Source: Candidatus Nitronereus thalassa (GTDB lineage: Bacteria; Nitrospirota; Nitrospiria; Nitrospirales; UBA8639). Taken from it: DNA of 64,000 nt. The stretch is from positions 1,922,001 through 1,986,000 of the forward strand of contig NZ_JAQOUE010000001.1 in assembly GCF_032191465.1 (NCBI RefSeq), read 5' to 3'. Position numbers and translations under genes: made by a program. Positions within the stretch are counted from its first letter, which is position 1; each line of letters begins with the position of its first letter. Below are positions 1-64,000 of the stretch, one piece after another. The notes under the pieces were generated by a model. That model was not told where the DNA came from, did not search any database, and was given only the letters and a program-made list of their open reading frames with translations.

Positions 1-155
1 TATGGATATTTGAACGGCTTTTTTCCTCAAAAATATTTTACATGACTTGGCCCTGATCTTCCCTTCAAAAAGTGGGTTAAGATCCCCCAAGGATCGCCCG
101 AAAACAAAAACATCGGCCGAACACATGCCACTCACCATTCTAAAGAGGCCCTCCC

Positions 156-572
156 ATGCCCTCAACTAAGAATCGGTTCCAACAACAGGACACTCCCACA
201 TGGATGGACGCAAGTTCAGCCGTACGCCTCTGGATCAGCTTCTGGCCTCAGCATGAACCAGCAGTCCACCATCTGAAACTGACCAATGTAAAAATTCATC
301 CCTTTGGCCTTCAGTTTGAGACCCACCGCGAACTACCCTCAGGCACTCCGCTGGAAATTCGCCTCCTGTTGCCTCCCAAGACCGCCATGGCGTTGAAAGG
401 CACGGTGACCCATACCCAGGCGGGAGCCCCCTCGCCACATAAATTTCTTACCTCGATTCGGTTTACCATGATTCGTGAAACCGATCGAAAGAGACTTGAC
501 GATTTCGCCGTCAACCGCAGTATCACTCGTTTGCGAGCCCGCTGTTCACCTTCCCAAACTGTTTCTTCTTAA
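156..572 (+). CDS. PilZ-like domain protein
   Basis: 138 aa soluble protein. The central part has alternating beta-strand character and a PilZ-like 'lP.GTPLEI.LLLP' segment (about residues 60-75) followed by a 'GTVTHTQ' strand, as in PilZ domains that bind cyclic di-GMP. The usual N-terminal RxxxR and DxSxxG motifs are not obvious, so this may be a degenerate PilZ fold without ligand binding. It stands alone on the plus strand; the next gene is convergent. It resembles the clearer PilZ protein at 22011-22418 only in general fold. The ATG follows an AG-rich stretch (aaagagg) about 10 nt upstream. Function unknown; the PilZ assignment is tentative. Confidence 0.55.
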   Translation: MPSTKNRFQQQDTPTWMDASSAVRLWISFWPQHEPAVHHLKLTNVKIHPFGLQFETHRELPSGTPLEIRLLLPPKTAMALKGTVTHTQAGAPSPHKFLTSIRFTMIRETDRKRLDDFAVNRSITRLRARCSPSQTVSS

Positions 573-867
573 CCCTCTTCAGGAAAACGTTAAAGTCCCG
601 CCGGCAAAACGCTCTTCCTAACAATTAGTGTATTAAGTAAAAAAAGAGGCACCCCAGGAAGTCCTTCTTGCCTGATTTTTTTCAGGAAAGAAAAATTTTC
701 TGTGGCCAATTTGTGAAGTGAATTTAGGGCGTTTTTAAAGACAAGGTTTTTTGTGAGGGGCAAGAAAGCCAGGTGCGCAAACCCAGAGTGTATTGGCAAA
801 TACATGAGGATTTGCACGCCTGGCTGACACCGCCATTAGGGAAAAGGTCGGTTTCTGGATAAGCCCT
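573..867. other. Intergenic region, no supported gene
   Basis: About 295 bp between convergent genes. A 75-codon reading frame on the minus strand (590-817) has no family resemblance and no clear ribosome binding site, so it is not called. The stretch contains a short A/T-rich imperfect palindrome around 672-690 (cctga, T-run, tcagg) that could terminate transcription from either side. Confidence 0.4.
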
Positions 868-2613
868 TTAGGAATTGGACGTCAATAAGGACCGAAACGC
901 AGGGTCGGTTTCTACCAAACCTTTCAAAGTATCATTTTGCAACATATAGGCCCATGATTGATTACTGGACCCAGGAATTTTTTCATACCATTGTTTGGCT
1001 TCGGTTAACAGTTCCAACATCGCGGCATTATCGCGTTCTGGACGAAAGGCAAGGCTATAGGCCTTGGCATAGCTTGCGGAAAATTTCACCAAGGGTTCAT
1101 TCGTGGTGTGAAAGGCTTCATCTGCTTCTTCATAACCACGGATAATATCAGGATCATCAAAATGACGATTCCAAGCAACTTTACTTATTCGAGACCATGC
1201 AATCGCCAATAGGGTTTTGGCTCGAAGTTGTTTGTAGTCTTGAGGCACTTCCGACAGCAACTGCTGAGGAGCCATAATGGACGTCACTTGGTCATTAGTC
1301 CACCGATACGCCGAGATCAGCCGTAACCGTGTTTCAAAATCTCCCGGTCGCAAGTCCACCAAGGTTTCCATCGCTGGAATCATGCGATACAAATAATCTG
1401 CGGGTGTGGGTTCAGATTTTCCTCCCATTTCCATATGCGTCGAAAGGTCGAACCGATCGGTTCCTGACTGAACGGTCCAGTACAATTCATTGAACTCTTC
1501 ATAGAGAGACTCACCCGAGACTTCCACTCCATGGGTCCGCGCGGCGAAAGCCAAGAGGCCCTCATACAATTCGTGGGTAATCGCTTCCAAGCCAGCGACA
1601 TGGTGTGGATCCACCGCGAGCACTCGATTGAGCATAGCAATACGCTCTCGTGAGGTGGGAAGGGCTTTCGCTTGCTCAACCCCTTCGCTCAACAGGGCGC
1701 CTGCCTCTTGAGCCTTCCAGTACTCCGTCGTGTTTTGCACGAAACCTCCAGATTCCACGACAAACGGAATAGGTGTCCCCATGGGCGACACCAGGGGCAT
1801 GTTCAATACGGCTGCATCGGTGGGAAACCCATGCTGTTTCAATCCTGTCAACACCACCCATTTGACAGTCACAGCCTTGATCGGATGCAGTGGTTTTTTA
1901 TAGGGAACGTTCCAATCCATTTCACCTGGACCGTTGGCCACAGGAGAGGTCATGGGATTGGGATACGCAATTCGCGTGCGCACGAACACAGTGGGAACGG
2001 CCACGGCATGATCGCCATTCTTGATTTGAAATGAGGCATGCGGCAAAGGTCCGGCACCCAGGATTTCCATGGAAAAACCAGGGGAACCGGCAATAGCACC
2101 AATTTGTGGTATCACAAAAAATGAAGGGGCGCGCTGGTCAGTATTCGTTTCAGCTATAAGGAATCGTTTAAAGTCCGAAAAATTCACCAATTTGCCGACA
2201 CCTGGCCAAAGCTCGTCTAGCGCTCGATCTCGCTGTTCGATAACTTCCTCATGGGCTTGCACCAAACGGTCCCAACACCAAGAATAAATCTGATCAGAAT
2301 CCGCCGGGAATTTGTCCTCCGCCAATGAGCCAGCTTCCATCATTTTGAGCAAACACACAAAATCGTTTTGAGCCACGGCAATAGGATCACTCGCCGCCAC
2401 GGCTTGGCTATACCGCTGCACAACTTGTGATGCGGCTTGGGTCACCTCTCCAGGGACACCCGGATCAGCCAGAGCCTCCCCCCGTAGATTGAGGATCATG
2501 AAGGCGGTCAGGAACAACCCTATTCCTACGCCAACGACCCACCACCACAAAGGCGATGTTTTATAGGGAACGGCCCTACTTTGATATCGAAAATTTTCTA
2601 CAGTGTACTTCAT
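868..2613 (-). CDS. Membrane-anchored hypothetical protein with TPR-like C-terminal half
   Basis: 581 aa from the ATG at 2613, preferred over an upstream start because GGAGGAG sits 9 nt before it. One strongly hydrophobic helix follows a short N-terminal tail (about residues 22-42, starting with three tryptophans), so most of the protein should lie outside the membrane, probably in the periplasm. The middle (about 60-300) has no family I recognise. The C-terminal half is helical with repeated small/large residue spacing, like tetratricopeptide repeats. It lies 69 bp downstream of a cupredoxin gene on the same strand, and the two are probably co-transcribed. A role in assembling or scaffolding a periplasmic redox complex is possible but only inferred. 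Confidence 0.75.
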   Translation of the reverse strand: MKYTVENFRYQSRAVPYKTSPLWWWVVGVGIGLFLTAFMILNLRGEALADPGVPGEVTQAASQVVQRYSQAVAASDPIAVAQNDFVCLLKMMEAGSLAEDKFPADSDQIYSWCWDRLVQAHEEVIEQRDRALDELWPGVGKLVNFSDFKRFLIAETNTDQRAPSFFVIPQIGAIAGSPGFSMEILGAGPLPHASFQIKNGDHAVAVPTVFVRTRIAYPNPMTSPVANGPGEMDWNVPYKKPLHPIKAVTVKWVVLTGLKQHGFPTDAAVLNMPLVSPMGTPIPFVVESGGFVQNTTEYWKAQEAGALLSEGVEQAKALPTSRERIAMLNRVLAVDPHHVAGLEAITHELYEGLLAFAARTHGVEVSGESLYEEFNELYWTVQSGTDRFDLSTHMEMGGKSEPTPADYLYRMIPAMETLVDLRPGDFETRLRLISAYRWTNDQVTSIMAPQQLLSEVPQDYKQLRAKTLLAIAWSRISKVAWNRHFDDPDIIRGYEEADEAFHTTNEPLVKFSASYAKAYSLAFRPERDNAAMLELLTEAKQWYEKIPGSSNQSWAYMLQNDTLKGLVETDPAFRSLLTSNS

Positions 2614-2682
2614 AACCACTTCTCCTCCACTAATTCTATGGGCTATTACTTCTCTTTCTCCACTCCACTTTAGCATACCTTT

Positions 2683-3150
2683 TTAATCCTCCACTACGAT
2701 GGTTCCATTCATAACATGCCCCGGAAGATCACAAAAAAATGGGTAAGACCCGGCATGTTTTGCGGAAAAGGTCAGCTCCGCATGTCCCTGAGAAGGAATC
2801 AGCACCCGTTGGAACCCTTGTCCATTAAATTGAGGGGCTCCATTCCCGCTAACTTGCACATGCGTCTGGGCCAACAGGTCCGCAGGCACAAAGGCATGCA
2901 ATTCCACATCGTCATTCTTTAATACCAGCCGAGTCTGTTCTCCCACACGAAGATGAATTACATGTGGCAGAAACCGGCGATTCTCAATGTGCACGGTGAC
3001 CACGCGCACATTTTCCACAGCTGAATGGCTGTTCGAATGCGGAGCGGCTTCTAGCGGGGAAATCAGGACTCCCAGCCCCCCGACCAGCCCCCAACCTAAG
3101 ACCAGGGTCAGAATGCCTTTACTCAGGGGCGTTCTAGAGATTCTACGCAA
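2683..3150 (-). CDS. Exported cupredoxin-domain protein
   Basis: 155 aa. An N-terminal signal peptide (arginine-rich start, hydrophobic stretch about 11-30, Ala-rich cleavage region near 35) is followed by one cupredoxin domain. The type 1 copper ligands are visible: His85 in 'VELHAF', then Cys140, His145 and Met147 in 'FFCDLPGHVM'. Such domains carry single electrons in the periplasm, or form part of larger copper enzymes; plastocyanin/azurin-like carriers are of similar size. It is the first gene of a pair with the membrane-anchored TPR-like protein just downstream. In a nitrite oxidiser a small copper protein could shuttle electrons near the respiratory chain, but nothing here links it directly to NxrAB. 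Confidence 0.85.
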   Translation of the reverse strand: MRRISRTPLSKGILTLVLGWGLVGGLGVLISPLEAAPHSNSHSAVENVRVVTVHIENRRFLPHVIHLRVGEQTRLVLKNDDVELHAFVPADLLAQTHVQVSGNGAPQFNGQGFQRVLIPSQGHAELTFSAKHAGSYPFFCDLPGHVMNGTIVVED

Positions 3151-3332
3151 ATTTTTACCACCTTAGAAAGGTCCCAAGCAACGATCACCGAATTCAAGTT
3201 CTCGAAATCTCCCAGAGAGGTCATCTTTGCCTCACAAGCATAAAATCTCCCTAAAGTTTGCTGCCAATTATCCGACAGAAGCTGTTGAGACAATTTGTTG
3301 GAAATTTTATTGAATTTAGTGAAGGACCAGCT

Positions 3333-3467
3333 ATGTTAATGAATTACCTTCTGTTAGGAGTCGTCTTAGGAGCCATCGTGGTTTTTGCGTGGTTTGAAGT
3401 CTCGCGGAGCGGATCAGTCGACTCCAATTTCGGCATGAACATGCTGAAGCGGCGTCTTCGGGATTAG
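3333..3467 (+). CDS. Small single-pass membrane protein
   Basis: 44 aa from the ATG at 3333, chosen because GAAGGA lies 7 nt upstream and the hydrophobic helix then starts at once (MLMNYLLLGVVLGAIVVFAW). A short charged tail ends in KRRLRD. No family recognised. It sits between the divergent cupredoxin operon and the PpiD-like gene. Short membrane proteins of this shape are common as respiratory-complex accessories, but there is no direct evidence of that here. Moderately sure it is a real gene, given the RBS and a clean transmembrane segment. Confidence 0.5.
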   Translation: MLMNYLLLGVVLGAIVVFAWFEVSRSGSVDSNFGMNMLKRRLRD

Positions 3468-3646
3468 CTTCCCTGCCTGCCACGACGATTCCCCATATCC
3501 CGTTTCCTTATTTTTTGGTCATCCAGCCGAACGTTCAGCGGTATCGCATCCAACACTTTCACCTTACCTATATCTGGCAGCTTGCTTCAAGGAAGCCCCC
3601 TGCGTAAAATGCCCGAACGTTTGCCTAAGTTCCACTGGAGACCCGT

Positions 3647-4357
3647 ATGATTAAACTTATTCGCGAAGGCTCGAAAAACCACCCTTGGCTCCTCAAACTC
3701 ATCATCATCCTCATTGCCGTCACCTTTGTGATTGGAATGGGATGGTTTGGCTATGAAAGCTCGCAACAACCCAATGCCGTCGCCATGGTCGGTCCTTATA
3801 ATATAAGCCTGGAAGAATTTCGTCGGTCCTACAACCGCATGTACCGATTTTATAAGGATGAGCTAAAGCAAGAAATCGTGGACGAAGCAGACCTGAAACA
3901 ACAAGTTATTCAGTCCATGGTCGATCAGAAAGTCTGGCTCCTTACCGCTGATGAGTGGGATCTCGACGTTTCTCCGGAATTGCTCCGCGACGAAATCATG
4001 AAAAAAAAGGAATTTCAAAAAGACGGAAAATTTGATGCAGATCTTTACCACCGTCTCCTTGCGGCCAATCGCTACACTCCAAAACAATTCGAGGCACAAC
4101 TCATTAAAGATTTACGCACGCAACAGGCACAAGTGATTGTTCAGGATGTGGCCACCCTGAATCCTTCAGAAATTCAGGAAGCTGAAGAATTGGCTGCCCG
4201 GCAAACGGCAGGGATGGAAGATGAGGCAGAAAAGGAACGGGTTCGTCAACGCATTCGATTGCAAATTTTATTTCAAAAGAAGCAGCGGGCTTTGCAGGCT
4301 TTTCAAAATGCCAAGCGTTTAAGGGCTGATGTCGAAATTCGGGAGGAGTTTCTCTAG
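3647..4357 (+). CDS. SurA/PpiD N-terminal-type chaperone lacking a PPIase domain
   Basis: 236 aa. A single transmembrane helix (about residues 15-37) follows a short basic N-terminus, as in PpiD. After it comes a helical SurA_N-type segment: 'VGPYNISLEEFRRSYNRMY', then 'QVIQSMVDQKVWLLTADEWDLDVS' style helices and a 'FDADLYHRLLAANRYTPKQFE' block typical of PpiD. The protein ends before any parvulin PPIase domain, so it is much shorter than canonical PpiD (about 620 aa). No frameshifted remainder is seen downstream before the convergent sulfatase. It is probably a membrane-anchored periplasmic chaperone that holds newly exported proteins. GGAG 6-7 nt upstream supports this start. Confidence 0.8.
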   Translation: MIKLIREGSKNHPWLLKLIIILIAVTFVIGMGWFGYESSQQPNAVAMVGPYNISLEEFRRSYNRMYRFYKDELKQEIVDEADLKQQVIQSMVDQKVWLLTADEWDLDVSPELLRDEIMKKKEFQKDGKFDADLYHRLLAANRYTPKQFEAQLIKDLRTQQAQVIVQDVATLNPSEIQEAEELAARQTAGMEDEAEKERVRQRIRLQILFQKKQRALQAFQNAKRLRADVEIREEFL

Positions 4358-4367
4358 GCTTCCGGTC

Positions 4368-5753
4368 TCATTCCACACATAGGTTCTGACAACGACCCGG
4401 AACACTCCACATTCGTTTTGGAATTGTCGGTGACAATCCCTCTTCTCCCCGTTGAAGAAACTCATTCAAACGCTTCACAATATCAGGGTATTCCCTTGTA
4501 AAACTGTAGTTTTCAGACGGATCCTTCTCCATATCAAACAATAAGCCCTTTCCATAGTACGAGTTCTTGTGATTGAGCCGAACCAGCGCATTGCCATACT
4601 TCGACTCGATGACTAACTTCCAACGACCACTACGAACGGCTGCAAGACGATCACCGTCAAAAAGGTACAGGACTTCATGAGGAGATCCTGCACCGTCTCG
4701 AAGCATCAGAAAAATGTCCTGGCCATCGATTTTCCGATCACTGGGAACCTGTCCCCCGGCAGCGCTGACGAAAGTTGGAAACAGGTCAATGTTCATTGCC
4801 GGTTCATCAGAAGTCGTACCAGCCGGTAAGACCCCTGGCCACCAGGCAATGAAAGGCACACGGAGGCCACCCTCCCAAGCCGTCGACTTTCGGTCACGAA
4901 GATTTCCTGAACTGCCTTCCCACCATGGCCCATTATCACTCAAAAACACTACCATTGTGTGTTCCTGAAGACCAAGCCGATGTAGCGTGTGCAGAATCTC
5001 ACCCACGCTCCAGTCCAATTCCTCAACGACATCACCATAAAGCCCCGCATGTGAACTACCCGAGAATCGGTCTGACACATGTAACGGCACGTGAGGAAAG
5101 GTATGCGACAGATACAAAAAGAAGGGCTTCTCCCTGTTTGCCTCAATAAACCTGACCGACTCGGCCGTATAACCTTGTGTTAATGTCCGCTGGTCAACCG
5201 GCTCTTCAATCGATTCTCTTCCCCGGTAAAGCGCCAAAGGCAACATATCATTGCTGTGCAATAGTCCGAAAAACTCGTCAAACCCTTGTAAAATTGGAGA
5301 CTGTTCCGGCTTATCCCCCAAGTGCCATTTTCCAACCAAACCCGTGTGATAACCCTGGGATTTTAAGACCTCAGCCAGAGTAATCTCATCAGACGCAAGA
5401 CCCACATCATTGCTCGGTCGCGCGACATCATGAACCAAATCAAGCCGAATCGGATACCGGCCCGTGAGCAATCCCCCTCGAGCTGCGGTACAGACATTGG
5501 CACTGGAATAAAAGCTGGTAAGCCGGACCCCCTCAGCGGCCATGCGGTCCAGGTTTGGTGTTTGGATAAGCGTGGACCCGTAGACCCCAAGATCACCATA
5601 GCCAAGGTCGTCGGCAAGAATAATAATGAAATTTGGCGGCCGATCTGAGTCAGTCGCTTGTGAACTTTGTATTGAGCTACAAGCGTTGCCCAAGACCAGT
5701 AGGGGAACGATAAAGATGAGACTGGGAGTTGAAGGTCTAGTCTGTATTTTCAT
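4368..5753 (-). CDS. Lipoprotein sulfatase (arylsulfatase A family)
   Basis: 461 aa. The N-terminus carries a lipoprotein signal with lipobox LGNAC (Cys25), so the mature protein should be membrane-anchored. The sulfatase core begins at 'NFIIILADDLGYGDLG' (metal-binding Asp48/Asp49). The catalytic signature C-T-A-A-R is at Cys88, within 'SANVCTAARGG', followed by LTGRYP; Cys88 would be converted to formylglycine by a maturase not found in this window. Later motifs 'GKWHLG' and 'FLSDNGPW' also fit the family. It hydrolyses sulfate esters, substrate unknown. It stands alone, convergent with the PpiD-like gene, and borders a repeat copy and the HicAB region. Confidence 0.92.
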   Translation of the reverse strand: MKIQTRPSTPSLIFIVPLLVLGNACSSIQSSQATDSDRPPNFIIILADDLGYGDLGVYGSTLIQTPNLDRMAAEGVRLTSFYSSANVCTAARGGLLTGRYPIRLDLVHDVARPSNDVGLASDEITLAEVLKSQGYHTGLVGKWHLGDKPEQSPILQGFDEFFGLLHSNDMLPLALYRGRESIEEPVDQRTLTQGYTAESVRFIEANREKPFFLYLSHTFPHVPLHVSDRFSGSSHAGLYGDVVEELDWSVGEILHTLHRLGLQEHTMVVFLSDNGPWWEGSSGNLRDRKSTAWEGGLRVPFIAWWPGVLPAGTTSDEPAMNIDLFPTFVSAAGGQVPSDRKIDGQDIFLMLRDGAGSPHEVLYLFDGDRLAAVRSGRWKLVIESKYGNALVRLNHKNSYYGKGLLFDMEKDPSENYSFTREYPDIVKRLNEFLQRGEEGLSPTIPKRMWSVPGRCQNLCVE

Positions 5754-5792
5754 TACGATTTTAAAATATCATCTTGCGGGATTTCACGTCAG

Positions 5793-5906
5793 CCTCCGCA
5801 CCGAATAAGATTGCTCAGAAACTCACGGAGTTTATCCTGGGTTTTTTCGAAGAACTAAACAGTCTTCGCCAAAGAAGGCGATTCGGTGCTGCGACTTCCT
5901 GCGGGG
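5793..5906 (+). repeat. Dispersed repeat, partial copy D
   Basis: Matches the 3' half of the dispersed repeat seen at 6520-6742. Shared blocks, in the same order, are 'ccgaataagattgctcagaa', 'cagtcttcgccaaagaag', 'gcgattcggt' and a GC-rich end. It lacks the 5' block with 'tttgtttcggcaaaag', so it is a truncated copy. It lies just upstream of the sulfatase start. Confidence 0.75.
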
Positions 5907-6007
5907 AGGCACTCTAGGAACATATCACATTCTCAAATTGAGGGGAGGGAAGAAAAACCAAGTCCTATTAAACCCAAATCTCTATATTCGAACCCTAGGA
6001 CCATCTA

Positions 6008-6247
6008 TTAAGCCTTTCGACTAGCGGTCACAAATTCATCAACCGTTAACCGCACCAAACGGATCAAGGAGCGAAGCGTACCCTTGGCCACTTCCTTATG
6101 GTCAGGGATAGAAAGTGTGGCTATCTGGCCTTCCTTGACCAGAATAATATGACTGCCACGCTGGCGAGCTATTTTCCAACCAAGCTTTTCGAATACCGCA
6201 ACAACCTCCTGACCGCATAACGTTGGGAGTTGATGCCATTTATACGG
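6008..6247 (-). pseudogene. hicA: HicA-like toxin lacking an in-frame start codon
   Basis: Translation of 6241-6011 gives a clear HicA double-stranded-RNA-binding-like sequence: 'KWHQLPTLCGQEVVAVFEKL', 'GWKIARQRGSHIILVKEGQ', then 'TLSIPDHKEVAKGTLRSLI'. It includes the conserved RQRGSHI block with the catalytic-type His. HicA is an mRNA interferase neutralised by HicB. No ATG, GTG or TTG lies in frame between the upstream TGA (6250-6248) and the start of the conserved region. The ATG at 6239-6237, right after the hicB stop, is in another frame and yields an unrelated short peptide. One missing base would explain this: inserting a G to make GTATGAAATGG restores both a hicB stop and a hicA ATG overlapping as ATGA. 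It is either a toxin inactivated by a frameshift or one using a very unusual start. Confidence 0.75.
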
Positions 6248-6461
6248 TCACCTCAATTTCTCTTGTTTCTACGGTTACAGGGAGTCCTTTTTCGGCGCGC
6301 ACTTCAAGGCAGAGCTGGATAGCTTCTTTAATATTTTCCAAAGCCTCCTCTTCATTTTTCCCCTGACTCACGCAACCCGGAATTGTGGGGCACTCTACCA
6401 CCCACATTCCATCCTCATCGCGATCGAGTGTAACCGTGTACTTCAAACGATCCCTCCTCAC
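6240..6461 (-). CDS. hicB: HicB-type antitoxin
   Basis: 73 aa, a single HicB/UPF0150 domain. It shows 'YTVTLDRDEDGMWVVECPTI', then 'PGCVSQGKNEEEALENIKEA' and a C-terminal 'LPVTVETREIEV' strand. There is no C-terminal helix-turn-helix or ribbon-helix-helix, so this is the short antitoxin form. It precedes the HicA-like sequence on the same strand, in the reversed HicB-HicA order that is common in nature. The partner appears to have lost its start codon, so HicB may be a solitary remnant. An RBS (GAGG) lies about 6 nt upstream. The pair sits between two copies of a dispersed repeat. Confidence 0.88.
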   Translation of the reverse strand: MRRDRLKYTVTLDRDEDGMWVVECPTIPGCVSQGKNEEEALENIKEAIQLCLEVRAEKGLPVTVETREIEVTV

Positions 6462-6519
6462 AAAACCTTTCTTCTCACATTCGGTGGCATTTTAAACAAA
6501 TATGGAACTACCTGCACGT

Positions 6520-6742
6520 ATAACCTTTGCGGGCTTTCACCCACGCCGACGAGGTTCCTTCGGCGTTGGCTCAGGACAAGCACTTTTGTTTCGGTAAAAG
6601 GGCCCAAAACCATTCTTGCCCGTGCACGGCCCTCCGCCTCTGTACCGAATATAATGGCTCAGAAACTAGCTGGGCTCAAACACTCTTCGCCAAAGAAGTC
6701 GATTCGGTACTGCGGCTCCGCCGCGCCCAACGCGCTAAAAAA
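6520..6742 (+). repeat. Dispersed repeat, copy A
   Basis: About 220 bp. It shares ordered blocks with 47465-47712 (same strand) and 49045-49268 (opposite strand): a 'gacgaggt' edge, 'cttttgtttcggtaaaag', 'ggcccaaaaccat', a 'cggccctccgc' GC-rich stretch, 'atggctcagaaact', 'tcttcgccaaagaag', 'tcgattcggtac' and 'gccgcgccca'. The reading frame through it resembles no protein family and differs between copies, so this is a non-coding repeat and not a gene. Confidence 0.85.
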
Positions 6743-6788
6743 GGGAAAAGGCGTTCTCTCCTCAAGAATTTGACGTACTTTATCCAAC

Positions 6789-7565
6789 CTAACTTTCATT
6801 GTCTTCCTTTTCTTTAGCTTTCTGGAGACTTATAGCCATTCTATCGTGAGAAACAGAAATCCGATCTGAAGCAATTTTTGTAACGCCTACCGCCTCTACA
6901 TCGTCTTTAAAAGAAGTCGGCGGATAAAAAAGCTTTCCACCCTGAAGCTGCTGCCGCACAGGGGCCAAACGATAGCGCCCAAATTGCGACGGAATCATTG
7001 TTTCAAATTCATCCAGAACGGTCATTGTGGCAACTCTAGAGAATACTCCCGAGACAAATACTACGCTGTATTCATTGGTTGAATCCACTCCCATTGGAAA
7101 GTCATCCGATTCAGGATGAAGCTCTTTTATCAAAGCGACCCCAAGAATCAACCGACCCCGGATATCATCGATTGGAAAAAGTACACGTTCGCGCAATGTA
7201 TACTTTTCGGAATAAAGGACATCTGGATGGTTTGCAATCCATGCCAAGCCTTCAATCTTCCACATCCACCGAATCAACAACTCGGCTTCAAAGTCTGTTA
7301 TTCCTCGACCTTGCTCAATCTCTTCGAAGAGCATAGATACAGGCCCTTCAAGCTCTTTCCCAAAAGCTGTATTACAATCTTCACAGAGGGGAAAAGTACA
7401 AGCCAGCGCGGGAACATCGTGTTTTCCTCCCCAGCGAATACCGCTTTGATTTGTTCTGGTTCTGAGGATAAGCCATTTGGGAAAGATGTGCTCTTTGTTC
7501 ATTGGAACACCTTGCCTGTTACAATCAGCGCAACGCTCCTTGAGGTGTTTAAGATCCTCTGTCAT
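6789..7565 (-). CDS. HNH-type nuclease-like protein
   Basis: 258 aa. The N-terminal 70 residues carry an HNH-like metal site: Cys12-x2-Cys15, then Glu25-His26 in 'NKEHIFPKW', then Cys61-x2-Cys64-Asn65 in 'CEDCNTAFGKELEG'. This is the layout of small zinc-finger HNH domains. The remainder (about 75-258) is not recognised. HNH proteins of this size occur in mobile elements, in anti-phage defence and as stand-alone nucleases. The neighbours (a toxin-antitoxin remnant and repeats) suggest an accessory origin. Its activity cannot be judged from sequence alone, although the metal ligands appear intact. Confidence 0.7.
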   Translation of the reverse strand: MTEDLKHLKERCADCNRQGVPMNKEHIFPKWLILRTRTNQSGIRWGGKHDVPALACTFPLCEDCNTAFGKELEGPVSMLFEEIEQGRGITDFEAELLIRWMWKIEGLAWIANHPDVLYSEKYTLRERVLFPIDDIRGRLILGVALIKELHPESDDFPMGVDSTNEYSVVFVSGVFSRVATMTVLDEFETMIPSQFGRYRLAPVRQQLQGGKLFYPPTSFKDDVEAVGVTKIASDRISVSHDRMAISLQKAKEKEDNES

Positions 7566-7659
7566 TTAGGACTCCAGAGCTTATAAACAATTGTTTATTC
7601 AACGGCATACCCCGTACGCTATTTTCCGTAAGAGGGGGAGAAATTATGTCCCATATTTT

Positions 7660-8676
7660 TCATTCTATCAGCATGGCGTCGCCGTAGCTGTAGAAACGAT
7701 ATTTTTCTTTGACGGCTTCTTGGTAGGCAGCACGGATTTGGTTTTGTCCGGCTAGGGCGGATACTAGCATGATGAGTGTGGTACGGGGGAAGTGGAAATT
7801 AGTAAGCATGGCATCGACGATTTTAAATTGATAGCCGGGGAAAATGAATAACTTCGTGCCTCCGCTTCCTGGATATACGAGACCATCATTGACCGCCGAG
7901 GCCTCTAGTGTTCTGACAGCAGTGGTTCCGACGGCCACGATGCGACGGCCATCGGCTTTGGCTGTATTAATGGATTCGGCAGCTTGATCGGAAACTTCGT
8001 ACCATTCGGCATCCATACGATGATCTTCAACATTTTTGGCAATCACTGGCTTGAAGGTACCCGGGCCTACATGGAGAGTCACGTTGATAATATGAATGTG
8101 TTGTTTCCTCAAATTCGCGAGAAGTTCTTCGGTGAAATGGAGACCGGCGGTAGGTGCGGCAACGGCACCTTCATTTCTCGCAAAGACCGTTTGATATGTT
8201 TCGGCATCTGATTTTTCCACTTGGCGTTTGATGTAGGGAGGCAAGGGAATTTCGCCACTACGTTGCAGTAGATCATGCATCGTCCCCGTCAGAGTAAATT
8301 TCACTACCGTTCGTTCTCCCCGCTCTCTGACGATGGCGGAGGCACCCTCAGAAAACTGGAGGACTTGCCCTTCTTTCACATGGCCTTTGAGCAATACCTC
8401 CCACATGGTGTCTCCGAGAGATCGCACCAACAACAATTCTACTTTGCCACCACTAGGCAATTTAATCCCACGCAGTCGTGCAGGAATAACTTTGGTGTCA
8501 TTGAGAACCAGCACATCGCCTGGGACAAGAAAGGATGGAAGATCTCGCACTTGTTTGTGGAGGAAGGCTCCATTGTTCTTCGGCACCACTAATAATCGCG
8601 CCTGATCCCTGGGAGACACGGGATATTCGGCGATGAGAGTTTCATCGAACGGAACATCGAAATCAGAAAGGAGCAT
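7660..8676 (-). CDS. queA: S-adenosylmethionine:tRNA ribosyltransferase-isomerase
   Basis: 338 aa, full length for QueA. It transfers and isomerises the ribosyl group of SAM onto 7-aminomethyl-7-deazaguanine in tRNA, giving epoxyqueuosine. Family signatures are clear: 'YPVSPRDQARLLVV' near the start, 'VLNDTKVIPARLRG' and 'AAPTAGLHFTEELL' in the middle, 'LHVGPGTFKPV', and 'TNFHFPRTTLIMLVSALAG' near the end. It is the last gene of the long minus-strand run, 42 bp downstream of the SpoIID-like gene. No other queuosine gene is in the window. Confidence 0.97.
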   Translation of the reverse strand: MLLSDFDVPFDETLIAEYPVSPRDQARLLVVPKNNGAFLHKQVRDLPSFLVPGDVLVLNDTKVIPARLRGIKLPSGGKVELLLVRSLGDTMWEVLLKGHVKEGQVLQFSEGASAIVRERGERTVVKFTLTGTMHDLLQRSGEIPLPPYIKRQVEKSDAETYQTVFARNEGAVAAPTAGLHFTEELLANLRKQHIHIINVTLHVGPGTFKPVIAKNVEDHRMDAEWYEVSDQAAESINTAKADGRRIVAVGTTAVRTLEASAVNDGLVYPGSGGTKLFIFPGYQFKIVDAMLTNFHFPRTTLIMLVSALAGQNQIRAAYQEAVKEKYRFYSYGDAMLIE

Positions 8677-8718
8677 GTTGTTGATAGTTAGGAATATGAA
8701 AACAATATTGACGAGAAT

Positions 8719-9906
8719 TTACGAGGATGGCATTGGGCTCATATCCACACGATTGTAGGGCAGAAGGTCAGTGCCGGGATAGTAATATTGTAGAATCGAT
8801 TCGTATCGATACCCTAATTCTGCCATCTCCTTGGCACCCCATTGACACAGCCCCACGGCATGCCCTGCGCCCTTACCGGTAAAAACCACTTCCTGCCCAA
8901 TACCGGCAATATGAAATTGCGTACTGCGAATCTTGGAATAGCCAAGTATGCGACGCAAGTCTTGTCCCCTCACGATCAATTCACCTTTGGAATGCAATAT
9001 GCGCACTTCATTGACACGGCCAGCCCGCGTAAAGGTATAGGGCGCTAAGGTGGCCATCGCCCCTACGACCAGACCTTCGTTGCGAAGGCTTTGTTCAAAG
9101 ACCTCGAAGGGAATGGCGGTTTCCCATTGGTACCTCGGAGAGCCTTCATCAAAGGGACAATCCACGCCTTTTAAATACGGGAGATCTTTCGCCCATACGT
9201 TGAACGCATCTTCGGTGGGGCCAGCAGCCGTGGAGGAATACGCCGCGAAAATGGGGCGTTGTTCATAGGTCAGCACTTGCCCGCGTGTATCATCCACCGC
9301 TTGCTGCACCGATCCGTTGACTTGTTTGGCTCCGGTATAGACCTGATCTTGGACACTTGCAACCACATCATACAAGGCCTGTTCATTCAGGAGTTGTTTA
9401 TACAACACGTAGGTTCGTGCCGCCACAGCTTGTGCCTTAAGCACTTCTTCATGCCAGTCTGGGCTTATTTCTGAACTCACGACTCCGGCCACGTATTTTT
9501 CTATATTCACGTGATTCACGACGAGTAAATATTTGCCCTGTAGACTGAGGATAACATCCCCCCTCACCTCCCATTGACGAGGAGGGCCTCCTGCCAAACC
9601 ATCATGAACGGTAAGTTTTAGGTTTTGCCCATGGTCATTAAGAAGAACCCATCGAGTCTCTATTCGTTGCCTGTTAATCAAAAGACCGTTTTCTGTGGGG
9701 AATACCGTAGCTGCGTTTGGCAAGGAAAAGCGTTTTCCTCCTGGCAAGGAAATCGATAGGCTTCTCGAGGAGGAAAAAACGACCTGTCCGGAATTGAGTG
9801 AAAGCGCTACTTTGACGACGGGTTCGCCCCCAGCCCGACTTTCCCCAGAAAACAGGAGGAGACCTAGACTGAAGATGAATATACTGACGCGAAAAAATAT
9901 GTTCAT
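8719..9906 (-). CDS. SpoIID/LytB-domain protein
   Basis: 395 aa with an N-terminal signal peptide (hydrophobic stretch about 5-22, cleavage near SRA-G), so exported. The SpoIID domain is recognisable from 'YVAGVVSSEISPDWHEEVLK', then 'AQAVAARTYVLYK' and, near the end, 'GKGAGHAVGLCQWGAKEMAE' with 'YYPGTDL'. In Bacillus, SpoIID is a lytic transglycosylase acting on glycan strands lacking stem peptides. In Gram-negative bacteria such homologues are thought to act in cell-wall remodelling. It lies between DUF2905 (gap 6 bp) and queA in the same operon-like run. Confidence 0.92.
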   Translation of the reverse strand: MNIFFRVSIFIFSLGLLLFSGESRAGGEPVVKVALSLNSGQVVFSSSRSLSISLPGGKRFSLPNAATVFPTENGLLINRQRIETRWVLLNDHGQNLKLTVHDGLAGGPPRQWEVRGDVILSLQGKYLLVVNHVNIEKYVAGVVSSEISPDWHEEVLKAQAVAARTYVLYKQLLNEQALYDVVASVQDQVYTGAKQVNGSVQQAVDDTRGQVLTYEQRPIFAAYSSTAAGPTEDAFNVWAKDLPYLKGVDCPFDEGSPRYQWETAIPFEVFEQSLRNEGLVVGAMATLAPYTFTRAGRVNEVRILHSKGELIVRGQDLRRILGYSKIRSTQFHIAGIGQEVVFTGKGAGHAVGLCQWGAKEMAELGYRYESILQYYYPGTDLLPYNRVDMSPMPSS

Positions 9907-9912
9907 TGGAAA

Positions 9913-10158
9913 TTACCGCTTCATAAACAGATACAACAGCAGGCTGCCGACAATGCTGATAAGGATACTGGTGCCGAGGGGAAAGTAGAATGTGAAGTTA
10001 TCACGCTTAATGGTGAAATCGCCGGGCAACTTGCCGAACCACCCAAGCCCATTCCCTTCACTCGGGAACTTTCCGATGAGCGAAATCACAATCCCGATAG
10101 CCACAATCCCAAGGCCCATGAAGATGAGCATTTTCCCCAGACCGCTGAACTCCGGCAT
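9913..10158 (-). CDS. DUF2905 small membrane protein
   Basis: 81 aa with two transmembrane helices (about residues 8-28 and 58-78). Between them is the DUF2905 signature 'GLGWFGKLPGDFTIKRDNF', followed by 'FYFPLGTSILISIVGSLLL'. Function unknown. In many bacteria this gene sits next to queA or asd, as it does here (3 bp after asd, 6 bp before the SpoIID-like gene), so co-transcription is likely. Confidence 0.92.
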   Translation of the reverse strand: MPEFSGLGKMLIFMGLGIVAIGIVISLIGKFPSEGNGLGWFGKLPGDFTIKRDNFTFYFPLGTSILISIVGSLLLYLFMKR

Positions 10159-10161
10159 GCC

Positions 10162-11172
10162 TCACCTCACCAATTCCTCAGCAATCTGCACAGCATTCAA
10201 GGCCGCGCCTTTGCGCAAATTATCCGCCACCACCCAAAGGTTTAAGCCTTTGGGAATAGAATCATCTTCACGAATCCGTCCCACAAAAACGGCATCGGTT
10301 CCCACGGCATCCAACTGAAGCGGATAGATTCCGCGTGAGGGATCATCAAACAATTGCACCCCAGGGGCAGTTGAAAGAATTGCTCGCGCCTCCTCAACCG
10401 ATAATTTTTTCTCGGTTTCGATATTGATGGATTCGGCATGGCTGACAAACACCGGTACGCGTACCGTCGTCGCCGAAACGCCGATGGTCGGTTCCCCCAT
10501 GATCTTTCGCGTTTCGTTCACCATCTTCATTTCTTCTTTCGTATATCCGCTGGGCAGAAAATCATCGATATGCGGCAAGCAATTAAACGCAATTTGATGC
10601 GGATAGACTTTCGGGTTGATGTCTCCAAACGTCAACAGCTGCCGGCATTGTTCTGCCAATTCATCCATCGCCTCTTTTCCCGTCCCCGATACCGATTGAT
10701 AGGTGGACACGACGATCCGCGTAATCTTAGCATGATCATGCAATGGCTTGAGGGCCACCACCATCTGGATGGTCGAACAATTGGGGTTGGCAATTATACC
10801 TTGATGTTTGGAAATATCCTGAGGATTGACTTCCGGCACGACAAGGGGCACTTGCGGATCCATACGCCAAGCGGAACTATTGTCAATCACCACCGCGCCG
10901 GCTTTGGCTGCAATGGGAGCATATTCTTTACTCACATCGCCGCCCGCAGAAAACAAGGCAATATCCACACCTTGGAAGGAATCCTTGGTCAGCAATTTCA
11001 CCACGAGATCCTTACCTTGAAACGTCACTTCTTCACCGGCAGATTTTGAGGAGGCCAAGGGAAGGATATGATCGACGGGAAACTTCCGTTCCTCCAACAC
11101 GGACAACATCTCCGTGCCTACAGCCCCCGTAGCTCCGACCACCGCAACCGTATAGGCCGATTTTTTATTCAT
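10162..11172 (-). CDS. asd: Aspartate-semialdehyde dehydrogenase
   Basis: 336 aa. It reduces aspartyl phosphate to aspartate semialdehyde with NADPH, the branch point to lysine/diaminopimelate, threonine and methionine. It has the N-terminal nucleotide-binding 'VVGATGAVGTEML', the active-site Cys132 in 'IIANPNCSTIQMVVAL' and the acid/base His245 in 'VPVFVSHAESINIE'. The length matches the Gram-positive/archaeal-like short branch (about 330-340 aa). It lies about 60 bp downstream of the NHL protein in the ilv-leu run and just before DUF2905. Confidence 0.97.
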   Translation of the reverse strand: MNKKSAYTVAVVGATGAVGTEMLSVLEERKFPVDHILPLASSKSAGEEVTFQGKDLVVKLLTKDSFQGVDIALFSAGGDVSKEYAPIAAKAGAVVIDNSSAWRMDPQVPLVVPEVNPQDISKHQGIIANPNCSTIQMVVALKPLHDHAKITRIVVSTYQSVSGTGKEAMDELAEQCRQLLTFGDINPKVYPHQIAFNCLPHIDDFLPSGYTKEEMKMVNETRKIMGEPTIGVSATTVRVPVFVSHAESINIETEKKLSVEEARAILSTAPGVQLFDDPSRGIYPLQLDAVGTDAVFVGRIREDDSIPKGLNLWVVADNLRKGAALNAVQIAEELVR

Positions 11173-11233
11173 AATTCTTGGTTAACCCTTTAATTATCTC
11201 TGAAAATTTCAATGCGAGGGCTTTGATGTTCTT

Positions 11234-12442
11234 TTAGGGGACAATAACTCGAATTCGATGGCTAAAGGTGTCTGCAATAAACACATGGCCTTGAGCATCC
11301 AGCGCAACTCCAAATGGGTAATTCAAACTGGTTTCTGTCGGGCTCCCGCCATCACCAGAAAATTCCGCTTTGCCATTTCCAGCTAACAACGACATTTCTT
11401 TTTTCTGAAGATCCCAGACACGAATTAAATGGTTATCACTATCCGTGATGAACAATCGGTTTTGGGAGTCGATGGCAATGGCATAGGGCCGTGAAAGACT
11501 CGAGGATGATTCATTGTCTCCCTCGACAAATTGATAGGCACCAATGCCGCCGACCACGGTCTCGACCGTGCCGGTTTGCTGATCCAGTTTCCGAATACGA
11601 CTGCTAAAAGTATCGGCAATGTACAAATTTCCTTCTCGATCAAAAGCTAGACCACTTGGACCTGCAATAGCCGTATCCTTCCCCGCGGCTTCATCCCCAT
11701 TATATCCCGACTCCCCAGTCCCAACGATGGTCGAAATGATGCCGGAAGCAAGGTCGATTTTGCGAATACGATTATTGCTTTGGTCGGCAATATAGAGGCT
11801 CCCTTTTCCATCCAGAGCCAATGCGACCGGTTCATTGAGGGCCGCTTTTTCCGCAGGCCCATGATCCCCGTAAAATTTGGCTTGGCCTGTGCCGGCGATG
11901 GTGGAGATCACTCCGGTTTGTGGATCTACTTGCCGAATCCGATGGTTCCAGGTGTCGGCAATATACACCGCTCCGTCCTCTCCCACCGCTACCGCAGAAG
12001 GAAAATTGAGAGCAGCTTTCGTTGCCGGACCGCCATCCCCGAAAAACCGTTCATCCCCCGATTTGGTACCTCCGACATATCGGACCATTCCACTGAGATC
12101 CGACTTTTGTACATACGCATCACCGGGCTTGGATACGGGGTCTGCCAGCGGATCGTCATCTTCTTCTTGAAACGGGCTAGCCAAAGCCTCGGAAGCACCA
12201 GTTGCAACCGTACCATCCATGAACATTCCTGCCACGGTGGTAATCACTCCTGTCTTCACCTCAACTTTTCGAATGAGATGATTTTCCGCATCAGCGATAT
12301 AGAGATTCCCCACGGCATCGATCGCGATATTTTTTGGTTCGTTTAATAGAGCCTCAATTGCCAGCCCCCCATCTCCCGCACATCCCGGCTCTCCGGCTCC
12401 AGCGATAGTGCCTATGGTTCCAGCCCGAATCGATTTTAGCAT
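11234..12442 (-). CDS. NHL-repeat beta-propeller protein
   Basis: 402 aa from the ATG at 12442, one base after the leuB stop codon. A longer in-frame extension into leuB is rejected because those codons read like antisense or out-of-frame leuB. At least six NHL-type repeats with the pattern 'LNEPVALALDGKGSLYIADQ' / 'NNRIRKID' and interspersed 'AGTG...GDGGPA' turns build a beta-propeller. No signal peptide or membrane helix is visible from this start. There is no strong Shine-Dalgarno; translation is probably coupled to leuB. Its role is unknown: NHL propellers bind ligands or proteins, and some have lactonase-type activity. An insertion of this kind between leuB and asd is unusual. Confidence 0.85.
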   Translation of the reverse strand: MLKSIRAGTIGTIAGAGEPGCAGDGGLAIEALLNEPKNIAIDAVGNLYIADAENHLIRKVEVKTGVITTVAGMFMDGTVATGASEALASPFQEEDDDPLADPVSKPGDAYVQKSDLSGMVRYVGGTKSGDERFFGDGGPATKAALNFPSAVAVGEDGAVYIADTWNHRIRQVDPQTGVISTIAGTGQAKFYGDHGPAEKAALNEPVALALDGKGSLYIADQSNNRIRKIDLASGIISTIVGTGESGYNGDEAAGKDTAIAGPSGLAFDREGNLYIADTFSSRIRKLDQQTGTVETVVGGIGAYQFVEGDNESSSSLSRPYAIAIDSQNRLFITDSDNHLIRVWDLQKKEMSLLAGNGKAEFSGDGGSPTETSLNYPFGVALDAQGHVFIADTFSHRIRVIVP

Positions 12443-12443
12443 C

Positions 12444-13520
12444 TTACGATTGTCCCAACTGTTTGAGTATAAGCTCGCCCATGTCTTTGGTACCAACGAG
12501 TTTGGTACCAGGAGCTTCAATATCCTTTGTTCGGTAGCCTTGCGCCAAGATCTTCTGGATCGCATTCTCAATGAGATCGGCTTCTTTTCCCAAGTCAAAC
12601 GAGTATCGCAACATCATCGCGCCAGAAGCAATCATGCCAATGGGGTTCGCCATATCCTTCCCCGCAATATCCGGCGCGCTGCCGTGGATCGGCTCATACA
12701 TCCCTACTTTGGCTCCAACACTCGCCGAGGGCAGCATGCCGATAGATCCCGTGAGCATAGCCGCTTCGTCGCTGAGGATATCGCCAAACAGATTGGTCGT
12801 GACGATTACATCGAATTGCTTTGGATTTCGAATGAGTTGCATAGCACAATTGTCAACATACATATGCCGCAGCTCGACGTCCGGATAGCCCTTGTGTACC
12901 TCAATGACCACTTTTCTCCACAACTCCGATGATTCCAACACATTGGCTTTGTCGATAGAATGAACAAGCTTTCTCCGTTTGCGGGCTGCTTCAAATGCGA
13001 TCTTGGCTATGCGGGTAATTTCTTCCGTAGTATAAACTTCAGTATTAAACCCTCGATGACCGGTCGCCGTAGCTTCCACCCCCTTGGGCTTCCCAAAATA
13101 AATGCCGCCTGTCAGCTCACGAACCACCAACACATCAATTCCATCGATGACCTCACGTTTGAGCGTCGAGGCATCGGCTAGTTCGGAATAGAGTTTTGCC
13201 GGGCGAAGATTGGCAAAGAGCCCAAGCATTTCCCGCAAGCCGAGTAAGGCTCGCTCCGGTCGTCGTTCATAATCCAGACCTTCCCATTTGGGGCCTCCCA
13301 CCGCACCCAATAACACGGCGTCACTCGTTTTCGCTAAGTTCAATGTGTCGTCCGGCAATGGCCAACCCGTGTCGTCAATAGCCTGGCCGCCTACAGCAGC
13401 TGACACAAAATCAAAAGAATGGCCGCACTTCGTTCCCACGGCCTCCAACACCTTGATGGCCGCCGGCACAATCTCCGGGCCAATCCCATCTCCCGCCAAC
13501 ACGGCAATACGTTTCTTCAT
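12444..13520 (-). CDS. leuB: 3-isopropylmalate dehydrogenase
   Basis: 358 aa, full length. It oxidises and decarboxylates 3-isopropylmalate with NAD+ in leucine biosynthesis. Motifs include '[19 protein letters not shown]', '[10 protein letters not shown]', '[16 protein letters not shown]', '[20 protein letters not shown]', '[13 protein letters not shown]' and '[20 protein letters not shown]', which cover substrate, Mg2+ and NAD binding. It is 34 bp downstream of leuA on the same strand. The leuC/leuD isomerase genes are not in the window, so leucine synthesis here is split over two loci. Confidence 0.98.
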
Positions 13521-13554
13521 AACGATGTGAATCCTTTTTCTGTGGTAATATTGA

Positions 13555-15102
13555 TTAACACAACCCGATTTTCTTCCCCGTATCCTTGCGCCGCTCCAAT
13601 TGACTCGCCAGCTTATTCAATGCATTAAGATAGGCATGCGCTGAGGCCACGATAATATCCGTATCCGCTCCATTCCCGGTCACGGTTTCTCCGTCTTGCT
13701 CCAGGCGCACGGACACCTCCCCTTGCGCATCCGTGCCTCCCGTTATGGCTTTCACCACATAGGATAATAATTTACTTTTTGTTTGAGTAATTTGCGCAAT
13801 CGTCCGATACACGGCATCTACCGGCCCATCACCCGTTCCAGTTTCTTTTAATATTTCTCCCTCAATATCCAATTCAACTGTCGCGGTGGGGACTTGGTTC
13901 ATGCCGCTCTGGGTACTCAACGCTTTCAACGAATATCGCTCAGGAACTTTGGTCGCCGTCTCCGACACAATCGCTTCCAAATCTTCTTCGAATAATTCCC
14001 GTTTCTGATCTGCCAAACGTTTGAAACGCTCGAACGCCGCATTGATTTCTTCATCCGTTAATGAATATCCAAGTTTATTCAGTTCTTCACGAAAAGCATG
14101 GCGACCAGATAATTTCCCCATTACCAACCGGCTTTGTGTCAGTCCAATCGAATCTGGCTGCATAATTTCATAGGTGCTTTTATCTTTTAGTAGTCCGTCT
14201 TGATGAATGCCCGAAGTATGAGCGAAGGCGTTGGCTCCGACAATGGCCTTATTGGGCTGCACGACCATCCCCGTAATTTTGCTCACCAATCGACTGGTCT
14301 TGGAAATTTCTTCAGTATGAATCTGGGTACCCGCCTGATAAAAATCTTCACGGGTCCGCAATCCCATGACAACTTCCTCCAAAGATGCATTCCCTGCCCG
14401 TTCCCCAATCCCATTGATCGTGCATTCGACTTGCCGCGCTCCGGCATAGATGGCTGCCATAGAATTGGCAACGGCCAACCCCAAATCATTATGGCAATGG
14501 ACAGAGATAAACGCCCGATCACAATCACGTACCCGTGTTCGAAGCGTACGAATAATTTCTCCGAACTCTTGGGGTGTCGTATACCCCACGGTGTCTGGAA
14601 TGTTTACCGTTTTCGCGCCAGCATCGATCACCGCCTCCACCACCTCGCACAAATAGGAGATATCCGCTCGGGTCGCATCCATGGGAGAGAATTCCACATC
14701 GTCCACATAGCCCCGCGCATGCTTCACCATATCCACCGCACGGGCCAACGCTTCTTCTCGGGTCATACGAAACTGGTGTTTTAAATGAATATCCGAGGCT
14801 GACAAAAAGGTATGGATACGTGGTTTGGGCGTTCCCTTTAAGGCTTTCCATGCGGCATCAATATCTTCAGGCTTCGCACGGGCCAAACTACAGACCGTCG
14901 GGCCTTCGACCTCCTGTCCAATTCGGTGCACCGCCTCAAAATCGCCAGGCGAGCTAAAGGCAAACCCGGCTTCGATGATATCCACATTCAACCGGGCCAA
15001 TTGCTTCGCCACCAAAACTTTTTCTTCCACATTCATGCTAGCGCCGGGAGATTGCTCCCCATCTCGCAACGTCGTATCAAATATTCGAATATGTGTAGTC
15101 AT
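13555..15102 (-). CDS. leuA: 2-isopropylmalate synthase
   Basis: 515 aa from the ATG at 15102, chosen because GGAGG lies 8 nt upstream; five further upstream codons are not needed. It condenses acetyl-CoA with 2-ketoisovalerate, the first committed step to leucine. The catalytic TIM barrel starts with '[19 protein letters not shown]' and has '[17 protein letters not shown]' and '[19 protein letters not shown]'. The C-terminal 130 residues form the LeuA allosteric domain, so leucine feedback inhibition is likely. An intrinsic terminator lies about 100 bp upstream, between this gene and pssA, together with a Leu-rich mini-ORF, suggesting attenuation control. Confidence 0.97.
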
Positions 15103-15200
15103 AGGTAAGTCCTCCAAATCAGAGGGAATTCACAATGGTCCATCCAAAATGGTTGCGGCCAACAAAAAGAACAGTGCCGGCCAAATTCAACTCCCTCCCA

Positions 15201-15237
15201 AAATAAAAAAAGCCTTCACCCCGTCGAGGTGAAGGCT
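15201..15237 (-). terminator. Intrinsic terminator in the leuA leader
   Basis: A perfect 10-bp stem (15211-15220 with 15228-15237) with a 7-nt loop, followed on the minus strand by an unbroken run of seven U. It sits 23 nt after the stop of a 31-codon Leu-rich ORF and about 100 nt before the leuA start, within an otherwise continuous minus-strand gene run. This is a typical attenuator position. The bases just before it on the transcript, GGGTGGCA, resemble the core of a T-box element, but the rest of the T-box consensus is missing. Confidence 0.85.
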
Positions 15238-15259
15238 GCCACCCGATACGAGGTAATTT

Positions 15260-15355
15260 TCAGAATCCGATTAATAGGGTAAGCACCCCTAGCAGAACGA
15301 GAGATTTATCCCATAGGAGGAGGGTAGCGCGTCCTTTTCCTTGCCATTTATTCAT
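15260..15355 (-). CDS. 31-aa Leu-rich mini-ORF upstream of leuA (candidate leader peptide)
   Basis: Starts at the ATG at 15355 with an excellent RBS (AAGGAGT, 7 nt spacing) that overlaps the end of pssA. Of 31 residues, 9 are leucine, including three consecutive Leu codons (CTC CTC CTA), then CTC, CTG-CTA, CTT and CTA-TTA. The terminator of the leuA leader begins 22 nt after its stop. This is the architecture of a leucine leader peptide whose translation would control termination ahead of leuA. The alternative is a tiny membrane protein, since the second half (LVLLGVLTLLIGF) is also a plausible membrane helix. Both readings treat it as translated; the regulatory reading is inference. Confidence 0.6.
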   Translation of the reverse strand: MNKWQGKGRATLLLWDKSLVLLGVLTLLIGF

Positions 15356-15359
15356 GCGT

Positions 15360-16154
15360 TTACTCCTTTGAATCAGAATACTTCGTTGGCGTATGGACCA
15401 TCGTTTCGCGTTTTCCAGAAACTCGCACCATACTCCAGCCCTTCTCCAATAAACCTGAAGCAGCATAGCCAAGGCAAATCATAAACAACATCAGTTGGGG
15501 ATACGCCATGACCGACACTAAAATCAAAACAGCCCAGACCAAATACATGAAATGATGTTGCCCCTGAAATTGCAACTGTTTCACACTTCGATACTTCACC
15601 GTACTAACCATCAGAAACGACATCAATAAACTGAGGGCAATCACAACGTACGGCAAGGCGATTTCGGATAAGTGCCCAATGTGATTATCAAAAATATAAA
15701 ATGTCGAGATAAAACCCGCAGCTGCAGGAATGGGCAATCCCGTAAAAAACCGATTATCCCCGCTACTGCCCATCACATTGAACCTGGCCAATCGAAGCGC
15801 GCCACAAGCCACATAGGCAAACATCACGGCGGCTCCTAACATTCCTGGAGATTTCAAGGCCCAAACGTACACCAAAAATCCTGGGGCCAAACCAAACGAA
15901 ATCAAATCCGAGAGGGAATCATACTCCACCCCAAACTCACTCGTGCTATCGGTCAAGCGCGCGGAGGTTCCATCAAGCACATCAAATATCATCGCAATTA
16001 AGATTGCAATCGCCGCCGCTTCAAAACGCCCATGAAACACAAAAACCACAGATGCCAATCCGCTAAACAAATTCCCGGTCGTCAAAATATTGGGGATCAG
16101 GTGCACCCCACGACGACGCTTGCCTTCTTTATTTTTAAAGAGACGTCCTTTCAT
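15360..16154 (-). CDS. pssA: CDP-diacylglycerol-serine O-phosphatidyltransferase
   Basis: 264 aa integral membrane enzyme that makes phosphatidylserine from CDP-diacylglycerol and serine. The CDP-alcohol phosphatidyltransferase signature is complete: Asp58-x2-Asp61-Gly62-x2-Ala-Arg-x8-Gly-x3-Asp79-x3-Asp83. About six to eight hydrophobic helices follow the basic N-terminus. 'IPNILTTGNLFSG' at about residues 20-32 is typical of bacterial type II PssA. The ATG overlaps the psd stop by 4 nt, so the two are translationally coupled and catalyse successive steps. Confidence 0.97.
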   Translation of the reverse strand: MKGRLFKNKEGKRRRGVHLIPNILTTGNLFSGLASVVFVFHGRFEAAAIAILIAMIFDVLDGTSARLTDSTSEFGVEYDSLSDLISFGLAPGFLVYVWALKSPGMLGAAVMFAYVACGALRLARFNVMGSSGDNRFFTGLPIPAAAGFISTFYIFDNHIGHLSEIALPYVVIALSLLMSFLMVSTVKYRSVKQLQFQGQHHFMYLVWAVLILVSVMAYPQLMLFMICLGYAASGLLEKGWSMVRVSGKRETMVHTPTKYSDSKE

Positions 16155-16801
16155 ACCAACTCCGCCAGAATGCTTTCTCCGCCTTTTACTCGATCTCCCA
16201 TCTTTACTCGTATTCGGCTATTTACTGGGAAAAAAGTATCCATTCTCGAACCAAATCGGATCAATCCAAACCGTTCGCCGGGAACAGCCGTCTCTCCAGG
16301 CTGCACCCAGCACACAATCCGTCGGGCAATGAGCCCCGCGACCTGAACACATAGCACCTTCTGCTTCGACGGAGTTTCAATCATCAGCGCATTTTGTTCA
16401 TTGTGAACCGTCGCATCGGGATCACTCGCATTGATGAACTGACCGGGCTGGTAGGCCACGTCTACCACTGTCCCCGCACAGGGCATCCGATTAATATGCA
16501 CATCGAAAATATTCAGAAAAATGCTGATACGGATGCACTGTTCCTTTAGATACCTCGGTTCAAATTCCTCCTGGATAGCGATGATCTGGCCATCTCCTGA
16601 CGCCAAAATGAAATCGTCTCCCAAAGGAATGGTACGCGCCGGGTTTCGGAAAAACCAACCGGTAAAACACGCGATTGCCCCTAAAGCAAAAGAAACCTTC
16701 TTGCACCCCAGAAACCCGGCCAAAACCGCTGGAACCGCAGCCCCCATAACAAAGGGCACACCTTCCTTGGCAATAGGAATTCCTTGGGCACGATCAGCCA
16801 T
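16151..16801 (-). CDS. psd: Phosphatidylserine decarboxylase (short, PSD-A type)
   Basis: 216 aa. It converts phosphatidylserine to phosphatidylethanolamine. The family's 'FFRNPAR' (about 50-56), 'SGDGQII', 'FLNIFDVHINRMPCAGTV' and 'NEQNALMIET' segments are present. The autocatalytic cleavage site is Gly184-Ser185 in 'IRFGSRMD', where Ser185 gives the pyruvoyl group. A short hydrophobic N-terminal region (about 15-50) anchors it. It lies 35 bp after ilvC and overlaps pssA by 4 nt. Linking phospholipid genes to the ilv/leu run is a known conserved arrangement in several phyla. Confidence 0.97.
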   Translation of the reverse strand: MADRAQGIPIAKEGVPFVMGAAVPAVLAGFLGCKKVSFALGAIACFTGWFFRNPARTIPLGDDFILASGDGQIIAIQEEFEPRYLKEQCIRISIFLNIFDVHINRMPCAGTVVDVAYQPGQFINASDPDATVHNEQNALMIETPSKQKVLCVQVAGLIARRIVCWVQPGETAVPGERFGLIRFGSRMDTFFPVNSRIRVKMGDRVKGGESILAELV

Positions 16802-16836
16802 GCTGATTCATTTCTCTACCAAAGCTTCCCATGCCG

Positions 16837-17913
<1,077 letters not shown>

Positions 17914-18049
17914 TTAGCAACATAATTCAAAATGAGTCCTGAAATTATCAACTGTAGTGAATCGTAATCCGGGAACCGTCAAGCGTTGAGTGAAATGGAG
18001 AATCGGTGCTTTTGCCCGCCTCACCCATGACGCGTTAGGCATCAACTGG

Positions 18050-18577
18050 TTAATTTGCTTTGGCCAGCGGTCTTGGTTGACTTACCAACGCACGAAGAGA
18101 TTCCCGAGCAATGGCGATTCGTCCTGTCCGGACGATTTCTTTGATACCTAGAGGTTGGAGTAGTTGGATAATGGCCTGGACTTTTGGCACATCCCCGGTA
18201 ATTTCGATCGTATAAGATGTTGGGGATGAATCAATGACATTGGCCCGGAATATATCCGCAATACGTAACGCCTCCGCTCGATCCTCAGCTCGAGTATGTA
18301 CCTTAATCAAGGCTGTTTCACGGGTCACCGAATCGGTTTCATTAAGATCTACCACCTTGATGACATCAATGATCTTATTCAATTGTTTCAAGATTTGCTC
18401 AATGATACGCTCATCACCTGAGGTCACGATCGTCATCATAGATACCGTCGGATCAAGCGTGGGAGCCACGGACAGGCTTTCAATATTAAACCCTCTCCCA
18501 CTAAACAGTCCGGCCACACGAGACAACGACCCTGCCTTATTTTCCAATGTCACTGAAATGATATGTTCCACATCCAA
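18050..18577 (-). CDS. ilvH: Acetolactate synthase small (regulatory) subunit
   Basis: 175 aa, standard length. It regulates and stimulates the large subunit IlvB and carries valine feedback sites. The N-terminal ACT domain reads 'HIISVTLENKAGSLSRVAGL' followed by 'FSGRGFNIESLSVAPT'. The C-terminal domain (about 80-165) has 'SYTIEITGDVPKVQAIIQLL' and 'GIKEIVRTGRIAIARE'. It starts 6 bp after the ilvB stop, indicating co-transcription and coupled translation. Also called ilvN in some organisms. Confidence 0.97.
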   Translation of the reverse strand: MDVEHIISVTLENKAGSLSRVAGLFSGRGFNIESLSVAPTLDPTVSMMTIVTSGDERIIEQILKQLNKIIDVIKVVDLNETDSVTRETALIKVHTRAEDRAEALRIADIFRANVIDSSPTSYTIEITGDVPKVQAIIQLLQPLGIKEIVRTGRIAIARESLRALVSQPRPLAKAN

Positions 18578-18583
18578 CTCTTT

Positions 18584-20362
18584 TTATGCCGTTAAAATGG
18601 TATCTTTACTTTCTTTCTTCCCTTTGGCTCCCGTGGTTATCCGTTTCTGCAATTCCGGGGGATCTTCCAAAATCATTTCATGGTTGCATCCACCAGCAGG
18701 AATCATGGGATAGCAATTTTCGAATTGATAGGTCGGCACATCAATAAACACCGGTTTATCAATCGCCAGAGCCTCTTTAATCCCGTCATCGACTTCGCCG
18801 GGAGTCGATATCCGAAGACCGGCCGCTCCGTAAGCTTCTGCCAATTTCACAAAGTCAGGAGTTTGATCCAAATAGCTGGATGCATAACGCCCTTCATAGA
18901 ACAGGTCTTGCCATTGTCGCACCATCCCGTGGAACCGATTATTAATAACAAACACTTTTACCGGTAATTTGGAAACCACGGCTGTCGCAAGCTCCTGAGT
19001 ATTCATTTGAATGCTACCGTCACCGGCAATACAAAGGACCAATCGGTCACGATAGGCAGCCTGCGCCCCAAGAGCCGCGGGGAACCCAAACCCCATGGTT
19101 CCTAACCCACCAGATGTCAGCCAAGTATTCGGATTGGCTAAATGGAAATATTGCGCTGCCCACATTTGATGCTGCCCCACATCGGTCGAAACCACGGGGT
19201 CACGATCCTTCGTGAGTTGATACACACGATCAATCAAGTATTGCGGTTTAATCAATTGATTGGGATCTTGTTCATATTTGAGCGGATGGGCGGTCTTCCA
19301 CTCATTCAGCTGATCCCACCACGGTTTCCGCAGTTCTTTTTGATCCCCATTCACTGTCGCTCGTAACACATTGTTCAATTCTTGCAACACGCATTTGCAA
19401 TCTCCCACGATGGGAATATCCACATGAATATTTTTTCGAATCGACGTGGGATCAATATCAATATGAATGATTTTGGCGTTGGGACAAAACTCCGAGACTT
19501 TCCCCGTCACTCGATCGTCAAACCGCGCGCCAACCGCAATGACAAGATCAGAATAATGCATGGCCATGTTCGCCACATATGTGCCGTGCATCCCAAGCAT
19601 GCCTAAAGACAGCGGATGGTTACCGGGGAATGCTCCTAACGCCATCAATGTCGCATCCACAGGAATCTGTGTCATCTCAGCTAATTCCCGAACTTCCTTG
19701 GAAGCCCCAGACAACTGCACTCCGCCGCCAATATAGAGAATTGGCCGACGTGATTTCATAATGGCGTCAGCCGCTTGTTTGATTTTCCACTTGCTGCCTT
19801 CGTAGGTCGGGTTGTACCCGCGAATAGATACCGAATCCGGATATTTGAAATCTGCTTTATCCATGGAGATATCCTTGGGAATATCAACCAGCACCGGACC
19901 TGGCCTTCCAGTCGAGGCAATATAAAACGCTTCCTTAATCGTCTGCGCTAAATCATTTACATCCTTAACAAGGAAGTTATACTTTGTGCATGGCCGACTC
20001 AGGCCAATATTGTCGGCTTCTTGGAACGCGTCATTGCCAATGAGCGCCGTCGGTACCTGTCCCGAAAAACACACCATGGGGACGGAATCCATATACGCAT
20101 CAGCTAAGGCGGTGATGACATTGGTCATCCCAGGACCAGAAGTAATCAAACACACCCCGGGCTTACCTGTAGCCTTGGCATATCCTTCCGCCATATGCCC
20201 GGCGGCTTGTTCATGCCGTGTTAAAATCACTTCGACATCTTTTTGTTGATGGAGAACATCAAAAATTTTGAGTACAACCCCTCCCGGAAGAGCAAAAATC
20301 GTTTTGACTCCTTCACGTTTTAAGGCTTCCACAAAAATTTCGGCTCCGGTAATCTGTGCCAT
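18584..20362 (-). CDS. ilvB: Acetolactate synthase large (catalytic) subunit
   Basis: 592 aa from the ATG at 20362 (GAGGG upstream); a 4-codon longer start is possible. This thiamine-diphosphate and FAD enzyme condenses pyruvate with pyruvate or 2-ketobutyrate to start valine, leucine and isoleucine synthesis. It has 'TIFALPGGVVLKIFDVL', the TPP Glu in 'RHEQAAGHMAEGYAKATGK', 'TSGPGMTN', 'GRPGPVLVDIPKD' and the TPP/Mg motif 'IAGDGSIQMNTQELATAV' with 'NNRFHGMVRQWQ'. It is the first gene of the long biosynthetic run. Two mutually exclusive hairpins overlap its ribosome-binding region. Confidence 0.98.
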   Translation of the reverse strand: MAQITGAEIFVEALKREGVKTIFALPGGVVLKIFDVLHQQKDVEVILTRHEQAAGHMAEGYAKATGKPGVCLITSGPGMTNVITALADAYMDSVPMVCFSGQVPTALIGNDAFQEADNIGLSRPCTKYNFLVKDVNDLAQTIKEAFYIASTGRPGPVLVDIPKDISMDKADFKYPDSVSIRGYNPTYEGSKWKIKQAADAIMKSRRPILYIGGGVQLSGASKEVRELAEMTQIPVDATLMALGAFPGNHPLSLGMLGMHGTYVANMAMHYSDLVIAVGARFDDRVTGKVSEFCPNAKIIHIDIDPTSIRKNIHVDIPIVGDCKCVLQELNNVLRATVNGDQKELRKPWWDQLNEWKTAHPLKYEQDPNQLIKPQYLIDRVYQLTKDRDPVVSTDVGQHQMWAAQYFHLANPNTWLTSGGLGTMGFGFPAALGAQAAYRDRLVLCIAGDGSIQMNTQELATAVVSKLPVKVFVINNRFHGMVRQWQDLFYEGRYASSYLDQTPDFVKLAEAYGAAGLRISTPGEVDDGIKEALAIDKPVFIDVPTYQFENCYPMIPAGGCNHEMILEDPPELQKRITTGAKGKKESKDTILTA

Positions 20363-20372
20363 GATGTCCCTC

Positions 20373-20396
20373 ACCTGTTTGAACCAGGTATGGTTC
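20373..20396 (-). promoter_or_regulatory. Overlapping alternative hairpins at the ilvB ribosome-binding site
   Basis: Two 5-bp hairpins share bases 20381-20389. One pairs 20381-20385 with 20392-20396 (GAACC/GGTTC). The other pairs 20373-20377 with 20385-20389 (ACCTG/CAGGT) and includes the AGGU of the Shine-Dalgarno sequence. Only one can form at a time. This could be a simple translational switch, but the stems are short. Confidence 0.4.
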
Positions 20397-20665
20397 GGTT
20401 AAAAAAATTTTCCGCCGATCTACGTACCCAACATAGATGGATGAACAAGAAACCTAATTGTTTCCATGGGTTGTGCCATGAAACCAGCCATGATAAACCT
20501 GCGTTATCCCCAAGTCAACTGACAATGCCAGAATGCGAAATTGGAGATTTTCCTTAAAAATACTCAAAATTTTAAAATTTAAGGTCACTTACCGCCCACT
20601 CCCCAATAAGCCCTATCCAAATCAGGGCCTTAGCAGACTAGAGGGATCTGCTGGCACAACTACCC
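20397..20665. other. Divergent intergenic region between ilvB and the bioF-like gene
   Basis: About 270 bp that should hold the promoters of both the ilv operon and the bioF-like gene. It includes an imperfect inverted repeat at 20460-20484 (GTTT-C-CATGG / CCATG-AAAC with a 6-nt loop and one bulge), a candidate operator, and an AT-rich tract at 20555-20585. No convincing sigma-70 box pair was assigned. Confidence 0.5.
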
Positions 20666-21835
20666 ATGCTACCCAATTTTGAACAAGCGCTAAAAGAACT
20701 AGAGTTTCAACATCTCCGACGGCAATTGAGAATTGTGGAGTCGTCTTCCGAGACCACAATTACCATAGAAGGCCGCAAACTCATTTCCATGGCCTCGAAT
20801 AATTACCTGGGATTGGCCAATCATTCGGCCCTCAAGCAAGCCGCCATCAAAGCCATTAATGAATGGGGTGTTGGGGCTGGAGCCGCCCGCCTTATTTCCG
20901 GAACGATGAGGCCTCACCAACAACTTGAGGAGGATCTTGCTCATTTTAAACAAGTCGAAGGGGCGTTAACTTTTGGGACAGGATATACCACCAACCTCGG
21001 ACTTATCCCTTCTCTCATCGACAAAGGCGGTCTCATCCTTGCCGATCGGTACTGCCATGCCAGCCTCATCGAGGCCTGCCGACTGGCGAAAGCTACGCTC
21101 CGCGTGTTTCACCACAACGGTCAGGATCACCTAGAAAAACTACTTAAAAAAAGAACTAAGAATACCCAAACACTTGTGGTCACCGAAGGGGTCTTCAGTA
21201 TGGACGGCGATTTGGCTCCGCTCCCGGACCTCTTGCAACTTTGCCAGAATCATGGTGCGACGTTGGTGATTGATGACGCCCATGGTACTGGAGTCATGGG
21301 ACCCAATGGACGAGGAACCATTGAACATTTTGGATTAAATCCCGCTGATGTGGTTCAGATGGGAACCTTGAGTAAAGCCATAGGAACCAGCGGAGGATAC
21401 GTGGCTGGAACAACGTTCTTAAAAGAATTCCTGATCAATGCTTCAAAAGCCTTCATTTACACGACCGCTCCTCCCCCAGCTATCGCCGCCGCAGCTTCAA
21501 CGGCCCTTCAAGTCATTCAACAGGAACCCGGACGCCGACAACGCCTGTGGGACAATCGAAATTATTTATACTCTGAGCTTAGGGTCATGGGGTTTCAACT
21601 CACGAATACCCAAAGCCCAATCCTGCCCATCATCGTTAAATCGTCGGAGACAGCTCTTAAGATGGCCCAAGCACTCGACAAAGCCGGCATCTACATCCCT
21701 GCCATCCGTCCGCCCACCGTTCCCAAAAACAGCAGCCGACTAAGATTGACCATTAGTTCAGAACATCGTAAGGAACAGTTAATGTTCGTTGTCAAAACCA
21801 TTCAGAAAATCCAAAAAGAGTTAAAACTGGCCTGA
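20666..21835 (+). CDS. bioF: AONS/KBL-family PLP acyltransferase (8-amino-7-oxononanoate synthase-like)
   Basis: 389 aa, fold type I PLP enzyme of the alpha-oxoamine synthase family. The PLP lysine is Lys237 in 'MGTLSKAIGTSGGYVAG'. Asp204 and His206 of 'VIDDAHGTGVMG' contact the cofactor, and 'MASNNYLGLANH' and 'GVGAGAARLISGTMRPHQQLE' are typical. BioF condenses pimeloyl-ACP with alanine in biotin synthesis; the close relative Kbl acts on glycine and acetyl-CoA. Length and the 'ISGTM.PH..LE' wording suit BioF best. No other bio genes are nearby, so the substrate is not proven by context. Confidence 0.87.
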   Translation: MLPNFEQALKELEFQHLRRQLRIVESSSETTITIEGRKLISMASNNYLGLANHSALKQAAIKAINEWGVGAGAARLISGTMRPHQQLEEDLAHFKQVEGALTFGTGYTTNLGLIPSLIDKGGLILADRYCHASLIEACRLAKATLRVFHHNGQDHLEKLLKKRTKNTQTLVVTEGVFSMDGDLAPLPDLLQLCQNHGATLVIDDAHGTGVMGPNGRGTIEHFGLNPADVVQMGTLSKAIGTSGGYVAGTTFLKEFLINASKAFIYTTAPPPAIAAAASTALQVIQQEPGRRQRLWDNRNYLYSELRVMGFQLTNTQSPILPIIVKSSETALKMAQALDKAGIYIPAIRPPTVPKNSSRLRLTISSEHRKEQLMFVVKTIQKIQKELKLA

Positions 21836-22010
21836 TATGCAGGCGGTGATCAGTTAAAGAAGTGAGAAGAAATAGTCCAGAAGCCTGTCCCACCCTTTGG
21901 GAATTCATTGGCTTTGCCGATACTAAATAACAGTAACAGTCATGAATCTAATTTGTGAGGAATTTTCCCAAGTTTAACAAAGTTTTCAATGCCAAAAGCG
22001 GACAAACACC

Positions 22011-22418
22011 ATGTCTGAACGAAGAAACTCACCACGATTTCAGGATGCCAAATTATTTCCTTTGGTTGAAGGAATACTGGAATTGAAGGAAGGGACCCAT
22101 TGGACGGTCAATTTCGATAATTTAAGCTTGGAAGGCGCGCTCCTGGTCATGCCGGAGTGGCGAGCACGCTCTTTAGCTGCAGGGATGGAAATTCATGTGA
22201 AACTCATGCTAGAGGATAAAATCATTTGGGGACGGGGAACCATCCAACACGTTCAGAGTGAATCCATGGAAGATTCCAAAACCAGCAGGGCCGGGGTGCT
22301 CTTTGATGAAATTAAAACCAAAGACGGCAAAAATTCCAAGCATATCTTGGGTGAAATGGTTCGGGCCTTAGATCGATATCAGCTTCGGCAGCGTGCCGCA
22401 TTGTCTTGGTCAGAGTAG
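22011..22418 (+). CDS. PilZ-domain protein
   Basis: 135 aa, a single PilZ domain of the kind that binds cyclic di-GMP. The N-terminal basic motif 'ERRNSPRF' and the second motif 'NLSLEGALLV' ([D/N]xSxxG) are both present, so ligand binding is plausible. A helical C-terminal tail (about 105-135) follows. It stands alone, 175 bp downstream of the bioF-like gene and convergent with the cytochrome c gene. Stand-alone PilZ proteins act as c-di-GMP adaptors in motility, polysaccharide or adhesion control; the partner here is unknown. Confidence 0.85.
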   Translation: MSERRNSPRFQDAKLFPLVEGILELKEGTHWTVNFDNLSLEGALLVMPEWRARSLAAGMEIHVKLMLEDKIIWGRGTIQHVQSESMEDSKTSRAGVLFDEIKTKDGKNSKHILGEMVRALDRYQLRQRAALSWSE

Positions 22419-22462
22419 GCCTAACCCCCAAATATTCAATTCATCCTTCGAAAAAAATTCCT

Positions 22463-22990
22463 CTAGACTTCTTCAATTTTCAATAAATATTGAATGATTT
22501 TATCCAAGGCCTCCGCGCTGAGTTTTTGGCCGTACCAGCGGGGCATGACATGATCACGATACCCTTTCACGATATAGACACCTGGATTGAGAATTGATTC
22601 CTGCACATATTCCCAATCCGTATTGGCACGTCCCTGATAGTTGGGGTCGGCTAACCGTTTTCGAGCATTGGTACCTAATTCCAACTTAGGCCCCTCGCGA
22701 CCTCGGGCCGCTACGATACCAGGAATTGTATGACAAGCCGCGCAACCGGATTGAATAAAAATTTTATCGATTGGTTCTTTGCCCGTGGCTAACGGCACAT
22801 TGGCTTTCTCAACCTTTTTCGGTTCCTCTCTTATTTCCATGCGTTCAGCATTGGGCTTCCCTGGTTCCTCTTCCTTGGGACCTTTGGCCGAAAAAATACG
22901 GTCAACTGTCCAAAGAAAAACCAGGCACGCCACCCCGATAATCACTAAGGTCTCTTTATCCAACTGAAACGGTTTCTTATTTTCCGCCAT
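22463..22990 (-). CDS. Membrane-anchored mono-haem cytochrome c
   Basis: 175 aa. An N-terminal hydrophobic helix (about residues 15-29) anchors it, followed by a charged Pro/Glu/Lys linker (about 35-70) and a class I cytochrome c domain. The haem site is Cys83-x2-Cys86-His87 in 'SGCAACHTIPG', and the likely axial Met is Met149 in 'YRDHVMPRWYG'. It should face the periplasm and carry electrons between respiratory partners. Nitrite oxidisers need such carriers between NxrAB and the terminal oxidase, but this gene is not in the nxr operon, so the link is only a possibility. Confidence 0.93.
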   Translation of the reverse strand: MAENKKPFQLDKETLVIIGVACLVFLWTVDRIFSAKGPKEEEPGKPNAERMEIREEPKKVEKANVPLATGKEPIDKIFIQSGCAACHTIPGIVAARGREGPKLELGTNARKRLADPNYQGRANTDWEYVQESILNPGVYIVKGYRDHVMPRWYGQKLSAEALDKIIQYLLKIEEV

Positions 22991-23132
22991 AATCGAAGTT
23001 CAATCCCTCGGGTTTGCTATTCGTGCTAACCTGGATACCTCTAGCACAATCCTAGGGGCTTCACCAACCAAGGAAGCATTGCCTGGAGGTTTTTGTTAGG
23101 CTATAGAAAAATTATACCGAGAACCATCGTCC

Positions 23133-24122
23133 ATGACTAAAAATCAAATTTCCCTTCCTTTTCAACCGCATCCCTGGATAGCCAACCCGCATATGCAAAC
23201 GTTGGTGCCACGGTATCGGCGTCGGTCCCATTTGCTCACCGATGTACCATTGGAAGAACGTCTGTTCCAAGTTGACACTCACTCTCACATCAAAAGTCTG
23301 TGTAGTTGGCAAGCCCCTCGAAACCCGGCCCCTGCGCTCATTGTCGTCCATGGCCTCGAGGGCTGCCACGATTCCCACTACATGCGAGGGCTCGCGCATA
23401 AAGCCTGGCATGCGGGCTTCAACGTGATCCGATTCAATCAACGCAATTGTGCGGACACCGAGCACCTGACGCCAACACTCTATAACGGTGGCTTGAGCCA
23501 CGATATCCGCTCGGTTGCGAATGAACTGGTCCATAAAGAAAAAATTCAGGCACTCTGGGTTGCTGGGTATTCCATGGGCGGGAACTTAGTCTTAAAAATG
23601 GCAGGGGAAGCTAAGGATGATTTTCCGGCTTTAAAGGGCGTGGCGGCAGTATGCCCCAACATCCATCCGGCAGCCTGCGTGGCCGCCCTCGAACAGCGTC
23701 GCAATTGGATCTACCATGAACATTTTATGGTGAAGCTCAAGGCTCGGCTACAACGAAAAACTAAACTGTTTCCGGGAAAGTGGGATCTCTCGTTGTACAA
23801 ACACATTCGAACGATGTCCCAATTCGACGATGCGTATACCGCTCCGGATGGGGGATACCGCGATGCAGCGGACTATTATGAACAATCTGGATCCCGTCAT
23901 GTATTAGCGCACATACGGGTCCCGACCCTCATTATCACCTCGCAAGATGATCCCTTTATTCCCATTGGTACATTTCAAATTCCATCCATTCAATCCAATC
24001 CCTACATTCAATTGGTGACCCCAGCTCACGGTGGCCACTGCGGATTTATTCAAAAGTCACAGGAGTATGAGGACGGGCATTGGGCGGAAAATCGAATCGT
24101 TGAATTTATTCGAAGGGAGTAA
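23133..24122 (+). CDS. Alpha/beta hydrolase of the YheT family
   Basis: 329 aa, length and motifs of COG0429 (YheT/ABHD1-3-like). The oxyanion-hole region is 'IVVHGLEGCHDSHYMRGL'. The nucleophile elbow 'VAGYSMGGNLVLKMAG' gives Ser147. The acid is Asp272 or Asp273 in 'ITSQDDPFIP', and the base is His302 in 'PAHGGHCGF'. The N-terminus 'PFQPHPWIANPHMQTLVP' is diagnostic of the family. It is probably a soluble carboxylesterase or acylglycerol-type lipase; the natural substrate is unknown. It is single, convergent with purC. Confidence 0.92.
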   Translation: MTKNQISLPFQPHPWIANPHMQTLVPRYRRRSHLLTDVPLEERLFQVDTHSHIKSLCSWQAPRNPAPALIVVHGLEGCHDSHYMRGLAHKAWHAGFNVIRFNQRNCADTEHLTPTLYNGGLSHDIRSVANELVHKEKIQALWVAGYSMGGNLVLKMAGEAKDDFPALKGVAAVCPNIHPAACVAALEQRRNWIYHEHFMVKLKARLQRKTKLFPGKWDLSLYKHIRTMSQFDDAYTAPDGGYRDAADYYEQSGSRHVLAHIRVPTLIITSQDDPFIPIGTFQIPSIQSNPYIQLVTPAHGGHCGFIQKSQEYEDGHWAENRIVEFIRRE

Positions 24123-24183
24123 AGCGTAATGTAAAGAATCCGTCTCCTCCTGATTCCCTCATCACGCTTCACAAATTACGCTT
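24122..24183. repeat. Inverted repeat between convergent genes
   Basis: Nine-base arms AAGCGTAAT (24122-24130) and ATTACGCTT (24175-24183), 44 bp apart, lie in the short gap between the hydrolase and purC. It may act as a weak bidirectional transcription barrier; there is no U-run. Confidence 0.4.
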
Positions 24184-24198
24184 AAACGAATTTCCGAA

Positions 24199-25104
24199 CT
24201 ACACAAATCGTTCCAGCGCTTCACGATACTTGGCGCTTGTCTGTTTCACTACGTCCTCGGGGAGATGGGGCGGGGGGGGATTATGATCCCAGCCAATAGA
24301 ATCTAAATAATCTCGAACATATTGCTTATCAAAACTCGGTTGGGATTTACCGGCCTCATATTGATCCTTGGGCCAAAAACGGGAAGAGTCCGGCGTGAGC
24401 AACTCATCAATCACCAAGAGTTTCTTGGTTTCCCGATGCAGCCCGAATTCGAATTTTGTATCGGCAATGATAATGCCCCGTTGCTCAGCTAACGCAGCGG
24501 CCCTTTGATAAATTAGGATACTGGCGTTTTTGACCTGTTCTGCTAACTCTTCGCCAATCATCGCGCACATTTTTTGGTAAGAAATATTTTCATCATGCCC
24601 TTTGGTGGCCTTGGTCGAGGGAGTAAATAGGGGATCAGGAAATTTATCGGATTCTCTCAACCCCTTGGGAAGCGGCTGTTCGCAAACCGTCCCCTGGCTT
24701 TTGTATTCTTTCCAGGCAGACCCGGAAAGATACCCGCGCACGATACATTCCACCGGCAACGGATCGGCCTTTTCCACGACCATGCTACGCCCAGCCAATA
24801 GGTCTTTATATGGTTGGCACGAAACCGGAAACTCCTCAGGATTCATCGTGCGCAAATGATGGGGAACAAGCCCCCCCTCTTGCCATAAGCGCTCAAACCA
24901 AAACTTTGAGAGTTGGGTCAGGACATAGCCTTTCCCTGGAATTCCTTCCGGCAACACCACATCAAAGGCCGAAATCCGATCGCTGGCAATCAATAACAAA
25001 CAATCGCCTAAGTCATACATATCCCGAACTTTGCCCTGCCGTTTGGCGCCTAGGCTAGTGAGATTCGTCTCAAACACCCCTGGAGCTGTCCATACTTGGG
25101 TCAT
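24199..25104 (-). CDS. purC: Phosphoribosylaminoimidazole-succinocarboxamide synthase
   Basis: 301 aa, the long (yeast/plant-like) form of SAICAR synthetase. It ligates aspartate to CAIR with ATP in purine synthesis. Signatures include 'GKVRDMYDLGDCLLLIASDR' with 'ISAFDVVLPEGIPGKGYVL', 'VECIVRGYLSGSAWKEY', 'FTPSTKATKGHDENIS', 'IIADTKFEFG' and 'VIDELLTPDSSRFW'. It is not clustered with other pur genes. The gene on the other side is divergent. Confidence 0.97.
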   Translation of the reverse strand: MTQVWTAPGVFETNLTSLGAKRQGKVRDMYDLGDCLLLIASDRISAFDVVLPEGIPGKGYVLTQLSKFWFERLWQEGGLVPHHLRTMNPEEFPVSCQPYKDLLAGRSMVVEKADPLPVECIVRGYLSGSAWKEYKSQGTVCEQPLPKGLRESDKFPDPLFTPSTKATKGHDENISYQKMCAMIGEELAEQVKNASILIYQRAAALAEQRGIIIADTKFEFGLHRETKKLLVIDELLTPDSSRFWPKDQYEAGKSQPSFDKQYVRDYLDSIGWDHNPPPPHLPEDVVKQTSAKYREALERFV

Positions 25105-25284
25105 GGGTCACGTTCCTTGTTGAAATCAGGACCACTTTTGAAAAGCAGACTTTAGTCAGGCGAATGCCCCGAGTCAAGGTTTGGGAGGTACCCAGACGTT
25201 CGGGAGGCGGGACAAATTCGACAACTCAGATGGCAGGATACCGTTTTCCCCTTGATCCCTTGGAAGGGATTGGGTAGAACCTCT

Positions 25285-26697
25285 ATGAGCAATTCACATC
25301 CTTCATTGCGAGAAAAACAAGCAACCATGGCAACAAAACAACCGGCATCCACACACGGGTTTCTTCGACACCTCCACGAGCCCTCCAAGAAATATTTGGA
25401 GGAATGGTTTGATGTACCCGCCCATATTCACCATGTCGCTCATCGCATGGCCAACCCCCCTTTAGACCGCCCGCAAAGCCGGCAAGAATTTCAATACTTA
25501 CTTCAATGCCTGGAGGTTCCGGAGGAACACACGGTCATCTATGAAAAATTTGGGCATGGGGCTAAGATCGCACCTAACGGGGATCGACTCCTCGTCACAT
25601 GGGAAGCCCATACGGAGTATTATAGCTACCAGGTCTGGCATATCCCCGATGACAAATTGAAACCCCTGGAATTCGGACCGCTCCGATTTCCAGATTTCGC
25701 TATGCCTCTTTCGCCCTTGGGCATTCAAGTCAATGCCTTGGATATCTTGGTGCTCCCACACATCAGCCTGGCCGTCGAAGAAGTCAAACACACCATGCCC
25801 GGGCCACAGATCTATGGCAGCAAAATTTTTGGACATGATATTTCTGTGATGACCACCTATACGCCGGACGAGCATCAACGCGAACGCTACCTCATCATGT
25901 CCCCCTCGTTTGATGTACTCCTGAATCAATTAGCCCGGACCATCGATACGCTCGTGGCCATTGAGAACTACACCCACTTGATTCTCCTTCCGCTGCAAGC
26001 CTTTGCCCAATCCGTGGATCAAGTGCATCAGTTTGAACAACGCCACTTATATCAACGGGGATTGATCACCACGGAAATAGATGCTTCCAACCCTGAAAAA
26101 CTCCAACGCTGGCTCACGGTTCTGACTCAGGACTTCATGAAAGTCAGTCGACTCGCTGAATCCATGCGATTTAAACTTAGCGCTGCCGTGCCTTACGATC
26201 GCATCATTCGATCGAATCTATCCTCGCTCCAAGAAAAAGGCATTGACGGTTGTCGTCAAATTTCTGAATACGTGGATGGTAAAACGATTGGCGTAGCCGA
26301 TGGATATCTGCAATTAGTCAAACGGATCGATGCGCTGGTGAATGATTTTCAGGGAACCATTGCAGTTATCCGCACCAAAGTCGAACTCCTGCTCCAAGAT
26401 CAAAACTTGGCGCTTCAGGATCAGAACCTCAAACTCCTTCGGAGTGTGGACAAAACCACCCGAAGCCAAGCCATGCTCCAACATACCGTGGAAGGATTAT
26501 CCGTCATCGTGATTTCGTATTATCTCAGCGGACTTGGAAGCTATGTGTTCAAAGCCATGGAAGAGGTCGGGTGGATCTCAAGTGCCTCCGTGGCCTCTGG
26601 CGTGTTTGTCCCAATCACTCTGGGATTATCCTTTCTTCTTATTTTTCTTGGACGGAAGGTTATTTACAAAAAATTCTCTGAAAAATCCCCAACCTAA
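25285..26697 (+). CDS. DUF3422 family membrane protein
   Basis: About 470 aa from the ATG at 25285; a second ATG at 25327 is an alternative, as neither has a strong RBS. It matches the DUF3422 family: 'NPPLDRPQSRQEFQYLLQCL', 'VTWEAHTEYYSYQVWHI', central segments on receptor-like helices 'LSSLQEKGIDGCRQISEYVD', 'KTTRSQAMLQHTVEGLSVIV', and two C-terminal transmembrane helices (about the last 80 residues). Function unknown; family members are putative membrane-anchored proteins. It is divergent from purC and monocistronic. Confidence 0.85.
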   Translation: MSNSHPSLREKQATMATKQPASTHGFLRHLHEPSKKYLEEWFDVPAHIHHVAHRMANPPLDRPQSRQEFQYLLQCLEVPEEHTVIYEKFGHGAKIAPNGDRLLVTWEAHTEYYSYQVWHIPDDKLKPLEFGPLRFPDFAMPLSPLGIQVNALDILVLPHISLAVEEVKHTMPGPQIYGSKIFGHDISVMTTYTPDEHQRERYLIMSPSFDVLLNQLARTIDTLVAIENYTHLILLPLQAFAQSVDQVHQFEQRHLYQRGLITTEIDASNPEKLQRWLTVLTQDFMKVSRLAESMRFKLSAAVPYDRIIRSNLSSLQEKGIDGCRQISEYVDGKTIGVADGYLQLVKRIDALVNDFQGTIAVIRTKVELLLQDQNLALQDQNLKLLRSVDKTTRSQAMLQHTVEGLSVIVISYYLSGLGSYVFKAMEEVGWISSASVASGVFVPITLGLSFLLIFLGRKVIYKKFSEKSPT

Positions 26698-26896
26698 CCC
26701 TCATCCTTCATGTTCTTGCCCCCAATTGTGTGATGCCGCCTAGGTATCTGGGTCTCCAATTCCCATACAGCCTCCCTTGGAACTTCTAACGCCCTTTCAG
26801 AAAAACGCTAATATTTTACTTGGCATCCTCCGATAACATTCATTGGGCAGTATTTCTACCCGTCTTTTGTCAATAAATGGAGTCTGTTAGAAGCCA

Positions 26897-27874
26897 ATGG
26901 AACCGCTGAATATTCCCCCGGAATGTATCGCTAAATTGGATTCGTGCACCTCTCTCCCCAGTCCGCCAAAGGTGGCGTTGCAAATCATTGAATTAGTTAA
27001 AAATCCAGAAATTGATATCGATGATGTGGTACGGGTGCTCTCGTTGGATCCGGCCCTATCCGTGAAAATCTTGCGTATGGCCAATTCACCCTTATATTCC
27101 TATGAGAAGAAAGTTGCGACCCTGCAAAAGGCTGTGATGTTGATAGGTCTCAATGGCATCCTTTCGCTTGCTCTGTCTTTTTCTTTGGTGAAATCGCTTC
27201 GGCGCGGCCAAGGGGAAGGATTAGACCATAACCAATTTTGGCGTCGAGCCTTAATTTCCGGATCAGCAGGGTTGGCTCTGGCGCAAATGTGCAATCGCTC
27301 TGATCAGGAAGAATTGTTTATGGCCTCATTCACGCAGGACATTGGCATGTTGGTGTTGGATCAAGTCGAGCCTCCCTTATATGCCCATCCGGATTTTCCG
27401 CAAATGACACATCAACAGGGGATTGCCCACGAACGAGAGCACTTTTTTGGGGTGGATCACGCGACAGTGGGAAGTTGGTTGCTCCAACGATGGAATTTGC
27501 CGGATGGCCTGATTACAGCGGTGCGATATAGCGATGAACCTGATCAAGCCCCACAAGAAATCGAGGACCGCCAATATCTCCAATGTGTGGCCTTCAGCGG
27601 AATGTTCGCCGATCTGTCGGTATCGCAGGTAGACGACGATACGCTCTTCGAAATTTCCGATTCGATTGAAACTTCCTTGAAGTTACCCTCGTTGGGTTTT
27701 GTGGAAGTCTTTAAAAAAGTGAAACAATTGGTTCAAGAATCTGGCCCGTTGTTTGAAATCGATTACCAGGAAGGATTTGATCCAGATACTACCATGGAGC
27801 GCGCACGCGAACTCCGCGCCCTACGGACCATCGCTCTAGACCAAAAAATGCATACCCTTACCACACAAATATAG
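26897..27874 (+). CDS. HDOD-domain signalling protein
   Basis: 325 aa, mostly one HDOD domain (a degenerate HD fold without the metal-binding HD pair): 'LPSPPKVALQIIELVKNPEI', 'VVRVLSLDPALSVKILRMAN', 'ATLQKAVMLIGLNGILSLAL' and 'FMASFTQDIGMLVLD'. HDOD proteins act in signalling, often with c-di-GMP turnover or DNA damage responses. No attached GGDEF/EAL or receiver domain is present. It is monocistronic, with about 200 bp of empty sequence upstream. The partner is not evident from context. Confidence 0.9.
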   Translation: MEPLNIPPECIAKLDSCTSLPSPPKVALQIIELVKNPEIDIDDVVRVLSLDPALSVKILRMANSPLYSYEKKVATLQKAVMLIGLNGILSLALSFSLVKSLRRGQGEGLDHNQFWRRALISGSAGLALAQMCNRSDQEELFMASFTQDIGMLVLDQVEPPLYAHPDFPQMTHQQGIAHEREHFFGVDHATVGSWLLQRWNLPDGLITAVRYSDEPDQAPQEIEDRQYLQCVAFSGMFADLSVSQVDDDTLFEISDSIETSLKLPSLGFVEVFKKVKQLVQESGPLFEIDYQEGFDPDTTMERARELRALRTIALDQKMHTLTTQI

Positions 27875-27945
27875 TTGTTCTTCTCCCCCCTAACCTTGTC
27901 TTATTTTCTGCTGTTGTCTCCCAAAGAAATACACCATCGCCCGTC

Positions 27946-28338
27946 TTACGTTGTCGATTGTGCCTGAAGAATGGGCCCGATATCCGCTTTCGAATAGGTC
28001 GCGGGTTTTACCCATTTACCATCGTCGCGCTTATATCCCCCGACCTTACTCATATTCGATCGCTGCACCTCACGAAACACCGGTTCCATATCAATGCCAT
28101 ACGACACGGCCGTGCCATAGACCACGTACAAAAGGTCAGCAAGTTCCTTGGCAATATCGGGTAAATTTTTTTCTTCCAGCGCACCTTTGAGTTCATCAAA
28201 TTCTTCCTGGATGAGTCTAATACGTAGGGCCTTGGTTTTTTCATCAGGCACGGTCGGAATGTCCGATATATGAATCTCAAATTCTTTGTGAAACTCAAGA
28301 ACCATTTGTTGTGCCTCGTACACGTTCGCCTCCTTCAC
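27946..28338 (-). CDS. MazG-like nucleotide pyrophosphohydrolase
   Basis: 130 aa, a single all-alpha NTP-PPase (MazG/HisE-like) domain. The metal-binding ExxE...ExxD motif is visible as 'LIQEEFDELKGAL' followed by 'IAKELADLLYVVYGTAVSYG'. The ending 'EVQRSNMSKVGGYKRDDGKW' is typical of phage- and housekeeping-type small MazG proteins. It likely hydrolyses non-canonical or excess nucleoside triphosphates to monophosphates. It lies about 60 bp after the glycerate kinase gene on the same strand. Confidence 0.88.
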   Translation of the reverse strand: MKEANVYEAQQMVLEFHKEFEIHISDIPTVPDEKTKALRIRLIQEEFDELKGALEEKNLPDIAKELADLLYVVYGTAVSYGIDMEPVFREVQRSNMSKVGGYKRDDGKWVKPATYSKADIGPILQAQSTT

Positions 28339-28397
28339 AGTAATTCAGAAATTCAGTATTTGGGAAATTAATGGCATTTTCTTCGTGCTCAAAGATT

Positions 28398-29741
28398 CTA
28401 TAATGCAAGCAATATATACACATCATTAACATTCGTTCCTGTGGCACCAGTATGAATACGACCGCCAACCTTTTCAAAGAAACCATAACTGTCATTGTTC
28501 GTCAGTGCCTGTATCGGATTTAAAGATCTTTTTTGGGCACGTTCTACTGTCTGCCCGTCAACCAGAGCCCCAGCCATTTCCGTTGGGCCATCACTGCCAT
28601 CTGTTCCGAAACCAACCACATACATCTTGGGCAAGCCGACAATCTGCATCGCCCCGGATAAGGCCAATTCCTGAGCTCGGCCCCCTTTTCCATTTCCTCG
28701 TACCGTGACCGTCAACTCGCCCCCCCACACAACACAAGCCGGCCTAAACACGGGCCTTCCCGAAGCATGTATTTCTCGGGCAATGGCCCCAATCATCTTT
28801 CCTGCCTCTCGAGCCTCGCCTTCTAGAGTCGTGGTCATGACGAGTGGATTAAGGCCCTCCAATTTGGCTTGAGTGGCGATAGCTTCTACCGTCAGACGAT
28901 TATTTCCGATAATTTCATGATGAATTCGAGCCGATTTCTTGGCTTTACGTTTAGTTGTATCGGCCATATGAGCTTTGATTCCCTTCTCAAGATGAAGACG
29001 CACCGCTGAAGACACGCGATTCCATATCTGATAGTGCTGGAGGATCTCTCGTGCCTCCAGACAGGTGCTAGGGTTGGGGACAGTTGGTCCAGACCCGATG
29101 GTCGCCAGATCATCCCCCAAAACATCCGAGAGAACGAGAGAAACAATCGTGGCTGACGTCGCGGATGCCAACTGTCCGCCTTTTATCGAAGAAAGATGTT
29201 TCCGTACGACATTGATTTCATGAATGGTAGCCCCACAGCGAAGCAACATACTCGTAGTACGCTTTTTATCCTGTAAGGTCAGACCCGGAGCTGGAGCGGC
29301 AAGAAGACTCGATGCTCCGCCGGAAATGAGCACAAACAATAAATCTCGTCGGGTCAAGGAATGAACAAAGGTGAGGATTTCCCTGGCAGCTTGTACGCTT
29401 CGTGTGTCAGGGACTGGATGACTGGCTTCGTGTAGACGAATCGTTTGGGTTGGGCATCCGGATCGGTCTTTGACCGAGACCAGCCCCCCATCCAAGCGAG
29501 GACCTAAGTGTTGCTCCAAGGCCAGAGCCATGGAGCCTGATGCTTTCCCAGCCCCCACACACACGACTCGATCAAATTTTTTTAGATCATATTGACGCCC
29601 TCCGACCACGAGTCTCGATCCGTTTACGGACAAGGCTTTTTTCATGGCCATGATTGGATCGGCAGCTTGCAACCCTGCAAGCAATAACTTCCTAATAATG
29701 GTGCAAGCCTTTCGGTCGTATGAATCGATATGAATTTTCAT
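28398..29741 (-). CDS. Glycerate 2-kinase (MOFRL/DUF4147 family)
   Basis: 447 aa, full length for the class II glycerate kinase. It phosphorylates D-glycerate at C2 with ATP. The N-terminal DUF4147 domain has 'VVCVGAGKASGSMALALEQH', 'LLFVLISGGASSLLAAPAPG' and 'VRKHLSSIKGGQLA'. The C-terminal MOFRL domain has 'VVWGGELTVTVRGNGKGGRA', 'QELALSGAMQ', 'VGFGTDGSDGPTEMAGALVD' and 'TGTNVNDVYILL'. It may salvage glycerate from glyoxylate or photorespiration-like routes, feeding lower glycolysis. It is followed by the MazG-like gene. Confidence 0.95.
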   Translation of the reverse strand: MKIHIDSYDRKACTIIRKLLLAGLQAADPIMAMKKALSVNGSRLVVGGRQYDLKKFDRVVCVGAGKASGSMALALEQHLGPRLDGGLVSVKDRSGCPTQTIRLHEASHPVPDTRSVQAAREILTFVHSLTRRDLLFVLISGGASSLLAAPAPGLTLQDKKRTTSMLLRCGATIHEINVVRKHLSSIKGGQLASATSATIVSLVLSDVLGDDLATIGSGPTVPNPSTCLEAREILQHYQIWNRVSSAVRLHLEKGIKAHMADTTKRKAKKSARIHHEIIGNNRLTVEAIATQAKLEGLNPLVMTTTLEGEAREAGKMIGAIAREIHASGRPVFRPACVVWGGELTVTVRGNGKGGRAQELALSGAMQIVGLPKMYVVGFGTDGSDGPTEMAGALVDGQTVERAQKRSLNPIQALTNNDSYGFFEKVGGRIHTGATGTNVNDVYILLAL

Positions 29742-29833
29742 AGTTGGGTGTACACGAATTATTCGTTAGTGCTGACCACTAACCGACTCGCCCCTGTGTT
29801 TTCCCCTGCAAAGGCTGTGGTACTATTCTGCGT

Positions 29834-30517
29834 ATGTCAGGCTTGCAGGTTTTACACCAGACGATTACGGATTGCACCCTTTGCCCTCGATTAACCACCT
29901 ACCGTCGAAGGATTGCCCAAACCAAGGTCAAACGGTTTCAAGAGTGGGAATATTGGGGCCGACCGATTCCAGGGTTTGGCGATCCCAAAGCCCAACTATT
30001 TGTTCTCGGATTGGCTCCAGCCGCCCATGGCGGCAATCGTACTGGGCGCGTATTCACTGGAGACCGAAGTGGGGATTGGCTCTACGAAGCCCTTCACCAA
30101 TTTGGATTTTCGACTCAAGCCGAAGCCACTCATCGAGGCGATGGCCTCAAGCTCCACAATTGCTATGTCGGGGTGGCCCTACGCTGCGCCCCACCGGATA
30201 ATAAACCCACGAAAGAAGAATTCAACACATGTCGTCCCTATTTGCAGGAAGAGCTTCGACTGTTACCAAACATTACGGTTGTGGTAGCGTTGGGGAAAAT
30301 TGCCTTCGATGAATATCTGAAAGCATCCCAGGCACTAGGGCATTCACTCCGCAAGCCCTTGCCAAAGTTTGGACATGGATCGGTGCATTCCACCCCCTGG
30401 GGAGTGACACTCCTGGGATCCTATCATCCAAGTCAACAAAATACCTTCACGGGGCGACTGACTCGCCCGATGTTTCACGGGGTATTTCATCATGCAAAGA
30501 AGTTGATCGACCCATAA
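29834..30517 (+). CDS. Family 5 uracil-DNA glycosylase (UDGb type)
   Basis: 227 aa. It removes uracil and other deaminated bases from DNA. Four cysteines for a [4Fe-4S] cluster are visible: Cys14, Cys17 (CTLCPRL), Cys118 and Cys133. Motif A reads 'GLAPAAHGGNRTGRVFTGDR', which lacks the classic catalytic Asp/Asn and matches family 5 (UDGb), and the late motif is 'GSYHPSQQNTFTGRL' with the conserved HPS. It is divergent from glycerate kinase and followed by a small lipoprotein gene. Confidence 0.93.
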   Translation: MSGLQVLHQTITDCTLCPRLTTYRRRIAQTKVKRFQEWEYWGRPIPGFGDPKAQLFVLGLAPAAHGGNRTGRVFTGDRSGDWLYEALHQFGFSTQAEATHRGDGLKLHNCYVGVALRCAPPDNKPTKEEFNTCRPYLQEELRLLPNITVVVALGKIAFDEYLKASQALGHSLRKPLPKFGHGSVHSTPWGVTLLGSYHPSQQNTFTGRLTRPMFHGVFHHAKKLIDP

Positions 30518-30626
30518 TCGTACTCACCGATTTGACTGCGCTGAAGGCCAGGGTTAGAATTTTTCAACAAGGTCGCCAGGATTCGACGTTGCAAACTGAA
30601 ACCATTCCTGTTTAAAGGGGGCCAAA

Positions 30627-30938
30627 ATGTCCATCCCTCACATCGTTTTTCTGAGTGCCATTCTCTTTTTGGCAGGATGCGGAGGCAACCCCTACCTGGA
30701 CGCCTCATTAAATCCCGCAGAGCTTCAAGGGAAACCGCAATCTTGGTTTGAAGAAAATTGGGGGAAACCTAGCGCCAAAGCTCAACGATTTTTTGGAGGA
30801 GAAACCTGGACATATTTCCGGATAGCCGGTGGGAAAAAGACGTTTCCGTATTTCAATTTTGAACCTAACGAATGCCAAATCAGTTTAGATTTTGACAAAG
30901 AAGGCAGACTGGAAGATTCGTCCTATTCTGGGTGCTAA
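30627..30938 (+). CDS. Small lipoprotein
   Basis: 103 aa with a clear lipoprotein signal: a hydrophobic stretch then lipobox FLAGC (Cys18). The mature part has 'LQGKPQSWFEENWGKPSAKA', reminiscent of the SmpA/BamE-like fold in which a conserved 'W.G.P' turn is followed by beta strands ('ETWTYFR', 'ISLDFDKEGRL'). It ends in a lone Cys. A strong AAAGGGGG RBS precedes the ATG. The specific function is unknown; a BamE-like outer-membrane role is only suggested by shape. Confidence 0.8.
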   Translation: MSIPHIVFLSAILFLAGCGGNPYLDASLNPAELQGKPQSWFEENWGKPSAKAQRFFGGETWTYFRIAGGKKTFPYFNFEPNECQISLDFDKEGRLEDSSYSGC

Positions 30939-30983
30939 TTAGCTGCCAACACCTCATTGTCAGTTGCCCTCCATTTCTCGCTC

Positions 30984-31748
30984 ATGAATTCCCCGAACTC
31001 AAACGTATGCGTTTATCCCACCCTTCAAGCCCTCACGACGGCCGCAGCAGAGCATGTGATTCATCAGGCCTCCCTCGCCATAAACCTTCGAAAAAAGTTT
31101 ACAATTGCGCTGGCTGGAGGTTCGACTCCTAAGAATCTCTATGCATTGCTAGCAAGCCCTGAGTATCGAACCCGCCTCGATTGGGAAAAGGTAGAATTTT
31201 TCTGGGGTGACGAACGACATGTCCCACCCGACCATGCCGACAGTAATTATCGAATGGCTCATGAAGCCATACTAGGACCTCTCCAAATTCCCGAAACCCA
31301 TATACATCGAATACAGGGCGAACTAGCAGATGCCCAGGAAGCTGCGAATCGGTATGAGTCATTGCTTCGGAATCGACTGGCGTCGACTGATTCTGCTATT
31401 CCCCAGCTTGACTTGGTTTTGTTAGGGATGGGACCAGATGGGCATACCGCCTCCCTATTTCCTGGAACGGATGCGGTTCATGAATCAACCCGGTTAGTCG
31501 TGGCCCCTTGGGTAGAAAAATTTCAGACGTTTCGGATTACGATGACTCCTGCGTTGATTAACCACGCTTATCAGGTCACCTTTCTCATTTCCGGAGGGGA
31601 AAAAGCCCAAGTGCTTCGAGAGGTCAAAGAAGGGCCGTATCAACCAGATGCGCTACCTTCCCAGGTAATAAAACCTCTATCCGGGCATTTAACTTGGCTC
31701 CTTGACCAGGAGGCCGCAAGCAACCTCTCAACACAACAATCTGACTGA
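30984..31748 (+). CDS. pgl: 6-phosphogluconolactonase
   Basis: 254 aa from the ATG at 30984, which begins the conserved region; an upstream TTG in frame is less likely. It hydrolyses 6-phosphogluconolactone in the oxidative pentose phosphate pathway. DevB-type motifs: 'KFTIALAGGSTPKNLYALLA', 'VEFFWGDERHVPPDHADSNY', 'LDLVLLGMGPDGHTASLFPG' and 'VTFLISGGEKAQVLREV'. It lies 45 bp after the lipoprotein gene and may share its transcript. zwf and gnd are not in the window. Confidence 0.95.
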   Translation: MNSPNSNVCVYPTLQALTTAAAEHVIHQASLAINLRKKFTIALAGGSTPKNLYALLASPEYRTRLDWEKVEFFWGDERHVPPDHADSNYRMAHEAILGPLQIPETHIHRIQGELADAQEAANRYESLLRNRLASTDSAIPQLDLVLLGMGPDGHTASLFPGTDAVHESTRLVVAPWVEKFQTFRITMTPALINHAYQVTFLISGGEKAQVLREVKEGPYQPDALPSQVIKPLSGHLTWLLDQEAASNLSTQQSD

Positions 31749-31995
31749 AATTCCCCCAAAATTGATCGATTGCCCTATGTGTCCCCACGTGCGATGTAAC
31801 ACTTCTAAAAAACTTTAGACTACATCATCGCCTGGAATTTCCACCGATGTTTCTAGAGTTTCGTGAATTGCGTTACAGACAATACTCTTCATTTCCAGTA
31901 TCTTGCAGGGTCACAAAGCGTTAGAATTGACGAGGCAATGCCCCTTTGTTTATACCCAAACGATACGGCAGTTCTTTTTTTGAATAGGAGTCAAT
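31749..31995. other. Intergenic region upstream of arsM
   Basis: About 250 bp without a gene, presumably holding the arsM promoter. No arsR-like regulator gene and no clear ArsR-type palindrome was seen. A 150-codon minus-strand frame that extends into arsM is a shadow of arsM. Confidence 0.4.
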
Positions 31996-33180
31996 ATGGA
32001 ATCCGAAGTGATTACTAAAGCTGTCAGTGAACGATATGCCCATGCGGTGACCAATGGAGAAGAAATGTGCTGTCCTACTGGCTATGACCACGAAGACTTG
32101 CGTTCCTTTATTCCCGAACCCGTCCTCAAGGTTTCCTATGGCTGTGGCACGCCAGTAGGACTTTCCACGGTACAACCCGGGGAAACGGTTTTGGATATTG
32201 GTTCCGGAGGAGGGATCGATTGTTTCGAGGCTTCTCGACGCGTCGGGCCAACCGGACGAGTCATCGGCATTGACATGACAGATGAAATGCTTGCCCTGGC
32301 CCGCACCCATGCGCCCACCGTTGCGAAAAATCTTGGCTATGCTGAATCGAATGTGGATTTCCGAAAAGGGCAAGCCGAAGCCATGCCCGTTAAAAATGAA
32401 GACGTTGATCTGATTGTTTCGAATTGCGTGATCAACCTATCTCCAGACAAGCCTAAAGTGTTTCAGGAAATGTTCCGTATTCTCCGACCGGGAGGGCGGT
32501 TTTCCATTTCGGATATCGTTTCCGATCACTCCATTCCCAACTATATGATTCACGATAAAGAAAAATGGGGAGACTGTCTTTCTGGTGCCCTTCCACTCCA
32601 TGAATATTGGGGAGGGCTCCGTGCGGCAGGATTTTTAGGTATTCATCAGGTAAATCTCATTCCATGGCGGGTCATTGACGGAATTCATTTTCTCTCGATC
32701 ACCTTGACAGGCTACAAACTCACTACCCCGACAACCACAGCTTCAAAATTTGCGACACTCAAAGGCCCATTTAGCCAAATCACGGATGAGCTCGGACAAA
32801 CCTTTACGCGAGGCATACCTGAATCTATCAATCCTCAAACCGCGACACTTCTTCAAACCCCGCTCTATGAGAATTTGTTCGTATTCTCCGAAACACCTGA
32901 AAAACTCACAGAGTCCGATCCACGATGGTCAAGTATTCTGCCAGAGGACAGCGACTGTATGTGGGCCGGAGACTTTGCGATGCTGACCGGCCCATGTCTC
33001 GAAGCGCGCGATGATGATGGCCATACCTTCCACTGCGGAGTTCCTTTAGAAATTTGTTCAAAGACCCATCGGGTCTTACAGCATGGAGCCTACCAACCAT
33101 ACTTTGGAGTGATTAATCGCGCTATGCAGCCAAGCTCGCATGAAGCCATTATTTGCGAACCAACTGGCGGGTGTTGTTAG
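31996..33180 (+). CDS. arsM: Arsenite methyltransferase with extra C-terminal domain
   Basis: 394 aa. Residues 1-245 are a SAM-dependent ArsM: the SAM motif 'VLDIGSGGGIDCFEASRRVG', 'VIGIDMTDEMLALAR', and three Cys at positions 50, 144 and 194. The 50-residue spacing of the last two equals that of the arsenic-binding pair in characterised algal ArsM; Cys25/Cys26 add an N-terminal pair. The enzyme methylates As(III), and in this context feeds arsenosugar synthesis. Residues 250-394 form a second domain I cannot name, with further Cys and a terminal Gly-Gly-Cys-Cys. An AGGAG RBS is present. arsS follows 31 bp downstream. Confidence 0.93.
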   Translation: MESEVITKAVSERYAHAVTNGEEMCCPTGYDHEDLRSFIPEPVLKVSYGCGTPVGLSTVQPGETVLDIGSGGGIDCFEASRRVGPTGRVIGIDMTDEMLALARTHAPTVAKNLGYAESNVDFRKGQAEAMPVKNEDVDLIVSNCVINLSPDKPKVFQEMFRILRPGGRFSISDIVSDHSIPNYMIHDKEKWGDCLSGALPLHEYWGGLRAAGFLGIHQVNLIPWRVIDGIHFLSITLTGYKLTTPTTTASKFATLKGPFSQITDELGQTFTRGIPESINPQTATLLQTPLYENLFVFSETPEKLTESDPRWSSILPEDSDCMWAGDFAMLTGPCLEARDDDGHTFHCGVPLEICSKTHRVLQHGAYQPYFGVINRAMQPSSHEAIICEPTGGCC

Positions 33181-33211
33181 TCAGACCTAGAAACAGGACT
33201 AAATATATTCG

Positions 33212-34225
33212 ATGAAGAATATCCCCCTGGTTGCCCCAACTTCCCCTGCTGATTTGGAAACAAAGGGAACTTCCTTCCCGCAAACGTTGTCTGATCATGG
33301 ACTTTCCCCGTTAATCGCCAAGGATATAAGGTCCCTACAGATCAATATCGGAAAGCTGTGCAACCAGACATGCTCTCATTGTCATGTGGATGCGGGACCG
33401 ACACGGACGGAAAACATGACGCTCGACACCATCAAAGCCATCCTTTCCGTCGTCAAAAAACATCCGAGCATTGCCACCATTGATATCACTGGCGGGGCTC
33501 CTGAGATGAATCCCCATTTTGAATTTTTGGTGGAAGAATGCCGCGCTTTAGAACGAAAAGTCATTGACCGCTGCAATCTCACGGTATTTTTCGTGAAAGG
33601 CAAATCCCAATTACCAATGTTTCTCGCGAAACACCAGGTAGAAGTTGTGGCCTCACTGCCCTGTTATTCACAAGACAATGTGGATCAACAACGCGGGAAG
33701 GGAGTGTTTGATCGAAGTATTGCCGCATTACAACAACTCAATCAATTGGGATATGGCAAGGAAGGGACAGGATTGATTTTGAATTTGGTCTACAATCCTT
33801 TAGGATCAAATCTTCCGCCTCAACAGCATAAACTCGAACTCGATTATAAGCATGAGCTCCGGACTCAGTTCGGTATCGAGTTTAACCAGTTATTAACAAT
33901 CACCAATATGCCAATCAGCCGTTTTCTGGATGACCTGAGACGCACAGGCCAGATGGATGCCTACATGGATCTCCTCATCAACAACTTCAATGCCGATTCT
34001 GCCGATAGAGTGATGTGCCGGACATTATTAAGTGTGGGTTGGGACGGGAGGCTGTATGATTGCGATTTCCATCAGATGCTCGATATCCCCTTAGCGGATG
34101 GATTGCCTCAGACGATTCAGGAATTTCAATTTCAACCCCTTGGAAATCGTCCCATTGTCATGGCCCAGCATTGCTTCGGTTGCACCGCTGGGGCCGGCTC
34201 TTCTTGTGGCGGGTCACTTCTCTAA
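33212..34225 (+). CDS. arsS: Arsenosugar biosynthesis radical SAM protein
   Basis: 337 aa. The radical SAM cluster motif is Cys50-x3-Cys54-x2-Cys57 in 'GKLCNQTCSHCHVDAGP', followed by 'DITGGAPEMNPHFEFLV'. The C-terminal DUF3641-type region ends in 'QHCFGCTAGAGSSCGG', characteristic of ArsS. It is thought to transfer a 5'-deoxyadenosyl group onto dimethylarsenite, giving the arsenosugar precursor. Many homologues are selenoproteins; this one reads through without an internal TGA, so it is the Cys form. It is co-directional with arsM, 31 bp apart, forming a two-gene arsenic biotransformation operon. Confidence 0.95.
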   Translation: MKNIPLVAPTSPADLETKGTSFPQTLSDHGLSPLIAKDIRSLQINIGKLCNQTCSHCHVDAGPTRTENMTLDTIKAILSVVKKHPSIATIDITGGAPEMNPHFEFLVEECRALERKVIDRCNLTVFFVKGKSQLPMFLAKHQVEVVASLPCYSQDNVDQQRGKGVFDRSIAALQQLNQLGYGKEGTGLILNLVYNPLGSNLPPQQHKLELDYKHELRTQFGIEFNQLLTITNMPISRFLDDLRRTGQMDAYMDLLINNFNADSADRVMCRTLLSVGWDGRLYDCDFHQMLDIPLADGLPQTIQEFQFQPLGNRPIVMAQHCFGCTAGAGSSCGGSLL

Positions 34226-34278
34226 CAATCAATTCGCACCGCTGTCCAAAACGCCTAGCAATTGCCCTACATAGCGAC

Positions 34279-34536
34279 TTATCCCTTCCCGGACATGTAA
34301 CTTTTAAATTTCCCGGCACAGTCGTCGCTGCAAAAATAATATTGTTGTCCCCCAACTTTTTCGCCGATGGCGTCACCAGCCGGAATATAAGATTTACACA
34401 CTGGGTCCTGCACCATCACATCTTTGGCAGGCAACGCCGGATCAGGTTTCTTTTTTCCAAAAAATTCTCGCAGAGAAGTTCGAACCATGAAAAAAAGTAT
34501 AATGAGTAGTACCAGAATAATGATGATCCGCCACAT
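34279..34536 (-). CDS. Membrane-anchored YHS/TRASH-like metal-binding protein
   Basis: 85 aa from the ATG at 34536 (GAAAGGG about 5 nt upstream). One N-terminal transmembrane helix (residues 2-18) is followed by a charged linker and a YHS/TRASH-like domain: 'VQDPVCKSYIPAGDAI', Cys47, then Cys69 and Cys73 in 'YYFCSDDCAGKFKSYM'. These Cys probably bind a metal ion. It is convergent with arsS. The 'DPVC' wording is common in proteins linked to copper or other soft-metal handling; no direct role in arsenic handling can be shown. Confidence 0.85.
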   Translation of the reverse strand: MWRIIIILVLLIILFFMVRTSLREFFGKKKPDPALPAKDVMVQDPVCKSYIPAGDAIGEKVGGQQYYFCSDDCAGKFKSYMSGKG

Positions 34537-34842
34537 AAGAAACCCTTTCACCCCAATAAAACGGTTCGAAAACCAGGAGAAAAACTCCTTAAGGACTTAT
34601 GACTCTTGTGTCCCGATGTCTATGGGGCACAAATACTTCTACCAGTATACTGATTTGTCATATGGAGGGCCAACGAAAATCTGTATAGGCAAGGGAGAAA
34701 AGGGTTTATCCATACACACGGCCCATCCTAAGCAAATGCTTAACCCTTTCAATCGGCCTTGATTGCTCTAGCATTTTCAAACTTGTTAGGATCATTATCC
34801 TTTTCAATCCTAAATGAATGAATTTCTCGTAATTTTCATATC
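34537..34842. other. Intergenic region between divergent YHS and cyclase genes
   Basis: About 300 bp. Visible structure: a short palindrome near 34577-34592 (aggag/ctcct) and a 7-bp hairpin with one G-U pair at 34609-34631 (GTGTCCC/GGGGCAC). No gene, tRNA or convincing promoter was recognised. Confidence 0.4.
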
Positions 34843-35628
34843 ATGAATATTCCCGTGTTTTCCCGACTCATTTTGATCGTTGGTAGCTTGGCACTTCTTA
34901 CGAGCTGTGCCACAGCCCAGCCTCGAATCATTGACCTTACCTACTCTTTTGACGAACAGACGGTGTATTGGCCTAAGAACCAACATTTTCATCGACAAGA
35001 TACAGCCAGAGGCATGACCCCAAAAGGCTATTGGTATGCCTCAGGAACATTCTCTGCTTCAGAGCATGGAGGGACCCATCTCGACGCGCCCGTACATTTC
35101 GCGTTGGATGGACAGAGTATCGATCAAATTCCCGTGGAAAGCCTTGTGGGCCCTGCCGTTGTTCTCGATATTCGAGAGGGGTGTCGGCTTAATACTGACT
35201 ACGAACTCACCGTTCAAGACATCCATCTTTGGGAAACACAATTTGGTCTCATAGAACCCAATGACTTGGTTTTGATTCGCACGGGATGGGGCAAACATTG
35301 GCCAGATCCCCAACACTATCTCGGCAGTGCCACACCCGACAACCCTACGACTTTACATTTTCCTGGAGTGTCAGCCGAAGCTATGGCCTTCCTGGTCCAC
35401 GATCGTCAGATTCGGGGGCTAGGCATTGATACGGCGAGTATCGATCCGGGCCAATCAAGAGATTTTCAGGCACATCAAATTTTAAGTGCCGCCAATCGGT
35501 ATGCACTAGAGAATGTGGCATACCTCGATCAACTTCCCACTCGAGGCGCCACGGTCTATGCTTTACCGATCAAGATTAAAAACGGGACTGGCGGCCCTGT
35601 TCGACTGATTGCTGTAATCCCAAAATGA
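34843..35628 (+). CDS. Cyclase-family lipoprotein (kynurenine formamidase-like)
   Basis: 261 aa with a lipobox LLTSC (Cys22), so likely membrane-tethered. The cyclase/KynB family metal motif HxGTHxDxPxH is present: His75, Thr78-His79, Asp81 and His85 in 'EHGGTHLDAPVHF'. 'IDLTYSFDEQTVYWP' near the N-terminus and 'GLGIDTASIDPG' are also typical. The fold binds zinc or manganese and hydrolyses amides or esters. An exported form argues against a simple tryptophan-degradation role. A ubiquitin-like small protein gene follows 46 bp downstream. Confidence 0.9.
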   Translation: MNIPVFSRLILIVGSLALLTSCATAQPRIIDLTYSFDEQTVYWPKNQHFHRQDTARGMTPKGYWYASGTFSASEHGGTHLDAPVHFALDGQSIDQIPVESLVGPAVVLDIREGCRLNTDYELTVQDIHLWETQFGLIEPNDLVLIRTGWGKHWPDPQHYLGSATPDNPTTLHFPGVSAEAMAFLVHDRQIRGLGIDTASIDPGQSRDFQAHQILSAANRYALENVAYLDQLPTRGATVYALPIKIKNGTGGPVRLIAVIPK

Positions 35629-35674
35629 TCTGAAAGGATCGATCAACCAATCTACTTTCGAGAAGGAATAGGGA

Positions 35675-35953
35675 ATGATCAATATTTCTCTGATGGGACA
35701 ATTAGAAACGGCCGATGGTGAGCGAAGCCTGGCCTGTGAAATTGAAGACGCCATGCCAGTCAAACTCCTGCTACAAAAACAGGGACGTAAGCTTCGTCAA
35801 GTCACTCGGTTGTTACGGGAAAAAAAGGTCATGGTCACAGTGAATCGACGCGTGGCCAGCGAAGATACTCAGGTGTACGATGGAGACGAGATCAGTCTAG
35901 TGGCCCATGACGGGATGAGCACGAAAGGTTTGGGGCCGTCGTTTTATGAATGA
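35675..35953 (+). CDS. MoaD/ThiS-like ubiquitin-fold protein without terminal GG
   Basis: 92 aa. The beta-grasp pattern of MoaD/ThiS proteins is seen: 'VKLLLQKQGRKLRQVTRLLR', 'KVMVTVNRRVASEDTQVYDG' and 'DEISLVAHDG'. ThiS/MoaD sulfur carriers end in Gly-Gly; this protein instead ends after '...KGLGPSFYE', so it may be processed, or may have a non-carrier role. AAGGA lies upstream, and a strong terminator follows 62 bp after the stop. It is probably co-transcribed with the cyclase-family lipoprotein. Confidence 0.75.
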   Translation: MINISLMGQLETADGERSLACEIEDAMPVKLLLQKQGRKLRQVTRLLREKKVMVTVNRRVASEDTQVYDGDEISLVAHDGMSTKGLGPSFYE

Positions 35954-36014
35954 CCTCCTCATGATCCATTCTCACTCATGGAGTGGGTTGGTATGGTAAT
36001 CGTCCAAACAAACA

Positions 36015-36056
36015 AAAAGGGACAGCTACTTTCTAGCTGTCCCTTTTCAGTTTTTT
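36015..36056 (+). terminator. Strong intrinsic terminator (bidirectional)
   Basis: A perfect 14-bp stem (36015-36028 with 36034-36047), 5-nt loop, then a T-rich tail (ttttcagtttttt). It ends the cyclase/ubiquitin-like transcript. The A-run on the other side allows it to act for the minus strand too, downstream of the HU gene. Confidence 0.92.
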
Positions 36057-36140
36057 AAAATGAAGCCAGATCCGTCTCGGTAAAATCGCCTCTTCAATCA
36101 CCTAGAAAAAATCAAAGATAAATGAGAACCGATACAGTAC

Positions 36141-36428
36141 TTACTTCTTGCCGAGAATAGAATCCTTCGCTGCCTTGGCTACTCGGAATTTGACCACTTT
36201 CTTAGCAGGAATCTTAATCGGTTCCCCAGTTTGGGGATTCCGACCAGTTCGAGCCTTGCGGTGAGACAAGACAAGCTTTCCAATCCCTGGAAGGGTGAAG
36301 GCATTTTTGGCCTCCTTGTAAGCCAGTGCCGCCAAATTGTCTAGTATCTCTGTTGCAGTCTTCTTCGTCACACCAGATTTACCAGCAAGGTGATCAGCGA
36401 TCTGGGACTTTGTCATGGCTTTTCCCAT
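36141..36428 (-). CDS. hup: HU-family DNA-binding protein
   Basis: 95 aa, standard HU/IHF length. 'MTKSQIADHLAGKSGVTKKT', 'AFTLPGIGKLVLSHRKARTG' and the DNA-binding arm 'RNPQTGEPIKIPAKKVVKFR' are classic. The basic tail 'AKAAKDSILGKK' is typical. It bends DNA and organises the nucleoid as a dimer. GAGGAGG 6 nt before the ATG gives a strong RBS, fitting a highly expressed protein. Confidence 0.95.
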   Translation of the reverse strand: MGKAMTKSQIADHLAGKSGVTKKTATEILDNLAALAYKEAKNAFTLPGIGKLVLSHRKARTGRNPQTGEPIKIPAKKVVKFRVAKAAKDSILGKK

Positions 36429-36742
36429 ACAGACCTCCTCTTCATGAGTGTAAAATGTAGGTAGCGCTCAACAACAATATTACGAACTAACAGTGGCCAA
36501 TCCACTGTTCTATGAACAAAAACACCGATTGTTCCGAATGAATATGATAACTAGATGGGACGGGGCGAGATACTACCGTAAGGATTCTACCCTGTCAACC
36601 ACAAAACACGCATGGATGCAAGAAAATATTCGGTTCCACCTCTCCCGAAAAAAGTTTTCGATGGTTGCTGCCTAGAACCATGGCAAGGTAGAGTAAGGTC
36701 TCAACTTTATCCGTAATCCTTCAGAACAGATAGAGGTCCAGC
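36429..36742. other. Divergent intergenic region upstream of the HU gene
   Basis: About 310 bp between the HU gene and the 192-aa hypothetical gene, presumably holding both promoters. A 60-codon plus-strand frame inside it lacks any family resemblance. No riboswitch or tRNA seen. Confidence 0.4.
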
Positions 36743-37321
36743 ATGGCTAAAGAAATTCCTGTATTTTCCTCGACCAAGACGGAAGAACCCAAAGAGGAAG
36801 TCATCTATTGCCGCGTATTTTGCCAACGAGAAGATCCTTCTCCCTTGCGCTTATTACTCGACTTTCTAAAATCCAAAAGCCAAGTCCCCCTTGTCCCCAA
36901 AATGGATCCCGAAGCGCTGGATGACTGGAGTTGGGCACAAGTTTCCTTGGGGTATCACCGTGAACGAAAACCCATCCAATTATTTTGCGTTCGTGACCGA
37001 GGGACCTATAAAGATGTCTTTGAACAAGAACAGGCCGGATTCAGTGGACAACTCTCGGCCTTTGGCGACCAAGAGGCTGAAATTGCCAGAGAATTCGTGG
37101 TGCGATCCAAATTTATCCTCACCTCCCGACTCATCAAGGATGACATCACCGATGAAGGCTACGATTTTAACGGTTGGATTTTAGAGTTTTTCCAGGATAA
37201 CTGTAATGGGATTGTGCAAATCGATGGGCAGGGCTTTTTTTCGCCAAAAGGCGAACTTATTGTTGATATGCAAAATGATCCGGTCGAGGATTTTTCAACC
37301 CCGCAAATCAAACCCTCCTAA
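36743..37321 (+). CDS. Conserved-looking hypothetical protein
   Basis: 192 aa soluble protein, no signal peptide or membrane helix, and no family I recognise. It is acidic at both ends and mixed alpha/beta in the middle ('KPIQLFCVRDRGTYKDVFEQ', 'FVVRSKFILTSRLIKDDITD', 'GQGFFSPKGELIVDM'). The ATG has GAGG 7 nt upstream. It is convergent with the amidohydrolase. Real coding is likely from length, RBS and even codon use. Confidence 0.7.
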   Translation: MAKEIPVFSSTKTEEPKEEVIYCRVFCQREDPSPLRLLLDFLKSKSQVPLVPKMDPEALDDWSWAQVSLGYHRERKPIQLFCVRDRGTYKDVFEQEQAGFSGQLSAFGDQEAEIAREFVVRSKFILTSRLIKDDITDEGYDFNGWILEFFQDNCNGIVQIDGQGFFSPKGELIVDMQNDPVEDFSTPQIKPS

Positions 37322-37345
37322 GACTATGTATCTAGGGTACCTCTA

Positions 37346-38647
37346 CTAGGAAGGTACGAGACTGTCACACACCGTGGTTCCAAAAGTCCGTTGAGGAATT
37401 TCGGAAATCGCCCCTCGATATCCAACCCCATCTTTGACGACCTCGACCAAGGCATTTTGGTCGAAGAGAGCCGGCTTATTGATTACATCATGGCAACAAA
37501 ACAAGAGGTCTGCACGCTTGCCTGGTACGATACTTCCCGTGTCCTCTTGGCCAATGCGTTCAGCGGCCAGCCCCGTTCCTGCATACCACGCCGATAAGGA
37601 AGAAAGTCCGTCCTCCATTAACGAGACAATTTCCATATAGTTCCGCCCATGCATGTTTGGCAAAATGGGATCGGTACCGGTCAACATTTTTAACCCACTA
37701 ACATGTGCAATGCGAACCGCTTCCGCATGAACGGCAGCCACCTGTTGCACCTTCTCCATGACAAAGGGACTCATGCCCTCGGCGCCCGATAACGACCGGC
37801 TAATCCAAGATGTCGGAGTGACCGTACATCCTTTGGCAAAGGCACGCTCGGCCAGATCCTGATCCATGAAGGAAATATGTTGGATATCTTGAACTCCACA
37901 GTCGATGGCCAACCGGATCCCGCTTTTGCTATGGGCATGAGCGGCCACCATGAGACCTCGCCCCGCCGCTTCATCACAGATGGCCTCCACTTCCGCTTGA
38001 GTAAAATCACGATGCTCTAAATGGTCCGAAGGCGAAATCACACCCGGGCTCGTGCAAATCTTGACCAAATCACCTCCACAGGCCGCGATCTCCCTGACGC
38101 GCTTTCGACAGTCCCAAGGCCCATCCACAATGTTAGAAGGCTGACCAGGACCAGGGGGCCATAACCGCGACACAGCGGCATGACATCGATCCGTCCCACG
38201 AAAATCCGCATGCCCACCCGTGGTAGACAGCATACAGATAGCAATTTTCATCCGTGGGCCAATGATCATGCCTTCATCCACCATGCGCTTAACAAAATGC
38301 GTCGCTCCGCCGACATCCCGAACCGTTGTAACTCCACCATTTACGAGCGTGGTAAATAAAATTTTCTCCGTATACAACAAACCTGCCTGCGTATTCATCG
38401 TATCCATATCTTCGTGACGAATCCCCACCACTGTCACATGGCTATGACAATCAATAAGTCCTGGGGTCACGATGTACGAAGAACAATCCACTCGGCGAAT
38501 GTCAGACCCATTGGGGCCCTGAGAATCATGCGGCTTGAGTGCATGTACTTTTCCCTCATCCATCCACAGATCCACCCCCTCATGAATAGCCTGGGTGGAG
38601 GCAGAAGTCCCGTCATACAATTTTTGGATATTCGAAAAAATAATCAT
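37346..38647 (-). CDS. Metal-dependent amidohydrolase (imidazolonepropionase-like)
   Basis: 433 aa amidohydrolase-superfamily TIM barrel. The first metal motif is 'VTPGLIDCHSHVTVVGI' (HxH). Later ligands are in 'GLMVAAHAHSKSGIRLAI', 'GVQDIQHISFMDQDLAERA' and the Asp in 'LKMLTGTDPILPNMHG'. The N- and C-terminal beta-sandwich ('GSIVPGKRADLLFC') is standard. Close relatives hydrolyse dipeptides or amide bonds (Xaa-Pro/Arg dipeptidases) and imidazolonepropionate; the substrate is not predictable here, and there are no hut genes nearby. No signal peptide. Confidence 0.9.
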   Translation of the reverse strand: MIIFSNIQKLYDGTSASTQAIHEGVDLWMDEGKVHALKPHDSQGPNGSDIRRVDCSSYIVTPGLIDCHSHVTVVGIRHEDMDTMNTQAGLLYTEKILFTTLVNGGVTTVRDVGGATHFVKRMVDEGMIIGPRMKIAICMLSTTGGHADFRGTDRCHAAVSRLWPPGPGQPSNIVDGPWDCRKRVREIAACGGDLVKICTSPGVISPSDHLEHRDFTQAEVEAICDEAAGRGLMVAAHAHSKSGIRLAIDCGVQDIQHISFMDQDLAERAFAKGCTVTPTSWISRSLSGAEGMSPFVMEKVQQVAAVHAEAVRIAHVSGLKMLTGTDPILPNMHGRNYMEIVSLMEDGLSSLSAWYAGTGLAAERIGQEDTGSIVPGKRADLLFCCHDVINKPALFDQNALVEVVKDGVGYRGAISEIPQRTFGTTVCDSLVPS

Positions 38648-38990
38648 GATCTATTTCCGGTTGCCGATAGAATACGCTCGCTAAAGTTTCTCTAGCGTAT
38701 TCCAGAGAATTTCTCAATAGGACCACGAGGGTTCGCGCTTGAATTCTTAACCTTCCTAGGGCCTATTCTGCCACAGAACGAGAATGCTTCCCTGTCGACT
38801 TGGCAGAATTTACCCAACCATGATAGGTTAGCTCCTCTCTTTTTGTGATATTCTTTGAACTCGCATTGGTTCTCTAGCCTGGTAGCCATAACTCAATTCT
38901 GCGAAGGTCCCTTGCATTCCCTGCAGCTCCAACATGATCAACCTCACCATGTAATTCAAAATCGACGTTGTGGCACATCAAACAGGGTGA
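38648..38990. other. Divergent intergenic region upstream of gcvP
   Basis: About 340 bp. It holds a perfect 9-bp inverted repeat at 38670-38702 (GAATACGCT / AGCGTATTC, 15-nt loop) just upstream of the amidohydrolase start. I looked for a glycine riboswitch before gcvP and saw no convincing tandem aptamer. No gene recognised. Confidence 0.45.
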
Positions 38991-41942
38991 ATGGACACTG
39001 TCAATGCCCAATTCTTATCACCATATCATGAGTATCTATTTATGAGTCCTCAATCGGAACACCGTTGGTTCTTTGAACCAGAAACTTTCCCTGTCAGGCA
39101 CATTGGCTCCACCGACGCAGAAGTCCAAGAAATGTTGGAGGTGTTGGGTTTGCCCTCCCTTGATGCGTTAGTACAGGCAACCATTCCCCAGGACATTCGT
39201 TTGCAGAATCCTTTAAATCTGCCCTCGCAACGGACCGAACAGGATGTGTTGGGCGAAATGAAAACCATGGCCCAACAAAACACCGTATATCGCTCGTTTA
39301 TTGGGATGGGATATTACGATTGCGTCACTCCGCCAGTCATTCTTCGAAATATTTTGGAGAACCCCGCTTGGTACACCCAATACACTCCCTATCAAGCAGA
39401 GTTGGCCCAGGGCCGCTTAGAAGCTCTCCTGAATTTTCAGACCATGGTCACGGATCTCACGGGGCTCCCACTAGCCAACGCTTCACTATTGGATGAAGGG
39501 ACAGCCGCAGCCGAAGCCATGGCCATGTGTTTCGCGATCGGGAAATCCTCACGGCCCGCATTCTTTGCCTCGAAAGGATGCCACCCACAAACATTGGCGG
39601 TCGTACAAACCCGGGCGGAATCACTTGGGATTACGCTGGACATTGGGATGGTCGATAATATTGATTGGGAACAACATGCATACTGTGGCCTTCTTCTCCA
39701 GTACCCCACGACGGATGGCTTTCTTCGCAACTATCAGGATTTAGCCCAACGCGCCCATGAAGCTGGGACTCATGTTGTGGTTGCGACAGATTTGTTAGCC
39801 CTCACCCTGCTCAAACCACCAGGCGAATTCGGCGCTGACATTGCCATTGGATCGAGTCAACGATTTGGCGTCCCGCTTGGTTTTGGCGGTCCACACGCGG
39901 CCTTCCTTTCGACCAAGGAGGAGTTCGCCAGGCAAATGCCAGGACGCATTGTGGGAGCATCCAAAGATGCCAAGGGCAAGACAGCCTATCGCCTCGCCCT
40001 TCAGACACGGGAACAACACATTCGTCGGGATCGTGCCACGAGTAACATTTGCACAGCACAAGTTCTGCTCGCCAATATCGCCGGTCTCTATGCGGTCTAT
40101 CATGGCCCCAATGGACTCAAGCGAATGGCTGAACGGGTCCACGGAATGACGCAGGTGTTAGTCGAAGGATTGACCCGATTGGGGTGTCAGGTCACAGATG
40201 AAATGTTTTTCGATACCATTCGCGTCTCTTCTGTTTCGTTAAAGCCTGAGAATATCCTCAAGCAAGCGACACATCATGGTCTTAACCTTCGTTCTTTTGA
40301 GGATGGATCGTTCGGCATCTCCTTGGACGAAGCCACAACTCTGGACGACCTTGAAACCCTGTTTAAAACCTTCTCGAAAGATGGGCGAATTTGGTTTAGC
40401 CCCAAAGAACTGGCTGAAGCCTTGACCGTCTCCATTCCTGCGCCATTTGCTCGAACCACCCCTTTTCTGACGCATGAAGTGTTTAATCGTTATCACTCGG
40501 AACACGAGTTGTTGCGTTACATGCACCGGCTCCAATCTCGCGATCTTTCCTTAGTGCATTCGATGATTCCTCTGGGATCATGCACCATGAAACTCAATGC
40601 CACCTCGGAAATGATCCCAGTGACGTGGCCGGAATTTAGCCGGATCCATCCATTTGCGCCCCAGGACCAGACTGCCGGATATAATCAATTATTTCAGCAA
40701 CTAGAATCCTGGCTCTCGGAAATTACCGGATTTTCTGGAGTCTCTTTGCAACCGAATGCAGGATCTCAGGGTGAATATGCCGGGTTGATGGTAATACGAG
40801 CGTATCAAAAACACCGGGGAGAGGCACAACGAAACATCTGCCTCATTCCGGTATCGGCCCATGGAACCAACCCAGCCAGCGCGGTAATTGCGGGCCTCAA
40901 AGTCGTGCCGGTATCGTGCGACAAACAAGGCAATATCGATGTTGCGGATCTTCAAGCCAAAGCCAGCCAGCATCGAGAACAGCTCGCCGCTCTGATGGTC
41001 ACTTATCCTTCAACGCATGGGGTCTTTGAAGAATCGATTCGGGAAGTCTGCAAAATTGTCCATGAACACGGCGGACAAGTGTATATGGATGGCGCCAATA
41101 TGAATGCCATGGTGGGCCTGTGCCGCCCCGGAGACATAGGCGCGGATGTCTGTCATCTGAACCTGCACAAAACTTTTTGCATTCCCCATGGAGGAGGTGG
41201 TCCAGGCATGGGCCCCATTGCGGCGGCGAGTCACTTAACTCCTTTCTTACCTGGACACCCCATTCGTAATCCCAGTGGCGACCAGGCGATCGGCGCCATA
41301 TCCGCCGCGCCCTATGGAAGTCCCAGCATACTCCCAATTTCCTGGGCCTTCATTGCCTTAATGGGCGGTGATGGGCTCACCCATTCGACAAAAGTCGCTA
41401 TTCTCAATGCCAACTATATGGCCAAACGCCTTGAGAAAGACTATAGGGTATTATTCCGAGGAAAAAATGGACTGTCAGCCCACGAATTTATTCTGGATCT
41501 GCGTCCCTTTAAGAAATCAGCCGATATCGAAGTCGAAGACGTGGCCAAACGATTAATGGATTTTGGCTTTCATGCGCCCACGATTTCCTGGCCGGTCGCT
41601 GGAACCATGATGATCGAACCCACCGAAAGCGAATCCAAGGCTGAACTGGATCGATACTGTGAGGCACTGATAACTATCCGTAAAGAAATTGAAGCTATCG
41701 AAGAGGGGCGACTTCCTCGGGATGACAACCCTTTGAAGAACGCTCCCCATACCATCGATGTCGTCACCAGTTCTCAATGGGTACACCCCTATACGCAAGA
41801 ACAGGCGGCATTTCCCGCGCCCTGGTTACGTGACTATAAATTTTGGCCCTCTGTGTCTCGAATCGATAATGCCTATGGCGACCGTAACCTCGTATGCACC
41901 TGCCCACCAATGGAAGACATAATAAAAAAACCGGAAGCATAG
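38991..41942 (+). CDS. gcvP: Glycine dehydrogenase (decarboxylating), P-protein
   Basis: 983 aa, single-chain (fused alpha2-type) P-protein of the glycine cleavage system. The N-terminal half has '[20 protein letters not shown]' and '[20 protein letters not shown]'. The C-terminal half carries the PLP lysine, Lys727, in '[20 protein letters not shown]', plus '[12 protein letters not shown]' and '[14 protein letters not shown]'. It decarboxylates glycine and loads aminomethyl onto lipoyl H-protein. Running in reverse, the system can fix carbon. gcvT is about 9 kb away, and gcvH is not in this window. A downstream in-frame ATG (39042) is a weaker alternative start. Confidence 0.97.
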
Positions 41943-41960
41943 TCTGGTTTTAAAATCATC

Positions 41961-42716
41961 ATGAGCAGTGCCCTTTCATTGACCCTTCGATCCTTTCTTC
42001 CATATTCAACTAGATATCTGTTTCGACATCCGACAAAAATTGATCGGCTTCTTCAATATTGGACGGATTATTCCGGACGCTATGTAAAGATGGCAGATCT
42101 GACTGGAAAGGAACTGGGCTTGGCCATTGAATTTTTTAAATACCTTGAATTAAAGGAGCCCTTATTCCAACAGTTACATGGACTAAGAGTTATCCACATG
42201 CATCACATGGTCTATTATGTCATGACCAGATTGTTGAAGCCGGACATTATTGTGGAAACGGGGGTTAATGAAGGGATTTCTTCTGCTTTCATCCTTTATG
42301 CCATGGAGCACAATCAACATGGAAAACTCTACTCCATAGACTTACCGAATATTGATGTCGAACTTTACCCAGGAGGGCCCAGGCAAACAGACGGCGTCCC
42401 CGATGAAAAAGGAACCGGCTATCTCGTTCCCCATCACCTGCGTTCACGATGGGAATTAAGGTTGGGGGATGCTAAGGATCTTCTACCTGAACTTCTTCCC
42501 ACACTGCCAAAAATTGACATATTTATTCATGATAGTCTCCACTCCTACGACCATATGTTTTTCGAATATCAAGCAGCTTGGCCCTACCTGAAACCTCAAG
42601 GGATCCTTCTTTCGGATGACATTGACTATAATAATGCCTTCGATGATTTCACCAGGGAAGTGCAAGGCCAACCCATTAGGTTTAATGCCAAGGTAGGGGC
42701 TTTGAAGAAATCTTAA
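41961..42716 (+). CDS. Class I SAM methyltransferase / cephalosporin hydroxylase-like protein
   Basis: 251 aa. The core 'PDIIVETGVNEGISSAFILY', 'GKLYSIDLPNID' and 'KIDIFIHDSLHSYDHMFFEY' matches Methyltransf_24/CmcI-type class I SAM-binding folds, in which Glu in 'ETGVNEG' and the two Asp hold SAM and a metal. Such enzymes often methylate small metabolites or sugars. It starts 18 bp after the gcvP stop, so it may be in its transcript, without an obvious functional link. Confidence 0.82.
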   Translation: MSSALSLTLRSFLPYSTRYLFRHPTKIDRLLQYWTDYSGRYVKMADLTGKELGLAIEFFKYLELKEPLFQQLHGLRVIHMHHMVYYVMTRLLKPDIIVETGVNEGISSAFILYAMEHNQHGKLYSIDLPNIDVELYPGGPRQTDGVPDEKGTGYLVPHHLRSRWELRLGDAKDLLPELLPTLPKIDIFIHDSLHSYDHMFFEYQAAWPYLKPQGILLSDDIDYNNAFDDFTREVQGQPIRFNAKVGALKKS

Positions 42717-42805
42717 GGTCTTTATCAGAAATTACCTGGATTCCTTTTTTCCTTCTTCATCGAATTCCTTTCCAAAAAACAAATGAATTTTTGAAGTCAC
42801 CTTGC

Positions 42806-43210
42806 CTATACCTTCACTGAAGCCCTCAACAAATCCTTCCAGGTGAGGACGCCGACAATGGCACCATCTTTATTAGTAACAGGAAGGCAGGAAATATTGT
42901 GTTGCAGTAATGTCTCGACAGCGTCCTCAAGCGTCGTATCTTGTGCCACACTGATCGGTTTTCGACTCATGATCTGATGGGCCCGCTTTTGCAGCGTGGC
43001 CAAATCGCGAGTGGTTTCTGAGAGCGTGTCAATAAACGGACTAATGGATTTCAAAAGGTCACGATCGGAGATGACTCCCATGAGCCGATTCCCGCTCACC
43101 ACCAGCACATGATGAAACCGATGCTGCTTAAACACGTCTCGAATACGAGCCAAGGTATCATCCATGTCCACCGTCACGATTTTTCGACTCATGATCATTT
43201 CGACCGTCAT
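42806..43210 (-). CDS. Two-CBS-domain protein
   Basis: 134 aa made of a tandem CBS pair: 'VEMIMSRKIVTVDMDDTLAR', 'HHVLVVSGNRLMGVISDRDL', then 'HQIMSRKPISVAQDTTLEDA' and 'ISCLPVTNKDGAIVGVLTW'. Stand-alone CBS pairs bind adenosine nucleotides and act as energy-state sensors for partner proteins. GAAGGAG 8 nt before the ATG is a strong RBS. It is divergent from the symporter gene. Confidence 0.93.
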   Translation of the reverse strand: MTVEMIMSRKIVTVDMDDTLARIRDVFKQHRFHHVLVVSGNRLMGVISDRDLLKSISPFIDTLSETTRDLATLQKRAHQIMSRKPISVAQDTTLEDAVETLLQHNISCLPVTNKDGAIVGVLTWKDLLRASVKV

Positions 43211-43353
43211 AACATAGCTCCTTCTCGAAACTCTCGAACGCCATACAGTACTCCAAACAGTTCGGCATCACAATTTCAAAGGACAGCATTGGTGAGATGC
43301 TCAAAGAGAAAGAATTCTGTATGATGGCGTAGGCCACAGACCTTCAATTTCCC

Positions 43354-44595
43354 ATGAGTACGAAAAATCCCAACAAATTGCTTTTTGCCATTCTTCTTGG
43401 AATCACGATCGGCATTATCGTCGGAGGGTTTACGCCAGACATTGGCCGGTCGGTCCAATTCCTAGGAGACCTTTTTCTACGTGCCCTGTTTGTGATGGTG
43501 GTTCCGTTGGTCATCAGTTCCATGATCGTGGGCGTGAGCAGTCTGGGCGATGTTCGTCAACTGGGGCCTTTGGGAAGCCGTACCGTGCTCTTTTTTATGG
43601 CCACCACAGGAATCGCGGTCATTATTGGACTGTTACTCGTCCTGCTGATTCACCCCGGCACACCAGGCACTGGGCCAGAGTCGCAGGATCTCACGAATCT
43701 CGCCGAACGAATGGATCATAAACCGGATACGGTTGCTGGCCTTCTCCAAACCCTACTCACCACCTTGGTTCCCAAAAATCTCTTTGCCGCCATGGTGAAT
43801 GTAGAAGTCTTGCCCCTCATTATTTTTTCCCTGATTTTTGGAGGTGTTCTGACCACGCTTGGAGAAAAAGGCGCGATCGTCATTCGGTTTTTTGATGGAG
43901 TCAATGACGCGATCATGGCGATGGTCCATTTATTGATGTGGACGGCACCAATGGGAATCGGGGCACTCATCGCCGGTCGGCTGGGAGAAGCGGGTGGCTT
44001 TAGCGGCTTTTGGCCGCAACTCGTCTCATTGGGCGCATATGCTGCCACGGTGATTATTGCGTTGCTGATTCATGCGCTGGTAATCCTCCCCCTTATTCTC
44101 CAGTTCATCGGAAAACAATCAGTCCCCGCCTATGCCAGAAATCTGAGCACGGCGCTCACGACCGCGTTTTCCACCAGCTCTAGCTCGGCGACGCTTCCGT
44201 TAACCATGGAAGCGGTGATTGATGAACACGGCATTTCCTCACGAACCGCCCGGTTTGTGCTCCCCCTCGGAGCCACGATTAATATGAACGGGACGGCATT
44301 GTATGAAGCCGTAGCCGCCGTGTTTATCGCACAATCCTATGGGATTGAGTTGAGCCTTGCGCAGACCGTGATTGTAGTATTAACGGCGACGCTGGCAGGT
44401 GTTGGAGCGGCGGGAATCCCTGAGGCTGGACTGGTCACCATGGTGATCGTACTGAAAGCCGTGGGCTTGCCCATTGAAGGCATTGGGTTGATTCTCGTTA
44501 TTGATTGGTTTCTCGACCGTTGCCGAACCACGGTCAATGTTTGGGGAGATGCGGTGGGGGCGGCGGTTATTGATAAATTGGAGAATACAACCTAG
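43354..44595 (+). CDS. Dicarboxylate/amino acid:cation symporter (DAACS family)
   Basis: 413 aa integral membrane transporter with eight helices and two re-entrant loops. The family's 'SSSSATLPLTMEAV' (re-entrant hairpin 1) and 'PLGATINMNGTALYEAVAAV' (helix 7) are clear, with 'GVGAAGIPEAGLVTMVIVL' (hairpin 2) and a final 'DRCRTTVNVWGDAVGA' helix 8 for substrate carboxylate binding. It imports glutamate, aspartate or C4-dicarboxylates with Na+ or H+. Uptake of organic acids by a nitrite oxidiser supports some mixotrophy. Cation choice cannot be read from sequence alone. Confidence 0.93.
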   Translation: MSTKNPNKLLFAILLGITIGIIVGGFTPDIGRSVQFLGDLFLRALFVMVVPLVISSMIVGVSSLGDVRQLGPLGSRTVLFFMATTGIAVIIGLLLVLLIHPGTPGTGPESQDLTNLAERMDHKPDTVAGLLQTLLTTLVPKNLFAAMVNVEVLPLIIFSLIFGGVLTTLGEKGAIVIRFFDGVNDAIMAMVHLLMWTAPMGIGALIAGRLGEAGGFSGFWPQLVSLGAYAATVIIALLIHALVILPLILQFIGKQSVPAYARNLSTALTTAFSTSSSSATLPLTMEAVIDEHGISSRTARFVLPLGATINMNGTALYEAVAAVFIAQSYGIELSLAQTVIVVLTATLAGVGAAGIPEAGLVTMVIVLKAVGLPIEGIGLILVIDWFLDRCRTTVNVWGDAVGAAVIDKLENTT

Positions 44596-44716
44596 CAAGG
44601 AAAATTTAATGTTCTGATAATTTTTCCTACTTTTCCTGCCATTTAAATTATCCGCTTTTTAAATCACTTCACACCCCGTCACATTTTTCCGATATAATGT
44701 CTAGAGGGAGGTATAC

Positions 44717-46369
44717 ATGATTTCCTCTCATACTATTGGTTCCCTTCTTCTCGATCGCCTGCATCAGCTGGGGCTAAAGCATATCTTTGGCATACCTGGC
44801 GATTACGTCCTCACGCTTTTTCAACTGATCGAAGAATCCCCAATTCAGCATATCGGGACCACTCGGGAAGATTGCGCGGGATTTGCCGCTGACGCCTATG
44901 CGCGTATTCACGGCATCGGCGGAGCCTGCATCACCTATTGTGTAGGAGGGCTCAATATCGTCAACGCCACAGCCTGTGCCTATGCGGAACGGTCCCCCGT
45001 GGTCATTCTGTCCGGATCACCAGGCATGGCAGAACGCGTGAATAATCCCTTTCTCCACCACATGGTGCAGGATTTTTCCACGCAACGAGATGTCTTTGAA
45101 AAAGTCACTGTAGCCTCGATCGTAATCGACGACCCCCTGACCGCCGAGCGGAAGATCGACCGAGCGCTCACCGCATTGCTGAAATATAAACGTCCTATTT
45201 ACCTAGAAATTCCTCGGGACAAAGTCCTGTCTCCAGTTCAGGTAGCCTCCCCGAGATTTCCCGACGTCACAGAATGTGAAAGTGATCCCGCGGCCTTAAA
45301 AGAAGCCGTGGCGGAAGTCCGGGGGATTCTCTCGGGCTCGGAACGTCCCGTCATTCTGGCGGGTGCAGAATTGTTCCGGTTTGGATTGGAAAAGGAACTC
45401 ACCACCTTGGTGGAACACATGCATGCACCCGTGGCGACAACGTTGTTGGGAAAATCGGTGATTCGTGAAGATCACCCGCTGTATATTGGCGTGTACGGTG
45501 GACTAGTGGGTCGCCAGGAAATCTTGGACTTTGTAGACCAGGCCGATTGCCTGCTCACACTCGGCACGCTGCTTACGGATATCGAAGACGTCAAGGCACA
45601 TTCAACTCTACTGGCAGCTGGCCGCACCATTCACGCCACGGCGGAGACCATCGCCATCAAGCATCATCGCTATGAAAACGTTCGGTTCGAAGATTTCATT
45701 CGTGCGCTGGCATCGTCCCCTTTGCCGGCCTTTCCTTCTCGTCCCTTACCCGCCCTGGACAGTGTTCAGTATGAAAAGCCTCCCGCCCACACCCCAGTCA
45801 CGCTCCGAAACATGTTTGGATATTTGGACGGTCTCCTCAACGACCAAACCATTGTCATTGCGGACGTTGGCGAATCACTCTTTGCTGCAGCAGATTTGCA
45901 CGTTCACCAAAGCGCGGAATTTCTCTCACCTGCTTATTACACCTCTATGGGCTTTAGCGTTCCAGCGGCTTTGGGCGCCGGGTTGGCGAACCCCAAACTA
46001 CGCCCCATCGTCCTTGTGGGAGATGGCGCATTTCAGATGACCGGCACGGAGCTTTCGACCTGTTTACGGTATGGCCAATCTCCTATTGTAATTGTGCTGA
46101 ATAATCGAGGGTACACAACCGAGCGAGAAATTATGGAGGGCCCATTCAACGATATTCAGGAATGGCAATACGAAAAAGTCTGTGATCTGATCGGCAGCGG
46201 GACAGGACACAGAGCCGAAACATTTGGAGAATTCCAGAGTGCCTTAGACCAGGCCTTTGCCGACACTCAACATCTCCATGTGTTAAATGTGCTGCTCGAT
46301 CCCAAAGATCGTTCAACAGCCATGACCCGAGTCGCCCAGCGATTGGCAAAGCGTTTATCCACTGGGTAA
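44717..46369 (+). CDS. Thiamine-diphosphate 2-oxoacid decarboxylase (pyruvate/indolepyruvate decarboxylase-like)
   Basis: 550 aa. The N-terminal TPP-binding domain has 'HIFGIPGDYVLTLFQLI' and the catalytic-type Glu in 'TTREDCAGFAADAYARI', then 'YCVGGLNIVNATACAYAERS'. The C-terminal TPP motif is 'VLVGDGAFQMTGTELSTC' with 'VLNNRGYTTEREIMEGPFND'. This wording matches alpha-keto acid decarboxylases (PDC/IPDC/KDC), not acetolactate synthase. It would turn pyruvate or branched/aromatic 2-oxoacids into aldehydes. A GGGAGG RBS lies 6 nt before the ATG. It is separated from the symporter by about 120 bp. Confidence 0.9.
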   Translation: MISSHTIGSLLLDRLHQLGLKHIFGIPGDYVLTLFQLIEESPIQHIGTTREDCAGFAADAYARIHGIGGACITYCVGGLNIVNATACAYAERSPVVILSGSPGMAERVNNPFLHHMVQDFSTQRDVFEKVTVASIVIDDPLTAERKIDRALTALLKYKRPIYLEIPRDKVLSPVQVASPRFPDVTECESDPAALKEAVAEVRGILSGSERPVILAGAELFRFGLEKELTTLVEHMHAPVATTLLGKSVIREDHPLYIGVYGGLVGRQEILDFVDQADCLLTLGTLLTDIEDVKAHSTLLAAGRTIHATAETIAIKHHRYENVRFEDFIRALASSPLPAFPSRPLPALDSVQYEKPPAHTPVTLRNMFGYLDGLLNDQTIVIADVGESLFAAADLHVHQSAEFLSPAYYTSMGFSVPAALGAGLANPKLRPIVLVGDGAFQMTGTELSTCLRYGQSPIVIVLNNRGYTTEREIMEGPFNDIQEWQYEKVCDLIGSGTGHRAETFGEFQSALDQAFADTQHLHVLNVLLDPKDRSTAMTRVAQRLAKRLSTG

Positions 46370-46693
46370 AATTGACACACTCCCTGCTGGCCATCTACGA
46401 AAGCCCCTCATCTCCTTCTGCAAACAATGGAATCACAATAAGCTTTAACCCCTAGATATTAACACCATACGAATATTGGCGTATTCAATCTCACCCCTAC
46501 GTAGCTTATCAAATACACTTTCCAAAATTGCTTGCGACTGTAAGATTTATAGTGGACATTTTTTAATTAACCGCCCTCGCAATACCTTCACATTTTTTCA
46601 TCATTCCCGAATGCGATTGCGAATTGACAAACTCCAACAACCTGTGGCCTATTTGGATAACTGGCTCATTTCCCCTCAGCAGGCAAGATTTTC
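46370..46693. other. Intergenic region before the 2OG-Fe(II) oxygenase gene
   Basis: About 320 bp, AT-rich. A 73-codon frame with a TTG start spans the second part but has no RBS and no family match. No RNA gene recognised. Confidence 0.4.
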
Positions 46694-47371
46694 ATGAAAA
46701 CCCGTTTCAAAGAATTTAATCCCAAAAAATTTAGTTTCCATAAGGACCCGGTGCTAGTGCTCGAAGATTTTTGGTCGAAGGAGGAGCGCGATACGTTCCT
46801 TGCGGCAATGGCCCAAGCAGAATGGAAAAAACGTTCGGAAATTCAGGCCACAGATTTAGCCTTCCCCAACTGTGGAGATTGGCTCAAAGCCCAAATTGCC
46901 CCAACAGAAGGATCAGTACTGCTCAATCGCATGGCGCTGCCCTGTATCGCCGACTATATTGAATCTTTTCCTCGAATCAAACAACGACACATGGGGTTCA
47001 GTTACTACTCCTATGGGGCAGGAGATTGCCTCTCCACTCATGATGATACCGACGAGCAATATGCCAGAATGGACGCAGTACCAGGACAAACCCCACAATC
47101 ATTACCCCCGCAACGTCGGATCGCAGTTGTGAGCTACTTTCATCATGAATGGAATCCAGATTGGGGAGGCGAGCTCATTGTGTATGACAGTCGCAAAAAA
47201 AAGGATGGCCAAGTCCGCCTGGAAGTTTCGTACTGCCTGGAACCAAAACCTGGATCCATCGTATTTTTCACCGTGCCCAGATTCCATCGAGTCTGCCGCG
47301 TAGACCCCCTGGCCAACGAGCATAGACGAATGTCCATTGCCGGATGGTTCATGACCGAACACTATTCTTAA
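46694..47371 (+). CDS. 2-oxoglutarate/Fe(II)-dependent oxygenase
   Basis: 225 aa, a double-stranded beta-helix prolyl-hydroxylase-like protein. The iron triad HxD...H is His116, Asp118 ('LSTHDDTDEQY') and His198 ('PRFHRVCRV'), with Arg211 or Arg212 for 2-oxoglutarate 13-14 residues later. 'HHEWNPDWGGELIVYDS' matches the family's 'LN..W....GG.L..' strand. It hydroxylates an unknown protein or metabolite. It is monocistronic, and the dispersed repeat lies just downstream. Confidence 0.85.
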   Translation: MKTRFKEFNPKKFSFHKDPVLVLEDFWSKEERDTFLAAMAQAEWKKRSEIQATDLAFPNCGDWLKAQIAPTEGSVLLNRMALPCIADYIESFPRIKQRHMGFSYYSYGAGDCLSTHDDTDEQYARMDAVPGQTPQSLPPQRRIAVVSYFHHEWNPDWGGELIVYDSRKKKDGQVRLEVSYCLEPKPGSIVFFTVPRFHRVCRVDPLANEHRRMSIAGWFMTEHYS

Positions 47372-47464
47372 TCGCACCCTCTCTCGCCAAGCCACAGAGC
47401 GCGATCTAATTATCTTCTTTTTGATCCAGGGGGATTCTGTTGATTGAGTTCTAGAAGTATTTAT

Positions 47465-47712
47465 ATAAGCAGGGTGTCGCCCCTGCAGACGAGGTCCTTT
47501 TGTTTCGGCAAAAGGACCCAAAACCATGTTCGCCTGTGCGCGGCCCCTACGACCCTGCTCAGAGCAGGCTCTCCGGGGTCCCTCCGCTTCCGTCCCGAAT
47601 CAAGATGGCTCAGGAACTCGCTCCGAGGTGCAAGGCCACCTCTCCGCTCAAACAGCCTTCGCCAGGAAGCCGATTCGGGACTCCACCTCCGCCGCGCTCA
47701 ACGCAGGAACCA
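47465..47712 (+). repeat. Dispersed repeat, copy B
   Basis: About 248 bp sharing ordered blocks with 6520-6742 and 49045-49268: 'gacgaggtccttttgtttcg', 'gcaaaaggacccaaaaccat', 'gtgcgcggccc', 'gatggctcaggaactcgct', 'ctccgctcaaacag', 'ccttcgccagga' and 'gccgattcgg', then 'gccgcgctcaacgc'. This copy has a GC-rich expansion of about 35 bp in the middle (47557-47592). Three overlapping reading frames run through it, but none resembles a protein family. Confidence 0.85.
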
Positions 47713-47946
47713 CTAACTAAATAATCCAATTATTCAAACTAGGTATGAGAAAGAACTTCTCTACAAAAACCCAACACCTGCAATTGCCACCATGCATACA
47801 ATCGAAAAAAGAGAAACGTCACCCTTGCCGTTCTTAGTGTAGGACCCAAGGAAAGATTCCTTCATCGCATTAATTACGAACTATTCAATTGGCATAAGCC
47901 TAATGTCGCATTGCAAGACCTGCCCATCAAATCTACTTTAATACCT
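47713..47946. other. AT-rich intergenic stretch
   Basis: About 230 bp without a supported gene. A short plus-strand translation near 47866-47940 (HRINYELFNWHKPNVALQDL) vaguely recalls the end of an integrase-type transposase, but it is too short and too weak to call. Confidence 0.3.
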
Positions 47947-48735
47947 TCAAGTTCCGTTAAATCCGTTCCCTTGTCTAATGTGTTCAAAAAGCTTTTCTAA
48001 CTGATCGCGATAACCAATTTTATAAAAATTCGCCATAAATTGAATCGTATTCCCTGCAGGTCCATCAAGAAATGGGGCACAATTATGAAATTCACAAGAA
48101 ATTAAATGGTAGGTTCCTCCCCTATAGATTAGCTTGCAGTTTCGGAAAATGCACCTTTCGTAATGGTGTTGGTCAATTTGGATATTTTCATTTTGAAAAG
48201 TTCTATCACAGATCATTTCCATAAGGGGCACGCTCCTTTCAGATGCAAGAGCTATGGCATTATTCACCAGTATGGTTGAAGGAAGAGATGGAGGAGTTTT
48301 ATTTAAATTTGTTTCTCCCTGACATAGAGATAAAGTTGAAAGTAAGTAGCTGAGAATAATGAACCGCAACCATTTGAAATAAATATCCCAATCTGAAGGG
48401 GATTTTGGCTTAAGAGAATCAATTAATGGTGTAAATTTGGGATGTTTGTCTTTAACTTCTTTTTCTAAATTCTCTCGGCTTAATTGTCTAGTTTGGGCAT
48501 CTTCCAAGAAATTAGAAAATTTTTTCAGGTCTGCAAGGGTACTTCCTGGTCCTGAAACTAAGGCAATTGCTCTTTGAGTTAAATCATATGTACCATCAGG
48601 GACATATCCCATTGAGCCGCAATTGGGGCAATACCCACTGTAACAGGATAAGAAACTTATGTTAGTACCAACACCCCCAAATCCAGACGAAAAGATGTTT
48701 CCGCAATTTCTGCAAAAAGCCGGCATTTGAGCCAT
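47947..48735 (-). CDS. Zinc-ribbon hypothetical protein with Cys/Phe-rich C-terminal repeat
   Basis: 262 aa from the ATG at 48735, chosen because the zinc ribbon begins at once; a GTG 12 codons upstream is possible. The N-terminus 'MPAFCRNCGNIFSSG' then 'CPNCGSMGYVPDGTYDLTQ' gives two CxxC knuckles and the 'G.VPDG.YD' turn seen in a recurring module of uncharacterised proteins. One hydrophobic helix lies in the middle. The C-terminal 70 residues have the pattern 'YERCIFRNCKLIYRGGTYHL' / 'CEFHNCAPFLDGPAGNTIQF', a pentapeptide-like short repeat. The gene is clearly more AT-rich than its neighbours, suggesting transfer. Function unknown. Confidence 0.75.
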   Translation of the reverse strand: MAQMPAFCRNCGNIFSSGFGGVGTNISFLSCYSGYCPNCGSMGYVPDGTYDLTQRAIALVSGPGSTLADLKKFSNFLEDAQTRQLSRENLEKEVKDKHPKFTPLIDSLKPKSPSDWDIYFKWLRFIILSYLLSTLSLCQGETNLNKTPPSLPSTILVNNAIALASERSVPLMEMICDRTFQNENIQIDQHHYERCIFRNCKLIYRGGTYHLISCEFHNCAPFLDGPAGNTIQFMANFYKIGYRDQLEKLFEHIRQGNGFNGT

Positions 48736-48771
48736 GGTTTTTATGCTCGCTAATTTAAAAATTAACTTCAC

Positions 48772-49044
48772 GCCAAGACTCTAAATCTCGGCATGGGTCT
48801 TTGTTCTTACTTTATACTCACTATAGATTAATGAACAAATCCGAGAGACCTAGAAACACTCCCTAACCCTCTTTCTGTGATTTTTGAGAAAAAATAAACC
48901 ACAGGACAATCAGGTTTTTCCCTATCGCAAGTAGTATACCCTGCCAATACAATCAAATTTAAAAAGTATAAGGCCTCGTATATTCACTTAACAATTACTA
49001 AACAAGTTTGCCAAAATTCCGATTCAGATTCTACTAATGGTTAT
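48772..49044. other. AT-rich intergenic stretch upstream of the zinc-ribbon gene
   Basis: About 270 bp of AT-rich DNA between the zinc-ribbon gene and repeat copy C. No gene, RNA or clear promoter was recognised. Confidence 0.35.
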
Positions 49045-49268
49045 TTTTCTCGCCTTGGGCGCGGCTTCGCCGCCGTGCCGAATCGACTTCTCCAGCGAGG
49101 ACTGTTTGAGCGGAGAGGTTTCTTTTCACCTCGAAGCGAGTTTCCGAGCCATTTGATTCTGCACGGCGGCGAAGGGACCCGGAGGGCCGCGCACGGGCGG
49201 AAATGGTTTTGGTCACTTTTGCCGAAACAAAAGTGACTCGTCGTGCGGGGGCGACACCCCGCATAAAA
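49045..49268 (-). repeat. Dispersed repeat, copy C
   Basis: About 224 bp on the minus strand, with the same ordered blocks as copies A and B: 'acgagtcacttttgtttcgg', 'caaaagtgaccaaaaccat', 'ccgcccgtgcgcggccctcc', 'aaatggctcggaaactcgct', 'ctccgctcaaacagtcctcg' and 'agtcgattcggcacggcggc'. Together with copy B it flanks the zinc-ribbon gene as an inverted pair. Confidence 0.85.
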
Positions 49269-49274
49269 ATAAAA

Positions 49275-49305
49275 CCAGATCCTTCACTCTGCTCAGGATG
49301 ACAAC
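49275..49305 (+). repeat. Short repeat 'agatccttc...ctcaggatgacaac', copy 1
   Basis: About 31 bp nearly identical to 49783-49812: 'agatccttcactctgctcag' then 'gatgacaac'. It directly abuts repeat copy C. This short type is a familiar intergenic repeat in many environmental bacterial genomes. Confidence 0.75.
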
Positions 49306-49388
49306 TTTGGAGGGGAAGTCTTAAACTGCTCATGCAACCAGGAACACAGCTATGTTACTTTTCCAAAAACTTAAGCCAGGGCACCCTG

Positions 49389-49682
49389 ATGAAACAGTAT
49401 TACGTGTACATCATGACGAATAAGTCCAAAACGTTGTACACCGGAGTCACCAATGACTTGACTCGACGAGTTTTCGAACATCAACAAGGAATTGGAGGCC
49501 AATTCACCAAGAAATACCGGATTATTCGATTGGTCTATTTTGAAGAAACCCGAGACGTCCAAGCTGCCTTGGCCAGGGAAAAACAAATCAAAGGGTGGGT
49601 CCGAGCCAAAAAACTTCAACTGATTGAAACACAGAATCCTGAATGGAAGGATTTATCTGCGGAGTGGTTTGAATCTAATTGA
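49389..49682 (+). CDS. GIY-YIG domain protein
   Basis: 97 aa from the ATG at 49389, where the domain begins. The GIY-YIG pair appears as 'YYVYIMTNKSKTLYTGVTND', followed by the conserved Arg and His in 'LTRRVFEHQQG' and 'FEETRDVQAALAREKQIKGW'. This is the small YhbQ/UvrC-N-like group that is often scattered singly in genomes. A nuclease role in DNA repair or mobile-element history is suggested for the group but not proven. It lies between repeat elements. Confidence 0.9.
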   Translation: MKQYYVYIMTNKSKTLYTGVTNDLTRRVFEHQQGIGGQFTKKYRIIRLVYFEETRDVQAALAREKQIKGWVRAKKLQLIETQNPEWKDLSAEWFESN

Positions 49683-49706
49683 TTATTGAGAACGTACCCA
49701 CATCAA

Positions 49707-49737
49707 TTGTCATTCTGAGCCAGAGGCGAAGAATCTC
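49707..49737 (-). repeat. Short repeat, inverted copy 2
   Basis: The reverse complement reads 'agattcttcgcctctggctc' then 'agaatgacaa', a degenerate copy of the 49783-49812 element. The two face each other 45 bp apart and could fold into a hairpin in RNA. Confidence 0.6.
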
Positions 49738-49782
49738 TCTTTTTTCACGCCTCAACTTATTCTATTCCAACCAAATTAAAAA

Positions 49783-49812
49783 GCAGATCCTTCGCTGCAC
49801 TCAGGATGACAA
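49783..49812 (+). repeat. Short repeat, copy 3
   Basis: 'cagatccttcgctgcactca' then 'ggatgacaac', near-identical to 49275-49305 and inverted relative to 49707-49737. Confidence 0.75.
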
Positions 49813-49853
49813 CCAAAAAAGAAGGAACGGTAATAAAGAATTCTAGACAGGAC

Positions 49854-50399
49854 TTAATTCTTGCCTAAAAACTTGAGGTAGGTGGCTTGGAGGGCGATGA
49901 TGGTTTTGCCATCTTTGATGGTCCCATCATTGATCAGCTCGATAGTTTTTTCGAGAGGCATCTCGATAATTTCTAACACCTCATCGTCACCAAGGTCTTG
50001 CGTTCCAGGCACGAGATCTTTCCCAATAAAAATATGTATGATCTCATCGGTGAACCCTGGTGTCGTAAAAAAACTTAACAGCGGTTCTAAGGTGCCAACC
50101 TTATAGCCGATCTCCTCCTCCACCTCTCGCATGGCGCAATCGCGTGGATCTTCTCCAGGATGAAGCTTTCCAGCAGGAATTTCATAGATATAGCCTCCGA
50201 CGGCGTGGCGATACTGTCGAATCATCACGACGGTTTGATTGTCTTTAAGCGGGACAACTGCCGAAGCTCCGGGGTGGGTGATCAGTTCTAACTCCGCAGT
50301 GGCTCCGTTTGGCAACGTTACGGTTTCCAGCGAAAGATCGATGATTTTCCCTTGATAGATATTCTTCTTCACGACGGCATTTTCCTTTGCTGGAATCAC
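49854..50399 (-). CDS. NUDIX hydrolase (ADP-ribose pyrophosphatase type)
   Basis: 181 aa. The NUDIX box GX5EX7REUXEEXGU is complete in 'AGKLHPGEDPRDCAMREVEE' then 'EIGYK'. The N-terminal 'YQGKIIDLSLETVTLPNGA' and 'VVMIRQYRHAVGGYIYEIPA' are typical of ADP-ribose pyrophosphatases, which hydrolyse ADP-ribose to AMP and ribose 5-phosphate. The start codon overlaps the gcvT stop by 4 nt, so translation is coupled. Confidence 0.92.
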   Translation of the reverse strand: MIPAKENAVVKKNIYQGKIIDLSLETVTLPNGATAELELITHPGASAVVPLKDNQTVVMIRQYRHAVGGYIYEIPAGKLHPGEDPRDCAMREVEEEIGYKVGTLEPLLSFFTTPGFTDEIIHIFIGKDLVPGTQDLGDDEVLEIIEMPLEKTIELINDGTIKDGKTIIALQATYLKFLGKN

Positions 50400-51547
50400 G
50401 CAGAAGGCTTGGGTTTCTTATAAAACGGAAATTTGACGACCTGGGCAGGGACACGGCGGCCCCGAATTTCTACCTCAATGCGAGTTCCTAATTCCGCATA
50501 GGCTGGGAGCACATAGCCCAAGCCTATCCCTTTTTGAAGAATAGGCGACAAATTTCCACTGGAAATTTCTCCTATCTCCATCCCATCGGCCAAAAGCTTC
50601 ATCCCATGCCGAGGAACGGCTTTTTCTAACAATTCAAACCCGACCAAACGCTTGGATGAACCTTGCTCCTTTTGACGCTGTAAGATTTCTCGCCCCACAA
50701 ACGGGCCTTTGTCCCAATTCACCACCCATTCGGCACCGGCTTCAATGGGGGTGATCTCCTCCGTCAGATCGTTCCCGTATAAAAAATATCCCATGTCTAA
50801 CCGAAGCAAGTCTCTTGCCCCAAGCCCTGCCGGCTTTAAACCATGGGCCTCCCCGATTGCCACCAATTGTTGCCATATGGCTACGGCCTGTTCCACAGGA
50901 ATGTACAGTTCGTACCCACGTTCTCCGGTATATCCTGTTCGGGAAATTATACACAAAGCCCCACATAAGGCAGCCTCCTTGAACTGGCGAGGTTTAAGGC
51001 CTTCAAGTTCTGGGCCAAGTTCTTGTTGCATGATCGCCTTTGCCGCTGGACCTTGTAGTGCAAATTGGGACATGGACGCCGACCGATCTTCGACTTGAAC
51101 GTTTTCTTTTTGAGTATTCTGCTGCTGTCTTAACCAATCAAAAATCTTTTCTCGATTCGATCCATTCACGCATAACAGAAATTTATTTTGGGACAAGCGA
51201 TAAATGAAAATATCGTCCTTCACTCCACCTTCCGGATTACAGAGCATAGAATATTGGGAGTTAAGAGGGTCGATTTTTTCGATGTCATTGGTTGCCACTC
51301 GTTGCAGGTAGGCCACTGCATCGAGACCCTCAACTTGAATACGCCCCATATGGCTCACATCAAAGAGGCCAGCGGTGTTGCGAACCGCATGATATTCGTC
51401 CAGCACGCCGGAGTATTGTAGTGGCATGGCCCACCCGGCAAAATCCACGATCTTACCGCCTTGCGCCACATGCACATCATAGAGTGGAGTTTGTTTCATG
51501 GCGAAATCAATGGTCTTTTCCAGGAGATCTAAAATTGTTGTTGCCAA
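50396..51547 (-). CDS. gcvT: Aminomethyltransferase (glycine cleavage T-protein)
   Basis: 383 aa, full length. It transfers the methylene from aminomethyl-lipoyl H-protein to tetrahydrofolate, releasing ammonia. Motifs: 'KIVDFAGWAMPLQYSGVLDE', 'AGLFDVSHMGRIQVEG', 'DDIFIYRLSQNKFLLCVNGS', 'SRTGYTGERGYELYIP', 'AGLGARDLLRLDMGYFLYGN' (catalytic Asp region) and 'PIEAGAEWVVNWDKG'. gcvP is elsewhere in the window. It overlaps the NUDIX gene. Confidence 0.97.
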   Translation of the reverse strand: MATTILDLLEKTIDFAMKQTPLYDVHVAQGGKIVDFAGWAMPLQYSGVLDEYHAVRNTAGLFDVSHMGRIQVEGLDAVAYLQRVATNDIEKIDPLNSQYSMLCNPEGGVKDDIFIYRLSQNKFLLCVNGSNREKIFDWLRQQQNTQKENVQVEDRSASMSQFALQGPAAKAIMQQELGPELEGLKPRQFKEAALCGALCIISRTGYTGERGYELYIPVEQAVAIWQQLVAIGEAHGLKPAGLGARDLLRLDMGYFLYGNDLTEEITPIEAGAEWVVNWDKGPFVGREILQRQKEQGSSKRLVGFELLEKAVPRHGMKLLADGMEIGEISSGNLSPILQKGIGLGYVLPAYAELGTRIEVEIRGRRVPAQVVKFPFYKKPKPSA

Positions 51548-51632
51548 GGTATAAGCTTCTAATATGGTATACCTTCAGATGGGAATTTGTTTTTTCCGAG
51601 ATACAAACGACGAGATATGCTTCACGTTCTTT

Positions 51633-52070
51633 TTATCGCAAATCGAGCAATTCCACATCAAAAATCAAGGTGGCATTGGGTGGAATCACTCGTCCCGCCC
51701 CACGTGCGCCATATCCAAGATTTGGGGGAATGATAAGCTTGCGTTTTGAGCCAATGTTCATCCCTACCACCCCTTCATCCCATCCCTTAATGACATGTCC
51801 CGCACCGAGACGAAATTGGAATGGTTCGCCACGATCCACGGAACTGTCGAATTTGGTTCCGTCTTGTAACCAACCGGTATAGTGGACCGATGCCGTTTCG
51901 CCAATCTGGGCTTCTCGACCCGAACCTTTGACAAGGTCAAGATATTGAAGTCCAGAAGCGGTAACGGTTGGCTTTTCTTCCTCGGCCCACGATGGCAAGA
52001 CCAAGCCCCCAAACGATATTCCCACGATGACTGACCAGAAAACCATAGATGCCATCAAATGTTTACGCAT
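51633..52070 (-). CDS. Exported FKBP-type peptidyl-prolyl isomerase
   Basis: 145 aa. A signal peptide (hydrophobic about 6-25, cleavage near SWA-E) precedes one FKBP domain: 'VKGSGREAQIGETASVHYTG', 'WLQDGTKFDSSVDRGEPFQF', 'GAGHVIKGWDEGVVGMNIGS' and 'IPPNLGYGARGAGRVIPPNA'. The aromatic pocket residues are present, so cis-trans prolyl isomerase activity in the periplasm is likely. It lies between the FIST and gcvT genes, all on the minus strand. Confidence 0.95.
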   Translation of the reverse strand: MRKHLMASMVFWSVIVGISFGGLVLPSWAEEEKPTVTASGLQYLDLVKGSGREAQIGETASVHYTGWLQDGTKFDSSVDRGEPFQFRLGAGHVIKGWDEGVVGMNIGSKRKLIIPPNLGYGARGAGRVIPPNATLIFDVELLDLR

Positions 52071-52129
52071 AGTGAAATTTCCTTCCGGGAATAATTCTTA
52101 ATAGATGTGGTGTGGAGTAAAGTCCGAAG

Positions 52130-53311
52130 TTACTTTTCGGCAAATAGCGCGACGCTGGCAGTATACCCATGAATGAAATTTTTTCCACCGACGGGCCCAA
52201 TTTCACCTGCCGCAAAGAAGCCGGCGATGGGAAGGCCCTCGGCCCGCTTTTGAATGGCGCGCACATCATGATGAGGCTCAGCAAAAAATTGCCGCCCGCG
52301 ACCATTACAAGTAAAGAGGAGAGCACCTTTAGGCGTTTTATTGGGAAATTCGACTTGATCTTTCGCCAACATCAGGTTCAGCTCTTCGCTGGCCGCTTTG
52401 GCATCTCGCAAATGAAATTGGACGGTCTGACCTTCTTCAATTAAATCGGAAATGGCCAAGCCCCCGGAGCTTTGATCCGCGCCAATAATTCCGCGAATCA
52501 GAAAATCCCCTTGATCCAATCGCTCGCGATGCTCGTCAAACGCAATGCCGATCTGCAACGCCCTCGCAGCTTGCCTCCCACCATTAATGCCTAATTTATC
52601 TAACGTCGCTTGAAGCCGTTGCAGTGTGGGAGCCCCTCCTAATTCATAAATGATGTTGCGCTCCGCTTTGGTGACCACAAACCGTTCACCAATGGGTTTG
52701 CAGCCCTGCGAAACCAAGGTGCGAACGGACACCGGACCCCAAAGGGCCACACCTGTCATACCTTCGGTTACAATTCTCCCGTTATAGACCATCCGATTTT
52801 CGCCTAAATCCGACCCGCCACTCGCCACGCCTCCAATTGCCGAGGCACCTGGACAGGATTCTTCGATATCGGAAAATACCGATTCAATCGGGGTGGAAAA
52901 TGGATCGGCAAACAACAGAAACGTGGGACGCTCGGTGGTGGATTGCAAAGCCACGGGCCACCCCTCGGTCGTGTGTGTCCCCTCGTCTTCGTTAAACTGT
53001 AAATGCATGGGCAGCATTCGCACATTGGGCAAATTCGCCACCCAGACGGAGACCACGGAATTACCCTCGTATTCTTCGGTGGGGCTAATAATTCCCTCGC
53101 CCATACAGCCGAGCATCACTTCCGGATCCACAGTTTCCCAGAGCTGTCGGACTAGGGCTTCGGCCCGATCCTCATCTCCATAATGGATCGAGAAGAAGAC
53201 GAACATGAGATCCACCTTCTCAGTACCTAACGCGTCTTTGATAGATTGCGAGAGATCTGACACCACGTCATCGATTTCAGACTTTCGTGACACGGCTACA
53301 TGAACTTTCAT
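52130..53311 (-). CDS. FIST-domain sensory protein
   Basis: 393 aa. The FIST_N region has 'VDLMFVFFSIHYGDEDRAEA', 'LGCMGEGIISPTEEYEG' and 'SVVSVWVANLP', followed by 'CPGASAIGGVASGGSDLGEN'. The FIST_C domain follows, ending in 'GALLFTCNGRGRQFFAEPHH' and 'GFFAAGEIGPVGGKNFIHGY'. FIST proteins are thought to sense small ligands such as amino acids, often attached to signalling output domains; here it is stand-alone and cytoplasmic. It is monocistronic or in a loose minus-strand run. Confidence 0.92.
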   Translation of the reverse strand: MKVHVAVSRKSEIDDVVSDLSQSIKDALGTEKVDLMFVFFSIHYGDEDRAEALVRQLWETVDPEVMLGCMGEGIISPTEEYEGNSVVSVWVANLPNVRMLPMHLQFNEDEGTHTTEGWPVALQSTTERPTFLLFADPFSTPIESVFSDIEESCPGASAIGGVASGGSDLGENRMVYNGRIVTEGMTGVALWGPVSVRTLVSQGCKPIGERFVVTKAERNIIYELGGAPTLQRLQATLDKLGINGGRQAARALQIGIAFDEHRERLDQGDFLIRGIIGADQSSGGLAISDLIEEGQTVQFHLRDAKAASEELNLMLAKDQVEFPNKTPKGALLFTCNGRGRQFFAEPHHDVRAIQKRAEGLPIAGFFAAGEIGPVGGKNFIHGYTASVALFAEK

Positions 53312-53533
53312 AACATTTCTTTCCTCTGCATAAGAGGGAGTCTAGCAATGGGTGAAAGGCTTTGTCTATAAGGCAAAAATGAACTTTTACAAACGCTGAT
53401 GAATTCAAACGGGGAATCTTGAAATGCCGTTATTTTGCGTATTCAGAGAGTCTGGATTTCAAGGCCTCAGGAAAGGTTCTAAGAGGAAAAAATCATCCAC
53501 AATGCTGGGGCCATATTTGTCGGAAAATCCAGT

Positions 53534-54805
53534 TCACGGGCGGGCTGCATGTCGCTCAAGAATTTCCCGGAGTTGCTCATGCGAAATCGCCTCAGCCCGC
53601 CGTCCATCTCGTCCCACCACAGTCGTTGCCGCCACCAGAGCATTAATAATGGCTTCTTCCGTGGCTTCGACTGTCGCCGCCAGAATGGGATTCAAATGGG
53701 TATCCGCGATATGCGTCATCTGAAAGGTGGAAATCTCAGGATAATGGGGAATTTCATTGGCTGTGGAAAACGCGAGAATAAAATCACCGCTCCCGTGATG
53801 GCTTGTTGCTCCTGTCCTCGCCAAACCTAACGCCGCCCGTCTGGCCACCCGTTGAAGTTGACGAGAATCCACGGGGGCATCCGTCGCAATGACGATGATA
53901 ATCGAACCTTGATCCCCCAACTGTTCCCTTTTGGACAGAGTGGCAAAGCTTTCGTTGCCGGAGATCTCGGCAGATTCACTTCCGCGTTGCTCCTCTTTCC
54001 ACAATCGACCGACAGGCACTCCGGTAATTGTCAGCTCAAATCGCCGTCCATGGTTAGCATTAACGAGCACCCCAATCGTATATCTCCCGTCTTCCTGAGA
54101 AAGCCGACGCGAAGACGTGCCAATTCCTCCTTTGAATTGATACGAGATCATGCCCGTTCCCGCGCCCACGGTTCCCTCGGCCATAGGACCGGTGACCGCT
54201 TCTTCGAGCGCCTTCACCACATCCTCCTCTGATACATGCCGCCCTCGGCTATCATTCAGGCGGCTATCGTCGCATTCGGCGACAACTGGCGTCAGCGTAT
54301 CATCGGTGATACCAATGTCAGGATTATGCTTGAACATCCAACTCATGACTCCGTTGGCCACTCGCGGAACGTTCAACGTATTGGTCAATGCAATGGGATA
54401 CTCCAAAAACCCGGCCTCAGCCACCCATGCAAGACCCGTCATTTCCCCTGTCCCATTGAGCACGAAAGCTCCAGCTGGCACCTTTTTATGCCATACGTCA
54501 TCACGAGGGATGATAACGGTGACTCCCGTACGAATAGGGCCCTTCCCCGGATTGAGAGCACCATTCCCTTCGATCAACGTGACATGGCCAACTTTCACCC
54601 CTGCCACATCCGTGATGGCATTCCACGGTCCTGGAGAAAATCGACCGATGGTAATCCCTAAATCCCTGGCCCTGACTGATTTTTGGCCGATGATATTGAT
54701 CGTCGAGTCGGCAATAACTTCACAGGTGGGGAAGAAGAAAAACCCTAGAAAGAAGAACCGTACCGAGAAATAAGTGAAGTATTGTAAGCTCTTTGAGAAT
54801 AGCAT
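53534..54805 (-). CDS. P1-family (DmpA-like) aminopeptidase, exported
   Basis: 423 aa with an N-terminal signal peptide (very hydrophobic about 12-28). The DmpA/S58 fold shows 'RARDLGITIGRFSPGPWNAI' then 'TDVAGVKVGHVTLIEG', 'GVTVIIPRD' and 'GAFVLNGTGEMTGLAWV'. The self-cleavage region is 'GAGTGMISYQFKGGIGTSSR', where Ser would be the N-terminal nucleophile. Such enzymes autoprocess and release N-terminal amino acids or D-amino acid amides. It starts 10 bp after the zinc-ribbon membrane protein gene in a four-gene minus-strand set. Confidence 0.93.
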   Translation of the reverse strand: MLFSKSLQYFTYFSVRFFFLGFFFFPTCEVIADSTINIIGQKSVRARDLGITIGRFSPGPWNAITDVAGVKVGHVTLIEGNGALNPGKGPIRTGVTVIIPRDDVWHKKVPAGAFVLNGTGEMTGLAWVAEAGFLEYPIALTNTLNVPRVANGVMSWMFKHNPDIGITDDTLTPVVAECDDSRLNDSRGRHVSEEDVVKALEEAVTGPMAEGTVGAGTGMISYQFKGGIGTSSRRLSQEDGRYTIGVLVNANHGRRFELTITGVPVGRLWKEEQRGSESAEISGNESFATLSKREQLGDQGSIIIVIATDAPVDSRQLQRVARRAALGLARTGATSHHGSGDFILAFSTANEIPHYPEISTFQMTHIADTHLNPILAATVEATEEAIINALVAATTVVGRDGRRAEAISHEQLREILERHAARP

Positions 54806-54815
54806 GGACGGCCTT

Positions 54816-55217
54816 TTAGTAAATCGCTCGCCACCGGGCGGACGGACGTTGTGTAAGAGCCACTTGGCAGGAGGGACAGGTCGCCAGGTTTGCCAAATCC
54901 ACCAACCATGACATATGCGACCGAGTACGTATCATGGCCCAAACCAAGCTGGTTCGACAGGAAGGACAACGCAGTGATTGGACAAACCAGGCAAAGGTTC
55001 CTCCTCCTGCCACTAGTCCTATTACCATTAAAGGACTGAATAGGCTCGTTCCCAACAACAAACTCAATCCCGCGCTCAAGAAACACAAGAGTGCTGTGCC
55101 AAAGCCTAAGAGAGCCATATATAATTTCCACATCTGGTGAGTCACTTCCAACCAGTTTGCTGCAGGTTTTCGATGATGAAGGCGCGTCATTTTTGGCACT
55201 GATTTTCCCCTCTTCAT
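54816..55217 (-). CDS. Small zinc-ribbon membrane protein
   Basis: 133 aa. Two transmembrane helices (about residues 30-52 and 58-80) are followed by two CPSC knuckles ('LRCPSCRTSLVWAM' and 'ATCPSCQVALTQ'), as in a split zinc ribbon on the cytoplasmic side. No family recognised. The start at 55217 has AAAGGA 5 nt upstream; a second ATG at 55190 is possible. It lies between the GNAT and P1-peptidase genes, closely spaced. Confidence 0.75.
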   Translation of the reverse strand: MKRGKSVPKMTRLHHRKPAANWLEVTHQMWKLYMALLGFGTALLCFLSAGLSLLLGTSLFSPLMVIGLVAGGGTFAWFVQSLRCPSCRTSLVWAMIRTRSHMSWLVDLANLATCPSCQVALTQRPSARWRAIY

Positions 55218-55238
55218 ACGATCCTTTGCAGGCTTTTT

Positions 55239-55754
55239 TCAGGAGGTTTTTGGCAAAACAAAGTCCAGCTCATACACGTGATATCCAGCAGGGCAAAGGC
55301 CTAATGCTTGATATACTTGTTGAGCTATGGAATTCTTTGTTTCGACGTAAAGCCGAACTCCGGCAACGTTACTCCGAATTTTGGCTTCTTCCAGGACATG
55401 CCCATACAGCCGACGGAATACCCCACAACGACGCCAGGTTTGGTGAACGTAGACACTTTGGATCCACCAGAACACGCCATTTCGCCAATCACTCCATTCA
55501 TAGGTAATGAGCAGTTGCCCAATGGGTTTCCCTGAAGAAAGGGGCTCAGCAATGAGATAAAATCCATGCTCAGGATTGTTTAATAACGCTTTTACCCCTT
55601 GCTGAAGGCGTACGAGCTCCAGCTGCTTTCCCTCGGTTTCTCTGGCTAATGCTGCGTTAAAGTCCACAACTTCGTTCAGATCATCGATGACCGCCTGGCG
55701 AATTCGTATCTCTGGCAGTGGAGAGTCGGTTCCGGATCCCTGTAAGGAGGTCAT
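55239..55754 (-). CDS. GNAT family N-acetyltransferase
   Basis: 171 aa from the ATG at 55754, which overlaps the DUF502 stop as ATGA; a start 12 codons upstream would overlap DUF502 further. The GNAT fold is visible: 'IRIRQAVIDDLNEVVDFNAA', then 'IQSVYVHQTWRRCGVFRRLY' as the acetyl-CoA-binding motif A (RxxGxxxxL type), and 'VRLYVETKNSIAQQVYQALG' as motif B. The substrate is unknown. Confidence 0.9.
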   Translation of the reverse strand: MTSLQGSGTDSPLPEIRIRQAVIDDLNEVVDFNAALARETEGKQLELVRLQQGVKALLNNPEHGFYLIAEPLSSGKPIGQLLITYEWSDWRNGVFWWIQSVYVHQTWRRCGVFRRLYGHVLEEAKIRSNVAGVRLYVETKNSIAQQVYQALGLCPAGYHVYELDFVLPKTS

Positions 55755-56389
55755 TTGGTCATGTCGGATGAAGGGGAGGCCGTCAGCCATCCTCGTGGAG
55801 GTTTATAAATTCCTGCGGAAAATTCCATCTTCATCGCCTCTTGAGGTTTCAGCTGAATGGCTTGGGCTTTATTTCTGGGAACAAAGGCCAAATACCCGGT
55901 AAAAGGGTGGATAGCCGTTGGCACAAAAATCATGAGTAACACGTCATGCTCTGGACGTTGCAATACCGGCGGGGCCACATCCATCACAAATCCAATCGCC
56001 CAAACACCGTCCCGAGGAAAAGGAAACACCACCACCGTACTATGCCCAAAACGTTCTCGAAATTGGAACACATCGGTCATACCTTTCAGGGTCTGATAAA
56101 TACTCCGAACCAAAGGTACTCGATCGAGCCATTCTTCTAATTTTTTAACCAGACGCTGCCCCAAGAAATGAGTGGCAGCCATACCACTCACGAGAATCAA
56201 CAGAACTAATAACATGATTCCAGCACCAGGAACTTCGACATTGTAATGCGGTCCAACGAGATCTACCCATAGACCGTCTAAAGTCATAAATAGCGTGGAT
56301 AAGATAAGGAAGGTACCCCAAGCCGGGACCACCACAAATAAGCCTGTGATAAAGTATCGTTTGATTTTGCCGGCGAAGGTTGTTTTCAT
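55751..56389 (-). CDS. DUF502 family membrane protein
   Basis: 212 aa. Two transmembrane helices (about residues 9-35 and 53-75) match DUF502: 'KRYFITGLFVVVPAWGTFLI' and 'LLVLLILVSGMAATHFLGQR', then 'LVRSIYQTLKGMTDVFQF' and 'VVFPFPRDGVWAIGFVMD'. The family has no firm function, although the plant homologues are membrane-trafficking or chloroplast proteins. It is the first gene of a four-gene minus-strand set, coupled to the GNAT gene by a 4-nt overlap. Confidence 0.92.
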   Translation of the reverse strand: MKTTFAGKIKRYFITGLFVVVPAWGTFLILSTLFMTLDGLWVDLVGPHYNVEVPGAGIMLLVLLILVSGMAATHFLGQRLVKKLEEWLDRVPLVRSIYQTLKGMTDVFQFRERFGHSTVVVFPFPRDGVWAIGFVMDVAPPVLQRPEHDVLLMIFVPTAIHPFTGYLAFVPRNKAQAIQLKPQEAMKMEFSAGIYKPPRGWLTASPSSDMTK

Positions 56390-56592
56390 CAGTAAAAGTA
56401 ATTGGCATTAGGCCGAAGGTGGAGCGACCAGAGCAATGGTCAGCCTTTTATAGAAATACATTTGGATACTGACCATTGAGGATCTATTCTTGAATTGGAA
56501 AGCCTTTCTGATTGCTTGATATCTTTTGACCTGATCCTCTAGTGTATGAAAAGTTTGCACTGATGACAAATCCCTTACCTTGAGGAATCACC

Positions 56593-56880
56593 ATGACAAC
56601 AGATCACACTCAAACCCAGAATGCGCTCGACCCTCAACTCCTGGCAATTCTTTGCTGCCCAGAAACGAAACAAGAGGTTAAGCTATTGGATCAAGTTGCG
56701 CTGGAAAAATTGAATGCAAAAGTCCTGACAGGGGAAGTACACAATAAAGGCGGAAATGTCGTGAAGGAACAGCTGGGTGGGGGTTTGATAAGGAAAGATC
56801 AGACGGTCGTCTATCCTATTCGCGACAACATCCCCATCATGCTTATTGATGAAGGAATTTTAGTCAAGGGACTTTTTTAA
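56593..56880 (+). CDS. Trm112-like protein with an altered zinc site
   Basis: 95 aa. The family pattern appears at the N-terminus ('DPQLLAILCCPETKQEVKLL') and near the C-terminus ('VVYPIRDNIPIMLIDEGI'). The usual Cys-Pro-x-Cys knuckle is changed to Cys-Cys-Pro-Glu-Thr, and an insertion of about 25 residues lies in the middle, so zinc binding may be lost. Bacterial Trm112-like proteins are small partners of methyltransferases or LpxK-linked proteins. The gene is monocistronic, facing the minus-strand genes on both sides. Confidence 0.85.
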   Translation: MTTDHTQTQNALDPQLLAILCCPETKQEVKLLDQVALEKLNAKVLTGEVHNKGGNVVKEQLGGGLIRKDQTVVYPIRDNIPIMLIDEGILVKGLF

Positions 56881-56948
56881 CTATTCTTTCCCCACAGACA
56901 GATCAATCCACAGTTCAAGTGAAATTTCCATCCATACCCAAACTCTTC

Positions 56949-57203
56949 CTATTTTTCTGGAGGACCTGATGGTTTGGCGTGGAAATGGTTCACCATAACC
57001 CACCAGAGTGAGCGTCCCAATTGGACCACAATATATACTGAAAGGGAAATAAGAGGGCCGTACCACCAAAGGGACTGGGTTGGCCAAGAATCAGGGGAAT
57101 GAAGCATGAGGCCGAGAACGATATGTGCCCCTAATCCCAGAGAAATGGTAAAAATTATCCATTCCTTAATGGCATTAAAATTTTTTCGATCATGCCCAAT
57201 CAT
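56949..57203 (-). CDS. Small two-helix membrane protein
   Basis: 84 aa with two transmembrane segments (about residues 14-33 and 45-62). No family recognised. A Lys/His-rich start and a 'HFHAKPSGPPEK' tail suggest both ends are cytoplasmic. It is one of several small uncharacterised genes between the DUF502 set and nxrAB. Confidence 0.6.
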   Translation of the reverse strand: MIGHDRKNFNAIKEWIIFTISLGLGAHIVLGLMLHSPDSWPTQSLWWYGPLISLSVYIVVQLGRSLWWVMVNHFHAKPSGPPEK

Positions 57204-57277
57204 CAGATGACACGATCCCTAATCAACTCGTAAAAAACTATCAAGGCAACCCTGGGCAGGCCAAAGCCCCCGGTTTT

Positions 57278-57646
57278 TCACACGGGGCTTTTGGTGGATT
57301 CAATTTCCGTGGCTGTAATAAGACTGGTGAGATAATCAGTGACAAATATCAGGGCTTCTTCTCTACCATCCGCTCTTCGACCTTTTTCTCGACGCTGAAC
57401 CGACAATTCATGCTCAAGATCGGATTTGACATCCCCTAACAATTTTTGAAGGGAAGCGGTGGTAAGATTCACATCCACATCTTCAAACTCTTGGCATCGG
57501 TCCAAAACCCAATTTAAACCTTCCACTCGGCCCAAATAGCGATCTTCCTCCGTAGCATCGATTCTCCCCATTGTAGTGGCAAAGGCTTGGGCTTCATAAA
57601 TAAGATTGTAAAAACTGGAAACCGCTCTATGTAAAGTCGAATTCAT
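57278..57646 (-). CDS. Small helical hypothetical protein
   Basis: 122 aa, soluble, largely alpha-helical with heptad-like spacing, and strongly charged ('ELSVQRREKGRRADGREEAL'). No family recognised. The name-worthy features are absent: no signal peptide, metal motif or membrane helix. Even codon use and length support a real gene; the sequence upstream of the ATG has AAGGGGG as an RBS. Confidence 0.65.
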   Translation of the reverse strand: MNSTLHRAVSSFYNLIYEAQAFATTMGRIDATEEDRYLGRVEGLNWVLDRCQEFEDVDVNLTTASLQKLLGDVKSDLEHELSVQRREKGRRADGREEALIFVTDYLTSLITATEIESTKSPV

Positions 57647-57870
57647 TGTTCCCCCTTAAAATTCCAAATAATTTCGTTTATTATACAGTTTTGTTGATAA
57701 ATCCGCTACTTAATCCGTCAAAAAAGACCTATTAAACCTACAATTTCTTTGCACTCCCCCTTCATCGGTTTATCCACCTGGTAGCATGACCAAATTTTCC
57801 CATCTTTGTTTTAAGAAAAGGGGAAAAAGAAGATCTGGAAGATTCTAATGAAGAAGAAAATCCAAAAACA

Positions 57871-58200
57871 CTAGGTAAAAAGGAGGGGATGAAATTCAGC
57901 CATAAATCCATAATACAGGGGAGCAAATTCCTTGAGACTATGAGGGCTAGTTTCTTTCAATTTTTTAAAGAAAGCCACCTGTTGCCTCGGATCCATTTGT
58001 TCCAGAATTTTTGAGAGTTGCGGCATGGAATAGCTTTTTGAAGGAACGCTTAAAATATAATGAACTAGGCGCTCTACAAACTGCTGGGCAACATATTCGG
58101 TAGCTAAATACTCCTCAGGTACGTTTCCAGATTCCAAAAACTCCCAAAAAGGAATAGGTTGAGCAGAAAAGGGTATTGGATTTGGAGGAGCGCCACTCAT
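57871..58200 (-). CDS. Small helical hypothetical protein near nxrAB
   Basis: 109 aa. A Pro-rich start ('MSGAPPNPIPFSAQPIPFWE') leads into a helical body ('AQQFVERLVHYILSVPSKSY', 'KILEQMDPRQQVAFFKKLKE'). No family recognised. It is separated from nxrB by about 230 bp that include the nxr terminator, so it is not in the nxr operon. Confidence 0.6.
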   Translation of the reverse strand: MSGAPPNPIPFSAQPIPFWEFLESGNVPEEYLATEYVAQQFVERLVHYILSVPSKSYSMPQLSKILEQMDPRQQVAFFKKLKETSPHSLKEFAPLYYGFMAEFHPLLFT

Positions 58201-58431
58201 AGGGAAAATTCCATGTAAGAAATGAAAAATGTTATATATGGGCCATTGGCCAGTATGCGCCCATATCTTCCTGGCGCTTCATTTAAATTTAAGGGGGAGC
58301 AATATCGAAGTTGACTTGTTTCCCGTCATGGTCGATCTAGAATACAATATTTTTTGTGGAATCTAAACATCTTTTCCCTAAAAGTAGGATATTTATTTTT
58401 TCCCTCCGATTATTTTATTAGGATTTTCACA

Positions 58432-58471
58432 AAAAAAGGGCCGAGACTTTTATGTCTCGGCCCCTTTTTTT
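58432..58471 (-). terminator. Strong intrinsic terminator downstream of nxrB
   Basis: A perfect 10-bp GC-rich stem (58438-58447 with 58454-58463) with a 6-nt loop, extended by A/T pairs and flanked by A and T runs on both sides, so it can work in both directions. It ends the nxr transcript 30 nt after the nxrB stop. Confidence 0.95.
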
Positions 58472-58499
58472 AAAAGTCCTGAACCAACGGCTCAGAATT

Positions 58500-59789
58500 T
58501 TACAACCAGGTGACGCGTTCGGCCGGCCGAATGTAAATCGGCTCTTCCACCTGCTGCCGTACCGCTTCTTTGCCGGACTTGTTGAAGCCCAACACCGTGT
58601 CGTTATACATCTGGAACCGTCGACCATGAATCTGGGTCTCGAAGACGAGGGGTCCAGGAATCACGTCATACCGGAAGATGATTTGTTGGCTGGCTCTCCA
58701 CAATTGGAGCACCGCTAACAATTCCCGGCTCGGCACCAAATACTTCTCAATCGCCGCATCCACGCCCGGCCCAAACATCTGCCGGATGTACCCCCGAGGT
58801 GCTTGCCGGGGTGGGATATAAAACCCATTCGGCTCTGTTCCCCATTGGGGATACAACGGTAACGCCACTTGTTCCACCCGAATGGTGTAATACAGTGGGT
58901 TCCAGCGATCTTCCGCCCACAGCCCATCTTCGCCAATCTTGACGAGGTTCTGTAAGCGAATCTTCCCCACGCACGCGGCCATACATCGCGTTTCCATCGG
59001 CTCCCCACCCGTGAGAGGATCTTTACCCTCCACCCGGGGGTAACACGCAATGCACTTCTCGGTCACCCGAGTCGTTCCACGATACATGGGCTTCTTGAAT
59101 GGGCATTGCTCCACGCACTTCTTGTACCCACGACACCGGTTTTGGTCGATCAACACGATCCCGTCTTCAGGCCGCTTGTAGATGGCCTTTCTTGGACAGG
59201 CGGCTAAACAGCCCGGATACGTACAGTGGTTACAAATCCGTTGGAGATAGAAGAAGTAGGTTTCATGCTCCGGCAAGCTGCTGCCTTGCATTTTCCAGGG
59301 TTCTTCTTTGGTAAACCCGGTTTTATCAATGCCTTCGACAATGGCCCGCATCGACGTCGCCGTGTCTTCATAAATATTCACAAACCGCCATTCTTGGTCT
59401 GTAGGAATGTAGCCGATGGCCGCTTGCCCAACTTTGGCACCCGCATCGAAAATGGTCATTCCTTCGAACACGCCATAGGGCGCATGGTGTTTGCGACCCA
59501 CACGGACGTTCCAGACTTGTCCGCCGGGATTGACTTGCTCGATCAACTGCGTGATTTTCACATCGTAGAACTGTGGATAGCCCCCGTACGGCTTGGTTTC
59601 CACATTGTTCCACCACATGTATTCCTGGCCTTTGGAGAACAACCAAGTCGACTTGTCGGCCATGGAACAGGTCTGACAGGCCAAACACCGATTGATATTG
59701 AACACAAAGGCAAACTGCCACTTCGGATGCCGTTCCTCATACGGATACAGCATCTTCCGTCCTAATTGCCAATTATATACTTCTGGCAT
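58500..59789 (-). CDS. nxrB: Nitrite oxidoreductase beta subunit
   Basis: 429 aa. It carries the electrons of nitrite oxidation through four Fe-S clusters, as in NarH-type beta subunits. Cys clusters: 35-38-41 ('CLACQTCSMADKSTW'), 186-189-194-198 ('CNHCTYPGCLAACPR'), 219-225-229 ('CRGYKKCVEQCPF') and 246-249-269-273 ('CIACYP' ... 'CMAACVGK'). No signal peptide: it is exported with NxrA as a Tat hitch-hiker in the periplasmic Nitrospira type. GGAGG lies 7 nt before the ATG. It follows nxrA after 111 bp that contain a perfect hairpin. Confidence 0.98.
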   Translation of the reverse strand: MPEVYNWQLGRKMLYPYEERHPKWQFAFVFNINRCLACQTCSMADKSTWLFSKGQEYMWWNNVETKPYGGYPQFYDVKITQLIEQVNPGGQVWNVRVGRKHHAPYGVFEGMTIFDAGAKVGQAAIGYIPTDQEWRFVNIYEDTATSMRAIVEGIDKTGFTKEEPWKMQGSSLPEHETYFFYLQRICNHCTYPGCLAACPRKAIYKRPEDGIVLIDQNRCRGYKKCVEQCPFKKPMYRGTTRVTEKCIACYPRVEGKDPLTGGEPMETRCMAACVGKIRLQNLVKIGEDGLWAEDRWNPLYYTIRVEQVALPLYPQWGTEPNGFYIPPRQAPRGYIRQMFGPGVDAAIEKYLVPSRELLAVLQLWRASQQIIFRYDVIPGPLVFETQIHGRRFQMYNDTVLGFNKSGKEAVRQQVEEPIYIRPAERVTWL

Positions 59790-59857
59790 GATTTCCTCCG
59801 TTTTTCTGAACCATTGTAAAGTTCAATTGGTAAAGTTCCACATTGTGATCTAGGAAT

Positions 59858-59889
59858 CTTGGAGAGGAAGAAAATTCTTCCTCTCCAAG
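59858..59889 (-). promoter_or_regulatory. Perfect 15-bp hairpin between nxrA and nxrB
   Basis: Arms CTTGGAGAGGAAGAA (59858-59872) and TTCTTCCTCTCCAAG (59875-59889) with only 2 nt between them. On the transcript it lies 12 nt after the nxrA stop and about 70 nt before nxrB. No U-run follows, so it is not a standard terminator. It is most likely an mRNA stability or processing element that lets nxrA and nxrB messages differ in amount. A short direct repeat GTAAAGTTC (59816-59824, 59830-59838) lies between it and nxrB. Confidence 0.85.
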
Positions 59890-59900
59890 CGTATTTCTTC

Positions 59901-62900
59901 TTACACCTTGATCTTAATGTGGTCGCCTTTGAGCCACTTGATCATGAACTCATTCTCCTGGCCAGGCGTAAACCCGGTTCGGACTGGCTCCCAGGGTCCG
60001 CGGCCTCCGATCCCACCGTCTTCTGCTTTGGTAATACGCATCAGACATTCTTTGGGTACGGTATTGACCGCATGGTTATCCACTTGGTACCCGAATTTAA
60101 ACTTCCATGCCACGGCATGTTTGCCGGGCAACGAGTCTAACTGATGCATGGGCATCAACCAATCCCGGGTAAAGGACTGTTGGGCCCCATACCGGAAGTT
60201 GGATTGATATCCCGTATCCATCGCAATCGCGCGTCCGTCTGGCCGCGTTTCATGCCCTTTCACCGATTTCGCGGTGGACACATAGGGCGCATGTTTCGCC
60301 ATGGTCACATGGTATGGGAAGGCTGGATTGTACTTCGCCCGAATCATCAACCGCGCTACTTTGTAGTACGGATCTGAGGGCTTCCACCCACGATACGGAC
60401 GATCCACTGGGTTCCCATCGACGTAGACATAGTCCCCGTCGTTGATACCCCGGTCTTTAGCCGCTTGCGGATTCACATGCAATTGATGTTCACCCACACC
60501 CGGCGTCCGTTTATCCATCCGATACGCATCCCCGAAGTTGGATTCATACATCTGCACCCAGTCATTGACGGACCATTGACTGTGCACCCGATGCCGCGTC
60601 TTCGGCGTCACACAATAGAACTGATACCCTTTTTCCCAGAGTGGGTTGGAGTACCGTTTGATTTCCGCCCACGGCAACGCAATGTTCCGCACCGTTTTAT
60701 CATCATGATGCTGAGCCGTGATGGGAATCCCGTAGTCATCCGGCCGCACATACGGGTTGGTCGTCATGATCGCATTGGGCAGATAGGGCGTGGCTTCCGT
60801 CCCTTCCCGATGCGAAATGAAGTTTTCCCCATACTCAATGGCTTCCGGCTCGATGCGGTAGTTTTCATACCGACCGGTCCGCGTCCATTGGGGCTTGGAT
60901 TCGTTGGTTTCTTCCCAGAATGGCTGCCGGGGATAGGTCCGGCTCATCACCATCCAGCCTTTTTCCGACTTCAGCATGGTATCCACGCTGTAGCCATAGG
61001 CCGTCGAGCTCGCATCCAACAACCGCTGCACGTACACATCGACCCGATTGTCATACACAAACTTGAAGTAATCCCGGAACCGACGATCGCCCGTCATTTC
61101 CGTGAGCTTCGCGGCCACACCCGCCACTGTATCCAAGTCATTCCGAGTATCGTAGAGAGGCCGAATGCCACCCTTCCACACTTGGAACCACGGATTGGAC
61201 ACGGTCGCGGTGTGTTCGGGATAGGTAAATTCCATCCACGTGTTGACCCCCATGGCCACGTCATTGTGGTTGACGTCTGACGTCATTTCCACATCCTGCG
61301 TGATCAAGGTTTCAATGTGCGGATCCACGTTTTTCACCATGTCATAGTGATGTTTGGCGTTGTTCAACACGTTCACGTTCGCCACCCAACGGAATTTACT
61401 TGGGGTTGGCATATGGGTCTTCCCGGTAAACACCCGGCGACCATACTTCGGCGTGTTCACAATCAACGCCGTATCCCCATGGTTCCAATAGGCGACTTCC
61501 TCACCGTAGTAGTACCCACGCACATGCACTTCTTTTCCATGCGCATTGGGGTCCAAGGTGATTTTGAAGGGATTTTCTGCGGTATGGGTCCCAAGACCAC
61601 CACCGCCCCATGGCGTGGCATTCCAAATCCCCGCTTTGTAGTTTCCGGCCCAGGTATGCTGCCCGGTGCCGAATTTCCCGACGTTCCCCGTGATGATCAA
61701 CACCATCGCGGCTCCGCGAGCAATAATCGTTTGATGGAAATAGTGGTTCGTGCCTTCCCCGTTATGAATGGCGGCCGGCTTGACCGTCCCACTATCCCGT
61801 GCCCAGCGGACGATCAAGTCCTTCGGGGCCCGGTTGATCTGATGCACCGTGTCCAAATCGTAATCCTGCAAATGCGCTTGATACATTTGGAACACTGGCA
61901 ACACGTCCACTTCACGCCCATTCAATAACTTCACCCGATAGGACCCGGTCATCGCCGGTTCAATACCGCTATTCCGGAAATGCCAGCCCACCAATTCCCG
62001 ATGAATCGGCACCGCCGCACCTTTATTAATATCCCAGACCATAAACCCACCGAGGCGGGCAATTTTGGCGGGGTCCAAGGTTTGCACTTTCCCTGAATAG
62101 GTCTTCGAGAAATCTGGCAACTGATACCCTTGGATCACATCCCGAGGATCTAAATATTGCAACGTATCCGACCGCACCAAGATGGGCATATCGGTATACG
62201 CCGAACAGAAATCATGGTCATGCATGTTTTCATCAAAGATGATTTTACACGCCCCTAAGAATAACGCTCCATCCGTGGCCGGTCGCACCGGAATCCAGTA
62301 ATCCGCCCGATACGCCGTGGGATTGTATTCCGGAGTAATGACCACACACCGGGCACCCCGCTCAATGCTCTCCAGCTTCCAGTGGGCTTCCGGCATCTTG
62401 TTTTCTACGAAGTTCTTCCCCCAGCTGGTATTCAACTTCGAAAACCGCATGTCGTTCATGTCGACGTCAGAGGCCTGGATACCGCACCAGAACGGATGGG
62501 CTGGGTTTTGGTCCCCATGCCAGGTATAGTTCGACCAATACCGGCCACCCTGAGCTTGGTTGGGTTGGACTTTCCGAATGTAGGTGTCGAGCAATGCCCC
62601 GCACCCTCCGTTCATCCGGGTGATCCCCATCTTCCCGATCACGCCCAAAATCGGCATCCCAGCCCGGAACTTCATACACCGGACACCAGAGCCTTTGGAC
62701 ATTTCAATCATTTCCGGGGGATAGCCTTGCTCCCGCAACCGACGGGCCCCGGCTTCGCCACTGTACCGCTCGGCAATGATCAACATCGCCTTGGCGATAT
62801 AGGTAAACGCCGTATCCCAACTCACCCGCAACATGTCATCGAGATATCGGGCATTGAATTTATATTTGCTCATCACGTCTGGCGTGAATTCGGGGCTCCC

Positions 62901-63338
62901 CGCATCCATCCAGGCTTTCCAGCCACGCCGCATCAACGGGCCCTTCAACCGATACGGGCCATACACCCGTCGGTGCATCGTGTAGCCCTTCAAGCACATC
63001 CGAGGATTGTGCGCGAACGTGCCGCGATTGCCGTAGAGATCTTCATAGGTTTGGTGATCGTAGTTTTGCTCCACCCGCATCACCACGCCGTTCCGGACGA
63101 AGGCCCGAATCCGGCAGGCATGGGTATCGTTCGGGGAACAACACCAGGTAAAGGATGAATCATAGCGGTACTGATCGTGGTACACCCGCTCCCAGGCACG
63201 GTCCGGATACTCACCCAGTGGATTGCCCACTTCGATGACCGGCTGTAACGCCGTCAACGCCAACGCCTTATCGGCCAACGCCACGGCAGCCACCGTCCCC
63301 GTGGTGACCTTTAAAAACTGTCTTCTAGAAAGAAACAT
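59901..63338 (-). CDS. nxrA: Nitrite oxidoreductase alpha (catalytic) subunit
   Basis: 1145 aa from the ATG at 63338, chosen because GAGGAGG lies 8 nt upstream and the protein then starts with a twin-arginine signal ('SRRQFLK', hydrophobic about 11-28). It belongs to the type II DMSO reductase family and oxidises nitrite to nitrate at a Mo-bis-MGD centre. The N-terminal Fe-S region has Cys66, Cys67, His73, Cys75 ('WCCSPNDTHACRIRAF') and Cys115 ('NPRMCLKGY'). The likely Mo ligand is the Asp in 'YTWHGDQNPAHPF', aligned with the NarG Asp. Codon use is strongly GC-biased at third positions, leaving long antisense open frames; this fits high expression. It forms an operon with nxrB. Confidence 0.98.
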   Translation of the reverse strand: MFLSRRQFLKVTTGTVAAVALADKALALTALQPVIEVGNPLGEYPDRAWERVYHDQYRYDSSFTWCCSPNDTHACRIRAFVRNGVVMRVEQNYDHQTYEDLYGNRGTFAHNPRMCLKGYTMHRRVYGPYRLKGPLMRRGWKAWMDAGSPEFTPDVMSKYKFNARYLDDMLRVSWDTAFTYIAKAMLIIAERYSGEAGARRLREQGYPPEMIEMSKGSGVRCMKFRAGMPILGVIGKMGITRMNGGCGALLDTYIRKVQPNQAQGGRYWSNYTWHGDQNPAHPFWCGIQASDVDMNDMRFSKLNTSWGKNFVENKMPEAHWKLESIERGARCVVITPEYNPTAYRADYWIPVRPATDGALFLGACKIIFDENMHDHDFCSAYTDMPILVRSDTLQYLDPRDVIQGYQLPDFSKTYSGKVQTLDPAKIARLGGFMVWDINKGAAVPIHRELVGWHFRNSGIEPAMTGSYRVKLLNGREVDVLPVFQMYQAHLQDYDLDTVHQINRAPKDLIVRWARDSGTVKPAAIHNGEGTNHYFHQTIIARGAAMVLIITGNVGKFGTGQHTWAGNYKAGIWNATPWGGGGLGTHTAENPFKITLDPNAHGKEVHVRGYYYGEEVAYWNHGDTALIVNTPKYGRRVFTGKTHMPTPSKFRWVANVNVLNNAKHHYDMVKNVDPHIETLITQDVEMTSDVNHNDVAMGVNTWMEFTYPEHTATVSNPWFQVWKGGIRPLYDTRNDLDTVAGVAAKLTEMTGDRRFRDYFKFVYDNRVDVYVQRLLDASSTAYGYSVDTMLKSEKGWMVMSRTYPRQPFWEETNESKPQWTRTGRYENYRIEPEAIEYGENFISHREGTEATPYLPNAIMTTNPYVRPDDYGIPITAQHHDDKTVRNIALPWAEIKRYSNPLWEKGYQFYCVTPKTRHRVHSQWSVNDWVQMYESNFGDAYRMDKRTPGVGEHQLHVNPQAAKDRGINDGDYVYVDGNPVDRPYRGWKPSDPYYKVARLMIRAKYNPAFPYHVTMAKHAPYVSTAKSVKGHETRPDGRAIAMDTGYQSNFRYGAQQSFTRDWLMPMHQLDSLPGKHAVAWKFKFGYQVDNHAVNTVPKECLMRITKAEDGGIGGRGPWEPVRTGFTPGQENEFMIKWLKGDHIKIKV

Positions 63339-64000
63339 TGCAGATACCTCCTCGTGTAAAGGCTGCCTCATTACAGCCTAACGTGGAATACGTTAAACAT
63401 AAAAAAGTCCCTTTGACAGGGAAACGCTAACCTTACCACCTCCCCTCTGCTGAACTTCGTTTGTTTTTAATGTAAAAATCATCATGAATCTACCAAATAA
63501 ATATAGTTACTAATCAAGCAAATATTGAGCCATACAAAACACCAATGCCTTTTAATCATAACTTGTTGAATTAAAATACTAAATCATGATTTCTCACATA
63601 TGAAGACTTTAATAATATGTTTCCAAAAGGTACCATCACATTTTATAAATTTTCCACCAATACGGTAATATTTAAGTGTTCTTATACAACAAAAATACAA
63701 TTTTAATTCATAAAAACAATTAGTTAAGAATATTCTACAAAAAGTAATTTCAATATAAGAAAATGAAAATAATAAGACACATTCTATTGATTACTTTTGG
63801 TAACATTAAGAGATTAACCTATTAAGATATTGAAACAAATTAAATTTTTAAAATAATGCACACAAAAATTCGTTAATGATTTTGAAATTTCATAAATGAA
63901 ACAGATAAATTGTAGGAGAAGTGAATATTCAATCGTTAAACCACAAATTGTTACTGAAAGGTAGCAAATTAAAAACCAGTAAATAACCCATTCCTATTCA
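63339..64000. other. AT-rich nxrA upstream region
   Basis: About 660 bp without any gene. From about 63440 to the window end it is very AT-rich (roughly three-quarters by eye), in sharp contrast to the rest. It should contain the nxr promoter. No confident sigma-70 or sigma-54 promoter was assigned. Confidence 0.7.
63380..63422 (-). promoter_or_regulatory. Tandem small hairpins in the nxrA leader
   Basis: Two 5-bp hairpins lie 40-85 nt before the nxrA start. One is AACGT/ACGTT at 63380-63394. The other is TCCCT/AGGGA at 63408-63422, followed on the transcript by CTTTTTTA, which makes it look like a weak intrinsic terminator. They may form an attenuator-like leader; the stems are short. Confidence 0.4.

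Follow-up and report, generated by a model that had tools for sequence, protein, structure and literature searches.

The gap between pssA and leuA in Candidatus Nitronereus thalassa raises the question of how leuA is controlled, as it holds a short leucine-rich ORF followed by an intrinsic terminator. The window (the whole stretch of DNA analysed, 64,000 nucleotides) carries on its minus strand the genes ilvB, ilvN, ilvC, psd, pssA, the leader, leuA and leuB, in that order; names are taken from the translations, and Pfam matches confirm the identities of pssA, psd and leuA. A sequence-only reading had proposed translation-coupled leucine attenuation, with a small membrane peptide or a degenerate T-box as alternatives. 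The features concerned are as follows.

15360 to 16154, minus strand: pssA, CDP-alcohol phosphatidyltransferase family (Pfam), adjoining the leader on its upstream side; stop codon at 15362-15360
15363 to 15368, minus strand: Shine-Dalgarno AAGGAG of the leader ORF (sequence; relatives)
15260 to 15355, minus strand: leucine-rich leader ORF, 31 codons plus TGA (sequence; conservation in relatives)
15272 to 15322, minus strand: segment with all nine Leu codons (12-14, 19, 21, 22, 25, 27, 28)
15249 to 15254, minus strand: predicted antiterminator outer helix, 5' arm ACCTCG, pairing with 15223-15218 (folding)
15240 to 15244, minus strand: predicted antiterminator inner helix, 5' arm GGGTG, pairing with 15231-15227
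15204 to 15237, minus strand: intrinsic terminator AGCCTTCACCTC-GAC-GGGGTGAAGGCT plus T7 (terminator scan; genome pattern search; sequence models)
13555 to 15102, minus strand: leuA, 2-isopropylmalate synthase, putative regulated gene (Pfam HMGL-like, LeuA_dimer)

The leader ORF runs from the ATG at 15355 to the TGA at 15262-15260 and is translated as MNKWQGKGRATLLLWDKSLVLLGVLTLLIGF. Nine of its 31 codons encode Leu and codons 12-14 spell LLL, exactly as first described. The near-perfect ribosome-binding site claimed for it is also in place (AAGGAG at 15368-15363); it lies 7 nt upstream of the ATG, within the final pssA codons. Leu averages 9.4% in the genes, against which nine in 31 is an excess (binomial P 0.0013), and of the mechanical ORFs in the window that are 20-50 aa long (753 in all), just one is equally Leu-rich. 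CTA is the rarest Leu codon (5.6%), yet it accounts for three of the nine.

The terminator begins 22 nt behind the leader stop codon. Its stem (15237-15211) is followed by seven T at 15210-15204; spacing and T-run are as originally read, whereas the stem, taken then to have 10 bp, has 12 pairs and a 3-nt loop in the scan. It is by far the strongest terminator-like site between 12 and 21 kb of the window, and a pattern search of the 4.01-Mb genome gives no second copy of the stem core GCCTTC...GAAGGCTTTT. The absence of an evident promoter behind it holds: the scan lists no promoter-like site in the 109 nt between the U-run and the leuA start. That leuA needs read-through is seen best in relatives. 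In eight genomes from five genera (L002, L003, L017, L018, L020, L024, L025 and L028) this distance is 24-27 nt, which is too short for a promoter, so leuA must be transcribed through the terminator. In many Nitrospira loci, the interval between terminator and leuA contains a palindromic dispersed element (TGAAAA..CCAGCGGCGTTCTC...GCGGCCTTGCTGGA..TTTTGA). It is found in this gap in L057, L058, L082 and L090 and, as a diverged copy, at 15103-15203 in the window; its core recurs elsewhere in the genome of the window, four times exactly and four times nearly so.

The pssA-leuA gap was extracted from genomes of the window's family; genus (g1-g10) and family (f1, f2 and so on) labels come from the genome search, g1 being the window's genus and g2 its sister genus. 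The leader ORF is in frame in 15 additional genomes of these two genera. It has 28-35 codons and starts a few bases downstream of the pssA stop. Among 12 ungapped ORFs, pN/pS is 0.64 in the leader frame; the two alternative frames give 0.82 and 1.16. The Leu columns (12, 13, 14, 19, 21, 24 and 25) have a pN/pS of 0.23 versus 0.76 for the remaining columns, a constraint equalled by 0.2% of random column sets, but they were chosen as Leu in at least half of the rows, and this selection favours low values there. Columns chosen from L008 and tested in g1 only give 0.26 versus 0.61. Columns chosen from the window and tested in g2 only show no added constraint (0.67 versus 0.52), because some of the window's Leu codons are found in the window only. 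Synonymous swaps are frequent at conserved Leu codons (CTA/TTA at 14, CTC/CTT at 12, CTT/CTG/CTC at 25). The segment behind the stop codon, ACCCCGAAACAGGT, is almost invariant in g2, while the ORF has about 0.3 differences per synonymous site. Comparison of the gap thus bears out the expected conservation of Leu codons and ribosome-binding site, with constrained Leu columns and an AAGGA-like motif in most relatives. Two kinds of exception occur: the L016 leader has two Leu codons left and its stop lies too far upstream, and the L005 and L007 leader ORFs stop about 8 nt early. Repeat sequences have invaded the gap in small genomes of g2 and its kin (L005, L007, L054 and L130). In L005 and L007 the insertion is inside the leader ORF and the reading frame stays open; in L130 the leader is lost.

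Other genera of the family show other arrangements. In g9 (L020, L021, L024, L025 and L028) there are different short in-frame ORFs at the same site, for example MGMKFCTFLRSQVELMHTSQCLFLLGKV, each with two or three consecutive Leu codons near its end, a few codons upstream of TAG; a GATCGGG behind the ORF could pair with the complementary CCCGATC of the terminator. In L017 (g8), a GTG-started ORF containing LLW is possible. In L018 (g6) the terminator is present, without a convincing leader ORF. In g10, g7, g4 and g5 the terminator is lost and the gap is mostly about 60 nt or less. The L017 gap, on the reverse strand of the locus, also contains a second short ORF, MERRFPLGGKSGNL, which starts on the stop of the first and ends near the antiterminator; a similar FPLL stretch is found in L018. 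These may be the real leader in those genera.

The segment between leader stop and terminator (ACCTCG...GGGTG in the window, ACTCTG in L002, ACCCCGAA..AGGT in g2) is able to base-pair with the terminator, at CGGGGT and CACCT. Its availability was followed in a ribosome sweep, in which the RNA is transcribed up to GGGGTG and the ribosome is assumed, in line with what is generally known of ribosome footprints, to mask 13 nt beginning with the first base in the A site. For 13 of 14 leaders, the predicted pairing probability of the antiterminator is 0.58-1.00 when the ribosome occupies the conserved Leu codons 19-25 and 0-0.11 when it has reached the stop codon; the window values are 1.00 at Leu codons versus 0.11 at the stop. 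Codons 12-14, some of which the sweep took in, are farther upstream, and by the same geometry a ribosome there would also leave the segment free. Masking at the stop results from the short distance between stop and segment, which is found in most relatives; the stop is earlier in L005, L007 and L016. Antiterminator energy is no better than that of shuffled sequences, either for the window (P 0.08) or for most relatives, and plain folding of the whole leader is uninformative (z -1.3). The search for covarying stems found little true covariation. In L054, two extra terminator G (CGGGGGGT) appear by eye to be matched by extra opposite bases (ATTCCCTG), a single G-U-rich hint of co-change. An apparent covariation between the T-box antiterminator helix and the inner helix of the window was rejected, since the two helices are offset by about two bases in register and MAFFT puts the indels in the wrong place.

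Ribosome-mediated leucine attenuation is the best explanation for a conserved frame with conserved Leu codons, a terminator without promoter room behind it in relatives, and an antiterminator segment predicted to be freed by stalling and masked at the stop codon. The proposal of translation-coupled attenuation is therefore supported by the constrained Leu columns, the promoter-free gaps and the antiterminator geometry of 13 of the 14 leaders. The leader is probably an operon-internal transcription attenuator of this type, built, as far as sequence comparison can tell, on the terminator of an ancestral leucine T-box.

The evidence for this ancestry lies in the neighbouring families. T-box matches are found in 86 of 146 genomes of the order, which are all 86 genomes of the sister family f3, with one match per genome except for one genome with two weak matches; there are none in the 48 genomes of the window's family or in the 12 genomes of families f2 and f4. 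In the loci that were read, the f3 T-box is directly upstream of leuA and behind pssA, and the specifier region GAACTC, with the Leu codon CUC, is present in 51 of 52 aligned loci. Lineages further removed also have a T-box before leuA: L163, where it is recognised by motif, L169, and L180, whose match exceeds the Rfam cut-off. In L169, positions 1-260 hold a second, partial T-box-like segment (a repeated stem I sequence) upstream of the full T-box, perhaps a tandem or duplicated T-box. In a LeuA tree, the window's family (100/100) groups with f3 (93/94), and f2 and f4 are outside. A model of the 3' half of the f3 T-box matches the terminators of g6, g8 and g9 (E 8e-5 to 4e-3 in about 143 kb) and gives no direct match to those of g1 and g2. 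A second model, made from g6, g8, g9 and f2, matches both the window's terminator (3.4e-5) and an f3 terminator (7e-8). The terminator is thus most simply explained as a T-box remnant; it appears to descend from the T-box retained by f3 in the same gap. The GGGTG arm of the inner helix is a possible relic of the T-box GGGTGG. On balance, it seems more likely than not that in this family a leucine T-box lost its tRNA-reading half and a translated Leu leader took over, keeping the T-box terminator and converting the T-box antiterminator into one governed by ribosome position, with graded forms in living genera. The losses in f2 and f4 are compatible with more than one exact history.

Descent from a T-box could also mean that the element has simply decayed. 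In that case only the terminator would survive, serving as a weak constant brake or just ending the operon, and the presence of the Leu-rich ORF would be incidental. The kinship of the terminators fits such decay, as do the genera that have lost everything and the antiterminator energies, which are not significant by shuffling. In the f2 genomes L183 and L188, moreover, a bare terminator of the same core stands before leuA with neither T-box nor leader ORF; the terminator alone is thus no proof of regulation and can persist as a relic. However, mere decay is unlikely given the strong constraint on Leu columns in a frame conserved across two genera, the near-invariant segment behind the stop, the separate Leu-ending ORFs of g9 and the eight genomes in which no promoter fits behind the terminator. 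Far less credible is a cryptic tRNA sensor that still functions, in the form of a minimal T-box lacking the usual stem I. GGGTGG immediately upstream of the stem and the T-box of the sister family at the same place would suit it, but the T-box model (RF00230) has no match at E 0.001 in the window's own genome and none in its family, an all-Rfam search of the leader returned chance matches only (PyrR, 16 bits), and stem I, the specifier loop and the UGGUACC tRNA-binding bulge, all found in f3, are missing. The degenerate T-box of the sequence-only reading hence stands as ancestry and falls as present function. A small membrane peptide acting as a protein is equally improbable, for although the C-terminal half of the window peptide is hydrophobic, the L003 (MGKRQGNGRNAIFLREARRLFGLLEPSGR) and L016 peptides have no hydrophobic stretch, the protein is barely constrained outside the Leu columns and it has no Pfam match.

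Ribosome-mediated attenuation at this locus would work as follows. It would use parts that can be read from the DNA itself (the ORF and its conservation, the terminator with no promoter room behind it in relatives, and the kinship of that terminator with T-boxes); its predicted elements are the stalling, the antiterminator and the direction in which leuA would respond. Translation of the leader ORF would start just behind pssA and would probably be coupled to pssA termination. When Leu-tRNA is ample, the ribosome would reach the leader stop and cover ACCTCG, and the terminator would form upstream of leuA. When it is scarce, the ribosome would stall at the Leu codons, leaving ACCTCG free to pair with the terminator loop and 3' arm; polymerase would then continue into leuA and leuB.

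Several known systems are comparable. The Leu leaders of Proteobacteria (Rfam Leu_leader RF00512; E. coli leuL) likewise have a short Leu-rich ORF with a rare Leu codon (CTA here), and a terminator with an alternative pairing upstream of leuA. The RF00512 covariance model gives no match to the window's leader up to E 10. The window also differs in having no clear protector (1:2) hairpin, so that masking of the antiterminator would be done directly by a ribosome that has reached the stop, and in that its leader is operon-internal behind pssA, in another phylum, with a terminator of apparent T-box descent. The nearest precedent is the S. aureus ilvD attenuator. Here a Leu-rich leader ORF with a terminator and an antiterminator stands in the place of a Leu T-box of B. 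subtilis; the authors describe the attenuator as loosely resembling T-boxes without stem I (Kaiser et al. 2018, PMC5794164). As presented in the passages of that paper on the attenuator, it differs in its ilvD-first operon, its 26 codons with Ile and Leu, its location at the operon start and the additional involvement of CodY, and these passages include no phylogenetic series linking the attenuator to a T-box. The sister-family T-box (RF00230; e.g. Nitrospira moscoviensis, L090) shares the pssA-leuA gap, the terminator core and the amino acid, Leu (CUC specifier); the window has an ORF in place of stem I, specifier and tRNA-binding bulge. Actinobacteria have a LEU element and leader peptides with a Leu-run ORF upstream of leuA, but use a pseudoknot with the leuA ribosome site instead of a terminator (PMC1262725).

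A 2013 survey lists T-boxes from Firmicutes, Actinobacteria, Chloroflexi, Thermus/Deinococcus and Geobacter (PMC3766115), from which Nitrospirota T-boxes seem to be little described; a literature search found no paper that describes a T-box or leader attenuator upstream of Nitrospira leuA. We judge the new element here to be a leader attenuator in Nitrospirota that uses T-box-derived parts, the leader-attenuator kind itself being known. Amino acid starvation is classically sensed by RNA in two ways, with T-boxes and with leader-peptide attenuators, and replacement of one by the other is poorly documented. In these sister families both are found in the same gap, where they share the amino acid and have related terminators; the change can thus be traced stepwise and tested at the bench.

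Follow-up and report, generated by a model that had tools for sequence, protein, structure and literature searches.

The closest precedent for the arrangement described here is s-SodF of Streptomyces coelicolor, a 3′UTR-derived sRNA directed against sodN. There the 3′ region of one isoenzyme mRNA has complementarity, over a 19-bp duplex, with the 5′ region of the mRNA for the second isoenzyme, giving an isoenzyme switch (PMC9438474). Further 3′ RNAs come from operons and repress translation through pairing: NarS, which cross-regulates nitrite uptake (PMC9438474), and OppZ and CarZ of Vibrio cholerae, which target their own transcripts and arise through RNase E (PMC7398697). A second kind of precedent is the stem-loop that closes a first cistron at its 3′ end, seen in the highly expressed first cistron of the enzyme-complex operon cip-cel of C. 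cellulolyticum (PMC4423207) and, as an intercistronic stem-loop, in differential decay in E. coli (PMC5927463).

Here we analyse a window of 64,000 nucleotides from Candidatus Nitronereus thalassa, whose genome encodes nxrAB three times over, each time with the same NxrB protein: the window's copy (W) and the sisters P92 (locus L092) and P93 (locus L093). The nxr case resembles s-SodF in having 3′ sequence complementary to the 5′ region of another isoenzyme's mRNA, NarS, OppZ and CarZ in its operon setting and its proposed repression of translation through pairing, and cip-cel and the E. coli case in its stem-loop after the first cistron. Unlike s-SodF, nxr has three near-identical copies in an apparent order, with the element lying mid-operon inside a hairpin, and our evidence for it is from sequence, whereas RNA ends and decay were measured for cip-cel and E. 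coli. Unlike OppZ and CarZ, the nxr elements have a weaker predicted pairing with the nxrA of their own copy than with that of a different one, and our search returned no Hfq; an RNase E/G gene is present in the genome. A mostly shallow survey of published work on nxrA and nxrB found nothing pointing to such an element after nxrA. We give a probability of roughly 55% to an explanation in which the window's hairpin would be a 3′ stem-loop of nxrA, while antisense RNA from a sister copy would silence the window's operon as the default copy. The features of the operon are as follows.

58431..58470, minus strand: terminator-like hairpin with T-run, 3′ of nxrB, a palindrome
58500..59789, minus strand: nxrB, encoding the Fe-S beta subunit, the same protein in 3 of 3 copies of the genome
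59790..59900, minus strand: nxrA-nxrB gap, 111 bp, containing the hairpin and the nxrB Shine-Dalgarno sequence
59858..59889, minus strand: intercistronic stem-loop 3′ of nxrA, 14 bp with a 4-nt loop as RNA, a 15-bp perfect palindrome as DNA
59901..63338, minus strand: nxrA, molybdopterin oxidoreductase, alpha subunit, with GGAGG at 63351-63347 before the start
63517..63532, minus strand: match to a sigma-54-like promoter (TGGC-N7-TTGC), upstream of nxrA

The nxr naming follows an earlier note on this DNA and matches to Nitrospira loci, and the products carry molybdopterin oxidoreductase (nxrA) and 4Fe-4S (nxrB) domains. The nxrA open frame covers 59901-63371 on the minus strand, with 63338 as the likely start. 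Upstream of nxrA, positions 63380-64000 form a long A+T-rich stretch holding one match to a sigma-54-like promoter motif; of 15 nxrA starts examined, the window's alone has this motif, perhaps by chance. A small inverted repeat, TTGAAC...GGTTCA, lies directly before the nxrB Shine-Dalgarno sequence (about 59806-59825, minus strand) and recurs in genus g2, with a matching change on both sides in L018/L112.

The arms of the palindrome, 59858-59872 and 59875-59889, match at every one of their 15 bp (100%) and are separated by 2 nt, and the gap that holds it is 111 bp long, both as the earlier note had it. Since a 2-nt loop is impossible in RNA, the transcript instead forms a 14-bp stem closed by a 4-nt loop, with a stem energy of about −23 kcal/mol. 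On the minus-strand transcript the hairpin starts 11 nt past the nxrA stop, and it is the sole perfect inverted repeat of at least 13 nt (distance up to 60) between window positions 50000 and 64000. Folding of the gap gave a z-score of −5.3, with none of 200 dinucleotide shuffles equally stable; the plus strand of a slightly larger stretch around the hairpin gave −3.1.

The absence of a terminator U-run, also claimed earlier, was confirmed, as ATTCCTAGA follows the stem on the transcript strand; the candidate of an intrinsic terminator, taken as a G+C-rich hairpin followed by a U-run, was rejected on this basis. A wider version, in which an intrinsic or partial terminator or attenuator reduces nxrB relative to nxrA, could draw on the strength of the stem and on the equivalent hairpin of sister copies, which often does have a U-run (7 of 9 T in L093 and L105). 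We judge it improbable, as the window's hairpin has no such run, the T-run hairpin of the operon (58431-58470, ending in seven T on the transcript strand) sits past nxrB, and among the strong simple hairpins that follow nxrA, 0 of 41 show five or more T in the 9 nt past the stem, making termination unlikely. After nxrB, at least 10 of 71 have five or more T, an underestimate in that the script pairs A-runs with the T-run. For N. moscoviensis, Table 2 of PMC6606698 gives RPKM values whose nxrA/nxrB ratio varies between copies, a difference that, with the locus tags unmatched to loci, does not bear on the hairpin.

Relatives were sampled through 48 genomes of the family, 39 of which have an nxrB match. 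From these, 80 contig loci and further stretches we collected 91 distinct nxrA-nxrB gaps; another five nxrB starts, for which no nxrA end was in hand, stand outside this set. With the first 100 nt or less of each gap folded, z was below −2 in 53 of the 91. Among gaps of 55-125 nt the count was 42 of 78, versus 8 of 45 other co-directional gaps, in rows that are not independent by descent; several of these 8 begin just past an nxrB match (e.g. L013, L014, L034 and L064) and are probably nxrB terminators. In the gaps of other Nitrospira (L029, L043, L064, L072, L076 and L083), GTGACG/GTGAAGCG-type repeats fold into long hairpins.

Of the two other genomes in the genus, G002 has an nxrB match and carries a hairpin of this kind in the same place, and G001, 64% complete, has no nxrB match. 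Between G002 and the window, 14 of 28 arm positions have changed while all 14 pairs are intact and none is broken (both bases are substituted in 6 pairs, one base in 2 and neither in 6), and random substitution retained every pair in 22 of 200,000 trials, for a register chosen by hand. Of the 11 distinct gaps in the neighbouring genus g2, 9 are without the hairpin and shorter (65-75 bp). Taken together, the intact pairs in G002 and the missing hairpin in g2 indicate that pairing is selected where present, yet dispensable. No conservation of the hairpin sequence was seen, some close relatives are without the hairpin, and covariation in four sequences of genus g10 was weak, with 33 of 500 shuffles equally high. 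The earlier note had read the palindrome as an RNA-level element: this stands insofar as pairing is kept in the congener and such structures recur after nxrA across Nitrospirales, while strict conservation failed in both g2 and the sequence itself. Searching the genome with the hairpin returned only itself, ruling out a dispersed palindromic repeat. Insertion of a palindromic mobile or repeat element into the gap might be suspected from the differing presence and absence among close relatives and from the GTGACG-type repeats of other Nitrospira, but it sits poorly with the single genomic copy and the paired substitutions in the congener, and we consider it very unlikely.

What was found is a structure directly past the upstream stop with conserved pairing, the pattern sought for an intercistronic stabiliser or processing stem-loop, and on this comparative evidence the window hairpin is a recurrent pairing-selected intercistronic stem-loop. 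Its most likely role, judging from these features, would be protection of the 3′ end with separated decay of nxrA and nxrB. Under this proposal the hairpin would serve the nxrA cistron as a non-terminating, intercistronic 3′ stem-loop selected for base pairing and not sequence, and would protect the nxrA 3′ end by blocking 3′-to-5′ exonucleases; cleavage in the A/U-rich stretch before nxrB would then be followed by separate decay of the nxrA and nxrB segments.

Comparison of the gap with other nxr copies, the check proposed in the earlier note, turned up antisense elements at the corresponding position after nxrA in the sister copies. The P92 and P93 gaps are about 512 bp long and contain a large hairpin past nxrA, then a CheY-like receiver gene (PF00072), then the nxrB Shine-Dalgarno sequence.

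L092:3960-4472 and L093:4291-4802 (genome G000): gap with stand-alone response-regulator receiver gene

Similar large-hairpin copies, in which a response-regulator gene usually comes next, occur in G023, G028, G029 and G047. A stand-alone receiver gene also lies between nxrA and nxrB in L105, L106, L110, L124, L127, L131 and L036, the last from another Nitrospira and with its nxrA start outside the locus; L130 of G023 has the element and no receiver gene. Read in reverse complement, the inner hairpin sequence of the sister elements gives the ribosome-binding site of nxrA and its first codons. A pattern written from the elements gave 54 matches in the 48 genomes: 11 elements directly past nxrA (in 7 genomes), 40 nxrA starts (one, in G042, inferred) and 2 unrelated, with G021:C57 left unsorted. 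The P92 and P93 elements fall outside the pattern and were found by position. Rfam searches over 10 sources gave six weak hits, none at the gathering score; for nxr copies other than the window's there was a single weak hit, on the opposite strand of L092 and outside the element.

We scored each element against nxrA starts (copies lettered A, B, C and X, Y, Z besides W, P92 and P93). Contiguous antisense pairs number 20-27 in two of three genera and 13 in the third, the short runs being those of G023. Elements of A copies gave duplex energies of −54.3, −57.8 and −56.2 with the nxrA of B and −50.5 to −52.1 with that of C; elements of B copies gave −69.4 to −69.9 with C and −50.0 to −57.5 with B; the X element gave −77.1 with Z and −56.8 with X, and the Y element −55.6 with Z and −54.5 with X. 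In all of these, 0 of 200 shuffles were as strong. For the window's nxrA the predicted site is the following.

63332..63351, minus strand: predicted antisense target, comprising the nxrA Shine-Dalgarno sequence, spacer and first codons, with 20 contiguous pairs (2 G-U) to the P93 element

The P93 element reaches −53.3 against the window's nxrA (1 of 200 shuffles as strong), versus 163 of 200 shuffles as strong against its own. Its 20-pair run, at positions −13 to +7, is the longest in the window on either strand, and 1000 shuffles reached at most 17. Among 38 starts, itself included, the window's nxrA ranks first without standing out by energy, the runner-up lying close behind (−53.3 versus −52.5; cofold −10.7 versus −10.2, the latter for an unrelated start), and blastn gave the P93 antisense match in the window's genome an E-value of 0.72. 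The P92 element appears degenerate: it scores −41.8 with the window's nxrA (8 of 200 shuffles) and −39.5 with its own (10 of 200), ranks the window's nxrA, in duplex energy, behind at least five further starts in the window, and has almost no cofold gain (−3.3 versus −2.8). The sister copies thus show complementarity to a translation-initiation region beyond chance, as looked for in a 3′UTR-derived antisense RNA. No antisense was found between the window's hairpin and nxrA starts, with 170 (W), 39 (P92) and 166 (P93) of 200 shuffles as strong, and the hairpin was rejected as a 3′UTR-derived antisense sRNA on these counts. The simple-hairpin copies W, C and Z gave no significant antisense, the lowest shuffle count being 11 of 200 (C to A in G029).

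An element acting in cis, with the 3′ region of nxrA folding back onto its own start, would account for the strong self duplexes (B to B −50 to −57, X to X −57). We hold this to be highly improbable: there is no match between the A, Y and P93 elements and the starts of their own copies, and with internal folding counted the best cofold target was non-self in 10 of 10 elements tested. Across the 66 of 91 gaps with an nxrA start in hand (25 being left out), one gap had antisense to its own start that no more than 1 of 60 shuffles equalled, and the median z was +0.35; this set includes the window, P92 and P93, and therefore says nothing on trans targets.

The sister elements could instead be functionless relics of an inverted duplication of the nxrA start, which we consider unlikely, though a reading with some weight. 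Their boundaries, from the Shine-Dalgarno sequence to about codon 8, are common to the genera, as common descent predicts, and P92 appears decayed. Against this reading, G047 and G028/G029 share 93-96% identity in the elements and 97% in the 34-nt antisense core, versus 54-57% in the next 100 nt (the L185 element and L126 nxrA tail being left out of this comparison as script artefacts). A copy's own start never makes the best partner, and in two genera the spacer between the Shine-Dalgarno sequence and the start agrees with the genus's own target, TATCTGCA in P93 and W and TGCATGCA in X and Z; in g10 the spacers differ (TATTCGCA versus TGTAAGCA).

Set against relics and folding in cis, the hairpin of the sister copies looks, from its complementarity, like an antisense switch against another copy's nxrA. 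When a sister copy is transcribed, the 3′ region of its nxrA would pair with the start of nxrA in a lower-ranking copy and block its translation, the lower-ranking copy here being the window's, which would be the default operon that gets silenced. More generally, we see about even chances that marine Nitrospirales with several nxrAB operons silence the lower-ranking nxrA by antisense RNA from the hairpin after nxrA, in the order A to B, B to C and P93 to the window, one isoform at a time; the adjoining response-regulator gene may link the silencing to a signal such as oxygen or nitrite.

Published proteomes of N. marina bear on this order. All seven copy-specific N. marina peptides are encoded in G029, a different strain from Nb-295 (4.80 versus 4.68 Mb), assigning NxrA_1 to copy C, NxrA_2 to A and NxrA_3 to B; in G047 the same peptides do not separate B and C. 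In PMC8115632, NxrA_3 is in air the most abundant of the three, and it declines at low O2 (4860 to 3741, 4519 to 3400 and 1761 to 1261), NxrA_2 also falls (1154 to 851), and NxrA_1 rises about 1.9-2.3-fold (845 to 1924, 241 to 451 and 673 to 1571). The shift agrees with repression of C by B, and is no proof of it; its cause could be transcriptional instead.

These elements bear on why Nitrospira retain several near-identical nitrite oxidoreductase copies and on how one copy is chosen over another. Paralogue-specific antisense after nxrA would supply a concrete rule for which copy silences which and, if true, would mean post-transcriptional control of the key enzyme in a group driving nitrite oxidation.
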